Below are positions 1-47,726 of a stretch of DNA of 47,726 nucleotides, piece by piece. The notes below the pieces were generated by a model. It was not told the DNA's origin and searched no databases. It was given only the letters and a program-made list of their open reading frames with translations. The stretch lies in the NCBI GenBank assembly GCA_016932995.1, contig JAFGBU010000021.1, positions 1-47,726 on the forward strand. The letters run 5' to 3'. The stretch is from Desulfovibrionaceae bacterium. Lineage in GTDB: Bacteria; Desulfobacterota; Desulfovibrionia; Desulfovibrionales; Desulfovibrionaceae. Positions within the stretch are counted from its first letter, which is position 1, and the number at the start of each line of letters is the position of its first letter. Made by a program: the position numbers and the translations under genes.

Positions 1-65
1 CCGGGATCGACCGCCTGGGCATCGTGGCCGAGCCGGTGGACCGAGAGGCCGGGAAAAAACCCTAG
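1..65 (+). CDS. tolR: TolR/ExbD family protein, 3' end only
   Basis: Only the last 20 or so codons are present, with a TAG stop at 63-65. The tail reads GIDRLGIVAEPVDREAGKKP. The G-x-x-x-LGIVxEP pattern is typical of the periplasmic C-terminus of TolR/ExbD proteins, where a small beta strand ends the domain. The next genes are tolA, tolB and pal, which is the canonical Tol-Pal order, so TolR is the expected neighbour. TolR works with TolQ as the inner-membrane proton channel that energises TolA. The fragment is too short to exclude an ExbD from a TonB system, but the context favours TolR. Confidence 0.7.
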   Translation, partial: GIDRLGIVAEPVDREAGKKP

Positions 66-106
66 ACGCCCGAGGCCGCGGGGCCGGGCTGCGCCGGGCA
101 TGCAGC

Positions 107-958
107 ATGGGACCGAGGATAGGACTGTTATTTTCCGTGCTCCTGCACGCCGCGGTGCTGGGCGTGGCCCTGTTTTGGGCCCAGCCGTCCCTGGTCCGCG
201 TGGACCTGGACGCCCCGGTGTACAAGATCGACCTGGTGACCTTGGAGCCTCCGGGCGGCGGGCCCGGCCCGGCCCCGGCCAAGGAGCCCGAGCCGGTCAA
301 GGAGCCTGAGCCGGTCAAGGAGCCTGAGCCGGTCAAGCCGGAGCCCGCGGTCGAGCCGGTCAAGCCCGAGCCCGCGGTCGAGCCGGTCAAGCCCGAGCCG
401 GTCAAGCCCGAGCCCGAAAAGGCCGAGCCCATCAGCCCCAAGAAGGACGAGGCCAAGCCCAAGGTGGTCAAGAAGCCCAGGCCCGAGCCCAGTCCCGAGG
501 AGATTCTTTCGAGCGCGCTCAAGTCGGTCAAGCGGGACGTGGCCAGCACCAGGGGCCGCGAGCAGAGCGCGGTTCAGAACGAGCTCAAATCCCTGCGCCG
601 GGCCGTGGCGGCCGAGGCCGGCGAGGCCGGGGCCGAGGCCGGCGGGGGCACAGGTCCGGGCTCGGGCCGGAGCTCCGGGCTCATGCAGGTCTACGCCTCC
701 ATCGTGGAGAAGGCGGTCAAGAGGAACTGGAGATATCCCACCTTCGGGTCGGACGCGAACCTGACCGCGAGCCTGGAGATCGGGCTTGATCCGGCCGGGG
801 GCATCGTGGATTCGAGGATAATAAGGTCCTCGGGCCGGGCGGACTTCGACGAGTCGGCGCTTCGGGCCGTGGCCGAGACCAGGGACCTGCCCCGGCCGCC
901 CACCCCGGACCTGCGGGTCGTGCGCCTGAACTTCAACCTCCAGGAACTGAACCAGTAG
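107..958 (+). CDS. tolA: TolA/TonB-like energy transducer
   Basis: The 283-residue protein spans the periplasm between the TolQR motor and the Pal/TolB outer-membrane partners. It has one N-terminal membrane anchor (about residues 5-23), a long Pro/Glu/Lys/Val spacer (about 50-130), a charged helical segment, and a C-terminal TonB/TolA-type domain (about 185-283, with YPTFGS, then the GGIVDSRIIRSSG strand and the DESALRAV helix). It lies between the tolR fragment and tolB, with 7 bases before tolB. The spacer is more TonB-like (Pro-Lys/Pro-Glu) than the Ala-rich helix of Enterobacteria, but this is common in TolA of other phyla. The ATG at 107 places the anchor at the N-terminus. No strong ribosome site is seen, which suggests translational coupling. 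Confidence 0.85.
   Translation: MGPRIGLLFSVLLHAAVLGVALFWAQPSLVRVDLDAPVYKIDLVTLEPPGGGPGPAPAKEPEPVKEPEPVKEPEPVKPEPAVEPVKPEPAVEPVKPEPVKPEPEKAEPISPKKDEAKPKVVKKPRPEPSPEEILSSALKSVKRDVASTRGREQSAVQNELKSLRRAVAAEAGEAGAEAGGGTGPGSGRSSGLMQVYASIVEKAVKRNWRYPTFGSDANLTASLEIGLDPAGGIVDSRIIRSSGRADFDESALRAVAETRDLPRPPTPDLRVVRLNFNLQELNQ
281..415 (+). repeat. In-frame tandem repeats coding the TolA spacer
   Basis: Short repeats of GAGCCGGTCAAG alternate with GAGCCT or GAGCCCGCGGTC and encode repeated EPVKEP and KPEPAVEP units. They are coding repeats of the periplasmic spacer. They probably vary in copy number between strains, which would change the reach of the protein. That last point is inference. Confidence 0.8.
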
Positions 959-965
959 AAGACCC

Positions 966-2285
966 ATGAGCAAGACATTCGCGAGGCTGATCGGCGCGGC
1001 CTGTCTGGTCCTGGCCGGGATTTCGTTCTTCGGCCAGGCCCGGGCCTCCGGGGCACTGACCGTGGACATCCACGGCCCTGGCCAGCGCACGGTGAACATG
1101 GTCGTGCTGCCCCAGAGGGCCGTTGACGGCCGACAGGCCGCGCCCCTGGCCGCGGACCTCGACCGGGAGCTCAGGCGCGACCTGTCGCTTCTGCCCTTTT
1201 TGAGGCTCATGCCGGTGTCCGAGCTTCTGGGCGGGGACCCGAGCAAGGGCGTCGAGGCCTCGGACATAGACTTCAAGCCCCTGAGCCTGGCCCGGGCGGA
1301 CCTGGTCATGACCGCGGGCTGGAGCGGGGACGAGGTCCAGGTCAGGGTCTTCGAGACCTTCGGCGGCCGCCGGGTGATCGGCAAGGCCTACGCCGAGGTG
1401 ACGGCCAAGACCGTGCCCAGGGTCGCGGACAGGGTCTGCTCCCTGCTCCTGGAGGCCTTGACCGGCAAGAAGGGCTTTTTCGAGTCGCCCATCGCCTTTG
1501 TGCGCAAGACCGGCAGCGGCAAGGAGATATACAAGGTCCTGCCCCAGGGCCGCGACCTGGAGCAGGTGACCCGGGCCGGCGGATACAACCTGGGCCCGGA
1601 CTGGTCCAAGGACGGCCGGTACATCGTCTTCAGCCACCTGGGAGACGACCGGCACACCCTGGGCCTCTGGGACGGCCGGAGCGGCGAGGTCTCGTTCAAG
1701 GCCTTTGCCGGCAACACGGTCATCAGCCCGGCCTTTGCCTCGGACGGCGAGATCGCCGTGACCCTGGACCTGACCGGGGCCCCGGACATCTACCTGCTGG
1801 ACAGGCGCCTGGAGCCGGTCAAGCCCCTGGTGCGCAGCTGGGCCATCGACGTGTCCCCGAGCTTTGACCGCGCGGGCCGCAAGATGGCCTTCACCTCGGG
1901 CCGGGTGGGCAGCCCGCAGATATTTCTGCTCGAGATCGAGACCGGGCTGATCCAGCGGGTGACCTTCGAGGGCAGCTACAACACCAATCCCTGCCTGAGC
2001 CCGGACGGCCGGTACGTCGTGTTTTCCAGGAGCACGAACGGCGGGCACAGGATATTCCTCCACGACCTGGCCACCGGGGCCGAGAGGCAGCTGACCTTCG
2101 GGCCGGGGAGCGACGAGGACCCGGCCTTCGGGCCGGACGGCTATTTCGTGGCCTTCAGCTCGAGCCGCGAGGGCGGGTACAAGATATACCTCACCACGCG
2201 CCACGGCGACGATCCGGTGCGCGTGGACACCGGCCGCGGCCAGGCCTTTGCCCCGGCCTGGGGGGTCGCGGCCCCGGACCACTGA
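966..2285 (+). CDS. tolB: Tol-Pal system periplasmic protein TolB
   Basis: The 439-residue protein is exported: a signal peptide is visible with a likely cut after ARA at residue 27. The N-terminal TolB domain (about 30-160) is followed by a six-bladed beta-propeller (about 165-435). The blades are marked by repeated [L/F]SPDG-type turns such as NPCLSPDGRYVVFS, DPAFGPDGYFVAFS and NLGPDWSKDGRYIVFS. TolB binds Pal and is released from it by TolA during cell constriction. Its length matches the family. It sits between tolA and pal, with 121 bases before pal. Confidence 0.95.
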   Translation: MSKTFARLIGAACLVLAGISFFGQARASGALTVDIHGPGQRTVNMVVLPQRAVDGRQAAPLAADLDRELRRDLSLLPFLRLMPVSELLGGDPSKGVEASDIDFKPLSLARADLVMTAGWSGDEVQVRVFETFGGRRVIGKAYAEVTAKTVPRVADRVCSLLLEALTGKKGFFESPIAFVRKTGSGKEIYKVLPQGRDLEQVTRAGGYNLGPDWSKDGRYIVFSHLGDDRHTLGLWDGRSGEVSFKAFAGNTVISPAFASDGEIAVTLDLTGAPDIYLLDRRLEPVKPLVRSWAIDVSPSFDRAGRKMAFTSGRVGSPQIFLLEIETGLIQRVTFEGSYNTNPCLSPDGRYVVFSRSTNGGHRIFLHDLATGAERQLTFGPGSDEDPAFGPDGYFVAFSSSREGGYKIYLTTRHGDDPVRVDTGRGQAFAPAWGVAAPDH

Positions 2286-2302
2286 GCGCCCCGGCCGCGG
2301 AC

Positions 2303-2330
2303 TTGATTTTTGCGCTGGAGCCGGTACAAG
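2303..2330 (+). promoter_or_regulatory. Possible internal promoter ahead of pal
   Basis: TTGATT at 2303-2308 and TACAAG at 2325-2330 are 16 bases apart in the 121-base gap between tolB and pal. The match to a sigma-70 promoter is partial. It would allow extra pal expression, as seen in other bacteria where Pal outnumbers the Tol proteins. Confidence 0.3.
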
Positions 2331-2406
2331 TTTGTAGCTGGAGATCGGGCCGGCAGGGTGGCGGGCCTGAAACTCGGATCAGCATCCTCAGGTCAAGGAG
2401 AAAGGC

Positions 2407-2979
2407 ATGAAACTTAGACTGTTGTCCGGATCGTTGGTCCTTGTCTGTCTGTCCCTGCTCCTCGGGGCGGGGTGCGCCAAGAAGAGGACCGGCACCATGC
2501 CTACAGGGGCCAGCAAGGTCGAGGTGGTCGAGGAGGAGCGCCAGTGGCAGACTCCGCCGGCCAAGGAAGACCGGGCGATCGAGGAGCGCCGCCTGGCCGA
2601 GGAGAGCAGGCTGGCCCGGGAGCGCGAGCGACAGGCCGCTGAAAAGGCCGTTGCGGACATGATCCATTTCTCGTTCGACTCCTACGAGCTCACGGCCGAG
2701 AGCCGCGAGGTCCTTCAGGCCAAGGCCGGGATAATGAAGAGCCAGCCCGCCATGCGCATGGTCGTAGAGGGCTACTGCGACGAGCGCGGCACCGAGGAGT
2801 ACAACCTCGCCCTGGGCGAGCGCCGGGCCAGGGCGGCCTACGAGTTTCTCATCCTGCTCGGGGTCGCCCCGGAGCGGCTGAGCATCGTCAGCTTCGGCGA
2901 GGAGCGGCCGCTTGATCCGGGCAACAACGAGACCGCCTGGGCCATGAACCGCAGGGACGAGTTCCGGGTCTCGGAGTAG
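2407..2979 (+). CDS. pal: Peptidoglycan-associated lipoprotein Pal
   Basis: This 190-residue lipoprotein has a hydrophobic leader ending LLGAGC, so the lipidated cysteine is residue 23. The lipobox is slightly non-standard, with Gly at -3. A charged, Arg/Glu-rich linker (about 35-80) leads to an OmpA-like peptidoglycan-binding domain (about 85-190). Key motifs are IHFSFDSYEL, VEGYCDERGTEEYN, LGERRA and a terminal NRRDEF. Pal anchors the outer membrane to the cell wall and is the partner of TolB. A GGAG site lies just upstream of the ATG, and a strong terminator follows, closing the tol-pal operon. Confidence 0.95.
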   Translation: MKLRLLSGSLVLVCLSLLLGAGCAKKRTGTMPTGASKVEVVEEERQWQTPPAKEDRAIEERRLAEESRLARERERQAAEKAVADMIHFSFDSYELTAESREVLQAKAGIMKSQPAMRMVVEGYCDERGTEEYNLALGERRARAAYEFLILLGVAPERLSIVSFGEERPLDPGNNETAWAMNRRDEFRVSE

Positions 2980-3002
2980 GATCGGCCGGAATCGGCCTTT
3001 AC

Positions 3003-3041
3003 GGGGCCGCCGCCTTTCAAGGCGGCGGCCCCTTGTCTTTT
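3003..3041 (+). terminator. Rho-independent terminator after pal
   Basis: A perfect 12-base-pair stem (GGGGCCGCCGCC, 3003-3014, with 3021-3032) has a 6-base loop and is followed by TTGTCTTTT. It ends the tol-pal operon. It also lies just beyond the stop codon of the convergent pgpA gene and could serve both, though the T-rich side is on the plus strand. Confidence 0.9.
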
Positions 3042-3046
3042 GAGGG

Positions 3047-3553
3047 TCAGGAAAAAAGCGGCGCGGCCAGCCTGACCAGGACCAGGCCGAGCGCGGCCCA
3101 GGCCCCGGCCAGCAGGTCGTCGGCCATGACCCCGAGACCGCCCGGGAACAGGGACTCGGCCCGGCGCACGGGCCAGGGCTTTATGATGTCAAAGGCCCGG
3201 AACAGGGCAAAGGCCAGGACGATCTCCCAGGGTTTGAGCGCGGAAAAGGGCAGCAGGGCCGCCCACTGGCCCAAGAGCTCGTCGATGACCACCTGGCCGG
3301 GGTCCTTTTGGCCCAGGACCTGTTCCGCCCGGCCCGCGGCCAGCACGCCCACAACCAGGATCAGGCCGAGGATCGCGAGCCTTGCGCCCTGGGAAAAGGG
3401 CAGGAACAGCCAGGGCGCGGCCAGGGCGGCCGCTGCCGAGGCCCAGGTGCCCGGGGCTGCGGGCAGCCTGCCCAAAGGTCCCAGGCGGGCCAGGAAGACC
3501 AGGGCCCGGTCCAGGGCGCTGGCGGGTTTTTTCGTTGATCCGTGTTCGTCCAT
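3047..3553 (-). CDS. pgpA: Phosphatidylglycerophosphatase A
   Basis: The 168-residue membrane enzyme removes phosphate from phosphatidylglycerol phosphate in phospholipid synthesis. The signature motifs of the PgpA family are all present: GRLPAAPGTWAS near the N-terminus, KDPGQVVIDELLGQW in the middle, and FRAFDIIKPWPVRRAE followed by GGLGVMADDLLAG near the C-terminus, with the acidic metal-binding residues. Three or four hydrophobic helices are visible. It is convergent with pal and follows an alpha/beta hydrolase gene after 56 bases. Confidence 0.93.
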   Translation of the reverse strand: MDEHGSTKKPASALDRALVFLARLGPLGRLPAAPGTWASAAAALAAPWLFLPFSQGARLAILGLILVVGVLAAGRAEQVLGQKDPGQVVIDELLGQWAALLPFSALKPWEIVLAFALFRAFDIIKPWPVRRAESLFPGGLGVMADDLLAGAWAALGLVLVRLAAPLFS

Positions 3554-3609
3554 GGTCTCAATCCCTCGATTGCCGGCGTTTTCAGCTCCGCGCGGCGGGC
3601 CTTGGCGGC

Positions 3610-4491
3610 TTAAGCCCGGTCAAGTTCAGAGCGCGCGGTCTCAAAGATGAGCTCCTGGCGCTTCATCGGGAAAAGATGGCCTTCGCCCTCGAGCACGTGC
3701 AGCCGGCAGTCGGGCGCGTTGTTTGCGATGTGCCGGGCGTACTCCAGGGGCACCATGGTGTCCTCGGCGCCGTGGAACACGTGCAGCCTGAAGCCCAGGT
3801 CCTTGAGCCTGAAGCCCCAGTCCAGGTAATGGACCGCGGCGTCCCTGGCCACGCCTTGGCCGCCCTGCCTGAGGGCCTCGCGCTGGTCCTGGATGAAATG
3901 CTCCCTGAAGGCCTGGTCCCGGGCGATGTCCTTGTCCGCCGGGCACATGTCCTTGAGCAGGGCCGCGTAATAGGCCCCGGGGAAGTGATCCACGCCGAGC
4001 TTCATCAGGTCGAAGAGGAGCCTGAACATGCGCGGGTGGTCGTGGGAGAGCTTGACGGATTTTTGGTCCAGGGGGTTCTTGAGCAGCTTTTCGGCGCCGG
4101 CCAGCTCCGCGAAATTGGTGTACCCGGCCAGGCTGATGGCCAGGCTCAGGCGCTTTGGCAGGGCGTGGCAGCAGACGGTCGTGTGCGCGCCCCCGCCGGA
4201 CCAGCCCAGGACCCCGAACCTGTCCAGGCCCAGGGCGTCGGCCAGCTCGGCGATATCCTTGGGGTAGTCGAGCAGGATCCGGTCGGCCAGGAAGGTCGAT
4301 TGGCCCATTCCGGGCCGGTCCGTGGCAATGAGCCGGAACCCGTGGGCCGCGGCCTGGTCGTGGAACATCTCGCCCTCCAGGCGCGAGCCCGGTCCGCCGT
4401 GGGCGTAGAAGATCGGCTCGCCCCTGGGGTCGCCGTATTCAACGTAGGCCAGGGTCCGTCCGTCCTTGAGCAGGTGGTGATTCGCGTCCAT
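3610..4491 (-). CDS. Alpha/beta-hydrolase fold protein
   Basis: The ATG at 4491 gives 293 residues beginning MDANHHLLKDGRTLAYVEYG; a longer reading frame upstream looks untranslated. The fold is clear: an HGGPGS oxyanion loop (about 31-36), TDRPGMGQS, the nucleophile elbow GWSGGG with Ser about 98, an acid in HGAEDTMVP, and a catalytic His in GEGHLFP. It resembles proline iminopeptidase-like and lipase-like hydrolases, but the substrate cannot be told from sequence. A good -35 element lies upstream, so it is probably its own unit, possibly reading into pgpA. Confidence 0.8.
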   Translation of the reverse strand: MDANHHLLKDGRTLAYVEYGDPRGEPIFYAHGGPGSRLEGEMFHDQAAAHGFRLIATDRPGMGQSTFLADRILLDYPKDIAELADALGLDRFGVLGWSGGGAHTTVCCHALPKRLSLAISLAGYTNFAELAGAEKLLKNPLDQKSVKLSHDHPRMFRLLFDLMKLGVDHFPGAYYAALLKDMCPADKDIARDQAFREHFIQDQREALRQGGQGVARDAAVHYLDWGFRLKDLGFRLHVFHGAEDTMVPLEYARHIANNAPDCRLHVLEGEGHLFPMKRQELIFETARSELDRA

Positions 4492-4594
4492 GACCGCCCT
4501 TTTGTGGTTGCAGGGTCCGCCTGCGGGCCGATTTTGGCCCTGTGGCCAGGTTCCGTTGCCCGGGCCGCCTCGGGCCTGCGGCTTATCAGGGATA

Positions 4595-4622
4595 AAATTA
4601 CAAATCACACACCTTGCGTCAA
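4595..4622 (-). promoter_or_regulatory. Candidate sigma-70 promoter for the alpha/beta hydrolase
   Basis: On the minus strand TTGACG (4622-4617) and TAATTT (4600-4595) are separated by 16 bases, about 105 bases upstream of the ATG at 4491. The surrounding stretch is clearly AT-richer than neighbouring DNA. The -35 is strong and the -10 is weak. Confidence 0.42.
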
Positions 4623-4636
4623 GGCGATGAATTTTG

Positions 4637-4669
4637 GCCCGGGCCGCTCGGCCCCTTTGAGGCCCGGGC
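4637..4669 (-). terminator. Possible terminator hairpin after maf
   Basis: GCCCGGGCC (4637-4645) can pair with GGCCCGGGC (4661-4669) across a 15-base loop, just beyond the maf stop codon. There is no T-run on the minus strand, so termination is uncertain. Confidence 0.3.
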
Positions 4670-4697
4670 GCGCCTGCTTTGCCCTCGGCCGAGGTGA

Positions 4698-5318
4698 TTA
4701 TTTTACTGGCGATACAACATTATGATATAAAAGAAGTTCCATTACCTTGGCCAGCGGCAGGCCGACTACGTTGGTGTACGAGCCGCAGACGCGCTGGACC
4801 AGGAACGCGCCCCGCTCCTGGATGGCGTAGGCCCCGGCCTTGTCCAGGGGCTCGTCCGTGGCCGCGTAGGCCGCCAGTTCGTCCGGCCCGGCCCGGCGCA
4901 TGGTCACCTCGGTGGAGGCGAAAAAGCTTTTGACCCCCTTGCCCGGCAGGGCCAGGCAGCAGCCGGTGACCACCGCGTGGGTTCGGCCGTTCAGCAGCCC
5001 GAGCATGCGCAGGGCGTCTGCCCGGTCCCTGGGCTTGCCGAGCACGTCCCGGCCCAGGACCACGATGGTGTCCGCGGCCAGCACGGCCGCGTCCGGCCTC
5101 AAAGCGGCCGCCTCCCGGGCCTTGATCTCGGCCCTGCGCACGGCCAGGTCCTCGGGCCGCTCATGGGCCAGGGCCTCGGGCTCTTGGGCCCGGCCGGCCA
5201 GGATTTCGAACTCAAGGCCCAGGCGCGAGAGCATCTCCCGCCGGCGCGGGGACTTGGAGGCCAAAACCAGGGGCAACAGGGCCCTGAACAGGGCCTCGGA
5301 ATGGTCTTTTCGGCCCAC
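4698..5318 (-). CDS. maf: Maf-like nucleoside triphosphate pyrophosphatase
   Basis: The 206-residue protein belongs to the Maf/Ham1-like family, which cleaves non-canonical or surplus nucleoside triphosphates and affects septum formation. Visible motifs are the N-terminal LASKSPRRREML (substrate and phosphate binding), ADTIVVLG with the metal-binding Asp, and DKAGAYAIQ near the C-terminus. The length is normal. It starts 10 bases after the stop codon of the reductase gene upstream, so the two form an operon. Confidence 0.93.
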   Translation of the reverse strand: MGRKDHSEALFRALLPLVLASKSPRRREMLSRLGLEFEILAGRAQEPEALAHERPEDLAVRRAEIKAREAAALRPDAAVLAADTIVVLGRDVLGKPRDRADALRMLGLLNGRTHAVVTGCCLALPGKGVKSFFASTEVTMRRAGPDELAAYAATDEPLDKAGAYAIQERGAFLVQRVCGSYTNVVGLPLAKVMELLLYHNVVSPVK

Positions 5319-5328
5319 GTCCTATCCT

Positions 5329-6231
5329 TTATTTGGCCTCTTGGGCTGTTGCGCGCCATGGCTCAACGAGGCCCAGGAGCCGGTCCTTGATTTCGCCCGG
5401 GTCAAAGCCCAGGCCCAGGGCCCTTAAGATGTCGAGCGACACGTCCGGGGGCCTCGGCGCGGCCATGGCCAGGTCCTGTCGGCTGATCGCGCATATCCCG
5501 GACCGGTCCCGGCCCAGGCAATCCATGAGCATTCGGCCGAACTCCAGGCGCGAGACCCTTTCCCGGCCCGCGAGGTGCAGGATCCCGGAGAATTTTTTCT
5601 CAAGCGCCAGGTTCAGGCCCCGGGCCGCGTCCTCGGCGCTCAACGGGGTCCGGAACTCGTCGCTGAAGAGCCTGGGCCTGCCTCCGGCCGCGATCTCCTC
5701 GAGCAGGGTCTTGAGCATGCTCTTCGCGCCCGGTCCGGGCAGGCCGTAGATCAGGGCCAGGCGGCACACGGCCGCGCCCGGGTGCCGGGCCAGGACCTCC
5801 TGCTCGGCCAGGGCCTTGTGCTCGCCGTAGACGCTTATGGGGCAGGGCGCGCGGTCCTCCCCATAGGGCGGGTTCAGGCCGTCAAAGACCAGGTCCGAGG
5901 AGCTGAAGGCCAGGTCCGCGCCCAGGTCCGCGCACAGCCCGGCCAGCTCGGCCGAGGCCTTCACGTTCACCCTCCGGGAGCGCTCCGGGTCCTTTTGGCA
6001 CTCGTTGGGCAGGGACAGGGCCGCGGCGTGGATCACCGCGTCCGGCCGGACCTCGGCCAGGGTCTGCTTCAGGGCCTTGTAGTCCAGAAGGTCGAGGCCC
6101 AGGGAGCGCACCCCGGCCAGGTCCGGCGGCCGCCTGCGGCCCATGGCGTACACGCGCCAGGAGCCCCTGAGCAGGCCGCAGATGTTGTGGCCCAGAAACC
6201 CGCTCGCTCCGGTGACCAGAAGTGTCTTCAC
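5329..6231 (-). CDS. RmlD-like NAD(P)-dependent sugar-nucleotide reductase
   Basis: I place the start at GTG 6231, because GGAG stands just upstream and the Rossmann motif TLLVTGASGFLGHN then begins at the N-terminus; a longer frame from 6291 runs through the hairpin element. The 300-residue protein has the extended SDR features: TGASGFLG (NADP loop), HAAALS, a Ser-containing FSSSDLVFDG strand, and the catalytic YGEHK (Tyr-x3-Lys). The FDG-x-NPPYGED segment is typical of dTDP-4-dehydrorhamnose reductases. No other rhamnose genes are nearby, so the exact substrate is open. It precedes maf by 10 bases. Confidence 0.8.
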   Translation of the reverse strand: MKTLLVTGASGFLGHNICGLLRGSWRVYAMGRRRPPDLAGVRSLGLDLLDYKALKQTLAEVRPDAVIHAAALSLPNECQKDPERSRRVNVKASAELAGLCADLGADLAFSSSDLVFDGLNPPYGEDRAPCPISVYGEHKALAEQEVLARHPGAAVCRLALIYGLPGPGAKSMLKTLLEEIAAGGRPRLFSDEFRTPLSAEDAARGLNLALEKKFSGILHLAGRERVSRLEFGRMLMDCLGRDRSGICAISRQDLAMAAPRPPDVSLDILRALGLGFDPGEIKDRLLGLVEPWRATAQEAK

Positions 6232-6272
6232 GTCGCTCGCTCCAAGGCTTGGATCGCCGGGACTATAGCTTA

Positions 6273-6408
6273 GGAGGTTGTTGATAAACAACCTCCGCGC
6301 GCCAGGACGGCGCGCCCGGAATCATCGGCTTCCAATGATTCCGGAGAGTTGGCGAAACCGCGCTTTCGCCGAATCGAGTTGAAAAAGTCCAGGACGGACT
6401 TTTTCAAC
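6273..6408. repeat. Cluster of five consecutive inverted repeats
   Basis: Five hairpins lie head to tail with almost no spacing. They are GGAGGTTGTT/AACAACCTCC (6273-6296, loop GATA), GCGCGCC/GGCGCGC (6297-6315, loop AGGAC), CCGGAATCAT/ATGATTCCGG (6316-6344), GGCGAAA/TTTCGCC (6351-6370), and GTTGAAAAAGTCC/GGACTTTTTCAAC (6378-6408, loop AGGAC). All arms are perfect and two loops are identical. No reading frame is present. It looks like a mobile or REP-like intergenic element rather than a simple terminator, although the last hairpin could also end transcription. Confidence 0.8.
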
Positions 6409-6600
6409 ATTCTGTTAGGGCCGGGCGCATAGGAAGCGACGGAATTTTGTCCCCGCGCTCCCGGACCCGGACCCCCTTCGGCCTCTGCCCCGCCAACCAG
6501 GCGGCGGGCTCGGGCCTTTGCCGGATTGGCAGACTAATTGCTAGCAAAAGCCCAGGCAGGGACCTTGGCCAGGCCGGGGCCCTGCGGGAGGACTTGAGCC

Positions 6601-7341
6601 TTGATCCAGGAACAGGAACCTTTGGCCGATCGTCCAGGCGGGTCGCCGGCCGATTTTCAGGAGCCGGGCCCGGGCCGGAACATGCCCGAGTGGTCCGTGC
6701 CCTGGGCGGACCTGATGATGGTCATGTTCGTGCTTTTCGTGGTCCTTTTCGTCTACGCCAGCAAGCACAAGGACATCGCCCTGATATTCGGCCGCGACTC
6801 GACGCGCGCCGCGATCGACGAGCCGATTGACGGGCTCATCGGCCGCATCTCCGAGCAGCGCTCCCTTTTGGAGTCCTTCAGGGGCGAGCTCGCCCTGGGC
6901 CGGGCCGAGGTCCTGTACCGCTCCGAGGCCAACGGCGTGTTCGTGGCCAGGGAGCCCGGGGGCAGGGTCCTGGCCGTGCTCCACGGGGACCTGTTCTTTG
7001 ACGACGCGTCGGACGAGCTCAAGCCCGGGTCCCAGGCCTACCTCAGCGAGATCGCGGAGATCGCGCGGGTCAGCCAGGGCCAGGTCCTGCTCATCGGCCA
7101 CGCCGACGAGCTGGAGCGTCCGGGCCCGGACAGCTTCGGACTGTCCCTGGGCCGGGCCGCGGCCGTGGCCAAGTTCTTCATGGATCAGGCCGGGCTGGAG
7201 CCCAGGCGGTTCACCGTAAGCGGCATGGGCGCCTACCGGCCGGAGGTCCCGTCCACGTCGCTGTCAAACAGCAAAAAGAACAAGCGGGTCGAGGTCATCA
7301 TTTTGACGGACGGTCGGGCCGCGGCCGGGGGAGGCGCATGA
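6601..7341 (+). CDS. motB: MotB-like OmpA-domain protein (stator/peptidoglycan anchor)
   Basis: The start is probably TTG at 6601, with GGGAGG 9 bases upstream. The 246-residue protein has a short Pro-rich leader, one membrane helix (about 37-55) carrying the MotB-type motif WSVPWADLMMVMFVLF with the proton-binding Asp, then a periplasmic linker and an OmpA-like peptidoglycan-binding domain (about 125-240: LFFDDASDELKPG, LIGHADE, LGRAAAV and NKRVEVII). MotB anchors the flagellar stator and couples ion flow to rotation. It overlaps the MotA-like gene by 4 bases (ATGA). The B-before-A order is reversed from the usual and there are no other flagellar genes here, so another ion-driven role is possible. 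Confidence 0.82.
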   Translation: MIQEQEPLADRPGGSPADFQEPGPGRNMPEWSVPWADLMMVMFVLFVVLFVYASKHKDIALIFGRDSTRAAIDEPIDGLIGRISEQRSLLESFRGELALGRAEVLYRSEANGVFVAREPGGRVLAVLHGDLFFDDASDELKPGSQAYLSEIAEIARVSQGQVLLIGHADELERPGPDSFGLSLGRAAAVAKFFMDQAGLEPRRFTVSGMGAYRPEVPSTSLSNSKKNKRVEVIILTDGRAAAGGGA

Positions 7342-8207
7342 ACAGGAAGAATCTCATCGGGATATTGATCTGCGGCGCGGTGTTCGCGGGCAGTTTCCTG
7401 CTCACCGGCGGGCTCGCGGCCTACTGGAACCTGGCCGCGTTCCTGGTCGTGTTCTCGGGCCTGTTCGCCTGCCTGTTCATGAGCTACCCGTTCTCCAAGA
7501 TAAGAAACGCCCTGTCCGTGGCCGGGAACGTGTACCGCTCCGAGCCGCCCACGCCCAAGGACATCGTGGACACGCTCCTGGATCTGGCGGTCAAGAGCAA
7601 GGTCGACGGCCTGCTCAGCCTGGAGAAGATGACCGAGAGGACCTCGCTGTCCTTTCTCAAGAACGCGCTCACCTTTCTGGTCGACAACTACAAGGAGGAC
7701 GAGATCAGGGACGTGCTCTCCTCGGAGATGGGCTTCTTCAGCCTGCGCAGGCGCCAGAGCGAGCGCGTCTTCCAGACCATGGCCCGGACCGCCCCGGCCT
7801 TCGGCGTGGCCGGCAGCGTCATCGGGCTCATCGGGCTCTTGATGGGCATCAACGACACGGCCATCATCCTCAAGAGCATCCCCGTGGCCTTCATCTCCAC
7901 GCTCTACGGGCTCATCCTGGGCAACCTGGTCCTGGCCCCGATCGCCGAGAACATCAACTTCAACACCCGCACCGAGCTCTTGAACCAGAAGCTGATCATG
8001 GAGGGGATAATCGCCATCCGCAGGGAGGAGAACCCCTATAAGCTGGAGCGGGCCCTGACCGCGTTCCTCAGCCCCTGCGAGAGAAACGGCCAGACCGAGG
8101 CCGTCCGGGATATCACCAGGAAGTACATCCTCAGGCGCAAGGGTCCGGCCGGGGCCCTCGAGTCGGTCTTGGCCGAGGAGGACACGCCCCTGGCCAAGGT
8201 CTCCTGA
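7338..8207 (+). CDS. motA: MotA-like proton channel protein
   Basis: The 289-residue membrane protein has two N-terminal helices (about 7-25 and 30-48), a cytoplasmic loop with the Arg/Glu-rich segment that in MotA touches FliG, and two more helices (about 150-205). The conserved MotA prolines are seen in RTAPAFGVAGSVIGLIGLL and NLVLAPIAENI. It overlaps the MotB-like gene by 4 bases, so the two are translationally coupled. Together they would form an ion-driven stator. A terminator follows 25 bases downstream. Confidence 0.85.
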   Translation: MNRKNLIGILICGAVFAGSFLLTGGLAAYWNLAAFLVVFSGLFACLFMSYPFSKIRNALSVAGNVYRSEPPTPKDIVDTLLDLAVKSKVDGLLSLEKMTERTSLSFLKNALTFLVDNYKEDEIRDVLSSEMGFFSLRRRQSERVFQTMARTAPAFGVAGSVIGLIGLLMGINDTAIILKSIPVAFISTLYGLILGNLVLAPIAENINFNTRTELLNQKLIMEGIIAIRREENPYKLERALTAFLSPCERNGQTEAVRDITRKYILRRKGPAGALESVLAEEDTPLAKVS

Positions 8208-8231
8208 GCACACCCTCACTTGAAATCCGTC

Positions 8232-8268
8232 CGAGGCCCGGGGCTCAGTGCCCCGGGCCTCGTCTTTT
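8232..8268 (+). terminator. Rho-independent terminator after motBA
   Basis: A perfect 13-base-pair stem (CGAGGCCCGGGGC, 8232-8244, with 8250-8262) has a 5-base loop and is followed by TCTTTT. It ends the motB-motA operon and shows that the glucokinase frame should not be extended upstream past it. Confidence 0.88.
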
Positions 8269-8324
8269 CAGGGCCCGTTTTTTGGGATAGGTCCCGGACG
8301 GGGGCAGACGCCCAGGGGGAGGCC

Positions 8325-9275
8325 GTGACCAGGATTTTGGCCGCTGACATCGGCGGCACCAACGCCAGATTCGCCGTGTTCAAGGCCGCGCCCGGCCGGC
8401 TTGAGCCGGCCGGGTCCGTGTGGCTCGCGACCGGGGGGTTCGGGTCCATGGCCGCGCTCCTGGACGCGGCCCGCGAGGCGCTGCCCGGCCCGGAGGTCTC
8501 GGGAATCGACCTGGCCGTGTTCGCCGTGGCCGGTCCGGTCCGGGGCCGGACCAGGTGCAGTCCGCCGAACATCATTTGGTCCATCGACCTGGAGGACCCC
8601 GGCTGCTGCCCGGGCCTCGGCCGGGTCGCGCTCATCAACGACTTCACGGCCCAGGCCTTTGCCTGCCGCACCGAGGCCGTGGCCGAGGCCGTGGTCCTCC
8701 AGCCCGGCCGGCCGGACCCCGAGGCCGCGCTCGCGGTCATCGGCGCGGGCACGGCCCTGGGCCACTGCGCCCTGATCCCCCATGGCCGAGGCTTTGTGGC
8801 CGCGCCCTCCGAGGCCGGGCACGCGGCATTCGCCTTTGTCGGCCGGGCCGAGGAGGAGTTCCACGCCTTTCTGCTCAAGGCCCTGGATTTGCCCTATGCC
8901 TACGCGGACAAGGTCGTGTCCGGGCCGGGCCTGTCTTTGCTTCACCGCTTCCTGACCGGCCGGGACCTGACCCCGGACCAGGTGGCCCGGGACATCGATC
9001 CCCAGGGCGAGACCTGCCGCTGGTTTGCCCGCTTCTACGGCCGGGCCTGCCGCAACTACGCCCTGGCCGTGCTGGCCTCGGGCGGGGTCTACGTGTCCGG
9101 CGGGGTCGCGGCCAGGTGTCCGGCCCTGGTCGAGCACCCGGAGTTCTTGGCCGAGTTCGCGAACTCGCCCAGGCACCGCGACCTGCTCGAGGACATGCCC
9201 GTGTATCTGAACCGCAATGAAGACAGCGGCCTGTTCGGGGCCGCCTTTTACGGGCTGCTCTTGCTTGAGGCCTGA
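8325..9275 (+). CDS. glk: Glucokinase (Glk family)
   Basis: I choose GTG 8325, giving 316 residues starting VTRILAADIGGTNARF, the usual Glk N-terminus. A GGGGGAGG stretch is very close upstream (2 bases), so initiation may be weak. The ATP- and glucose-binding motifs are present: DIGGTNARF (phosphate 1), LINDFTAQA with the catalytic Asp, IGAGTALGH (phosphate 2), PSEAGHAAF (glucose contacts) and VYVSGGVAA (adenosine). It phosphorylates glucose to glucose 6-phosphate. Its 3' end overlaps the convergent galU gene by 28 bases. Confidence 0.9.
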   Translation: MTRILAADIGGTNARFAVFKAAPGRLEPAGSVWLATGGFGSMAALLDAAREALPGPEVSGIDLAVFAVAGPVRGRTRCSPPNIIWSIDLEDPGCCPGLGRVALINDFTAQAFACRTEAVAEAVVLQPGRPDPEAALAVIGAGTALGHCALIPHGRGFVAAPSEAGHAAFAFVGRAEEEFHAFLLKALDLPYAYADKVVSGPGLSLLHRFLTGRDLTPDQVARDIDPQGETCRWFARFYGRACRNYALAVLASGGVYVSGGVAARCPALVEHPEFLAEFANSPRHRDLLEDMPVYLNRNEDSGLFGAAFYGLLLLEA

Positions 9276-10120
9276 TTCGGGTCCAGGTCCCGGGCGGCCT
9301 CCACGCACTGGCGGTAGCCCTCGGGATTGCCTACATCGAAGATGCTCCCGGCCAGGCGCAGGCCCCAAAACTCGATTTTTTGTTCGAGCATCAGCCTGCG
9401 GACCTTGTTGTCCGTGAGCTCATTCGTGAACCCGGCCCGCTGGGCCCGGGCGATGAGCTCGAAGAAGTGGGGCAGGGCCAGGTATATCCCGCAGGTCCTG
9501 AGCTCGCCCGGAAACCTCGGCCTGAAGGCCCCGGGCCCTTTTTCCAGGAACGCCCTGATCCGGAACAGGCCGTGTTCTTCCCCTTCCAGATCGACCCGGC
9601 CCGAGTCGCTGACCCCGGCGGCATTTTTTTCGTCCACGGCCATGAGCCCGACCATGTCCCCGGGCCTTTCGGCGAACGCGGCCAGAAGCTCGCAAAGCGC
9701 GTTGGGCCCGGCCAGGCGCACGTTGTCCGGGTAGATCACGGCCACGGGCCGGTTCGCGGCGAATCTTTGGGCCAGGGCCAGGGCCGGGCACTCGCCGCGC
9801 GGCTCCTGCTGGTGGAGGACCTCGATGTCCAGGGCCTTGCGGATGCGCGCCATGTCCAAGGCCGCGGCGGGGTAGCGTTCGGCCGCGAACCCCGGGTCAG
9901 TGAGGTAGCGTTCGAGGTCCTGCTTGCCGGGCCGCACGATTACGGCCGCGCGTCTTATTCCGGCCTCCAGGGCCTCGGCCAGGGCGTACTGGATGGCCGG
10001 CCTGCCGGCTATGGGCAAAAGTTCTTTTGGTAGATTAGGCGCCAGGTCCGGCCGGACCCCGCGCATGCGCGTGCCCAGGCCCGCGGCCGGGATGAGGACG
10101 CTTTGTGGCTGGCCGGGCAT
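9248..10120 (-). CDS. galU: UTP-glucose-1-phosphate uridylyltransferase
   Basis: The 290-residue nucleotidyltransferase makes UDP-glucose for cell-surface glycans. It has the family signature PAAGLGTRM, PKELLPIAGRPAIQYALAEA (with the catalytic Lys) and the PDNVRL metal-binding Asp region. Near the end, the FDVGNPEGYRQ segment matches the GalU C-terminus. The length is right for GalU rather than a glucose-1-phosphate thymidylyltransferase, although some uncertainty about the sugar remains. It is convergent with glk and overlaps its last 28 bases. A GC-rich hairpin separates it from porB upstream. Confidence 0.85.
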   Translation of the reverse strand: MPGQPQSVLIPAAGLGTRMRGVRPDLAPNLPKELLPIAGRPAIQYALAEALEAGIRRAAVIVRPGKQDLERYLTDPGFAAERYPAAALDMARIRKALDIEVLHQQEPRGECPALALAQRFAANRPVAVIYPDNVRLAGPNALCELLAAFAERPGDMVGLMAVDEKNAAGVSDSGRVDLEGEEHGLFRIRAFLEKGPGAFRPRFPGELRTCGIYLALPHFFELIARAQRAGFTNELTDNKVRRLMLEQKIEFWGLRLAGSIFDVGNPEGYRQCVEAARDLDPNQASSKSSP

Positions 10121-10144
10121 TGCGAACCCGTGGCTTGAGAGGGA

Positions 10145-10170
10145 GCGGGGGCCCCGTTCGGGGCCCCCGC
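10145..10170 (-). terminator. GC-rich hairpin between porB and galU
   Basis: GCGGGGGCCCCG (10145-10156) pairs perfectly with 10159-10170. It stands 5 bases past the porB stop codon. No T-run follows on the minus strand, so it may slow or protect the transcript end rather than terminate cleanly. Confidence 0.5.
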
Positions 10171-10175
10171 CGGGG

Positions 10176-11189
10176 TTACTTCTTCTTGGCCGCTTTTTTG
10201 GCCGGCGCGGCCTTGGCCTTGGGCTTCTTGGCCTTGGCCGGCTCCGGGTTGGTGGCCGCCACCAGCCTCTGGAGGTAGTCCAGGTTGCCGTCCACGGTCT
10301 GCTGGATAAAGGCCGCCTCCTTGTCCGAGAGGTGCCGGAACCTGCGCTGGGCCTTGAGGTAGTCGGTCACCGGCTGCGGCTTGGCGACCTTCTTGGTCAG
10401 GGCGAAGCGGCCGCCCACGACCTCGTAGAGCGGGAAGACATTGGTCTGCACCGCGAGCTTGGCGATCTCGATGGACTTGGACCCGGGCATGCCCCAGCCC
10501 GTGGGGCAGGGGGCGTAGATGTGGATGTAGCTCGGGCCGTCCACGCTGAGCGCCTTGCGCACCTTGTTCATCAGGTCCAGGTAGAAGGCCGGGCTGGCCG
10601 TGGCCACGTAGGGGATGCCGTGGGCCGCGGCGATGAGCGGCAGGTTCTTTTTCTGGGTGTGCTGGCCGATGCTCTTCTTGCCCGCCGGGGAGGTGGTCGT
10701 GGACGCGCCGTAGGGCGTGGAGCTGGAGCGCTGGATCCCGGTGTTCATGTACGCCTCGTTGTCCAGGCAGACGTACAGGAACTTGTGGCCGCGCTCAAAG
10801 GCCCCGGACAGGGCGCCGAACCCGATGTCCGCGGTGGAGCCGTCCCCGCCGAAGGCGATGATGTGCGGCCGGTCCTTGAGCGCGCCCCTGCGCATGAGGG
10901 CCTTGACCGCGGCCTCCACGCCCGAGGCCACGGCCGCCGCGTTCTCGAAGGCCACGTGTATCCAGGGGATCTTCCACGCGGTCTCGGGAAACGGCGAGCT
11001 GATGATCTCCATGCATCCGGTGGCGTTGGCCACTATGGTGTTCGGCCCGGCCGCCTTGGTGACCATGCCCATGGCCAGGACCTCGCCGCAGCCCTGGCAG
11101 GCGCGGTGTCCGGAGGAGACCATGCACTCCGTGGGCAGGTCCTTGGCCGTTATCTTTTCAAAACCGCTCAGGTCGATGTCTCTAAGCAT
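10176..11189 (-). CDS. porB: 2-oxoacid (probably pyruvate):ferredoxin oxidoreductase, beta subunit
   Basis: This 337-residue subunit binds thiamine diphosphate and part of an iron-sulfur cluster. Motifs are the CQGCGE cysteines, the TPP signature GGDGSTADIGFGALSGAF with the NEAYMNTG magnesium site, and a further cysteine in APCPTGW. The enzyme cleaves a 2-oxoacid to acyl-CoA and CO2 while reducing ferredoxin. It overlaps porA by 8 bases in the order porD-porA-porB. The last 20 residues are a Lys/Ala/Pro-rich tail (AKAKKPKAKAAPAKKAAKKK) absent from typical PorB proteins. Confidence 0.9.
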   Translation of the reverse strand: MLRDIDLSGFEKITAKDLPTECMVSSGHRACQGCGEVLAMGMVTKAAGPNTIVANATGCMEIISSPFPETAWKIPWIHVAFENAAAVASGVEAAVKALMRRGALKDRPHIIAFGGDGSTADIGFGALSGAFERGHKFLYVCLDNEAYMNTGIQRSSSTPYGASTTTSPAGKKSIGQHTQKKNLPLIAAAHGIPYVATASPAFYLDLMNKVRKALSVDGPSYIHIYAPCPTGWGMPGSKSIEIAKLAVQTNVFPLYEVVGGRFALTKKVAKPQPVTDYLKAQRRFRHLSDKEAAFIQQTVDGNLDYLQRLVAATNPEPAKAKKPKAKAAPAKKAAKKK

Positions 11190-12357
11190 TGCTGTTTAAC
11201 CCCCAGAGCGTGTAGGTTTTGGCCAGCTTCCTTTTTTTGGCCAGCCTGTACATCTCCTCGAAGTCGGCCACCGGCACGTCGCGGCCGCCGATCCCGGCGA
11301 TGATGTTGACGATCTCGGGCGCGTCCTTCAGGCCGTAGAACACGCTCTTTATCTCCTGGGCCACCGGGCCGCAGACCGAGCCCGGGCTGATGGCCCGGTC
11401 GATGACGATGAGCCGTTCGGCGCCCTTGCAGGCCTTGATGAACTCCTTGACCGGGAACGGCCGCCAGAGCCTGATGCGCGCCTGGCCCACGTCCTGGCCC
11501 TGGGCTATCAGGTTGTCCACCGCGCTCCAGCAGGTCTCGCCCAGCGAGCCCATGGTCACGAACAGGGTCTCGGCCTTTTTCCTGCCGTTGGTCTCCACCA
11601 GGTCGTACTTGCGGCCGAAGGTCTTGTTGACCTCGGCCAGGACCTCCTTGACCACGTCCAGGGAGTCGAGCAGGGCCTGCTCGCACTGCTTCTTGGCCTC
11701 CAGGTAGACCTCGGGCACGCCCACCGGGCCCAGGGTGGCCGGTTTCTTGGGGTCCAGGGTCAGAAGGGGTTTGTAGGTCGGCAGGAACTTGTCCACCACG
11801 GCCTGGTCCGGGAAGACTATGGGCTCGATCATGTGCGTGAGCATGAACCCGTCCATGTTCACGCAGGTCGGCAAAAGCACCCGCTTGTCCTCGGCGATCT
11901 TGAAGGCCGCCAGGGTCAGCTCCAGGGACTCCTGGCCGTCCTCCACGAAGAGCTGTATCCAGTTGATGTCCCGCTCGGTCATGATGTCCGAGTGGTCGTT
12001 CCAGATGGAGATCGGCCCGGACAGGGAGCGGTTGGCCACGGTCATGACTATGGGCAGGCGCATGGCCGAGGCGATGAACAGTATCTCGTGCATCAGGGCC
12101 AGGCCCTGGGCCGAGGTGGCGGTGTACACCCGGGCCCCGGCCGCAGAGGCGCCGACCGCCGCGCTCATGGCCGAGTGCTCGGACTCCACGGGCACGAACT
12201 CCGCGTCCAGCTCGCCGTTGGCCACGTAGGTCGAGAGCTCCTCCACGATGTGCGTCTGGGGGGTGATCGGGTAGGCCGAGATCACGTCCGCCTTGGCCAT
12301 CTTGACCGCGTCGGCCACGGCCAGGGACACCTCGATACCGATTCTCTTGGGCATCAC
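11182..12357 (-). CDS. porA: 2-oxoacid (probably pyruvate):ferredoxin oxidoreductase, alpha subunit
   Basis: The 391-residue alpha subunit carries the pyrimidine-binding half of the TPP site. It shows AYPITPQTHIVEELS, FVPVESEHSAMSAAVGASAAGARVYTATSAQGL and ANRSLSGPISIWNDHSD, which are standard for PorA and VorA. The C-terminal domain includes RLWRPFP and VIDRAISPG. Porphyrin-free, soluble, cytoplasmic enzyme of pyruvate or branched-chain oxoacid oxidation. It overlaps porD by 4 bases upstream and porB by 8 bases downstream. Pyruvate is the likely substrate, but a 2-oxoisovalerate (Vor) role cannot be excluded. Confidence 0.9.
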   Translation of the reverse strand: MMPKRIGIEVSLAVADAVKMAKADVISAYPITPQTHIVEELSTYVANGELDAEFVPVESEHSAMSAAVGASAAGARVYTATSAQGLALMHEILFIASAMRLPIVMTVANRSLSGPISIWNDHSDIMTERDINWIQLFVEDGQESLELTLAAFKIAEDKRVLLPTCVNMDGFMLTHMIEPIVFPDQAVVDKFLPTYKPLLTLDPKKPATLGPVGVPEVYLEAKKQCEQALLDSLDVVKEVLAEVNKTFGRKYDLVETNGRKKAETLFVTMGSLGETCWSAVDNLIAQGQDVGQARIRLWRPFPVKEFIKACKGAERLIVIDRAISPGSVCGPVAQEIKSVFYGLKDAPEIVNIIAGIGGRDVPVADFEEMYRLAKKRKLAKTYTLWGLNSNA

Positions 12358-12644
12358 TTATCCTCCATGACCATGGCGATCGCTTTTTTGGGGCATTCGT
12401 TGGCGCAGATCCCGCAGCCCTTGCAGTAGTCGAAGTCGGGCCTGAAGAATCCGTCCTTGCGCTCGGTGATGCAGAACTCGGGGCAGTACACGGCGCACAG
12501 GCCGCACTTGATGCACTTGTCCTCGTCAAGGACCGGGATCAGGGTCCGCCAGGCCCCGGTCTTGAGGTTGGCGGCGTTGCCCGGTTCGAGGATGGCCGCG
12601 CCCAGGGCCAGGTCCTGCCAGGCGCAGATGCTGTTTTTGGTCAT
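12354..12644 (-). CDS. porD: 2-oxoacid:ferredoxin oxidoreductase, delta (ferredoxin-like) subunit
   Basis: The 96-residue subunit holds two [4Fe-4S] clusters, seen as CIKCGLCAVYCPEFC and CKGCGICANECPKK. The N-terminal part (TGAWRTLIPVLDEDKC) matches PorD. It carries electrons from the catalytic subunits to free ferredoxin. It is the first gene of the porDAB operon and has a strong AAGGAGG site. The gamma subunit needed for a complete enzyme is missing here but is present at 22391-22936. Confidence 0.93.
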   Translation of the reverse strand: MTKNSICAWQDLALGAAILEPGNAANLKTGAWRTLIPVLDEDKCIKCGLCAVYCPEFCITERKDGFFRPDFDYCKGCGICANECPKKAIAMVMEDK

Positions 12645-12695
12645 TGGTTCCTCCTTGAAGTCTGCGGGCTGCGATGCTGGTTGTCGCAGAAGGGT

Positions 12696-12724
12696 TTTCT
12701 AGCAGATTTTTTTGCCGGAGACAA
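12696..12724 (-). promoter_or_regulatory. Candidate promoter of porDAB
   Basis: On the minus strand TTGTCT (12724-12719) and TAGAAA (12701-12696) are 17 bases apart, in an A/T-rich stretch about 52 bases upstream of the porD ATG. Four of six bases match consensus in each element. Confidence 0.5.
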
Positions 12725-12769
12725 AAAAAAATGGTGGACGGCCGCTGGGCCCCATGAACGGCCCGGGCC

Positions 12770-13555
12770 CTAGCCCAGGAGCCCGGAGGCCGCGGCCATC
12801 AGGTCCTCCAGCTCGGCGTCGCCGAGCCCCAGCCGGCGGGCCAGCTTCTCGATCTCCTGGCCGGGGCTGAACAGCGGGTAGTCGCTGCCGAACAGGATGC
12901 GCTCTTTGGGGTGGCGGCGGAAGAGCTCCTCCAGGGTCGCCTGGTCGATGAACCCCAGGGTGCTGGAGGTGTCGAACCAGACCTCTCTTCCGGCCAGATG
13001 CTCCAGGGACCACTTCCAGTGCAGATAGCCGCCCATGTGCGCGGCGATGATCTCGGCCCTTGGGAAGTCGTCCAGGAGCCGGGCGGCCTTGATCGGGCAG
13101 GAGGGGTTCTTTTCCGGGGGCAGGGCGTCGCCCACGTGGAGCATGACGATGAAGCGTCCGGCGACCATCTCCATGATCTTGTAGAACCCCGGGTCGTCCA
13201 GGCGGAAGCCCTGGAAGTCCGCGTGGAACTTGATCCCCCGGATGCCGTTTTCCTCCAGGCGCGCGAGCTCGGCCTCGGGGTCCCTGAATTCCGGGTGCAT
13301 GGTCCCGAAGGGGATGACCTCGGGGTGCGCCCTGCCGAGTTCCAGGGCCCAGTCGTTGGCCGGCGTGACCTGGGAGGGGTCCATGGCCGCGGTGAAGACC
13401 ACGACCTTGTCCAGGCCGGCCCTGCGGGCCCGGGCGAGCAGGTCCTCGATGGTGCCGTCGCCCTGGGCCGGGATGCCGTAGTGGCCTTCGAGCCGGGCCA
13501 GGACCTTGGGCGCGATCTTGGGGTGGAAGGCGTGGCTGTGGACGTCGATGAGCAT
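12770..13555 (-). CDS. Amidohydrolase family metal-dependent hydrolase
   Basis: The 261-residue protein has a TIM-barrel amidohydrolase layout. The metal-binding HSH motif (DVHSHAFHP, His6 and His8) opens the chain, followed by KFHADF, MLHVGD, AAHMGG and the late FGSDYPLF with the catalytic Asp. It belongs to the amidohydrolase-2 type (TatD- or ACMSD-like hydrolases and decarboxylases). The substrate is unknown. It stands between the thioesterase and the porDAB operon, on the same strand, with 118 bases upstream and 125 bases downstream. A T-run on the minus strand at about 12723-12731 may help terminate it. Confidence 0.8.
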   Translation of the reverse strand: MLIDVHSHAFHPKIAPKVLARLEGHYGIPAQGDGTIEDLLARARRAGLDKVVVFTAAMDPSQVTPANDWALELGRAHPEVIPFGTMHPEFRDPEAELARLEENGIRGIKFHADFQGFRLDDPGFYKIMEMVAGRFIVMLHVGDALPPEKNPSCPIKAARLLDDFPRAEIIAAHMGGYLHWKWSLEHLAGREVWFDTSSTLGFIDQATLEELFRRHPKERILFGSDYPLFSPGQEIEKLARRLGLGDAELEDLMAAASGLLG

Positions 13556-13587
13556 CTCGATCTTGCCTTGGTTGTTGCAGACGACAA

Positions 13588-13605
13588 ACGGGCCCTGCGG
13601 CCCGT
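13588..13605 (-). terminator. Small hairpin after the thioesterase gene
   Basis: ACGGGCC (13588-13594) pairs with GGCCCGT (13599-13605) across a 4-base loop. On the minus strand it is followed by TTTGT. It may attenuate transcription from apgM-ybgC into the amidohydrolase gene. Confidence 0.35.
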
Positions 13606-13673
13606 CCCTTGGATTTCTTGCCCCATGGGCAGGGCAAAGTCAAAGGTCTTTCAGGTCCTTGAACAAGGGGCCC

Positions 13674-14096
13674 CTATTTGCCGAACAGCTCCTTTAGCCA
13701 GTCCGGGACGCGCACCGGCCTGCCCGCGGGATTGACGCAGGCGTGCTCGGTCTCGCCCGTGGCCGCGACGTCCTTCCTGTCGCTCGTGCGGACCTCGTAG
13801 GCGAAGCGCATGGAGGCCCGGCCCCAGTGGCTTATGGCGCAGCGCACCCAGATGTGCTGGTCGTAGCGCAGGGGCGTGCGAAACCGGCAGCAGGCCTCGC
13901 GCACGGGCAGAAATATGCCCTTTTCCTCGACCCGGGCGTAGCTCATGCCCCGCTCGCGGATGAACTGGCTGCGCGCCCTTTCGAACAGGTGCAGGTACTC
14001 GCCGTAGTAGACCACGCCCATGGCGTCGGTCTCGCCGTAGGACACGAAGTGGCCGTACCAGGTGTCGGGGCTGGGGAATTGGTCCTTGTCCGTCAT
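13674..14096 (-). CDS. YbgC/FadM-like acyl-CoA thioesterase
   Basis: This 140-residue hotdog-fold protein has the 4-hydroxybenzoyl-CoA thioesterase motif YGETDAMGVVYYGEYLHLFERAR, with the catalytic Asp and the active-site Tyr/Glu region. Proteins of this type hydrolyse short- or long-chain acyl-CoAs. In many Proteobacteria the related ybgC lies in the tol-pal operon, whereas here it follows apgM with a 4-base overlap. The substrate is not predictable. Confidence 0.85.
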   Translation of the reverse strand: MTDKDQFPSPDTWYGHFVSYGETDAMGVVYYGEYLHLFERARSQFIRERGMSYARVEEKGIFLPVREACCRFRTPLRYDQHIWVRCAISHWGRASMRFAYEVRTSDRKDVAATGETEHACVNPAGRPVRVPDWLKELFGK

Positions 14097-15289
14097 GATC
14101 TTGATTTGATCCTCTCCAGGCAGAAGCGCAGCAGCTCGTGGCCCTGCTCGAGCGCGAGCCCGGTCTGGGCGGCCAGGGCCTCGCTGAACCCGGCCAGGCC
14201 CGAGCCTTGGCAGCCCGGGTAGTTCAGGATGAACGGCACCGGGTCCGGGGCGTGGGTCCTGGTCTTAATCGGGGTCAGGTGGTCGCAGGCCACGAGCCAG
14301 GCCGCGTCTTGGCCGGCCAGGGCCTGCCTCAGGGGTCCGACCACTTGGGCGTCGAAGCGGGCCACGGCCTCGGTCTTGTCCGCGGCGTTTCCGGCGTGGC
14401 CGCACTCGTCCGGGCCCTCCAGGTGCACGAACACGAAGTCCCCGCGCGTAAGGAACTCCAGGGCCGCCTCGACCTTGCCCTGGTAGTCGGTGTCCACAAG
14501 GCCGGTGGCCCCGGCGACCTCGATGACCTCCATGTTCGCGGCCCGGCCCAGGCCCTTGATCAGGTCCACGGCCGAGATGACCGCGCCCTTGAGGCCGTAG
14601 GCGGACTTGAAGTCCGGGAGCGCGAGCGGCCTTCCCTGGCCCCAGGGCCAGACCGCGTTGGCCTTGGTGGCCGCCGCGGTCAATTGCAGCCGCGCGCAGG
14701 CCAGGTGCACCAGGTCCCAGAGCCGGACGCTCCGGGAGAACAGGGTCATGTCCGGCCGGATGGATTGGCCGCTGATGTCGTGGGGCGGGCTTATGTTCAG
14801 CGCGGCCTCCTCGGAGTCCGCGCCCTGGCGCTGGACCAGGAGGTGCCGGTACTGCACGCCGGGATGAAAGCTGAACACCTCGTCGCCGAGCTCGTTTTGG
14901 AGGTCCTGGATGATCGGGGCGGACTGCTCGGTCTTGATGTGCCCGGCCGAGTAGTCGAGCATCTTGCCGAAGGGCGAGAAGTCGCTGACCGTGACCAGGT
15001 TCAGGCGCCAGACCAGGTCGTCGGCCGCGAGCTCAAGGCCCTGGGCCGCGGCCTCTATGGGCCCCCGGCCGGTGTGGAACCTGGCCGGGTCGAATCCGAG
15101 CAGGGCCATGTTGGCGATGTCCGAGCCCGGGGGCAGGCCCTTGGGCACGGTGCGGCAGAGCCCGACCAGGCCGGTCGCGGCCAGGGCGTCCATGTTCGGG
15201 GTTTCGGCCGCCTCCAGGGGCGTTTTGCCGTCCAGCTCCTTGAGCGGCCAATCGCCCATGCCGTCGGCGATGAGAAACAGGATTTTCAT
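14093..15289 (-). CDS. apgM: Cofactor-independent phosphoglycerate mutase, archaeal type
   Basis: The 398-residue enzyme belongs to the alkaline phosphatase superfamily and interconverts 3- and 2-phosphoglycerate. Key sites are IADGMGD (metal-binding Asp9), PNMDALAATG, the nucleophile region PPGSDIANMALLGFDP (Ser56) and GRGPIEAAAQG. Later come HLEGPDECGHAGN and CDHLTP with metal-binding His and Asp residues. The length and motifs are those of ApgM, not the larger GpmI. It overlaps the thioesterase gene by 4 bases and starts 23 bases after the stop of the BglII-like gene, so the two may share a transcript. Confidence 0.92.
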   Translation of the reverse strand: MKILFLIADGMGDWPLKELDGKTPLEAAETPNMDALAATGLVGLCRTVPKGLPPGSDIANMALLGFDPARFHTGRGPIEAAAQGLELAADDLVWRLNLVTVSDFSPFGKMLDYSAGHIKTEQSAPIIQDLQNELGDEVFSFHPGVQYRHLLVQRQGADSEEAALNISPPHDISGQSIRPDMTLFSRSVRLWDLVHLACARLQLTAAATKANAVWPWGQGRPLALPDFKSAYGLKGAVISAVDLIKGLGRAANMEVIEVAGATGLVDTDYQGKVEAALEFLTRGDFVFVHLEGPDECGHAGNAADKTEAVARFDAQVVGPLRQALAGQDAAWLVACDHLTPIKTRTHAPDPVPFILNYPGCQGSGLAGFSEALAAQTGLALEQGHELLRFCLERIKSRS

Positions 15290-15312
15290 GAATTTGTTCT
15301 GTGGATTACGGG

Positions 15313-15924
15313 TTATGGCTCGATGCCGACAACTACGAGGGGGACGGCGGGAACGCCCCGGCCTTGGCGGACGACGTTGTAGATTTCCGACTCGTAGTAA
15401 GCGACTCCGGAACTCATCTGATTTTGGAGGGATTTCATCGGGAGTATCTCAATTCCCACATCGATCTTGTCCCCGATGTAAAACGCAAGGTGTTTGATGA
15501 AGAGATCATAAGCCACAAATGCGTACTTGCCGAATTGGACCTCGATCGCCACGCGTTCTTTCACAAAGTCTGTCTGGTTGTAACTGGAGATGGCCTCCTC
15601 GCCGGCGGCCTCGATTTCCTTCTTTTGCTCTTTGTAGGGCAAGGAGAGTGTTTTTCTTATCAACTTTTCATTTTTCGTCACCCAGTAGCCGACTTTGCTT
15701 TGATTCCAGCCCCTGGCCTTCAGCGCATCCTTGAACTTGGCGTTTAAGGCGACTGGGCTGTAAGGCAGTTTGCCTTTCATGGTCTTTTCTTTGGAAACCT
15801 TGGTCTTGCATCCGCTGGCGTCGATTTTCCCGATGACCTTTTTCAACTCGTCCCAAAGTCTCTTTTTGTGGACCAGGAGGTATTCAAGGCCGTTGAGGTG
15901 CGAGTAGGTTTCCTTAATCTTCAT
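15313..15924 (-). CDS. BglII-type restriction endonuclease family protein
   Basis: The 203-residue protein ends in a block that matches the BglII endonuclease family. FVKERVAIEVQFGKYAFVAYDLF holds a beta strand with an E-x-Q motif like the active site of BglII (EVQF), followed by HLAFYIGDKIDVGIEILP and a Gln/Asn segment. The N-terminal third is Lys-rich. Base composition is visibly AT-richer than every neighbour, with A/T-ending codons, suggesting recent transfer. No DNA methyltransferase is recognisable next to it. The ATG overlaps the stop of a small upstream frame by 11 bases. It could be an active nuclease or a domesticated remnant. Confidence 0.78.
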   Translation of the reverse strand: MKIKETYSHLNGLEYLLVHKKRLWDELKKVIGKIDASGCKTKVSKEKTMKGKLPYSPVALNAKFKDALKARGWNQSKVGYWVTKNEKLIRKTLSLPYKEQKKEIEAAGEEAISSYNQTDFVKERVAIEVQFGKYAFVAYDLFIKHLAFYIGDKIDVGIEILPMKSLQNQMSSGVAYYESEIYNVVRQGRGVPAVPLVVVGIEP

Positions 15925-16003
15925 GCGCGTACCAGCCGCTTAGATTTTTGTCCTTAATCCGTTCGTTGATGTCAAAGGGGTCCTGGATGTGCATAGCTGT
16001 CAT
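15914..16003 (-). CDS. Small ORF upstream of the BglII-like gene, possible gene remnant
   Basis: A 29-residue frame begins MTAMHIQDPFDINERIKDKN and ends SGWYAHED. Its TAA overlaps the ATG of the endonuclease by 11 bases, which is the arrangement expected of a translationally coupled partner. It may be the 3' remnant of a lost methyltransferase or a small intact control protein. In-frame stops upstream prevent a longer protein. Function is not recognised. Confidence 0.35.
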   Translation of the reverse strand: MTAMHIQDPFDINERIKDKNLSGWYAHED

Positions 16004-16050
16004 GGCAGGCTTACGAAATTTTTAGATGCAGCGTTGGCTGCACAAGGTTT

Positions 16051-17346
16051 CTACAGTATCCTGTAGTGGACCGTGGGCCTGACGATGAACTCCATGGCGT
16101 CGATCTCGGCCACGGTTTTTTCCACCGCGCTGGCCGAGGCCTCGTGGGTCAGAAACACGATCGGCACCTCGTCGCCCAGGGCGTCGCCCTTCTGCACCGC
16201 CTGGGCAATGGACACCCCGTGCTCGAACATGCACTTGGAGATGGCCGCCATGACCCCGGCCCTGTCGGCCACGGTGAAGCGGAAGTAGTGCATGGACTCG
16301 GTCTGGTCCGGGTCCAGGATGTCGGCCTTTTTGAGCTCGGCCGAGCCGAAACCGGTGTTGTCCGGTCGGGCCCCCTCGCGGCACAGGGACATGATGTCCG
16401 CGAGCACCGCGCTGGCCGTGGGCAGGCCCCCGGCCCCCTGGCCGTGGAAGGTCACCGGGCCCACGGCGTTGCCCTCGACGCGCACCGCGTTGTAGTTGCC
16501 CTCCACCTGGGCCAGGAGGCAGGAGCGGTTGATGAGCGCCGGAAAGACCCCGGCCTCCAGGCGGCCGTCCAGGGCCCGCACCTGGGCGATGAGCTTGATG
16601 CGGTAGCCGAACTCCTGGGCAAAGCCGATGTCCAGGGGGGTGACATCGGCGATGCCCCGGACCGGCAGCAGGCCCAGGGGATAGTCGCGGCCGAAGGCCA
16701 GCCGAATCAGGATCACCAGCTTGTGGGCCGCGTCCAGGCCCGCTATGTCCAGGGTCGGGTCGGACTCGGCGTAGCCCAGCTCCTTGGCCTGGTCCAGGGC
16801 CGTGGCGAACTCCAGGCCCGCGGCCGACATCTGGGACAGGATGTAGTTGGCCGTGCCGTTCAGTATGCCCTCGATCTTCCTGATCCTGTTGCCGGCCAGG
16901 CTCTCCTTGAGGGCCTGGACTATGGGTATGCCCCCGGCCACGCTGGCCTCGTAGGCCAGGGCAACGTTGTTCTTGGCCGCCAGCTGGAACAGCCTCGGGC
17001 CGTGCTCGGCCAGGAGGTGCTTGTTGGCCGTGACCACGTGCTTGCCGCTCTCCAGGGCGGTCTCGATGAGCCGGCGCGAGGCGTCCAGGCCGCCCATGAG
17101 CTCGACTATGATGTTGATCTCCGGGTCGTTGATCAGGTCGTCGGGGTTGATGGTCAGCTGGACCGGGGCCTCGGTCTCGTAGGCCCGCTTCTTGGCCCTG
17201 TCCCGGACCAGGATGGTCTTGATGGATAGGTCCTTGCCCGTGCGCCTGGTTATCCAGTCGCGGTTGCGGTCCAGGATCCTGGCCAGGCCGCAGCCCACGG
17301 TGCCGAACCCGGCCAGGCCGATGCGGATCTTTTCCACCGCGTTCAT
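16051..17346 (-). CDS. hom: Homoserine dehydrogenase with ACT domain
   Basis: The 431-residue enzyme reduces aspartate semialdehyde to homoserine for threonine and methionine. It has an N-terminal Rossmann motif GLAGFGTVGCG, the NKHLLAEHG strand, the catalytic NGTANYILSQM and ELGYAESDPTLDIAGLDAAHK region, and a C-terminal ACT domain (about 350-431, FRFTVADRAGVMAAIS) that usually binds threonine for feedback control. Its start is one base past the stop of the aminotransferase gene, so the two form an amino-acid operon. Confidence 0.95.
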   Translation of the reverse strand: MNAVEKIRIGLAGFGTVGCGLARILDRNRDWITRRTGKDLSIKTILVRDRAKKRAYETEAPVQLTINPDDLINDPEINIIVELMGGLDASRRLIETALESGKHVVTANKHLLAEHGPRLFQLAAKNNVALAYEASVAGGIPIVQALKESLAGNRIRKIEGILNGTANYILSQMSAAGLEFATALDQAKELGYAESDPTLDIAGLDAAHKLVILIRLAFGRDYPLGLLPVRGIADVTPLDIGFAQEFGYRIKLIAQVRALDGRLEAGVFPALINRSCLLAQVEGNYNAVRVEGNAVGPVTFHGQGAGGLPTASAVLADIMSLCREGARPDNTGFGSAELKKADILDPDQTESMHYFRFTVADRAGVMAAISKCMFEHGVSIAQAVQKGDALGDEVPIVFLTHEASASAVEKTVAEIDAMEFIVRPTVHYRIL

Positions 17347-17347
17347 G

Positions 17348-18520
17348 CTACTTGCCCAGGAAGTCCTTCAGGCCCCGGACGGCCTGGTTGATGCGCTGGC
17401 GGTTCTCGACCAGGGCGAAGCGCACGTGGTTGTCCCCGTACTGGCCGAAGCCCAGGCCCGGGGAGACCGCGACATTGGCCTCCTTGAGCATGAGCTTGGA
17501 GAACTCCACCGAGCCCAGGTGCCTGAAGGGCTCCGGTATCTCGGCCCAGACGAACATGGTCGCCTTGGGCGGCGGGACCTCCCAGCCGATGCGGTTGAGC
17601 CCGTCGATCAGGGCGTCGCGGCGGTCCTGGTGGATGTCCATGATCTCCCGGACGCACTCCTGGGGCCCGTTCAGGGCGATGCAGGCCGCGATCTGGATGG
17701 GCTGGAAGATGCCGTAGTCCAGGTAGCTCTTGATGCGGGTCAGGGCCTGGACCATGTCCTGGTTGCCGCAGCAGAAGCCCACCCGCCAGCCGGCCATGGA
17801 GTAGCTCTTGCTCAGGGAGAAGAACTCCACGCCCACGTCCTTGGCGCCCTTGGCCTGAAGGAAGCTCGGGGCCACGTAGCCGTCGAAGGTGAAGTCCGCG
17901 TAGGCCAGGTCGTGGATGACGTAGAGCTCGTGCTCCTTGGCGAAGTCCACGATCTTCTGGAAAAAGGGCAGGTCCACGACCACGGTGGTCGGGTTGTGCG
18001 GGTAGTTGATGATCAAGAGCTTGGGCTTGGGCCAGGTCTGCTTGACCGCCACCTGGAGGTCCTCGAAGAAGTCCCGGTCCTGACCGATGGGGATGCGGCG
18101 CACGTCGGCCCCGGCGATGATCGAGGCAAAGGGGTGGATGGGGTAGGCCGGGTCCGGGGCCAGGACCACGTCCCCGGGCGAGAGCATGACCAGGGCCAGG
18201 TGGGCCAGGCCCTCCTTGGCGCCCATGGTCACGACCACCTCCTGGTCGTGGTCCAGCTCGACCCCGAAGCGGTTGAGGTACCAGTTGGCTATGGCCAGGC
18301 GGAGCCCATTGATGCCCTTGGACGCGCTGTACCGGTGGTTGGCCGGCTTCTGCACGGCCTCGACGAGCTTGTCCACGATGTGCTTGGGGGTCGGCAGATC
18401 GGGGTTGCCCATGCCCAGGTCGACGATGTCCGCGCCCTGATGGCGCATCTCCATCTTGAGCTTGTTGACCGTGGCGAACACGTAGGGCGGCAGCCGGTGC
18501 ACGCGGGCGAATTGCTGCAT
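17348..18520 (-). CDS. alaC: Pyridoxal-phosphate aminotransferase, AlaC type
   Basis: The 390-residue class I/II aminotransferase begins [19 protein letters not shown] and [12 protein letters not shown], which is typical of the AlaC (glutamate-pyruvate) or related aspartate/LL-DAP aminotransferases. Other sites are [15 protein letters not shown] and the Schiff-base lysine in [15 protein letters not shown] (about residue 240). It is directly upstream of hom, so a role in the aspartate or alanine families is likely. Aspartate as substrate cannot be excluded. A candidate sigma-70 promoter lies upstream. Confidence 0.85.
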
Positions 18521-18565
18521 GGTCTGAACTCCTTGTCCCTGTGTTGTTGACGAACGGACGGAATC

Positions 18566-18595
18566 TTTCTTAGCCGCGCCCGGAGCTTGATGTCA
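18566..18595 (-). promoter_or_regulatory. Candidate promoter of alaC-hom
   Basis: On the minus strand a perfect TTGACA (18595-18590) is followed after 18 bases by TAAGAA (18571-18566), about 46 bases before the alaC ATG. The -35 is consensus and the -10 is weak. Confidence 0.5.
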
Positions 18596-18642
18596 AAGCC
18601 ATTGTGCGAACCTAGCACGGCCGGGCCGCGCTTCCAAGCGTC

Positions 18643-18671
18643 TTGACCTTCCAGGGCGAATTCTTTAGCTT
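18643..18671 (+). promoter_or_regulatory. Candidate promoter of ilvE
   Basis: TTGACC (18643-18648) and TAGCTT (18666-18671) are 17 bases apart and lie 75 bases upstream of the ilvE ATG. With the alaC promoter on the other strand, this makes a divergent control region of 225 bases. Confidence 0.45.
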
Positions 18672-18745
18672 CCAATTCCTCACCCGGCATGGATGCAGGT
18701 CTTTTTTGCACCGTTTCGGGACGCCTTTCTTTAAGGAGAGCTCAA

Positions 18746-19669
18746 ATGGTTCAGAAATCCGAAAAAATCTGGTTCGACGGCCGGCTGGTCCCCTGGGACG
18801 AGGCCAATGTCCACGTCCTGACCCACACCCTGCACTACGGGGCCGGGGTCTTCGAGGGCATCCGGGCCTACGAGTGCGCGGACGGCGGCTCGGCCGTGTT
18901 CCGTCTCGAGGACCATATCCGCAGGCTCCTGGACTCGGCCCACATCCTGGGGCTCACCGTGCCCTTTGACAAGGACGAGCTGGTCGAGGCCTGCGTCGAG
19001 GTCCTCAAGGTCAACGGCTTTTCCTCCGGATACCTGAGGCCCTTGGTGTTCATCGGCACCGGGGCCATGGGCGTGCATCCGGGCGACAACCCCATCCGGG
19101 TGGCCATCGCAGCCTGGCAGTGGGGCGCGTACCTGGGCGAGGAGGCCCTGGAAAAGGGCATCCGGGTCCGGACCTCGTCTTTCACCCGGCACCATGTCAA
19201 CGTGATGATGACCAAGGCCAAGGCCTGCGGCAACTACGTCAACTCCGTGCTGGCCAAGGTCGAGGCGGTGAAGGACGGCTATAACGAGGCCCTGATGCTC
19301 GACACCCAGGGCTTCGTGTCCGAGGCCTCGGGCGAGAACATATTCATAGTCCGGGACGAGGCCATCAAGACCACGCCCTTGACCTCGGTGCTGCCGGGCA
19401 TAACCCGCAACAGCATCATGGCCCTGGCCGCGGAGCTGGGCTACGAGGTCCTGGAGCAGCTGTTCACCCGCGACGAGCTGTACATCGCGGACGAGGCCTT
19501 TTTCAGCGGCACGGCCGCCGAGGTCACCCCGATCCGCGAGGTGGACCACCGGACCATTGGCCAGGGCAAGGCCGGCCCGGTGACCAGGCTCCTGCAGCAG
19601 GAGTTCTTCAAGATCGTCAAGGGCGAGAACCCGGACTACGCCTCCTGGCTCCACAGATACGAGATCTAG
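18746..19669 (+). CDS. ilvE: Branched-chain amino acid aminotransferase
   Basis: The ATG at 18746 has AAGGAGAG 5 bases upstream, giving 307 residues beginning [12 protein letters not shown]. This is a class IV PLP enzyme: [23 protein letters not shown], the PLP lysine in [11 protein letters not shown] and the GENIFIVRD and [12 protein letters not shown] segments are typical of IlvE. It transfers the amino group to branched-chain oxoacids in leucine, isoleucine and valine metabolism. It is followed by a large palindrome and then dnaX. Confidence 0.94.
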
Positions 19670-19674
19670 ACCCG

Positions 19675-19704
19675 CCGCGCCGCGGGTTCGAACCCGCGGC
19701 GCGG
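19675..19704 (+). terminator. Strong palindrome between ilvE and dnaX
   Basis: CCGCGCCGCGGGTT (19675-19688) pairs perfectly with 19691-19704, with only CG in the loop. It lies 5 bases after the ilvE stop and 9 bases before the dnaX ATG. A T-run is absent, so it may be a transcript-end stabiliser or a partial terminator. Confidence 0.5.
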
Positions 19705-19713
19705 CCCTTCATT

Positions 19714-21357
19714 ATGAGCATATCCAACCTGACCGCCAAATACAGGCCCCAGACCTTTGCCGCCGTGGTCGGCCAGGACGCGGTCAAGACCATCCTGTCC
19801 CGGGCCGCGGCCGAGGACAAGGTCGCCCCGGCCTACCTGTTCAGCGGCACGCGCGGGGTGGGCAAGACCACCGTGGCCAGAATCTTCGCCAAGGCCCTCA
19901 ACTGCAAGAGGGCCCCCACGGCCGAGCCGTGCAATGAATGTACGCACTGCCGCCAGGCCGCGGCGGGCGTGGCCGTGGACGTCATCGAGATCGACGCCGC
20001 CTCGCACGGCGGGGTGGACGACGCCCGCAGCCTCAAGGAGGACGTGGGCTACGCGCCCCTGGAGAGCAGGTACAAGGTGTTCATCATCGACGAGGCCCAC
20101 ATGCTCTCCAAGCAGGCCTTCAACGCCCTGCTCAAGACCCTGGAGGAGCCGCCGGCCAGGGTGACCTTCATCCTGGCCACGACCGAGGCCCACAAGGTCC
20201 CGCCGACGATCATCAGCCGCTGCCAGCACTACACCTTCAAGACCCTGACCATGCCCGAGCTCAGCGCCCACCTGGAGGACATCCTGGGCCGCGAGGAGGT
20301 CCGTTTCGAGCCCGGCGCGGTCCGGATCATCGCCCGCCGCGGGGCCGGGAGCGTGCGCGACAGCATGTCGCTTTTGGGCCAGGCCCTGGCCCTGGGCGGC
20401 GAGATTTTGGCCGAGCAGGAGGTCCGTTCGTTCCTCGGCCTGGCCGGGCAGGACGTGTTCCTGTCCATGATGGGGGCCATCGAGTCCAGGGACCTGGCCG
20501 GGCTCGGCCGCATCCTGCGCCAGGTCCTGGACCAGGGCCTGGACCTGGGATTTTTCCTGCGCGAGCTGGCCGCCTGCTGGCGCAACATGTTTCTGCTCAG
20601 CCAGGCCGGGGCCGAGGCCCTGCCGCTCTCGGACCTCTCGGCCCAGGACCGCGAGGCCTGGCGCGAATGGGCCGGCCGCTTTGATCCGGCCTTTATCCAC
20701 GCCTGCTGGCAGATGACCCTGGATGGCCAGCGCCGGGTCCTGAACAGCCTGGAGCCGGCCCTGGCCCTGGAGCTGCTTTTGCTCAACATGGCCTGCCTGC
20801 CGGACCTCCTGGACCTGGAGGGGCTCGCAGCCCCCGGCCCTGGCGGAGGCCCCGGGGCCCCGGCCGCGGGCGGCAGGGCCCCGGCGGGCCCTGCCCGTTC
20901 AGGCCCTGCCTCCGGACCCAAGGCCGGGCCCGCTGACCAGGCCGGGTCCGGGCAGGAGACGGCCCCCGTGGTTTCCGGGGCCGAGGCCTCGGAGCCGCGC
21001 GGCCCGGCCACCTGGGAGGGCTTCTTGTCCTTTGTCCGGGAGAAGAACGGCCGGACCGGGGACGTGGTGCCCGGCCTGATGCAGGCCACAGGCGAGATCC
21101 AGGGCCGACGCCTGGTCCTGCGCTGCCACAACGGCTTTCAGGTCTCGCGGCTCAAGGATCGCCAGACCAGCCAATGCCTGACCAGGCTGGCCTGCGAGTA
21201 CCTGGGGCCCGGCGCGGCGGTGGACATCGAGCAGGCCCCGAGGCCCGAGCCCAGGTCCCTGGAGGCGCTCAGGGCCGAGGCCGAGGCCAACCCCGCGGTC
21301 AGGCGGATCGTGGACGCGTTTCAGGCCACCCTGGTCGTTGAGCCCCGCGAGCGCTGA
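19714..21357 (+). CDS. dnaX: DNA polymerase III subunits gamma and tau
   Basis: The 547-residue clamp-loader ATPase opens with KYRPQTFAAVVGQDAV. It has Walker A GTRGVGKT, the zinc-binding cysteines in CNECTHC, Walker B/DEAH (FIIDEAHML), and the sensor motif SRCQ. After the AAA+ and collar regions (to about 365) comes a Gly/Ala/Pro-rich linker (about 370-430), followed by a tau-like C-terminal segment. It loads the sliding clamp onto DNA. A short tau portion is normal outside Enterobacteria. It leads the dnaX-ybaB-recR group. Confidence 0.95.
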   Translation: MSISNLTAKYRPQTFAAVVGQDAVKTILSRAAAEDKVAPAYLFSGTRGVGKTTVARIFAKALNCKRAPTAEPCNECTHCRQAAAGVAVDVIEIDAASHGGVDDARSLKEDVGYAPLESRYKVFIIDEAHMLSKQAFNALLKTLEEPPARVTFILATTEAHKVPPTIISRCQHYTFKTLTMPELSAHLEDILGREEVRFEPGAVRIIARRGAGSVRDSMSLLGQALALGGEILAEQEVRSFLGLAGQDVFLSMMGAIESRDLAGLGRILRQVLDQGLDLGFFLRELAACWRNMFLLSQAGAEALPLSDLSAQDREAWREWAGRFDPAFIHACWQMTLDGQRRVLNSLEPALALELLLLNMACLPDLLDLEGLAAPGPGGGPGAPAAGGRAPAGPARSGPASGPKAGPADQAGSGQETAPVVSGAEASEPRGPATWEGFLSFVREKNGRTGDVVPGLMQATGEIQGRRLVLRCHNGFQVSRLKDRQTSQCLTRLACEYLGPGAAVDIEQAPRPEPRSLEALRAEAEANPAVRRIVDAFQATLVVEPRER

Positions 21358-21399
21358 GCCCTTTTCAGGCCTTTGCAAATCAAGGATTCGGAGGAAGAC

Positions 21400-21711
21400 A
21401 TGAAGGGAATGGGCGACATGATCCGCCAGGCCCAGATAATGCAGAAAAAAATGGCCGCGGCCCAGGAGGAGCTCAAGACCCGCGAGGTCGAGGCCTCGAG
21501 CGGCGGGGGCATGGTCGTGGTGCGCATGACCGGGGGCCAGGAGGTGGTCGCGGTGCGCATCGACCCCGGGGTGGTCGAGTCCGGGGACATCGAGATGCTC
21601 CAGGACCTGGTCACGGCCGCGGTCAACGAGGCCTTGAAAAAGGTCAAGGCCATGATCGAGTCCGAGATGGGCAAGATCACCGGGGGCATCAGCATCCCCG
21701 GCCTGGTCTAG
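21400..21711 (+). CDS. ybaB: YbaB/EbfC family nucleoid-associated protein
   Basis: The ATG at 21400 has GGAGGAAG just upstream, giving 103 residues beginning MKGMGDMIRQAQIMQ. An N-terminal coiled helix (AQIMQKKMAAAQEEL) precedes the strand VVVRMTGGQEVVAVRIDP and the C-terminal helix VNEALKKVKAMIESEMGKITGG. These are the YbaB features. The dimeric protein binds DNA and is nearly always located between dnaX and recR, as here. Confidence 0.95.
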   Translation: MKGMGDMIRQAQIMQKKMAAAQEELKTREVEASSGGGMVVVRMTGGQEVVAVRIDPGVVESGDIEMLQDLVTAAVNEALKKVKAMIESEMGKITGGISIPGLV

Positions 21712-21734
21712 GCCCGGGCCGGGCCAGGGGGCGT

Positions 21735-22346
21735 TTGTTGGAGAACAGGCTTCCGGGACCGCTGCGCGAGGCGGTGGAGCGCCTTTCGTCTTTGCCCGGG
21801 GTGGGGCCCAAGTCGGCCCTGCGCATGGCCATGGCCCTGCTCAGGATGCCCGAGGACCAGGCCCGGGCCGTGGGCCAAAGCGTCATCGAGCTGCGCGAGC
21901 GGCTGTGCGTCTGCGAGCGCTGCGCCAGCCTGGCCGACGCCAGCCCGTGCCCGATCTGCGCCGACCCCTCCCGGGACAGGGATCAGCTCTGCCTGGTGGC
22001 GGACTGGGACACGCTCCTGGCCCTGGAGGACATGGGCCAGTACCGGGGCCAGTACTTCGTGCTCGGCGGGCTGGTCTCGCCGCTGGAGGGGGTCGGCCCG
22101 GACCGGATCGGGGTCTCCAGGCTCAGGGACCGGCTGGCCCAGGGCGAGGTCGCGGAGCTCATTTTGGCCCTGGGCGCGACCCTGGAGTCCGAGCACACGG
22201 CCTCGTACATAAGGGACCTGGTCGAAAGGGAGTTTCCGGGCCTGCGGGTGACCCGTCTGGCCCAGGGGATTCCCTTCGGCGCTGAAGTCAAGTATATGGA
22301 CAAGGAGACCTTGAAGCAGTCCCTGATCCACAGGCAGCGGATGTGA
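21735..22346 (+). CDS. recR: Recombination mediator protein RecR
   Basis: The start is TTG at 21735 or the next TTG, after AGGGGGC. The 203-residue protein has the helix-hairpin-helix SLPGVGPKSALRMA, the C4 zinc finger CERCASLADASPCPIC, and a Toprim domain (LVADWDTLLALEDMGQYRGQYFVLGG, then GATLESEHTASY). Along with RecF and RecO it loads RecA onto gapped DNA. It is 23 bases after ybaB, in the classical dnaX-ybaB-recR order. Confidence 0.95.
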   Translation: MLENRLPGPLREAVERLSSLPGVGPKSALRMAMALLRMPEDQARAVGQSVIELRERLCVCERCASLADASPCPICADPSRDRDQLCLVADWDTLLALEDMGQYRGQYFVLGGLVSPLEGVGPDRIGVSRLRDRLAQGEVAELILALGATLESEHTASYIRDLVEREFPGLRVTRLAQGIPFGAEVKYMDKETLKQSLIHRQRM

Positions 22347-22390
22347 GGCCCGGGGTCGGGGCTTGCCGGAAACTCAAAGTGGGGGAGAAG

Positions 22391-22936
22391 ATGATCGAGA
22401 TCAGGATTCACGGCAGGGGCGGTCAGGGCGGAGTCACATTGGCCGAGCTTTTGGCCAAGGCGGCCATCGCCCGGGGCAAGTTCGCCCAGGCCTTTCCGAG
22501 CTTCGGCCCGGAGAGGCGCGGCGCTCCGGTCATGGCCTTTGTCCGTGTGGACGACAAGAAGATCCGGGTGCGCGAAAAGATCTACGCCCCGAACCTGGTC
22601 CTGGTCCTGGACCCCACCCTTTTCGACATCGTCAACGTGGCCGAGGGCCTGCAGGAGGGCGGCACGGTCATCGTCAACTCCGCGGCCTCCGCGGCCGAGC
22701 TCAGGAAGAAGTACGGCTGGCCCAAGGCGGCCCAGGTGGACGCGGCCAAGGTGGCCATGGAGGAGCTCGGCGTGCCGATCACCAACACGACCATGCTCGG
22801 GGCCCTGCTCAAGGCATCCGGGGTGCTGCCCGTGGAGTCCATGAAGGCGGTCATCGAGGACCGCTTCGGCCCCAAGCTCGGCCCCAAGAACTTCAAGGCC
22901 CTGAACCGGGCCTATCAGGAGACGCGCCTGGCCTAG
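22391..22936 (+). CDS. porC: 2-oxoacid:ferredoxin oxidoreductase, gamma subunit
   Basis: The ATG at 22391 follows GGGGGAG and gives 181 residues beginning MIEIRIHGRGGQGGVTLAELLAKAA. The glycine-rich GRGGQGG, the FPSFGPERRGAPVMAF strand and the terminal ITNTTMLGALLKASG segment identify the gamma subunit, which closes the coenzyme A site. The alpha, beta and delta subunits are encoded about 10 kb away on the other strand (10176-12644), so the enzyme is split. Here it follows recR by 44 bases and precedes a TPR gene. Confidence 0.92.
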   Translation: MIEIRIHGRGGQGGVTLAELLAKAAIARGKFAQAFPSFGPERRGAPVMAFVRVDDKKIRVREKIYAPNLVLVLDPTLFDIVNVAEGLQEGGTVIVNSAASAAELRKKYGWPKAAQVDAAKVAMEELGVPITNTTMLGALLKASGVLPVESMKAVIEDRFGPKLGPKNFKALNRAYQETRLA

Positions 22937-22969
22937 GTCCCGGCCGGGGCGGGACGCAGGGGGTTGTAC

Positions 22970-23713
22970 GTGTCCTATCCGCAGATACTCGGCGTTTTTT
23001 CCTACAAGGCCGATATCGACATGGGCACCGGCGGCTCTTCGGGCAAACATTCCGGCCTGACCTACTGGTACGCGCGCAGGATCGCGGACCAGGAATACGA
23101 GCTACAGCCCCTGAACGGCCAGCACGTGCCCTCCGGGGTCAAGACCAAGCTCGCCCAGATCGAGTTCTTGAGCAAGTACACGCCCGAGCCCGAGTACTAC
23201 CGGGTCAACACCCTGCCGGTGCTCAACTCCCTGTACAAGAAGATTCAGAAGGGCGAGGAGTACTTCAAGCTGGGCATGCTCGACGAGACCGAGCGCGAGT
23301 TCGTCAAGGCCTTGATGATCGACGACTTGAGCGTGCCGGCCAACTTCGGGCTGGGCTCGGTCTACTCCGAGAAAAAGGAGTACCACAAGCTCAAGGGTGT
23401 CCTGGACCTGCTCCTGAACCTCGACGAGACCTTCGTGGAGGAGCAGCAGGCGCGCTTCAACGAGTTCGGCATGAACCTGCGCAAGAACGGCTTTCTGGAC
23501 GAGTCCATCAGGTATTACAGCAAGGCCCTGGAGATCAACGGCAACGACGACCACCAGCACTTCAACCTGGCCCGCGTCTATTACGACAAAAAGGAACTCG
23601 ACAAGTGCGTGGCGCACCTGAAGCAGGCCCTGGAGATCAACCCGGGCCTGGTGGAGGCCCAGAAGTTCTTGGCCTACTGCCGAAAGAAGCACGGCCCGGG
23701 GGCCGGGGCCTGA
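22970..23713 (+). CDS. TPR repeat protein of unknown function
   Basis: I choose GTG 22970, with AGGGGG upstream, giving 247 residues. No membrane helix or signal peptide is seen. Starting at about residue 95 the chain has tetratricopeptide repeats: EEYFKLGMLDETEREFVKAL, then NLRKNGFLDESIRYYSKALEI, and FNLARVYYDKKELDKCVAHLKQALEI. The N-terminal 80 residues hold an uncharacterised domain (LGVFSYKADIDMG). It is the last gene of the dnaX-ybaB-recR-porC group and could aid complex assembly. This is inference from TPR roles. Confidence 0.7.
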   Translation: MSYPQILGVFSYKADIDMGTGGSSGKHSGLTYWYARRIADQEYELQPLNGQHVPSGVKTKLAQIEFLSKYTPEPEYYRVNTLPVLNSLYKKIQKGEEYFKLGMLDETEREFVKALMIDDLSVPANFGLGSVYSEKKEYHKLKGVLDLLLNLDETFVEEQQARFNEFGMNLRKNGFLDESIRYYSKALEINGNDDHQHFNLARVYYDKKELDKCVAHLKQALEINPGLVEAQKFLAYCRKKHGPGAGA

Positions 23714-23746
23714 ACCCGCCTCCCTGCCGCCCTCGCATGACCTCCA

Positions 23747-23810
23747 GGGGAGGGTCCGGTCCTTCCGCAAGGAAGGGGCAGTCGTCGATGCCGGACCTCC
23801 CCGTTTTTTT
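23747..23810 (+). terminator. Branched terminator after the recR-porC operon
   Basis: An outer stem GGGGAGGGTCCGG (23747-23759, one bulged G) pairs with CCGGACCTCCCC (23791-23802). Inside it sits a second hairpin CCTTCC-GCAA-GGAAGG (23761-23776). Seven T residues follow at 23804-23810. The structure ends the operon 46 bases before recD2. Confidence 0.85.
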
Positions 23811-23855
23811 CACCTCCCCCCGGCCGGGGCCCTTTGAGCCTTTGGCCCTTAGCCC

Positions 23856-26099
23856 ATGAAGAAGATCGAGACCCCAAGGCAGGCCCTCCTCGGCCGGGAC
23901 CCGGACCGGGACCCGGACAGGCTCACGGCCGAGGTCCTGAGCGTGGTCTACACCAACCCGGACAACGGCTACCTCATCGCCCGGGTCCGGGCCAAGGGCC
24001 AGCCGGGCCAGGTGACCATTGTCGGGAACATGGGCGAGCTGTCCCCGGGCGAGGCCCTGGAGCTCGAGGGCCGCTGGGGCGCGCACCCCAAGTTCGGCCC
24101 CCAGTTCGAGGTCTCGTCCTTCAAGCAGACCTACCCGGCCACCGAGAACGGGGTCATCCGCTTTCTCAAGTCCTCGATCAAGGGCGTGGGCGAGAAGACC
24201 GCCAAGGAGCTGGTCCGCCGCTTCGGGGTCGAGGTCCTGGACATCCTGGACACCGAGCCGGAGAGGCTCCTGGCCCTGAAGGGCATCTCCCGCAACAAGC
24301 TCAAGGGCATCAAGGAGTCCTGGGGGAGGCAGCGGGAGATAAAGAACCTGATCGTGTTTCTGCACAGCCACGAGGTGCCGCCGACCTTTGCCCCGCGCAT
24401 CTTCCAGCTCTACGGCGCCCAGGCCGAGGCCATGCTCAGGAAGGACCCCTACGAGCTGGTCTACGAGATCAGGGGCGTGGGCTTCCGGACCGCGGACAAC
24501 ATGGCCCTCAAGCTGGGCTTTGCGCCCGACTGCCGGCAGCGCCTGGAGGCCGCGGTCATCTTTGTTTTGGAGTCCATGGGCGAGCGCGGGGGGCACATGT
24601 TCTGCCCGGCGGACAAGCTGTTGGCCGAGGTGGCCAGGATGCTCGACTTCGGGGACCTCGAGACCCTGGCCCAGGCCCTGGACGGGCTCGCGGACAAAAA
24701 AAGGGTCCATGTCCAGGACCTGCCCGAGCAGGGCGTGTCCCGGGCCGTGTTCCTCATGCGCTACTACCGCTTCGAGAACGAGGCGGCCAAGAGGCTCTGC
24801 GCCATGGTCGCCCACCCCTCGCCGGTGAGCCGCAGGGACGTGGCCGGGGTCCTGCCCGGGATCGAGGGCCGGGTCGGGGTGAATCTGACCGACGAGCAGC
24901 GCGAGGCCGTGCACCAGGCCTGCGTGAACAAGGTCTTCATCCTCACCGGCGGGCCGGGCACGGGCAAGACGACGATCACCAGGGCCGTGGTCGAGACCCT
25001 CGAGGCCCTGGGCCTCAAGGTCAAGCTGGCCGCGCCCACGGGCCGGGCGGCCAAGCGCCTGTCCGAGGCCACGGGCAGGCCGGCCCAGACCCTGCACAGG
25101 CTGCTCCAGTACTCGCCGGACGGCGGGTTCCACCATTGCGAGGAGCGCAAGCTGAGGGCCGAGGCCCTGCTGGTGGACGAGGTCTCCATGCTCGACGGGC
25201 CCCTGTTTTTGTCCGTGCTCCGGGCCCTGCCCCTGACCTGCCGGCTGATCCTGGTGGGCGACGCCGACCAGTTGCCCTCGGTCGGCCCGGGCAACGTGCT
25301 CTCGGACCTGCTCCTGAGCGCCAGCGTGCCCAGCGCGGTCCTGACCCACATCTTCCGCCAGGCCCAGGAGAGCTTCATCGTGGTCAACGCCCACCGCATC
25401 AACCAGGGCCGCTTCCCCCTGGCCTGCGACCGGGACGCGCCCGAGGCGGATTTCTTCTGGGTCGGCCAGGACGACCCCCAGAAGGTCCAGTCCATAATCG
25501 TGGAGACGGTCTGCGGCCGGATACCGGAGCGCTACGGCCTGGACCCGGTGCGCGACGTCCAGGTGCTCACCCCCATGCACAAGGGCCTGGTCGGCACCCA
25601 GGCCCTGAACGGACTGCTCCAGGAGCGCCTGAACCCCGGGCCGGGCCCGCAGCTGCGCCGGGGCGAGAACGTGTTCAGGCCCGGGGACCGGGTCCTGCAG
25701 CTCAGGAACAACTACGACAAGGAGGTCTTCAACGGCGACCTGGGCTGGGTCCTCGACCTGGACGTCCGGGAGAACGCCTTGAGCGTGGAGTTCGACGGCC
25801 AGGTCGCGGTCTACGAGTCCGCGGAGCTGGACGACCTGGCCCCGGCCTACGCCATCAGCGTGCACAAGTCCCAGGGCAGCGAGTACCCGGCCGTGGTCGT
25901 GCCCGTGGTCACCCAGCACTACCTGCTTTTGCAGCGCAACCTGCTGTACACCGCCCTGACCAGGGCCAGGCGCCTGGCCGTGTTCGTGGGCAGCGAAAAG
26001 GCCTTCCGCATGGGCCTGGCCAACACCAGGGCCGGAGCGCGGCGCACCCATCTGCGCTTCAGGCTGCGCGAGGCCTTCGGCCGCAGCCTTTTGGCCTGA
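23856..26099 (+). CDS. recD2: ATP-dependent 5'-3' DNA helicase RecD2
   Basis: The 747-residue protein is a RecD-like SF1 helicase without RecB or RecC. The N-terminal OB-like part (to about 95) is followed by helix-hairpin-helix repeats (SIKGVGEKTAKELVRRFG, and EIRGVGFRTADNMALKLG). Walker A is LTGGPGTGKTTITRA (about 365), then GRAAKRLSEATG, Walker B ALLVDEVSMLDG, the HIFRQAQ and VLTPMHKGLVGT motifs, and the late motifs SVHKSQGSEYPAVVVPV and LLYTALTRARRLAVFVG. It acts in repair and replication. It stands alone after a terminator. Confidence 0.94.
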   Translation: MKKIETPRQALLGRDPDRDPDRLTAEVLSVVYTNPDNGYLIARVRAKGQPGQVTIVGNMGELSPGEALELEGRWGAHPKFGPQFEVSSFKQTYPATENGVIRFLKSSIKGVGEKTAKELVRRFGVEVLDILDTEPERLLALKGISRNKLKGIKESWGRQREIKNLIVFLHSHEVPPTFAPRIFQLYGAQAEAMLRKDPYELVYEIRGVGFRTADNMALKLGFAPDCRQRLEAAVIFVLESMGERGGHMFCPADKLLAEVARMLDFGDLETLAQALDGLADKKRVHVQDLPEQGVSRAVFLMRYYRFENEAAKRLCAMVAHPSPVSRRDVAGVLPGIEGRVGVNLTDEQREAVHQACVNKVFILTGGPGTGKTTITRAVVETLEALGLKVKLAAPTGRAAKRLSEATGRPAQTLHRLLQYSPDGGFHHCEERKLRAEALLVDEVSMLDGPLFLSVLRALPLTCRLILVGDADQLPSVGPGNVLSDLLLSASVPSAVLTHIFRQAQESFIVVNAHRINQGRFPLACDRDAPEADFFWVGQDDPQKVQSIIVETVCGRIPERYGLDPVRDVQVLTPMHKGLVGTQALNGLLQERLNPGPGPQLRRGENVFRPGDRVLQLRNNYDKEVFNGDLGWVLDLDVRENALSVEFDGQVAVYESAELDDLAPAYAISVHKSQGSEYPAVVVPVVTQHYLLLQRNLLYTALTRARRLAVFVGSEKAFRMGLANTRAGARRTHLRFRLREAFGRSLLA

Positions 26100-26160
26100 T
26101 TTTTCATCCCCTAATCAGCCGCGACCTTCCAAAAGATTTGAAAATGGTTATGATAGACAT

Positions 26161-26176
26161 GCGGCCTTCGGGCCGC
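26161..26176 (+). promoter_or_regulatory. UUCG-loop hairpin in the ferritin leader
   Basis: GCGGCC-TTCG-GGCCGC forms a very stable hairpin 34 bases before the ferritin ATG. The neighbouring sequence 26138-26160 is AT-rich and may hold the promoter. It could stabilise the transcript or separate it from recD2. No clear Fur box was found. Confidence 0.4.
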
Positions 26177-26210
26177 AGCACACCGATTTTATGTAAAAAG
26201 GAGATCGAGC

Positions 26211-26720
26211 ATGATCAGCAAGAAGATGGAGAAGGCCATAAACGACCAAATCAAGTGGGAGTTCTACTCCGGCTACCTGTACCTGTCCATGGCCGCCTAC
26301 TTCGAGGACCTGGGCCTGCCCGGGTTCGCCAAGTGGATGGAGGCCCAGACCCAGGAGGAGCTCTTTCACGGCATGAAGATGTACCGCTACCTGGTCGGGC
26401 AGGGCGGCAGGGTGAATCTCCAGGCCGTGGACGCGCCCAAGCCCGGGTGGGACTCCCCGCTTGCGGCCTTTGAGGACGCCCTGGCCCACGAGAAGAAGGT
26501 GACCAAGAGGATCCACGACCTCGTGGACCTGGCCCAGAAGGAGAAGGACCACGCCACGAACATCTTTCTGCACTGGTTCGTGTCCGAGCAGGTCGAGGAG
26601 GAGGCCGGCGTGGGCGAGGTGGTCAACAAGCTCAAGCTGGTCGGGGAAGGGGGCGGCCTGTTCCTGCTCGACCAGGAGCTCGGGGCCCGGGTGTTCACCC
26701 CGCCCGCGGCAAAGGAGTAG
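26211..26720 (+). CDS. ftnA: Ferritin (iron storage, bacterial non-haem type)
   Basis: The 169-residue protein has the ferroxidase ligands of FtnA: Glu17 in [16 protein letters not shown], the [13 protein letters not shown] segment with Glu and His, and [11 protein letters not shown] near the C-terminus. It forms a 24-mer iron store that also protects against oxygen. An AAAAAGGAG site precedes the ATG. It is followed 60 bases later by a diverged ferritin-like gene. Confidence 0.95.
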
Positions 26721-26780
26721 CCCGGCTCGCGCGCCGGGTTTCGTCCGACGGGCGCGGAGTCTTCAATCCTTGGAGGGGTC

Positions 26781-27302
26781 ATGAGCGGAAAGATCCAGGA
26801 CAAGTTGTGTCGGGCCGTGGACCTGTGCGCCAGGGCCGCCGGGTTCTACGCCGAGAGCGCGGCCTCCTGCGGCGACGGCCTCGGCCGGGAGGTCTTTGAG
26901 CAGCTCGCCGCTGACGAGCGCTCCCGGCAGGGGATCATGGAGGAGCTGCGGCGGTCCCTGGTCAAGGGCGCGGACTTCGCCGCGGTCTGCGTCCTGGACG
27001 AGTCCCGGACCAGGGACGTGCGCGCGGCGTTCAGGGATTTGGCCGCGGGCCGGGACAGGCCGGCCGTCTGCCTGACCGAGCTGGCCGCGGTCGGCGCGGC
27101 CCTTGAGCTCGAGCGCGCGGCCGTGGACTTCTACCAGGACTGGCTCATGGACGCGGGCGACGACGCGGAGCAGAGGTTTCTGGCCCGCATGCTCGAGGAG
27201 CAGCGCGGACATGTGGTCATGCTCGCGGACCTCCAGCAGTACTATGAGGACCCCGAGGCCTGGTCCCTGGCCCGGGAGCGGGCCGGGCTCGACGGGGCCT
27301 GA
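26781..27302 (+). CDS. Diverged ferritin-like (rubrerythrin-type) protein
   Basis: The 173-residue protein keeps the four-helix pattern of rubrerythrin-like diiron proteins. Two half-sites are partly readable: AAGFYAESAAS with the LAADERSRQGIMEEL helix, and ELERAAVDFYQDWL with EEQRGHVVMLADLQQYYEDPE. The first expected Glu ligand (E-x-x-x-x-x-FY position) is replaced, and the first E-x-x-H pair has lost its His, so the metal site looks degenerate. It has no C-terminal rubredoxin domain. It lies between ferritin and korA, 13 bases before korA, with GGAGGGG ahead of its start. Confidence 0.68.
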   Translation: MSGKIQDKLCRAVDLCARAAGFYAESAASCGDGLGREVFEQLAADERSRQGIMEELRRSLVKGADFAAVCVLDESRTRDVRAAFRDLAAGRDRPAVCLTELAAVGAALELERAAVDFYQDWLMDAGDDAEQRFLARMLEEQRGHVVMLADLQQYYEDPEAWSLARERAGLDGA

Positions 27303-27315
27303 GCCGGGAGGGAGC

Positions 27316-29034
27316 ATGGCCGAGTCCGGAACTTCAATCCTGATCGGCGGGGAGGCCGGCCAGGGCCTGGCGACCATAGGCCGGCTCATGGTCATGGCCT
27401 TGGCGCGCACCGGCTACGACGTGCACGTCACCCAAAGCTACATGTCCCGCATCCGAGGCGGGCACAACACCTTCGCCATCCGGACCGGGCCGGGCGCGGC
27501 CATGGCCCCGACCGAGCAGGTGGACATCCTGGTGGCCCTGAACCGCGAGACCCTTGACCTGCACATCCCGGAACTCGGCCCGCGTGGGCTGGTCGTGGTG
27601 GACGAGTCCTTGGCCGTGGACCTGGCCGAGTCTCTGGCCGAGGTCCGGGCCGAGGTCCTCGGGGCGCCGTTTGGGGCCCTGGCCCCCAAGCCCGTGTTGG
27701 CGAACGTGGCCGCCCTGGGCGTGCTCGGCTCGGCCGTCTGCGGCGACCTGACCGTGCTCGAGGGCCTGGTGTCCGAGGCCTTTGCCCGCAAGGGTCCGGA
27801 GGTGGTCGGCGAGAACCTCGCGGTCCTGCGCGCGGCCTTTGAGTGGGTCAAGGGCCGGGACCTCGCCTTGGCCTGCATGCCGCCCCCGCCAGAGCGGGCG
27901 GGCAAGAGGATGGTGCTCAACGGCAACGAGGCCGTGGCCCTGGGCGCCCTGGCCGCGGGCTGCGGGTTCTGCTCCTTTTATCCCATGACCCCGTCCACGT
28001 CCGTGGCCCTGACCCTGATAGACAAGGGCCGGGGTTCGGGCCTGGTGGTCGAGCAGGCCGAGGACGAGATCGCCGCGGCGAACATGGCCGTGGGCGCGTC
28101 GTTCGCCGGGGCGCGCTGTCTGGTGCCCACCTCGGGCGGCGGGTTCGCCCTGATGACCGAGGCCGTAAGCCTGGCCGGGATGCTCGAGGTCCCGCTGGTC
28201 TTTGTCCTGGCCCAGAGGCCCGGTCCGGCCACGGGCCTGCCCACGCGCACCGAACAGGCCGACCTGGACATGGTCTTGTCCGCGGGGCACGGCGAGTTCC
28301 CCAGGGCCGTGTTCGCGCCGGGCACGGTCGAGGAGTGCTTTTATCTGACCCATCGCGCCTTTGACCTGGCCGCGCGCTGGCAGTCCCCGGCGTTCGTGCT
28401 CACGGATCAGTACCTGGCCGACTGCTACCGGGCGGTTGAGCCCTTTGACCTGGACGTGTTGCCCGAGGTCCCGGGCCCCATGCTTGACCCCCCGGACCCG
28501 GGGTCCTACAGGCGCTATGCGCCGGCGCCGGACGGGGTCTCGCCCTGGGTCGCGCCCGGGTTCGGCAGGGCCCTGGTCCGCTCGGACTCGGACGAGCACA
28601 GCCCGGACGGCAGGTTGACCGAGGACCTCAAGGTCAGGGTCGAGATGGTCGAGAAGAGGCTGGCCAAGGGCTTGGGGATCATGGCCGAGACCCTGCCGCC
28701 GGTCCTCTACGGCCTTGAGGCCCCGGACGCGCTTCTGGTCTGCTGGGGTTCGACCCTGTCCGCGGTCCTGGAGGCCTCCGAGGCTCTGGTCGAGCGCGGC
28801 GTCAGGTCCGCGGTCCTTCATTTCGCCCAGCTCTGGCCCCTGAAGGAGGACCAGTTCATGCCCCTGATCGAGTCCGCGCGCAGCGTGGTCTGCGTGGAGG
28901 GCAACGCCACGGGCCAGTTGGCCCGGCTCCTGCGCCGGGAGACCGGTTTCGAGGTCCATGGCCGGGTGCTCAGGTTCGACGGCCTGCCCATGACCGCCGC
29001 GTATGTGTTGCGCGGCCTGGAAAGCATACTCTAA
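27316..29034 (+). CDS. korA: 2-oxoacid (probably 2-oxoglutarate):ferredoxin oxidoreductase, fused gamma-alpha subunit
   Basis: The ATG at 27316 follows GGGAGGGAG. The 572-residue chain fuses a gamma domain (1-190, SILIGGEAGQGLATIGRLM and YMSRIRGGHNTF) to an alpha domain (about 195-572, beginning RMVLNGNEAVALGALAAG and SFYPMTPSTS). The VEQAEDEIAAANMAVGASFAGAR, TSGGGFALMTEA and later PLKEDQ and VEGNATGQLARLLR segments match KorA. It forms a heterodimer or heterotetramer with korB, which follows after 13 bases. Likely the reductive or oxidative 2-oxoglutarate step, but indole- or other oxoacid enzymes have a similar fusion. Confidence 0.88.
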   Translation: MAESGTSILIGGEAGQGLATIGRLMVMALARTGYDVHVTQSYMSRIRGGHNTFAIRTGPGAAMAPTEQVDILVALNRETLDLHIPELGPRGLVVVDESLAVDLAESLAEVRAEVLGAPFGALAPKPVLANVAALGVLGSAVCGDLTVLEGLVSEAFARKGPEVVGENLAVLRAAFEWVKGRDLALACMPPPPERAGKRMVLNGNEAVALGALAAGCGFCSFYPMTPSTSVALTLIDKGRGSGLVVEQAEDEIAAANMAVGASFAGARCLVPTSGGGFALMTEAVSLAGMLEVPLVFVLAQRPGPATGLPTRTEQADLDMVLSAGHGEFPRAVFAPGTVEECFYLTHRAFDLAARWQSPAFVLTDQYLADCYRAVEPFDLDVLPEVPGPMLDPPDPGSYRRYAPAPDGVSPWVAPGFGRALVRSDSDEHSPDGRLTEDLKVRVEMVEKRLAKGLGIMAETLPPVLYGLEAPDALLVCWGSTLSAVLEASEALVERGVRSAVLHFAQLWPLKEDQFMPLIESARSVVCVEGNATGQLARLLRRETGFEVHGRVLRFDGLPMTAAYVLRGLESIL

Positions 29035-29047
29035 CTCGAGGGCGGCG

Positions 29048-29884
29048 ATGGTCGGGATTGAAGATTACGGCGAGTTCGAGACCGCCTGGTGCCCGGGCTG
29101 CGGCAACCATTTCATCCTCAAGGCCCTGAAGCAGGCCCTGGCCGGTCTCGGCCTGGCCCCGCACCAGGTGCTCATGGTCAGCGGCATCGGCCAGGCGGCC
29201 AAGACCCCGCTGTACCTGAACTGCAACATGCTCACCGGACTGCACGGCAGGGCCCTGCCCGCGGCCACCGGGGCCAAGCTGGCCAACCCCGGGCTCACGG
29301 TCATAGTCGAGAGCGGCGACGGCTGCGTCTACGGCGAGGGCGGCAACCATTTCCTGGCCGCCATGCGCCGCAACATCGACCTGACCCTGCTGGTGCACGA
29401 CAACCAGATTTACGGCCTGACCAAGGGCCAGGCCAGCCCGACCACGGCGCAGGGCCAAAAGACCAAGGCCCAGCCCCTTGGCCAGCCGTCCGAGGCCTTC
29501 AACCCCGTGGCCGTGGCCGTGGCCATGCGCGCCGGGTTCGTGGCCAGGGGCTTTTCCGGGGACCCGGAGCACTTGGCCGGGCTGATGGCCGGGGCCGTGC
29601 GCCATCCGGGCCTGGCCCTGGTGGACATCCTCCAGCCCTGCGTGAGCTTCAACAAGGTCAACACCTTTGCCTGGTACAAGCAGCGCTGCAAGAGGGTCAA
29701 CGGCCACGACCCCGGGGACTGGGACGCGGCCATGCGCCTGGCCCGGGTCTTTGGGGACGAGATTCCTGTGGGCCTCATCTATGAAAACGACCGGCCGCCG
29801 TTTCAGGCCGGAGTCTCCGGCCCCATGGCCCTGCGAAGCCCGGACATCGAGGCCGTGCGCAGGGTCATGGACTCGTTCGCCTAG
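29048..29884 (+). CDS. korB: 2-oxoacid:ferredoxin oxidoreductase, beta subunit
   Basis: The ATG at 29048 gives 278 residues. The TPP-binding region reads GDGCVYGEGGNHFLAAMRRN, with LVHDNQIYGLTKGQASPT. The WCPGCGNHFI cysteines and a later Cys in ILQPCVSFN supply iron-sulfur ligands. It has none of the C-terminal tail seen in PorB here. It partners the gamma-alpha fusion just upstream. Its substrate is inferred as 2-oxoglutarate from the KorB-type motifs, with other oxoacids possible. Confidence 0.88.
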   Translation: MVGIEDYGEFETAWCPGCGNHFILKALKQALAGLGLAPHQVLMVSGIGQAAKTPLYLNCNMLTGLHGRALPAATGAKLANPGLTVIVESGDGCVYGEGGNHFLAAMRRNIDLTLLVHDNQIYGLTKGQASPTTAQGQKTKAQPLGQPSEAFNPVAVAVAMRAGFVARGFSGDPEHLAGLMAGAVRHPGLALVDILQPCVSFNKVNTFAWYKQRCKRVNGHDPGDWDAAMRLARVFGDEIPVGLIYENDRPPFQAGVSGPMALRSPDIEAVRRVMDSFA

Positions 29885-29916
29885 GCCCTGCGCAGGACTT
29901 AGGTCCTGGATGTCTG

Positions 29917-29970
29917 TGCCCTGCGGCCGAATCGGCCGCGGGGCAGGGTTCTGCCGGCCGGGTTTTTTTT
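29917..29970 (+). terminator. Probable terminator after korAB
   Basis: TGCCC and GCGGCCG on the left (29917-29929) pair with CGGCCGC and GGGCA on the right (29933-29945), and a run of eight T follows at 29963-29970. The T-run is 18 bases beyond the stem; a smaller GGCAG/CTGCC hairpin lies closer to it. Confidence 0.55.
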
Positions 29971-30099
29971 GTTTTTTGCCCGGATGCCTTGCTACCGAGG
30001 CCGGGAAAAGCTATGAAATGACAATTTCAAAGCCGCGGCGGCCGCGTTCTCGTTGGTTCGGCCGCGCGGCGGTCTCAGCATCGTGGCAGGGTCTTGACG

Positions 30100-31584
30100 A
30101 TGTATCTGGTGGTGCTTGTCTTTGCCGCGGCGTGGGTCTCGTTCTACGCCGGGTCCTTCGGCGTTCCGGCCGCGGCCTGGAACGCCCCGGGCCATGTCTA
30201 TTGCTGGTTCGCGGCGGCCGCGGCCCTGTGCCTGGCAGGCCAGCGGAAGTTCGTGTTCGGCGTCGGACCGCACTCCTCATCTCCCAGGTCGGCGTATTCC
30301 TTGTTGTTTTTGTCCCTGGCCCTGCTTTTTGTCGGCAGGCTGGGCCAGGCAGACCTGTTGGTGCTGCTCTCCATGTGGCTCTCACTGGTCTCTGCGCTGC
30401 TGTTCTACTACGGCCTTGCGGCCCTGAGGGTCTTTTACCTTCCCCTGGCCGTCCTGGCCCTGGCCGTTCCGCTCCCTGAGGCCTGGCTGGGGTTTCTGAC
30501 CCGCTGGCCCCTGCGGGCCGCCCTGGACCTGTCCGGGCTCATGGCCGGGCTGGCCGGGGCCTCGGGTCCCGCGGCCCAGGCCCTTGTCGTCCACGGCGGG
30601 CCGGGCCTGGAGTACGTCCTGCCCTCGGCGCTCATGGCCCTGGTCTTCGGCTCGCTCAAGGCCCTTTCGCCGGGCCGCAGGACATGGCTGGTCCTGGCCG
30701 CCTGGCCCGCGTCGGTCGCGGTCTGCGCCCTCTGCCTGGCCGCGGGCGCGGTTGTCGGGCTCAGGTTTCCGGCCCTTGTCCCGGACCCGGCCGGGCCGAT
30801 CTTTCGGATATTGACCTATGTGTCCTGCGCCGCGGCCATGTGCCTCTTGGCCGGGGTCTTCAGGACGGCCTTCACCCGGCGCGCGGAGGTCATCGGCGGA
30901 TCAAGGCCGGCCGCGACCAGAAGGGTCCTGGTCAGGGCCCCGGTGGACGCCAGGTCCGTGGGGCACCTTGTCCTGGCCTCGGTGTTTCTGCTCCTCGGGC
31001 TTGCCGGGCAGGTGAAGTTCCTGGCCCAGGACCTGGAGCCCGAAAGGAGGCCGTTTTCCGAGCTGCCCATGGAGCTTAATGGCTGGCAAGGCGGGTCGGA
31101 TCCGGCCTGGGCCGCGGACCTTGAGGGCGACATCGACGCCCTTAGGGCCCAATTCAGGGACCCCGGGGGCCGCGAGGTGACCCTGTGGGCGGTCTACAGA
31201 TCGTCCCAGCGGCCCTTCGCCCCTTCGCTTGACGCCTTGCCGGGCCGCCCGGACAACGGCTGGCGCGCCGTGGACTCCAAGGTCCTGGTCGTTGCCCCGG
31301 GGGGCGCGCGCAGGGTCCCGGCGACCCAGATCGTGCTGGCCAAGGACTCCGCCATGGCCCTGGCCAACTGCTGGTTCCAGGGCCGGGGCCGGGTGTTCAC
31401 CAGCCCGTTCATGGGCCGGGTGTTCATGCTCCTGGACGCGGCCCTGCGCCATCGGACCGACGGGGCCTTCGTCTGCCTGAGGACCCCTCTTGGTCCGGAT
31501 CGGGACCAGGCCCGGGCCCAGGCCCTCTTGGACGCCTTCCAGGCCCGGCTGGACAAGGTCCTTCCGGAGTTCATCCCCGAGTAG
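30100..31584 (+). CDS. Degenerate exosortase fused to an EpsI-type domain
   Basis: The ATG at 30100 gives 494 residues. The first 290 form 8-9 membrane helices laid out like an exosortase (PLAVLALAVPLPEAWL, GFLTRWPLRAALDLSGLMAG). The last 170 match the exosortase-associated EpsI domain: FSELPMELNGWQGG, FAPSLDALPGRPDNGW, VLAKDSAMALANCWFQGRG and FTSPFMGRVFMLLDAAL. Fusions of this kind are known (XrtD type). The catalytic motif with Cys in ACSGLR is absent: that position reads LEYVLPSALMAL. The N-x-x-R motif of the third catalytic residue is also missing. It stands alone with no PEP-CTERM target nearby, so a non-sorting role is likely. Confidence 0.75.
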   Translation: MYLVVLVFAAAWVSFYAGSFGVPAAAWNAPGHVYCWFAAAAALCLAGQRKFVFGVGPHSSSPRSAYSLLFLSLALLFVGRLGQADLLVLLSMWLSLVSALLFYYGLAALRVFYLPLAVLALAVPLPEAWLGFLTRWPLRAALDLSGLMAGLAGASGPAAQALVVHGGPGLEYVLPSALMALVFGSLKALSPGRRTWLVLAAWPASVAVCALCLAAGAVVGLRFPALVPDPAGPIFRILTYVSCAAAMCLLAGVFRTAFTRRAEVIGGSRPAATRRVLVRAPVDARSVGHLVLASVFLLLGLAGQVKFLAQDLEPERRPFSELPMELNGWQGGSDPAWAADLEGDIDALRAQFRDPGGREVTLWAVYRSSQRPFAPSLDALPGRPDNGWRAVDSKVLVVAPGGARRVPATQIVLAKDSAMALANCWFQGRGRVFTSPFMGRVFMLLDAALRHRTDGAFVCLRTPLGPDRDQARAQALLDAFQARLDKVLPEFIPE

Positions 31585-31597
31585 GGAGGCTTGCGCC

Positions 31598-33850
31598 TCA
31601 GCGGTAGTACAGGTTCCGGCCGCCGATGGTCAGGAAGGACTGGTGCAGGTTCTTGCGGATGTCCCGGCGGTCCCAGACCCCCTGGATGTGTCCCCTGGAC
31701 AGGGCCTTGTAGCTCTTGTGGTAGTCCGGGGGGATGTCCACGCCCGTGGTCTCCCGGATGACCCCGGGCCCGGCGAAGCCGAGCCTTGAGGAGCGCACCG
31801 CGTACTGGTAGGGGGAGCAGCCCAGGAACGAGGCCACGGGCCCGGCGTAGGAGTTGGTGTCGTAGAGCACGATGTACAGGCCCCCGGCCTCGATGTACCG
31901 GCGCACGGCCATGGTCGCCCGGGGCATCTGGATGAGGCCGTGCACGCCCTCCTGGATGCGGATCCCGGCCGTGCCGTGGGAGTAGGCCAGGAAGGGCTGG
32001 TGCCTTTTTCCGGCCATTTCCAGGGCCCTTATGAACTTCTCGCCCTCGGCCGCGCCGACCGAGCCGCCCCGGAAGTCGGCTATGAGCATGGCGCAGGTCA
32101 GCTTGATGCCCATGAGGCTGGCGTTGAAGGTCATGCAGGCCGACTGCAGGCCGGTCTTTTTCCGGGCCGCCAGGATGCGCTTCTCGAAGTCCGGGAACCC
32201 GGTCGGGTTTCCCGAGGCGATGTTCTGGTTGAACTCCCTGACCGAGTCGTGGTCAAAGACATTGGCCAGGTACCACTGGTACTCCATGAAGAAGTGGTGG
32301 CCGCAATAGGGGCAGACCCCGGCGAACTCCCCGAACAGGTCCCGGGCCCAGACGTCCATGCAGCCGCGCTTCTCGGCCCTGGGGCAGGTGATCTCCCGGT
32401 CCGGCGCGGCCTGGGGGCTCAGGTAGCCCTGGCCGTTGCCGTGACTGGGCATGACCGGGGCGGACAGGGCGGTCAGCTCCAGGCCCTTGCGCCTGCCGTT
32501 GTTGCGCGGCAGGCGCAGCCTTTCCATGGCCTTTCGCCGGAGCCGTTCGATCCTGCCGGCGACCACGTGGATCTCGCCGGTGACCTCCTCGGCCGCCCTG
32601 GTGAAGGTCTTCTTGACGTTCTTGACCAGGCCGTAGCGCACCGCGGAGAACGCCGGGACCAGTATCCCGAGGTGGGCGGCGCCGATCTTCTCGGCCAGCG
32701 AGCGCCTGTCCTCGAAGGACCCCTGGGCCATGCGCCTGAACTTGCGGCGCCTCTTGGCCAAAAGCCTTTGCTTGGCCTTGGTGTTCAGGTTCCAGCGCAC
32801 GATGATGTGCTCGGACTCGTCCGGGTCCTTCTTGCGGCGGCGCATGGCCCTCTTTCTGAGTATGCGCATGCCGCCCACCCCGAGGATGACCTCGTCCGTG
32901 GCCCTTATGACCTCGGTGCGCAGGCGCTTGTAGAAATCGAAGTGCTCGGGCCTGGCGCCCAGGGGCGGCTCCTGGACCACGGCGTCCACGAACCCGGCCC
33001 CGAGGTTGTCCTCGGCGGTGATGCGCTGGAACTGGGCGCAGCGCTCGATGAGCTCGGCCGGGGCGCGCATTCCGCCGCGGACCTTGCCCTCGATGGCCGC
33101 CGCGCCCTCGGGCGAGATCACCGAGTAGTAGCCGTGGGAGAACATCAGCCTCTTGTCGGCCAGGGCCACGGCCTCGGCCCCGCCCGAGCCGCCCTCGGAG
33201 AAGATCGCGATTATCGGCACCTCCAGCCCGGCCATCTCGTAGATGTTCTCGGCGATCTGCTGGGCCGCGCCCGGGAAGTCCTCCAGGGGATAGGAGCCCG
33301 GGGTGGACACGTAGGCGTGGATGGGGATGTTCTCCCTGGCCGCGACCTTCATGTACTTCAGGGCCTTGGAGTTGCCCCAGGGCTTGATCGAGCCGCCGTT
33401 GCGGAACTCCTGGCCGTGACCCTTTTCCTGGCCCACGACCATGACCGGATGGTTCAGGGTCTTCTTGCCCACGCGCCTGGTGACGTAGGCCCGGGCGATG
33501 AGCATGCCCGGGTCGATGCTGTGCTCGTCCTTGCCGCCGATCTCGGTGTAGTTGTCGTAGACGTTTTCCAGGATGTCCTTGAGGCAGATGCGCTGGGGGT
33601 GGCGCACGATGCGCACCTTGTCCATGGGCGTGAGCTGCTTGTCGAGCAGGGCCTCCAGGTGGCCCAGCCTTTCCTCCAGGACCTGCAGGTTCTTGAGCGC
33701 TTCCTGGCGGCCCTGGCCGGGGGAGTTCGTCTCGCAGGCCCCGATCTTGGACAGCAGGGCCTCCAGGCGTTCGTTCTTCTTCGGCCCCAGGATGTCTTTG
33801 GCGTACTGCGCCCGGTGCAGCAGGTCGGTCTTTTTCTTGTCCGCGTCCAT
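31598..33850 (-). CDS. accAD: Fused acetyl-CoA carboxylase carboxyltransferase (AccA-AccD)
   Basis: The 750-residue protein joins both carboxyltransferase halves. Residues 1-70 are coiled-coil-like. Residues 75-345 match AccA (ARAYVTRRVGKKTLNHPVM, YVSTPGSYPLEDFPGAAQQIAENI, GGSGGAEAVALADK and EGAAAIEG). A basic linker (about 340-400) follows. Residues 495-750 match AccD, with a zinc finger (CPRAEKRGC, then CPYCGHH), FRGGSVGAAEGEKF and SHGTAGIRIQEGVHGLIQM. It transfers carboxyl from biotin to acetyl-CoA. The order A then D is that of Desulfovibrio-type fusions. It begins 8 bases after accC ends. Confidence 0.9.
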   Translation of the reverse strand: MDADKKKTDLLHRAQYAKDILGPKKNERLEALLSKIGACETNSPGQGRQEALKNLQVLEERLGHLEALLDKQLTPMDKVRIVRHPQRICLKDILENVYDNYTEIGGKDEHSIDPGMLIARAYVTRRVGKKTLNHPVMVVGQEKGHGQEFRNGGSIKPWGNSKALKYMKVAARENIPIHAYVSTPGSYPLEDFPGAAQQIAENIYEMAGLEVPIIAIFSEGGSGGAEAVALADKRLMFSHGYYSVISPEGAAAIEGKVRGGMRAPAELIERCAQFQRITAEDNLGAGFVDAVVQEPPLGARPEHFDFYKRLRTEVIRATDEVILGVGGMRILRKRAMRRRKKDPDESEHIIVRWNLNTKAKQRLLAKRRRKFRRMAQGSFEDRRSLAEKIGAAHLGILVPAFSAVRYGLVKNVKKTFTRAAEEVTGEIHVVAGRIERLRRKAMERLRLPRNNGRRKGLELTALSAPVMPSHGNGQGYLSPQAAPDREITCPRAEKRGCMDVWARDLFGEFAGVCPYCGHHFFMEYQWYLANVFDHDSVREFNQNIASGNPTGFPDFEKRILAARKKTGLQSACMTFNASLMGIKLTCAMLIADFRGGSVGAAEGEKFIRALEMAGKRHQPFLAYSHGTAGIRIQEGVHGLIQMPRATMAVRRYIEAGGLYIVLYDTNSYAGPVASFLGCSPYQYAVRSSRLGFAGPGVIRETTGVDIPPDYHKSYKALSRGHIQGVWDRRDIRKNLHQSFLTIGGRNLYYR

Positions 33851-33858
33851 GCCTTGGC

Positions 33859-35271
33859 TCAGAACTCCAAAAGGGTGCTTGTCTTTTCCCGCAGAAACGG
33901 GATGTTCGTTTTGATGTCCACGTCCTGGCCGTCCCTGCCGTCAAGGCTCAGCCCGTCCAGGAACTCCAGGCCCCGGGCCTTGGCCTCGGCCAGGTCCCGG
34001 CCCCAGATGATGGCCAGGGCCAGGTTGGGGTCGTACTCCGTGGGTATCTGGTAGGCCCGGCCCGCGGGCATGTGGGTGTGCAGGGACAGCCAGGGGGCCT
34101 TTGGCCAGGACACCGGCTCCACCCGGCCGGCCCAGGGCGTGAAGCGGTTCTGGGTGTCCTCGGCGATGATCCGGTACTCGATGCTTGCGCCCTTAAACCC
34201 GATGTCCTGTTGACCGTAGCCCATGGGCTCGCCCAGGCCCAGGCGGATCTGCTCGCGGACCAGGTTCACGGCGTTTTCGCCCCTGAGCCTGGCGATGGCC
34301 GCGGAGACCCCGTTCTCCACCTGGATCCTGGTGTTGACCTCCATGAGGAACGGCTCGCCCTTGGGGCCGACTATCCATTCCCAGGTGCCCACGTTGTCGT
34401 AGTTGATCTCCCGGGCCATGCTCAGGGAGTGGTCCACGATGTCCCCGAGGACCTTGGCGGCGTCGAACGAGTAGCTGATGCCCTGGGGGAAGAAGCCCGG
34501 GGCGACCTCGATGCGCTTCTGCTTGCCGAGGCTCTGGACCGAGCAGTTGCGGGTCCCGAAGTGCACCGGCCCGAGCCCTGCGCGGTCCGAGACCACCTGG
34601 ACCTCCAGGTGGTTGAAGTTGAAGACCCGCTGCTCGATGAGCACGCCCTCGTCGTTGAACAGCCTGGCCGAGTAGTTGCGGATGCGGCGGAAGGTCTGGC
34701 GGAACCTGGCCATGTCGTCGACCTCGTCGATGCCCATGCCGCCGCCGCCGGCCGAGGCCTTGACCAGGACCGTGGGCCGCTTGACCTCCTGGTCGGTCTG
34801 GAACTCGAACAGGCTCTCGGCTATGGCCTCGGCCTCCATCTCGTCGTAGATGGCCCGGTCCGAGCCGGGCACCGTGGGCACGCCCAGCCTGCGGGCCAGG
34901 CGCTTGGTGTTGATCTTGTCGCCCAGGTCGCGGATCACCCACCAGGACGGGCCGATGAAGGTCATGGGCCGGTCCCTCTCGGCCACCCGGCGTGCGAAGC
35001 GGTAGTTCTCGGCAAAGAACCCGTAGCCCGGGTGGATGGCCGTGGCCTTGACCTCGTCGGCCAGGGACAGGATGTCGCCGGCGTCGCTGTAGCTGCTGAT
35101 GCGCGCCAGGGCCCTGTCCCCGCCCATGGCCCGGGCCGTGTCCAGGTGCCCGGAGCCCGCGTCCTCGGCCGTGTACACGGCCACGAACTCATGGCCCAGG
35201 TCCTGGCAGGCCTGCATGATGCGGATGGCGATCTCGCCCCTGTTGGCGATCAGTATCCTGTGTCTGGCCAT
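33859..35271 (-). CDS. accC: Biotin carboxylase-like subunit
   Basis: The ATG at 35271 gives 470 residues, MARHRILIANRGEIAIRI being the family N-terminus. ATP-grasp motifs include AIHPGYGFFAEN, KASAGGGGMGIDEVDD, EQRVFNFNHLEVQVV and NCSVQSLGKQKRIEVAP. The carboxylation motif usually written RLQVEHPVTE reads RIQVENGVSA here, so the His is lost while the Arg and Glu remain. The protein ends without a biotinyl domain and no AccB gene is nearby, so the biotin carrier must be elsewhere. It pairs with the fused carboxyltransferase 8 bases downstream. Confidence 0.85.
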   Translation of the reverse strand: MARHRILIANRGEIAIRIMQACQDLGHEFVAVYTAEDAGSGHLDTARAMGGDRALARISSYSDAGDILSLADEVKATAIHPGYGFFAENYRFARRVAERDRPMTFIGPSWWVIRDLGDKINTKRLARRLGVPTVPGSDRAIYDEMEAEAIAESLFEFQTDQEVKRPTVLVKASAGGGGMGIDEVDDMARFRQTFRRIRNYSARLFNDEGVLIEQRVFNFNHLEVQVVSDRAGLGPVHFGTRNCSVQSLGKQKRIEVAPGFFPQGISYSFDAAKVLGDIVDHSLSMAREINYDNVGTWEWIVGPKGEPFLMEVNTRIQVENGVSAAIARLRGENAVNLVREQIRLGLGEPMGYGQQDIGFKGASIEYRIIAEDTQNRFTPWAGRVEPVSWPKAPWLSLHTHMPAGRAYQIPTEYDPNLALAIIWGRDLAEAKARGLEFLDGLSLDGRDGQDVDIKTNIPFLREKTSTLLEF

Positions 35272-35506
35272 ATGCCCGGTAGTGTCTCGGCGCGCCTCTC
35301 GTTCGCTGGAACCTGAATGGATAGCCCTTCTTGAAGATTCTGGCAACTGGCCCGACGGGTTGGATAGAATCAATGATTATGCAGTGTTAAACAGTCTAGT
35401 GCCCAGGGCGAGGCTGTGGATTTTTAAGCCGAAAGCGGTTAGACAGCCAGTGGGACGCGGCGGGCCGGGGCCCGGCCGGATCCATCATCTTAAGCGGGGT
35501 GTATGA
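35272..35506. other. Divergent intergenic region between accC and the oxidoreductase
   Basis: These 235 bases hold no reading frame. 35340-35400 is AT-rich and may contain the accC promoter, but no convincing -35/-10 pair was found. A perfect palindrome GGCCGGG/CCCGGCC sits at 35464-35477, about 30 bases ahead of the oxidoreductase ATG, and may be an operator or stem-loop. Confidence 0.5.
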
Positions 35507-36769
35507 ATGCAATACCTGATAATCGGCAACGGGGTGGCCGCCATAGGGGCGGTGGAGGGCATCCGCAGCCGGGACAAGAGCGGCGCGATCACCATCGTCA
35601 GCGAGGAGGAGGTGCCCACCTACGGCCGGCCCCTGATCTCCTATTACCTGGCGGACAAGATCAGGCTGGAGACCCTGCCCTTCAGGCCCGAGTCCTTCTA
35701 CACCGACAACAAGGTCCGGCTGCGCCTGGGCGCCAGGGCGCTCTCCGTGGACCCCGAGGCCGGGCGCGTGGTCCTGGAGGACGGGCAGGCCCTGGCCTAT
35801 GACCGCCTGCTCCTGGCCACGGGCGGCGAGCCGCTGAGCCCGGACCTGCCCGGGATAGATGGCCCTGGCGTGCACCACTTCACCACCGTGGCCCACGCCG
35901 AGGCCCTGCGCGGGCTGGTGGGCAAGGTCAGGGAGGTGGCCGTGATCGGGGCCGGGCTCATCGCCCTCAAGGCGGCCGAGGGCCTCGCCGGCCGGGACGT
36001 GCGCGTGACCCTGATCGTGCGCTCGCGCATCATGCGCGCCTATTTCGACGACCAGGCCGGGGACATGGTGGTCAGGCATCTGGAGGCCCAGGGCCTCAAC
36101 TTTCTCCAGGGCGCCGAGCCCAGGGCGATCGTCCGCGACGAGGCCGGCGAACTCAGGGCCGTGGACACGGACAAGGGCCTGGTGCCCGCCCAGGCGGTGA
36201 TCATCGCCGCCGGGGTCAAGCCGCGCGCCGGATTGGCCCGGGACTGCGGCATCCGCGTGGACCGGGGCATCCGGGTGGACGACTGCATGCGGACCAGCGC
36301 CGAGGACGTGTTCGCGGCCGGGGACGTGGCCGAGGCCAAGGACCTCTTGACCGGCGAGTACACGGTCAGGCCCATCTGGCCCAACGCCTACAACCAGGGC
36401 CTGTACGCCGGGTACAACATGGCCGGGCCGAGCCGGCCCTATTCCGGCGGCCTGGCCATGAACGCGGTGACCTACTACGGCCTGCCGACCATCGCCGTGG
36501 GCCAGGCCAACCCCGCGCCAGGCCCGGACTTCGAGGTCCACTCGCACCTGGACGCCGAGGCCAGCGTGTACCGCAAGCTGGTGTTCAGGGACCAGGTCCT
36601 GGTCGGGTTCATCTTGATCGGGGACATCGACGCGGCCGGGTTCTACACCAGCTTCGTCAGGAACCGCTTCAGGCTCGACCCCGAGGCCAAGCGGCTGCTC
36701 ATCGAGGGCCGGCCCTCCCCGGCCCTGTGGCCCGAGGAGTACAAGCGCAAGATGGAGCAGAACCCCTAG
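35507..36769 (+). CDS. NirB/rubredoxin-reductase-like FAD-NAD oxidoreductase
   Basis: The 420-residue flavoprotein has an FAD motif at the start (IIGNGVAAIGAVEGIR), TYGRPLISYYLAD, a second Rossmann fold for NAD(P)H (AVIGAGLIALKAAEGLAGRDVRVTLI), AAGVKPRAGLA, and the FAD-binding VFAAGDVAEAKDL. The C-terminal domain is of the type found in NirB-N and NADH:rubredoxin/CoA-disulfide reductase relatives. No active-site Cys pair is seen. The electron acceptor is unknown. Its TAG overlaps the stop of the convergent phosphatase gene in CTAG. Confidence 0.85.
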   Translation: MQYLIIGNGVAAIGAVEGIRSRDKSGAITIVSEEEVPTYGRPLISYYLADKIRLETLPFRPESFYTDNKVRLRLGARALSVDPEAGRVVLEDGQALAYDRLLLATGGEPLSPDLPGIDGPGVHHFTTVAHAEALRGLVGKVREVAVIGAGLIALKAAEGLAGRDVRVTLIVRSRIMRAYFDDQAGDMVVRHLEAQGLNFLQGAEPRAIVRDEAGELRAVDTDKGLVPAQAVIIAAGVKPRAGLARDCGIRVDRGIRVDDCMRTSAEDVFAAGDVAEAKDLLTGEYTVRPIWPNAYNQGLYAGYNMAGPSRPYSGGLAMNAVTYYGLPTIAVGQANPAPGPDFEVHSHLDAEASVYRKLVFRDQVLVGFILIGDIDAAGFYTSFVRNRFRLDPEAKRLLIEGRPSPALWPEEYKRKMEQNP

Positions 36770-37866
36770 CCGGCCGGGCGCCCTTCAGGCCCTGGAGGCG
36801 CGGCCCGCGCCGCCTCCGCGGCGGTTTCGGTCAGGAGGTGGAAGAAGGTCTGCACGTAGCGGCCCGAGACCACGTCCGGCAGGGCGAAGAGGGGCAGACC
36901 CTCGGGCGGCAGGCTGGAGGTGAAGGCCAGAAACATCTCCTTGGACAACTTCTCCAGGGCCGGGTCCAGCTCGTTCCACAGTTCGCCCTGGAGGTCCTCG
37001 GCAAGTCCGAACATCCTGCATTTGAGGGGCCTGAACTCGAAGACCAGGCAGCTTTGATCGACCAGCAACGGGCAGTTCTCGCCCACGGTGGACAGGCAGT
37101 AGTCCCCTTGGCCGGAATCCAGCTTCCTGGCCGCGGCGCGCTCCTTCTTGACCACGGCCACGGCCCGCTCTATGGCCTCCAGGCGCTCTCGGCTGGTCAG
37201 GGTCGAGTTGATCTTGTACGCCAGGTGCACGGCCTCGGCCAGATGCAGGTTTACGGTCCTGCGGCAGCACACGGCCGGTTCGGGTCCGCAGCAAGCCTGG
37301 GCGCGCTCGGCCACGGCCAGGGCCCGCCCCGCCAGGGCGGCGTAGTCGTTGAAAAACGGGGACAGGTCCACCAGGTTCTTGAACTCCAGGCTGGGCTCCC
37401 TGATCGTGAGCTGGCCGCTCTGCCGGCCGTATTTGCGCACCGTCCACCACTGGTTGAAGTTGGCCGGCTTGGACACCAGGCCCTTGAGCCTTTTCCCGGC
37501 CAGCCTGTGGCCCAGCCCGCGCCGCAGCAGGTAGGAGTTCAGCAGGGTCCCGGTGCGGCCGATGCCGTGCCTGCAGTGGATGAGCACCCTTTTGCCCAGA
37601 TACACGGCCTCGTCCAGCCAGGCCAGGGCCTTTTCCAGCTCCGCGAGCTCCGGGGCCTCCTCGTCCCGCAAGGGCATGTAGTAGACCTCGAAGCCGCTGC
37701 GGGCCTCGATCTCGTGGAGGTCCGTGAATTCGCCGCACAGGTTGAGGATGGCGTCCACGCCCTGGGCCCTGATGCTTTCGAGCTGGACATAGGACAGGGG
37801 CGCGTTGCCCACGGCCAACTGCCCGCTGACCCAGTTCAGGCGGTATTCCGGCTTGGTCCGGGGCAT
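36766..37866 (-). CDS. Protein-tyrosine-phosphatase domain fused to a cysteine-rich YkgJ-like domain
   Basis: The ATG at 37866 gives 366 residues. The N-terminal half is a dual-specificity phosphatase: the general-acid region PLRDEEAPEL with Asp68, and the P-loop IHCRHGIGRTGT with Cys98 and Arg104. The C-terminal half has paired cysteines ACCGPEPAVCC (192-201) and a second set in GDYCLST, NCPLL, SCLVF and LKCRMFG (257-283). This pattern resembles the Fe/Zn-chelating YkgJ family. The fusion suggests a metal- or redox-gated phosphatase. It is the last gene of an eight-gene minus-strand cluster and lies 5 bases after the PEP-synthase-like gene. Confidence 0.78.
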   Translation of the reverse strand: MPRTKPEYRLNWVSGQLAVGNAPLSYVQLESIRAQGVDAILNLCGEFTDLHEIEARSGFEVYYMPLRDEEAPELAELEKALAWLDEAVYLGKRVLIHCRHGIGRTGTLLNSYLLRRGLGHRLAGKRLKGLVSKPANFNQWWTVRKYGRQSGQLTIREPSLEFKNLVDLSPFFNDYAALAGRALAVAERAQACCGPEPAVCCRRTVNLHLAEAVHLAYKINSTLTSRERLEAIERAVAVVKKERAAARKLDSGQGDYCLSTVGENCPLLVDQSCLVFEFRPLKCRMFGLAEDLQGELWNELDPALEKLSKEMFLAFTSSLPPEGLPLFALPDVVSGRYVQTFFHLLTETAAEAARAAPPGPEGRPAG

Positions 37867-37871
37867 GGGGC

Positions 37872-40340
37872 CTAGGTCTCCGGAGGCTCGGCCTCGGCCT
37901 CTTCGCATTGGCGCAGGAATCGGCTCACCAACTCCTCGACCTCGGCCTCGCTGCCCAGGCCGAGGTCCATCAGCCTGGTCTTGGCCAGGACCCGGCCGAG
38001 AAAGGTCAGGGCCTTGAGGATGGTGTTGGCCTCGGTCCTGGACAGGAGCGCGTCCAGCATGTCGCCCTTGGTTAAGACCCGAAAGCCCCTGGTTTCGAGC
38101 ACCCCCTGGATGAACCTGAGCCGCAGGAGCCGCTGGTCCAGGCCGCCGCCGCCGCCCTTGAACCGGAATTTGACGTAGTTGTTCTGGGCGTTCTGGCCGC
38201 ACAGGGAGTCGACCACCGAGAGGTGGTAGCCGAAGCGGACCATCAGGTGCATGTAGTCCTTGGCCAGGACGGCGTAGCTGGCCAGCAGCCTGGAGTCGAA
38301 CTTGAACAGCCCGGCGCTGATCTTGTCGAACTCCTGCCAGTCCACATGCAGGAGGTCCTTGGGCCATTCGTTGTCCTTTGAGTTCAGCCCGGCCCACAGG
38401 GCCCACATGGGCGCGCTCTTGATGTCGTCCGCCGAGACCACGGCCTTTTTCGCCGCGGCCTCGAACAGGCCCTGGTCTATGTCCAGGATGTAGATCACGA
38501 TGGGCAGCCCGCTCTTGAGCCTTTTGGCCCGGCCCATGCCCCGGCCGGACCTGCCCACCAGGGAGAACATCTCCAGGACCGCGTTCTCGTGGACATAGCG
38601 CACCACGTCGTGCAGGGATCGGCAGCCTTGGGGGCTGAAGTCCTCGGCCGCCGGGTCGGTGAGGCTCAATTGGGCCACGCGGCCCATGATCCGGCCGAGC
38701 CTGTCCAGGGCCGGGTTGGACGCCTGCCTCGCGGCCCTGGCCGAGCCGAGGGCCGGGGCCCGGCCGGCCAGGACCGTCTTCCTGTTCGCGTCCACCGTGA
38801 CCACAAGGCCTTGCCGCAGGACCTCAAAGGCGTTTTGCGCCCCGACCAGGACCGGGAGCCCCATCTCCCGGGCCACGGAGGCGAAATGGCTGGCCCTGCT
38901 GCCGGTGACCGAGACCACGGCCTTGATCCTGCCGGCCGCGGCGCTCAGGCAGGGGCTCAGGTTCTCGACTACGAGCACGCAGCCCTTGGGCACGGACTCC
39001 AGATGCTCCTCGTCCCTGAGCTGAAACACGGGCCCGCTGTCGATCCCGGCCGCGGCCCGGGTCGCGCCCCAGATCAGGACCTCGGCCTTGTCGTTCCGGG
39101 GCGGAGGCCTTTCGTCACTCGGCCTGTCCGCCTGCAGGGGCCTGGACTGGACGATGTACGGCCGGCCGCGCGTGTCCAGGAGCCATTCCACGTCCTGCGG
39201 GCCGGAGAACAGCTCCTCCAGCTCCAGGGCGAACGAGGCCAGGCGTTTGGCCGTGTCGGGGTCGAGGCTGGAGCGCGGGGCCTCGGGGCATTGGACCTGC
39301 TCCGGGACCGGGTCCCGGGAAAAGCAGTAGATGTCCGGCCGGGCCCGGCCCTCGACCAGGGCGCTTCCCTGGCCGGGCACGGCGTAGAGCGCGAGCAGCC
39401 CGCTCAGGCATTGGGACCTGTCCTCGTCCCGGGTGTAGATCACCCCCGAGGCCGCGGCCGCGATGCTCGGCATCACCAGTACGGCCATGGGCGTCTCCTG
39501 GTCGGCCAGGCCGTTCAGGACCCGATAGCTCACGGCCTCTTGGCCGTACTTGGCCGCCAGGACCTGTTTGTAGGCCCGGATCAGGTCTTTGGGCTCCACG
39601 TCGAGGCAGGTCTTGTACTGGCCGGCAAAGGAGATGTCCCCGTCCTCGGACACCGCGCTGCTGCGCAGGGCCAGCGCGCCCTTCCAGGGCAGGGCGTCCA
39701 GGGCCTTTTGAATCTCGGAGACAATGACCTCCGGGATGTCCGCGGACATGACCATCTGCTGCATCTTCGCGCACAGGCCGGGCAGCTGGCCCGGCGCGGA
39801 CAAGGACACCCGGCGCAGTATCTTGTCCAGATCGGGCCTCAGGAAGTTGGTCTCCAGGATGTAGTTGAAGGCGTTGGCCGTGATCACGAACCCCGGGGGC
39901 ACGGGCACGTTGGTCTCGGCCGCGGCAAGGGCCAGGTTGGCGGCCTTTCCGCCGGTCAACGCGGGCAGGTCCGCGGCCCGGTCCAGGCCGAGGGTGTACG
40001 GCGGGGAGGGGTCCGCATCCGGGGTGTCCAGGCCCATCTGGATGTAGAAATCTATTTTTTTCAGGTACTCAGGAAGGTCCATGTGCCTTGAGGGGCTCAG
40101 GACCAGGAGGTGCTCCACCAGCCTGGCGACCAGGGTCCTGAGCCGGTTGCAGATCCAGGCCATCCTGGCCCAGTCGGCCTGGTCTCCGCCGTAATATATC
40201 TCCTCTATGTCCGCGATGAGATCCAGGCAGGCCGAGTCGTAACGCAGAAGCTCCTTGAACGCCCTGTACTTGAGGCTGAAAAGCGTGCCCGGGGCAAAGA
40301 CGCTGTATGTCCAGTGCTTGAAGAGCTCCTTGATGGGCAT
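37872..40340 (-). CDS. PEP-synthase-like protein with a novel C-terminal domain
   Basis: The 822-residue protein has a unique N-terminal region (1-115). It is followed by a PEP synthase/PPDK ATP-grasp domain (about 120-405: LTGGKAANLALAAAE, ALRSSAVSEDGDISFAGQYKT, VEWLLDTRGRPYIVQSRPLQ) and a swivelling phosphohistidine domain (about 445-530). There, SVTGSRASHFASVAREMGLPVLVG aligns with the usual GGRTSHAAIVARELG, keeping His485. The PEP-binding TIM barrel is missing. In its place is an unrecognised 290-residue region with HVDWQEFDKISAGLFKFDSR and FGYHLSVVDSLCG. It may phosphorylate a partner other than pyruvate. The receiver protein lies 21 bases upstream. Confidence 0.75.
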   Translation of the reverse strand: MPIKELFKHWTYSVFAPGTLFSLKYRAFKELLRYDSACLDLIADIEEIYYGGDQADWARMAWICNRLRTLVARLVEHLLVLSPSRHMDLPEYLKKIDFYIQMGLDTPDADPSPPYTLGLDRAADLPALTGGKAANLALAAAETNVPVPPGFVITANAFNYILETNFLRPDLDKILRRVSLSAPGQLPGLCAKMQQMVMSADIPEVIVSEIQKALDALPWKGALALRSSAVSEDGDISFAGQYKTCLDVEPKDLIRAYKQVLAAKYGQEAVSYRVLNGLADQETPMAVLVMPSIAAAASGVIYTRDEDRSQCLSGLLALYAVPGQGSALVEGRARPDIYCFSRDPVPEQVQCPEAPRSSLDPDTAKRLASFALELEELFSGPQDVEWLLDTRGRPYIVQSRPLQADRPSDERPPPRNDKAEVLIWGATRAAAGIDSGPVFQLRDEEHLESVPKGCVLVVENLSPCLSAAAGRIKAVVSVTGSRASHFASVAREMGLPVLVGAQNAFEVLRQGLVVTVDANRKTVLAGRAPALGSARAARQASNPALDRLGRIMGRVAQLSLTDPAAEDFSPQGCRSLHDVVRYVHENAVLEMFSLVGRSGRGMGRAKRLKSGLPIVIYILDIDQGLFEAAAKKAVVSADDIKSAPMWALWAGLNSKDNEWPKDLLHVDWQEFDKISAGLFKFDSRLLASYAVLAKDYMHLMVRFGYHLSVVDSLCGQNAQNNYVKFRFKGGGGGLDQRLLRLRFIQGVLETRGFRVLTKGDMLDALLSRTEANTILKALTFLGRVLAKTRLMDLGLGSEAEVEELVSRFLRQCEEAEAEPPET

Positions 40341-40361
40341 CGGTTACTCCGAAAGGCCCGG

Positions 40362-40721
40362 TCAGGGGCCCAGGACCTCCTCGACCTTGGCCTCCAGCTC
40401 GTCCTTGTCGATGGGCTTGACGCAGTATTCGCTGGCCCCGAGGCGCAGGGACTCGCGGGCGGTCTCCAGGGTCGGGTATCCGGTGAGCATGATGGCCCGG
40501 ATGCCGGGGGTGGACTTCTTCAACTCGTCGAGGACCTCGACCCCGGTCATCTTCTTGAGCTTGATGTCCAGGATGGCCAGGTCCACCGGGTTCTCGGCCG
40601 CGAAGGCCAGGGCCTCCTCTTCCTTGGAGAAGACCGTCACCTGGTGGCCCTTGCGTTCCAGAATGCGCTTGATGAGCACCCCGGCGTCGATCACGTCGTC
40701 CAAAACCAGCACCTTGGCCAC
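40362..40721 (-). CDS. Single-domain response regulator
   Basis: The start is GTG at 40721, with AAGGAG 6 bases upstream, and the protein has 119 residues. It is a stand-alone receiver: acidic pair LDD (8-9), phosphoacceptor Asp52 in LAILDIKLKK, MLTGY with the conserved Thr, and VKPIDKDEL with Lys about 102. There is no output domain, so it signals through other proteins. It sits between the kinase gene (14 bases) and the PEP-synthase-like gene (21 bases), so both may be its partners. Confidence 0.92.
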   Translation of the reverse strand: MAKVLVLDDVIDAGVLIKRILERKGHQVTVFSKEEEALAFAAENPVDLAILDIKLKKMTGVEVLDELKKSTPGIRAIMLTGYPTLETARESLRLGASEYCVKPIDKDELEAKVEEVLGP

Positions 40722-40735
40722 ATGAAACTCCTTGG

Positions 40736-42442
<1,707 letters not shown>

Positions 42443-43384
42443 CTAGTTGACCTCGGGCACGGTCAGGCCGAGTTGGACCGCCAGGCGGCGCACCGGGTCG
42501 TAGTCCTTGTCTCGGGCCGGGATGATGCCTTTGAACTGTGCGGCCTTGAGGATCGCGGCGTGCTCCGGGTCGGAGGGGTTCAACTTGAACATGGCCCGGG
42601 AGATCTTTTCCACCACCTCCGGGTCCAGGCCCTGCCTGTGGGCGTAGACCCAGCCGGGATAGGGACGCGTTTCGGCGATGATCTTGATCTGGTCTATGTC
42701 CAGGCGGTCGCGCATGACCATGAGCGTGCCTTCGCGGATCGTCCCGAAGTCGTACTTGCCGGCGTAGACGTACACGACCACCTTTTCCTGTTTCCCCCCG
42801 GGGCCCGGGGAAAAGGCGATCTCGGCGAAGTCGGAGCGGTTCATGCCCAATTCCTTGAACAGGCCCAGGGCGAACAGAAAGCCCCCGGCCGACAGCGGAT
42901 CGACCGCGATCCAGCGCTTGCCGCGGCAGTCGGCCAGGGTGTTGATCTTGGGGTTGTCCCGGCGGCAGATTATCTGGCCGCGGAAGTCAGGGCAGCCCCA
43001 GCCCTCCTCGATGCGGGCAAAGGCCTTGGCCCCGGCCTCGGCGATGTTGATGTACACCAGGGGGTTGGAAAAGGAGATGTCGATCTCGCCCCGTTCGACC
43101 ATCTTTACGTGTTCATAGAAGGTGTTGGGAAAGACCTGGCGGATGGTCAGGCCGGTCTCGCGCATCAGGTATTCGATGAGCGGGTGGTGGCGTTTGTAGG
43201 AGATGGTATGCGAGTATTGGGGCAGGTAGGCGTAGTTGATGGCCTTTGTCTGTTGGCCGCTGGTGATCTCGGTGTGCTTTGACAGGTCCACCTCGACCAT
43301 GGGTTCGCTGTCCCCGCACCCGGCCAGGGCGATCAGCCCGGCGGCCAGCGCGAGCAGGCAGAGGGCTCGGAGGCGAACCTTCAT
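42443..43384 (-). CDS. PhnD-like periplasmic binding lipoprotein
   Basis: The 313-residue protein has a lipoprotein signal (LIALAGC, with the lipidated Cys23). The mature part is a type-2 periplasmic binding protein of the phosphonate/phosphite family (PhnD): NYAYLPQYSHTI, YEHVKMVERGEIDISFSNPLVYI, CRGKRWIAVDPLSAGGFLFALGLF and KYDFGTIREGTLMVM. No ABC transporter permease or ATPase is next to it; instead, the histidine kinase follows with no gap. It therefore probably presents a ligand to the kinase sensor rather than feeding a transporter. The ligand is unknown (phosphonate, phosphite or a sulfur oxyanion). Confidence 0.85.
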   Translation of the reverse strand: MKVRLRALCLLALAAGLIALAGCGDSEPMVEVDLSKHTEITSGQQTKAINYAYLPQYSHTISYKRHHPLIEYLMRETGLTIRQVFPNTFYEHVKMVERGEIDISFSNPLVYINIAEAGAKAFARIEEGWGCPDFRGQIICRRDNPKINTLADCRGKRWIAVDPLSAGGFLFALGLFKELGMNRSDFAEIAFSPGPGGKQEKVVVYVYAGKYDFGTIREGTLMVMRDRLDIDQIKIIAETRPYPGWVYAHRQGLDPEVVEKISRAMFKLNPSDPEHAAILKAAQFKGIIPARDKDYDPVRRLAVQLGLTVPEVN

Positions 43385-43398
43385 GTCTTTGCTCTCCC

Positions 43399-43962
43399 TT
43401 AGGCTCCCTTGTCCGGCCCGAACCAGCTCAAGGGCTCCTCCATCGGGGCGTCGTTGCGCGCCAGGGCCCGCTGTATCCTGTCCAGCAGGGGCAGGCGCGG
43501 CTTGATCTTGGAGAAGCCCAGGCGCAGGATTAGATACAGGATCAGGAAAATCGCCGCATGGCCGAGTTGGAAGCCGATCACGGGCAGGCCGTGGATGGCC
43601 AGGTCGCCGAACCTGGCGTCCAGCCAGCCCAGGGCAAAGGGCAGGGGCCAGATGCTGACCGCGAAAAGGGCGGCCCGGGCGAAAAAGCTCTTGCCGAAGT
43701 ACTCGTTGGCCAGCAGGTTGCTGGCCTTGTAGGACTCCTTGTCCTTTGCCCGGATGGCCCGCACCGAGATGTTGTGCATGCGGACCATCTCCCGTTCCTG
43801 GGCCTGATAGTGGGAGCGGTTCAGGAGATAGACCAGGCCCGTGCTGACTGCGCCCAACAGGACGCAGCCCAGGGCCAGGGCGGCCGTGCCCAGGTAGAAC
43901 CCCGCCACGGGGTTGTCCGGGAGGCGGTAGAGGAGGATGAGCAGACGATCAAGGGTTTCCAT
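43399..43962 (-). CDS. EMC3/DUF106-like membrane protein of unknown function
   Basis: The 187-residue protein has three hydrophobic helices (about 18-46, 93-112 and 128-147). After the first comes a charged, likely coiled-coil segment (YQAQEREMVRMHNISVRAIRAKDKESYKASNLLAN). This layout, with a helix-coil-helix-helix order and an N-in coil, resembles the Oxa1/EMC3/DUF106 superfamily. Sequence identity was not checked, so the call is weak. It sits in the cluster between the TauE-like exporter (106 bases) and the PhnD-like lipoprotein (14 bases). Confidence 0.5.
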   Translation of the reverse strand: METLDRLLILLYRLPDNPVAGFYLGTAALALGCVLLGAVSTGLVYLLNRSHYQAQEREMVRMHNISVRAIRAKDKESYKASNLLANEYFGKSFFARAALFAVSIWPLPFALGWLDARFGDLAIHGLPVIGFQLGHAAIFLILYLILRLGFSKIKPRLPLLDRIQRALARNDAPMEEPLSWFGPDKGA

Positions 43963-44025
43963 GGCCTTTGCTTTTTGAGCTTGCGCTTGCGATCATTTGT
44001 ACCACGGCGCCCTGCTTTGTTAAAG

Positions 44026-44050
44026 GGGGGCGGGCCCGGCGCCCGCCCCC
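44026..44050 (-). terminator. Hairpin after the TauE-like gene
   Basis: GGGGGCGGGC (44026-44035) pairs perfectly with GCCCGCCCCC (44041-44050) across 5 bases. On the minus strand it lies past the TauE stop and is followed by TTTAAC. It may reduce read-through into the five genes downstream. Confidence 0.5.
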
Positions 44051-44068
44051 GGCCTTTTGAGACGCGAC

Positions 44069-45223
44069 CTAGAAGGGGGGCACCCAGGACGTCCCAAAAA
44101 AGCCCTTGGTGGTGTAGCGGATGCCTACGTAGAAGGCCAGGATGACGAAGATGATCTTCAGCCACCTGTCCGGGATGTACTTGGAGGTGTGGGGTCCGAT
44201 GCACGATCCGACCAGGATGCCCAAGAGCTCCACGCCGATGAGCGGCCAGTAGACCGGGGTCCCCTTTACCACCATGTAGGTGCTGATGCTGATGATCATT
44301 CCGACGAGCACGGCCAGGGACGAGGTCCCGGCCACCAGGTACATGGGAAGTCCGGCGATGCTGGTCAGGAACGGCACCAGCAGAAATCCGCCGCCGACCC
44401 CGAGGAAGGAGGCCATGGCCGCGATGAAGAAGCCGCCGATCACCGGGATGATGGGGTTGAACTCGAACTCGACCCCGAAGAAGCTGAACCTGATCTTGCG
44501 CAGGCTGAAGCCCTTCATTTTGACGCCCATCTCCGAGGTGTCCACCTCGCCGCCCTCGCGCTTGGCCTTGACCGAGCTCTCAAAGGCCCTGGCCGCGTCC
44601 CTGGCCTTCTGCTTCCTGGCCAGCCCCGCGGGCGTGGTCTCGTAGAGCAGGTAGCAGCCCAGGAACAGGACGAACAGGCCGAAGTAGCCGAGATACTGCT
44701 TCAGGGATATCTTGCCCGCGGTCAGCCAGGGCACGAGGTAGGAGGCGGCCACGGAGCCGACTATCAGACACAGGGCCAGGGGCAGGACCACGCGGCCCAT
44801 GCGGTAGTAGTTGGCCACGGAGATGCCCGAGCTGGTGCCCACCAGCCACTGGTTGGATACCCGGATGGAGTCGGTGACGACCTTGTTCAGCGCCGAACCC
44901 TTGCCGAATCCCGAGGCGTAGTTGCCGAACCCGAAGATGGTGATGTGGCCCACGCCGGCCATGATTCCTCCGAAGGCGCCCACCGTGGTGTATATCCAGC
45001 CGACCCACAGGGCCCAGAAAAAGCCCACGACCAGATTCACCTGCGGGCCCCCGGGGATGCCCAAGAACCCCGCAACCGCCTCTTCGTTGATCTGGCCCGC
45101 CCCAGGCCCCTTTGGGGTCGCGGCGATGGCGTCGGCCAGACGGTCGGCCCAGGCCGGCTCAAGCCAAAGGGCGAAGCAGCTCAGAACAAGGACGGTGATC
45201 AATACGATCCTGCTTGTCTTCAT
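44069..45223 (-). CDS. TauE/SafE-family sulfite/organosulfur exporter
   Basis: The ATG at 45223 has AGGAGG 7 bases upstream and gives 384 residues. A signal-like helix (1-26) is followed by eight or so membrane helices in two halves. The family motifs appear as VGAFGGIMAGVGHI and MASFLGVGGGFLLVPFLTSIAG, with PxYxxGT-like MYLVAGTSSLAVLV. A cytoplasmic insert of about 100 residues between the halves makes it longer than the normal 250-residue TauE. It likely moves sulfite or a related anion out of the cell. It follows the DUF169 gene by 11 bases. Confidence 0.85.
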   Translation of the reverse strand: MKTSRIVLITVLVLSCFALWLEPAWADRLADAIAATPKGPGAGQINEEAVAGFLGIPGGPQVNLVVGFFWALWVGWIYTTVGAFGGIMAGVGHITIFGFGNYASGFGKGSALNKVVTDSIRVSNQWLVGTSSGISVANYYRMGRVVLPLALCLIVGSVAASYLVPWLTAGKISLKQYLGYFGLFVLFLGCYLLYETTPAGLARKQKARDAARAFESSVKAKREGGEVDTSEMGVKMKGFSLRKIRFSFFGVEFEFNPIIPVIGGFFIAAMASFLGVGGGFLLVPFLTSIAGLPMYLVAGTSSLAVLVGMIISISTYMVVKGTPVYWPLIGVELLGILVGSCIGPHTSKYIPDRWLKIIFVILAFYVGIRYTTKGFFGTSWVPPF

Positions 45224-45234
45224 GTCCCACCTCC

Positions 45235-46035
45235 TCAGGTCTTGCGTTGGATTTTGTTCTTCTTGAACACGATAAGCGGGCAGTTTTTGCATATGTCCGC
45301 CCCGGGGAAGGCGTCGCCGGGGCGGGTGAGGGCGTAGGAGCCGTATCTTTCCCTGTGCTCGGTCATGCGCCGGATGAACAGTTCGAGGTGCGCGCCGGGG
45401 ATGATGACGTTGATCTCGCCCCGTTCGGTCTTGCCCGCGTTGTAGGACCCGCTGCAGGCCGTGAGCAGGTTGGCCGAGTTTTCCACGAACGAGTGGACGT
45501 TTCCGCAGCAGGCCGCGGAGTTCATGGTCAGGTTGGTGGTCAGCGGGTGGACGTCCATGGCCGACATGTAGAAGTTGACCAGGTGGTAGGCCTGCATGGT
45601 GTCGCAGTAGATATGCACCGTGTCCGGCGGGAAATAGGCCTCGGCCAGGGGCGAGACCACGACGGCCTTGAGCTTTCCCTCGGGGAGCCTGGACTTGGTC
45701 TTGACGAAGCGCTCGGCCTGGGCCAGGTCCCGGGTGTACTTCGCGTGGCTCTTGATCTCGTCTTGGTCAAGGCCCTTGAGGCCGAAGACGAACATGGCGT
45801 TGGTGCAGCCGAGGTCCTCGGGCATCGCGAGCACGATCTGGCCCTTCATCCTGGCCGCTATTTCCCACTGGCAGAAGGTCGTCTTCTTCAGCGGGGTGTA
45901 GTATTCGGGGACCTTTTCCTTGAATCTTTCCAACTCGTGGTCATCAAAGATGAACTTGACGGCCACAGGGTAGTGCATGAGCCGCAGCCCGTCGTAAAGG
46001 ATGTCTTGCATTTCCTTGCGATTGATTTTATTCAT
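45235..46035 (-). CDS. DUF169 family protein
   Basis: The ATG at 46035 has AAGGAG upstream and gives 266 residues with no membrane helix. The DUF169 fold is recognisable: MHYPVAVKFIF, LKKTTFCQWEIAARMKGQIV, GCTNAMFVFGL, NSAACCGNVHSF, LLTACSGSYN and ICKNCPLI. The eight or so cysteines, several in pairs, suggest an iron-sulfur site. The family has no proven function. It is the first gene of the eight-gene cluster. The candidate regulatory palindromes described below lie upstream. Confidence 0.78.
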   Translation of the reverse strand: MNKINRKEMQDILYDGLRLMHYPVAVKFIFDDHELERFKEKVPEYYTPLKKTTFCQWEIAARMKGQIVLAMPEDLGCTNAMFVFGLKGLDQDEIKSHAKYTRDLAQAERFVKTKSRLPEGKLKAVVVSPLAEAYFPPDTVHIYCDTMQAYHLVNFYMSAMDVHPLTTNLTMNSAACCGNVHSFVENSANLLTACSGSYNAGKTERGEINVIIPGAHLELFIRRMTEHRERYGSYALTRPGDAFPGADICKNCPLIVFKKNKIQRKT

Positions 46036-46104
46036 AGGGTATCTCCTTAGTATTAAACATTTTTTAGCACTTCGTATGCCCAGGGGCATGGCCGAGGTCC
46101 TTAG

Positions 46105-46136
46105 TTAAGGCCAGGTTATTCTATCCCTGGCCCTAA
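46105..46136. promoter_or_regulatory. Inverted repeat upstream of the DUF169 gene
   Basis: GGCCAGG (46109-46115) and CCTGGCC (46126-46132) are separated by 10 bases. The arms extend with one mismatch to TTAAGGCCAGG and CCTGGCCCTAA. It lies 70 bases before the ATG at 46035 and may be an operator, or a hairpin in the leader. Confidence 0.5.
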
Positions 46137-46206
46137 ACAACCATTGTGCCGGAAATAACTATCGGAACCGGGCAGTTGGGGAAAATGGCGGTTTTTGGCC
46201 CGGTCT

Positions 46207-46226
46207 ATTGTGATTATTTTCACAAT
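46207..46226. promoter_or_regulatory. CRP/FNR-family (HcpR-like) binding site
   Basis: ATTGTGATTATTTTCACAAT is a near-perfect palindrome with the core TGTGA-N6-TCACA. This is the consensus of CRP-type factors and resembles the reported HcpR site of sulfate reducers. It lies about 172 bases upstream of the DUF169 start and has no other gene close by, so it probably controls the minus-strand cluster. Confidence 0.6.
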
Positions 46227-46250
46227 CTAGAAAACTGTGTTTGTCGCCCC

Positions 46251-46312
46251 GCTGTTCAGGGCAAGGTGTCGGCGTTCAAGGCAAAAGGGCTGGCGTTCAG
46301 GGCAAAAGGGGT
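46251..46312 (+). repeat. Three copies of a 21-base direct repeat
   Basis: GCTGTTCAGGGCAAGGTGTC, GGCGTTCAAGGCAAAAGGGCT and GGCGTTCAGGGCAAAAGGGGT lie next to each other at 46251, 46271 and 46292, and a fourth, decayed copy follows at 46313. The spacing is about two helical turns. They lie between the CRP-like site and the WYL remnant and code for no convincing protein. Confidence 0.65.
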
Positions 46313-46398
46313 GGCTTTCGGGAAGGTTTGGCGTTGTTTTTGGGTTTGAGGGGCGGCCTGGTTATTGCCTGGGCGGGTTCGGCCTTGTCTCCGGCCCT

Positions 46399-46907
46399 TT
46401 AACCCGGCTTCCGGCCGTCTGGTCTTATGTCTCCGGGCTCGGGGCGTTTTGGGTGGCCGGGGGGAAGGCTTAGACCATACATTTGAAGGATGCTGGCGGC
46501 AGCTTGCGAGGAGTAGCGTTCGGCAAGGACGTCGATCTCGGGCTTGAGTTCCTCACGCAGGTCTTCGGGTTCCGGCAGCTCCACCTCTGCCCCCCGGGAC
46601 AAGACCCAGTGTATCAGATCCCATCTGCCCGAGGTCTCAACATGGATAAGCAGGGAGCCGTCTGGTTGCTCCCGAATGTCCTGTCTCTGGAAGAACTTCC
46701 GCTCCAGGATATACTTGGCGTCCGACGCGGGCACACCCGGATGGTCGCCTTGAGCGGATCGTCGCAGGTGAGGCCGAACAGCCCTGAACCTGGCGCGGAC
46801 ATTATGCAGAAAAAACGCAGCATCTCCTGGCTGCGTCCCCAAAAACGCCACACCCCGCTCCTGTCATGCTCAGAAACGGGGGGCGTGGTCATGTCGAATG
46901 TCAACAC
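46399..46907 (-). pseudogene. WYL-domain transcription regulator remnant
   Basis: Only the C-terminal regulatory part can be recognised, and it is split between two frames. In one frame from about 46770, SGLFGLTCDDPLKATIRV is the start of the segment; the next frame carries SDAKYILERKFFQRQ, EQPDGSLLIHV, LIHWVLSRGAEVELPEPE and LREEL. The switch falls near 46735, which implies a frameshift. The N-terminal DNA-binding domain is not found. WYL proteins often control accessory genes in response to small ligands or nucleic acids. It lies between the main cluster and gvpA. Confidence 0.55.
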
Positions 46908-46956
46908 TTTTTTTGAGAAAAGCGGATAACGGCGAGCTGCTCACTGCGGAGGATGT

Positions 46957-47235
46957 CTACCTTGAAACAAGGTCGTTCTCTGGCTCACGCGAATCATGGA
47001 CCGCGGCCTCAAGCTGGATGAAGGATTCTTTGACCTGGCTCGATGGATCGTTGGTGAGCATTTTCACGAGGTCTTCCTCGCTGTCGGGCGCTGGTTCCAT
47101 GCCAACGGGAATCGTCTGCAAAGCGGGCGTCTCAAGCGTTTGCGCAAGGGGTTTGAAGAGGTCCGTGATGATGCCTCGGGTTGCCCCAATTTTTTGGGGC
47201 ACGGTCATGGAAAACGCGTCGCCGTCCCTCGCCAA
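46957..47235 (-). CDS. Small ORF of unknown function, possibly eroded
   Basis: The frame gives 92 residues from TTG, or 83 from the ATG at 47208. It reads MTVPQKIGATRGIITDLFKP and ends with EPENDLVSR. It is hydrophilic, without membrane helix or a motif I recognise. A weak GAGGG site lies upstream. As it sits next to the WYL remnant in a decayed region, it may be another gene fragment. Confidence 0.25.
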   Translation of the reverse strand: MARDGDAFSMTVPQKIGATRGIITDLFKPLAQTLETPALQTIPVGMEPAPDSEEDLVKMLTNDPSSQVKESFIQLEAAVHDSREPENDLVSR

Positions 47236-47404
47236 GACGGTTTACTAGACCGGCTATGAACTTCTCGTCCGAAGGGGAAAAAAGCCCATTACCGCACCTC
47301 GCGGTGGCCATTGTCTGCTGGAGAAAAGTCGCTGCTGTTTACGGATAGGCTCTAACTTGGCAGCCGCTTGCTAACCCAGGGGCAGCACAGGCGGTAGACC
47401 ATTA
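47236..47404. other. Intergenic stretch without recognisable genes
   Basis: These bases carry no convincing frame, repeat or hairpin on either strand. Composition is closer to balanced than in the rest of the window. The palindromes and the promoter that follow at 47405-47521 form the upstream control region of gvpA. Confidence 0.5.
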
Positions 47405-47432
47405 TGGAATCCATTCCATGGAAACGATTCCA
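47405..47432. promoter_or_regulatory. Two adjacent palindromic operator sites upstream of gvpA
   Basis: TGGAATCCATTCCA (47405-47418) and TGGAAACGATTCCA (47419-47432) lie end to end. Each is a 14-base TGGAA-N4-TTCCA palindrome. They are about 75 bases upstream of the candidate -24/-12 promoter, which is a normal place for enhancer sites of NtrC-type activators. Confidence 0.6.
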
Positions 47433-47504
47433 CAGTTCGGCGTTTTCCCTGACTCGTCGCATTAATAACCATCTGAAAAAATACGATATTATTACTCAAG
47501 ACGC

Positions 47505-47521
47505 TTGGCATGCATCTTGAT
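47505..47521 (+). promoter_or_regulatory. Candidate sigma-54 (-24/-12) promoter of gvpA
   Basis: TTGGCATGCATCTTGAT has GG at 47507-47508 and TTGA at 47517-47520. The GG and the -12 dinucleotide are spaced by exactly 10 bases, as in TGGCAC-N5-TTGC. The -12 GC is GA here, which weakens the match. It lies 56 bases before the gvpA ATG. A palindrome AGGCTAGCCT (47533-47542) covers the probable start site. Confidence 0.5.
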
Positions 47522-47576
47522 GTGGGACTGCTAGGCTAGCCTCTTTCCCAACCTATAAACAAGCAGGAGATTACCC

Positions 47577-47726
47577 ATGGCAAAGGTACAGAAGTCCACG
47601 GATTCTTCCAGTCTGGCCGAAGTCGTCGATCGCATCCTCGACAAGGGCATCGTGATCGACGCCTGGGTCAAGGTGTCGCTGGTGGGGATCGAGCTGTTGT
47701 CCGTCGAAGCCCGGGTGGTCATCGCC
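47577..47726 (+). CDS. gvpA: Gas vesicle major structural protein GvpA, 5' part
   Basis: The window ends after 50 codons. The protein starts [20 protein letters not shown] and continues [30 protein letters not shown]. The SSSLAEV[14 protein letters not shown] segment and the VSLVGIELL strand are the hallmarks of GvpA, the small hydrophobic protein that builds the gas vesicle wall. An AGGAG site stands 7 bases before the ATG. The remaining gvp genes should lie beyond the window edge. The upstream region has a sigma-54-like promoter. Confidence 0.95.

Follow-up and report, generated by a model that had tools for sequence, protein, structure and literature searches.

Positions 47405 to 47576 of the window, by which we mean the whole analysed stretch of 47,726 nucleotides, are very likely the control region of a gvpA operon, in which a linked NtrC-type activator acts on two palindromes and a sigma-54 promoter is used, and a dedicated signal system very probably turns flotation on. 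A preliminary description of this DNA had proposed sigma-54-dependent control by an activator of this type, and that overall reading is supported: its computable predictions held, including the sigma-54 gene, for which the genome has one match (PF04552, E 9.1e-61). The motif, its conservation, the promoter geometry, the domain content of the regulator, its linkage and the co-occurrence of regulator and motif are computed results. The region has the following features:

47402..47435, no strand assigned: candidate upstream activator site, two abutting 14-bp palindromes with flanks that match the extended consensus
47505..47521, plus strand: sigma-54 (-24/-12) promoter TTGGCATGCATCTTGAT, kept in relatives; GA instead of GC at -12
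47532, plus strand: predicted transcription start, from promoter geometry (GG at -25/-24)
47533..47542, no strand assigned: second conserved palindrome AGGCTAGCCT (AGGCATGCCT type), at predicted +2 to +11
47565..47569, plus strand: gvpA ribosome binding site AGGAG, from sequence
47577..47726, plus strand: 5' part of gvpA from its ATG at 47577 (PF00741 match); the gene continues on contig C32

The gvp cluster and its integrity

The window is the entire contig C25, which stops within gvpA. Its last 25 bases (C25:47702-47726) equal C32:1-25, and as the two contig ends are the sole occurrences of this 25-mer in the genome, C32 is read as the continuation of C25. The gvp content of C32 comprises a GvpC-like frame, gvpN, gvpF, gvpG, an ArsA-like ATPase, a frame with GvpA-like and GvpK domains and a further GvpA-like gene, followed by a 215-residue protein, an NtrC-type regulator, Hsp20, a CDC48-type ATPase, a GvpL-like stretch, a PAS histidine kinase and a receiver protein. 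The regulator genes, all on C32 (locus L024), therefore sit outside the window. Features of this locus are:

L024:193-861: GvpC-like frame, so called from its position and composition only; no match in Pfam or NCBIfam
L024:990-1652, minus strand: transposase-like gene (DDE_3, HTH_33; IS-like), located within the gvp operon, after the GvpC-like frame and before gvpN
L024:9121-9768: 215-residue protein, without Pfam or NCBIfam match, kept directly ahead of the activator in relatives
L024:9765-11138: activator (NtrC-type regulator)
L024:11167-11691: Hsp20
L024:11679-13838: CDC48-type ATPase
L024:15363-16904: PAS histidine kinase
L024:16911-17336: receiver protein (second receiver)

In loci L059, L065, L066 and L085, the order is 215-residue protein, activator, Hsp20, CDC48, kinase, receiver and gvpA; the present genome has these two blocks in the opposite order. 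Relatives of the kinase and receiver lie directly before gvpA in these four loci, in L064 (Gammaproteobacteria, a short stretch) and on plasmids L138 and L140. At the limit used, no receiver match was found ahead of gvpA in L070, and no kinase or receiver matches in L062 and L063. A DNA search of plasmids gave similarity only from window position 47559 on, which is gvpA itself.

The cluster could also be decaying and unexpressed, with the motif a relic of a horizontally acquired cassette, which we consider unlikely. In the kin sample, gvp genes are limited to 2 of 59 genomes, the present one included, an IS-like gene lies in the operon, the two operons are ordered unlike those of relatives, and the activator frame stops directly after the helix-turn-helix (HTH), the orthologues being several residues longer. 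Against decay, both palindromes, the promoter and the HTH are intact, and gvpN, gvpF, gvpG, the GvpA-like/GvpK frame and the further GvpA-like gene are free of stops. Decay would also be compatible with control by the linked activator, with the switch built as described here and idle in this strain. Given an activator frame that stops at the HTH and a transposase-like gene within the gvp operon, function of the switch in this strain may be reduced.

A tandem palindrome ahead of gvpA

The preliminary description had noted TGGAA-N4-TTCCA twice in tandem, and this is exact: palindrome 1, TGGAATCCATTCCA, occupies 47405-47418 and palindrome 2, TGGAAACGATTCCA, 47419-47432, both being perfect and directly abutting. 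In the 2.48-Mb genome the pattern occurs at these two sites only, so that the abutting pair is a single occurrence. By number alone, the reversed control pattern is just as frequent (2 vs 2), and the notable point is therefore the position of the two sites, side by side ahead of gvpA. A wider regulon in the same genome was considered and rejected, as the total for the relaxed pattern KGGAA-N4-TTCCM is below that of its reversed control (6 vs 14); its further places are four (C1, C5, C32:29954 and C44).

Conservation was analysed in 93 distinct regions upstream of gvpA, drawn from genome contigs (55 loci), from the phylum of the window, with gvp genes in 36 of its 395 sampled genomes (the present one included), and from plasmids. 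These were divided into 36 regions with a gvpA at least 90% identical to that of the window and 57 with a less similar gvpA, and all inverted repeats with 4-base arms and spacers of 0-14 bases were ranked against 30 shuffle sets. GGAA-N4-TTCC is the top dyad in the first group, present in 18 of the 36 regions compared with a shuffle mean of 0.4 (maximum 2), and no dyad rose above 5 in any of the 30 shuffle sets. The full motif TGGAA-N4-TTCCA, set a priori, is found in 11 of the 36, the window counted, and in none of the shuffles. Among the 57 regions with less similar gvpA, three (L070, L143 and L161) have the palindrome, compared with 0.03 in shuffles. The preliminary description had suggested a search for the palindromes before other gvp genes; palindrome and -24/-12 promoter together precede gvpA in relatives.

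The consensus of 24 aligned sites is tATGGAAtnnaTTCCATAG. A position weight matrix (PWM) was derived from sites that it later scored, and the scores of the window palindromes, 26.9 and 25.1, come from a matrix built with these sites included; the dyad ranking and the genome count of TGGAA-N4-TTCCA are independent of it. Among the 47 genome-contig loci, the best scores within 600 bases of gvpA are at least 15.1 in eleven and at most 8.4 in the other 36. Beyond the phylum of the window, the exact core lies ahead of gvpA in L060, L064 and L139 (Gammaproteobacteria), L070 (Planctomycetota) and L080 (Myxococcota). In all, four phyla show the operator, two of them together with an activator orthologue.

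Two loci show features of their own. Locus L139 (Thiodictyon plasmid pTs485) carries a perfect extended palindrome 330 bases upstream of gvpA, where the annotation shows neither an activator nor another gvp gene within 16 kb. Locus L055 has a variant palindrome, TATGGCA-N4-TGCCATA, about 217 bases before gvpA and adjoined by a type-B regulator; it is perhaps a changed operator matched to a changed regulator. A motif of their own was also sought for the type-B regulators and not accepted, as a convincing variant (TGGCA-N4-TGCCA) appeared in L055 only and none was trusted in the others.

Promoter geometry and the predicted start

Together with the palindromes, the preliminary description had placed a promoter about 75 bases downstream with correct GG-to-(C/A) spacing. 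TTGGCATGCATCTTGAT begins 72 bases past the second palindrome, and its GG (47507-47508) and GA (47519-47520) have the correct -24/-12 spacing. The -12 dinucleotide, GA in the window, is GG or GA in the five closest relatives and GC in 17 of the 24 palindrome-bearing regions.

As a promoter test, the consensus scan alone was dropped: 13 two-mismatch -24/-12 matches were found in the window where 19.9 are expected, so that a single match is unremarkable. Since the match is no rarer than chance, conservation and spacing were used as the promoter criteria. The distance from the centre of the first palindrome to the promoter GG is 95.5-96.5 bases in the window and in L045, L141, L047, L153 and L046, and the upstream DNA of these five relatives is only 47-50% identical to that of the window. 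In the six-sequence footprint GGAA, ATTCCAT, TGGCA and TCTTG are invariant or nearly so, the latter two fully invariant. Use of a sigma-70-type or other promoter by gvpA, with an accidental match to -24/-12, would fit the commonness of two-mismatch matches and the GA at -12; it is highly improbable given the invariance of TGGCA and TCTTG and their fixed spacing across diverged relatives, and a simple scan of 47000-47726 revealed no sigma-70-like promoter.

Other loci have 86 to 320 bases between the palindrome and the best -24/-12 match within the last 150 bases; enhancers tolerate variable distances to their promoters. The best -24/-12 score near gvpA has a median of 18.7 in regions with the palindrome (n=24) and 15.0 in those without (n=63; Mann-Whitney p=6e-7), in a search limited to 150 to 30 bases before gvpA. 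L070 has a better match at -275, outside this range, and L161 (site score 28.0) is counted in the group without palindrome through the identity filter. Six downstream tandem gvpA copies were omitted by hand from the promoter-score and distance comparisons and the start-palindrome counts, and kept in the dyad ranking. For palindrome-promoter distances below 160 bp, helical phasing is suggestive only (R 0.53, p ~0.06, 10 distinct distances).

The abutting arrangement recurs. Around 30 distinct strong sites, a second site lies exactly 14 bases off in 8 of 60 flanks, whereas the other 62 offsets have a mean of 0.06 second sites per offset. These pairs come from six loci, namely the window, L120, L121, L152, L047 and L161, and L142 has a further exact pair just below the score limit. 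In L120 and L121 the abutting pair precedes the activator operon, not gvpA.

A second conserved palindrome, of the type AGGC(AT or TA)GCCT, marks the predicted start. In 13 of the 30 first-copy regions whose gvpA is at least 90% identical (the window, L045, L144, L046, L153, L147, L146, L145, L151, L142, L170, L148 and L066), a palindrome of this type starts 11-14 bases beyond the -12 box, in one case with an additional base at its centre. GGCA/TGCC with no spacer also ranks among the top dyads (12 of 36 regions). The element is possibly a repressor operator. A reading as RNA structure was set aside, as no common structure was evident by eye in folds of 20 predicted leaders. Individual leaders have features of other kinds: that of gvpA in L055 (genome G239) contains a perfect strong hairpin, GGAGGCATGTCT-TACC-AGACATGCCTCC, and five in Bacteroidota (L088, L089, L090, L092 and L097) have GAGGTAA followed by CCGTCCCTC in common.

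The activator and its association with the operator

The nearby activator gene anticipated in the preliminary description is present in the gvp cluster and is of the NtrC type. Its product has three domains over cut-off, a receiver (PF00072), a sigma-54 AAA+ domain (PF00158) and a Fis-type HTH (PF02954), and its translation shows the GAFTGA loop and the receiver Asp. The sigma-54 activator domain has 19 matches in the genome, two of them weak, and the best-scoring paralogues of the activator there have 39-40% identity (317 bits). By a strict limit, orthologues (50-66% identity) are present in 15 other gvp genomes of the phylum, out of 36 searched. In ten of these the orthologue is on the gvp-bearing contig and in five (G355, G064, G411, G335 and G053) on another, so that linkage to gvp genes is shown for the ten only. 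Five more gvp loci have an orthologue on the same contig (L059, L062, L063, L066 and L070; 442-527 bits). In a tree of 64 sequences, from which three rows (L055, L138 and L185) were omitted, a branch with support 84 (98 for 19 of the 21) sets the 21 orthologues apart from the paralogues of the present genome. The recognition helix is IDYKT or VDYKT in all 21 orthologues and also in most type-B regulators, and the helix alone therefore cannot explain specificity. Type-B regulators have 42-45% identity to the activator and are usually encoded right beside gvpA, and the site is found with only two of them.

The proposal of NtrC-type control gains support from co-occurrence, since presence of the site tracks the activator orthologue, with exceptions both ways. 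Of 20 genomes with an orthologue, 15 have a site (score of at least 14, no more than 600 bases from gvpA), compared with 3 of the 14 gvp genomes that lack one (Fisher p=0.0045); for the phylum of the window alone the figures are 12 of 15 and 3 of 14 (p=0.0028). The genomes were grouped by hand, and of 37 gvp genomes of the phylum (36 plus G053) eight were omitted for having no usable gvpA upstream region (G181, G207, G273, G277, G288, G343, G355 and G375). Five of the 20 have an orthologue and no recognisable site (G271, G357, G053, L062 and L063), L062 and L063 being Acidobacteriota. The three with a site and no orthologue are G248, whose best regulators have 37-42% identity and where the orthologue is perhaps missing through assembly gaps, and G272 and G147, which have type-B regulators (42-43%).

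Eight of the 21 activator loci (L059, L062, L063, L066, L120, L121, L125 and L126) have a site some 670-780 bases upstream of the activator, close to where its operon begins, and none of the three best sigma-54 matches falls between site and activator. This position suggests autoregulation or a long leader, and autoregulation is the likely role of the site by the activator operon. Several of these eight loci have sigma-54-like sites further upstream. Weaker sites occur elsewhere in L116 and L124, and in the present genome no motif was found before the activator operon.

These data bear on a different assignment, which keeps the sigma-54-dependent promoter but gives the palindromes, as operator, to a regulator other than the linked activator, such as a repressor, and has the activator work at other places. 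The 3 of 14 genomes that have the site without a type-A orthologue would suit it, as would the site before solitary gammaproteobacterial gvpA genes (in L060 and L069 no activator or other gvp relative was found in the stretch around gvpA) and the activator-operon site with no best sigma-54 match behind it, which suits a repressor. However, the last is equally expected from autoregulation by the same protein, the palindromes lie upstream at enhancer distance and not over the promoter, and the site tracks the activator orthologue, so that we hold this assignment to be improbable. Binding of the linked activator to the palindromes is the reading followed below.

Relation to known systems

Control of gas vesicle genes by sigma-54 and an NtrC-type protein, which the preliminary description had presented as known from other bacteria, is indeed known from Serratia ATCC 39006. 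According to the available text of the published accounts, its gvp cluster encodes the NtrC-like GvrA and the start mapped for gvpA1 is preceded by a sigma-54 site (PMC4982088); when rpoN carries an insertion, gas vesicles are lost and gvpA1 transcription falls (PMC11778176). As in that text, the present system has an NtrC-family regulator in the gvp cluster (here across the C25/C32 overlap), a sigma-54 site before gvpA, one operon starting with gvpA and one with the regulator. In contrast to the Serratia accounts, in whose available text no activator binding site is stated, there is here a conserved palindromic operator; GvrA was compared by its description. A 2022 review mentions gvrA-C, with no binding site given in the text available (PMC9501494), and the gas vesicle genes of Cereibacter are reported, in the part of the source covered, to be under CtrA, a different route (PMC11999139). 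The operator was not described in the literature searched, which covered few subscription papers and included the available text of PMC5601083 and PMC4046663. Given the Serratia precedent, this type of control is known, whereas the operator and its pairing with the activator look new within the literature searched.

The activator resembles NtrC, AtoC and ZraR-type proteins in combining receiver, sigma-54 AAA+ and Fis-type HTH domains, and its best solved relatives are the NtrC-family proteins 1ny5 and 4l4u. Unlike NtrC and AtoC, it stays under the cut-off of every NCBIfam model among the matches listed (25 of 120): it reaches 401.9 bits against the NtrC equivalog TIGR01818 (cut-off 558.6), and is hence not NtrC proper, and 410.5 of 714 against the AtoC model. 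Unlike NtrC, AtoC and ZraR, it groups with other regulators from gvp genomes. The plasmid gvp clusters of the methanotrophs Methylocella tundrae and Methylosinus sp. C49 likewise have a sigma-54 regulator, a GvpF-type gene, a kinase and a receiver ahead of gvpA, but their regulators are only 40-43% identical and no good palindrome was found before gvpA.

Proposed mechanism and implications

From the sequence comparisons we infer the binding of the activator to the palindromes, the phosphorelay, the start site and the signal. In the proposed model, the PAS histidine kinase of the gvp cluster would phosphorylate the NtrC-family regulator upon a signal, which, judging from the PAS matches, may be cytoplasmic, perhaps a redox or energy cue. 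The regulator would occupy the two abutting TGGAA-N4-TTCCA palindromes as neighbouring dimers, with a DNA loop of about 80-95 bp bridging palindromes and promoter; its AAA+ ring would assemble and open sigma-54 RNA polymerase at TTGGCATGCATCTTGAT, and the gvp transcript would begin near 47532.

More tentatively, a self-contained switch composed of PAS kinase, receiver, gas-vesicle enhancer-binding protein and operator tATGGAAtnnaTTCCATAG might have moved with the gvp genes between phyla, abutting 14-bp operators often setting the geometry of the oligomer. The switch might also govern its own operon through that operator, with a second factor reading the AGGCATGCCT palindrome at the transcription start, which would give two-input control.

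The analysis turns a hunch from sequence into a testable operator-activator pair common to gas-vesicle bacteria of more than one phylum, and the motif offers a means of recognising gvp operons under this control. The promoter is a candidate for inducible gas-vesicle expression, for instance as an ultrasound reporter. For the bacteria themselves, the prediction is that buoyancy would be switched by a two-component signal, and what the PAS kinase senses is now a direct question.
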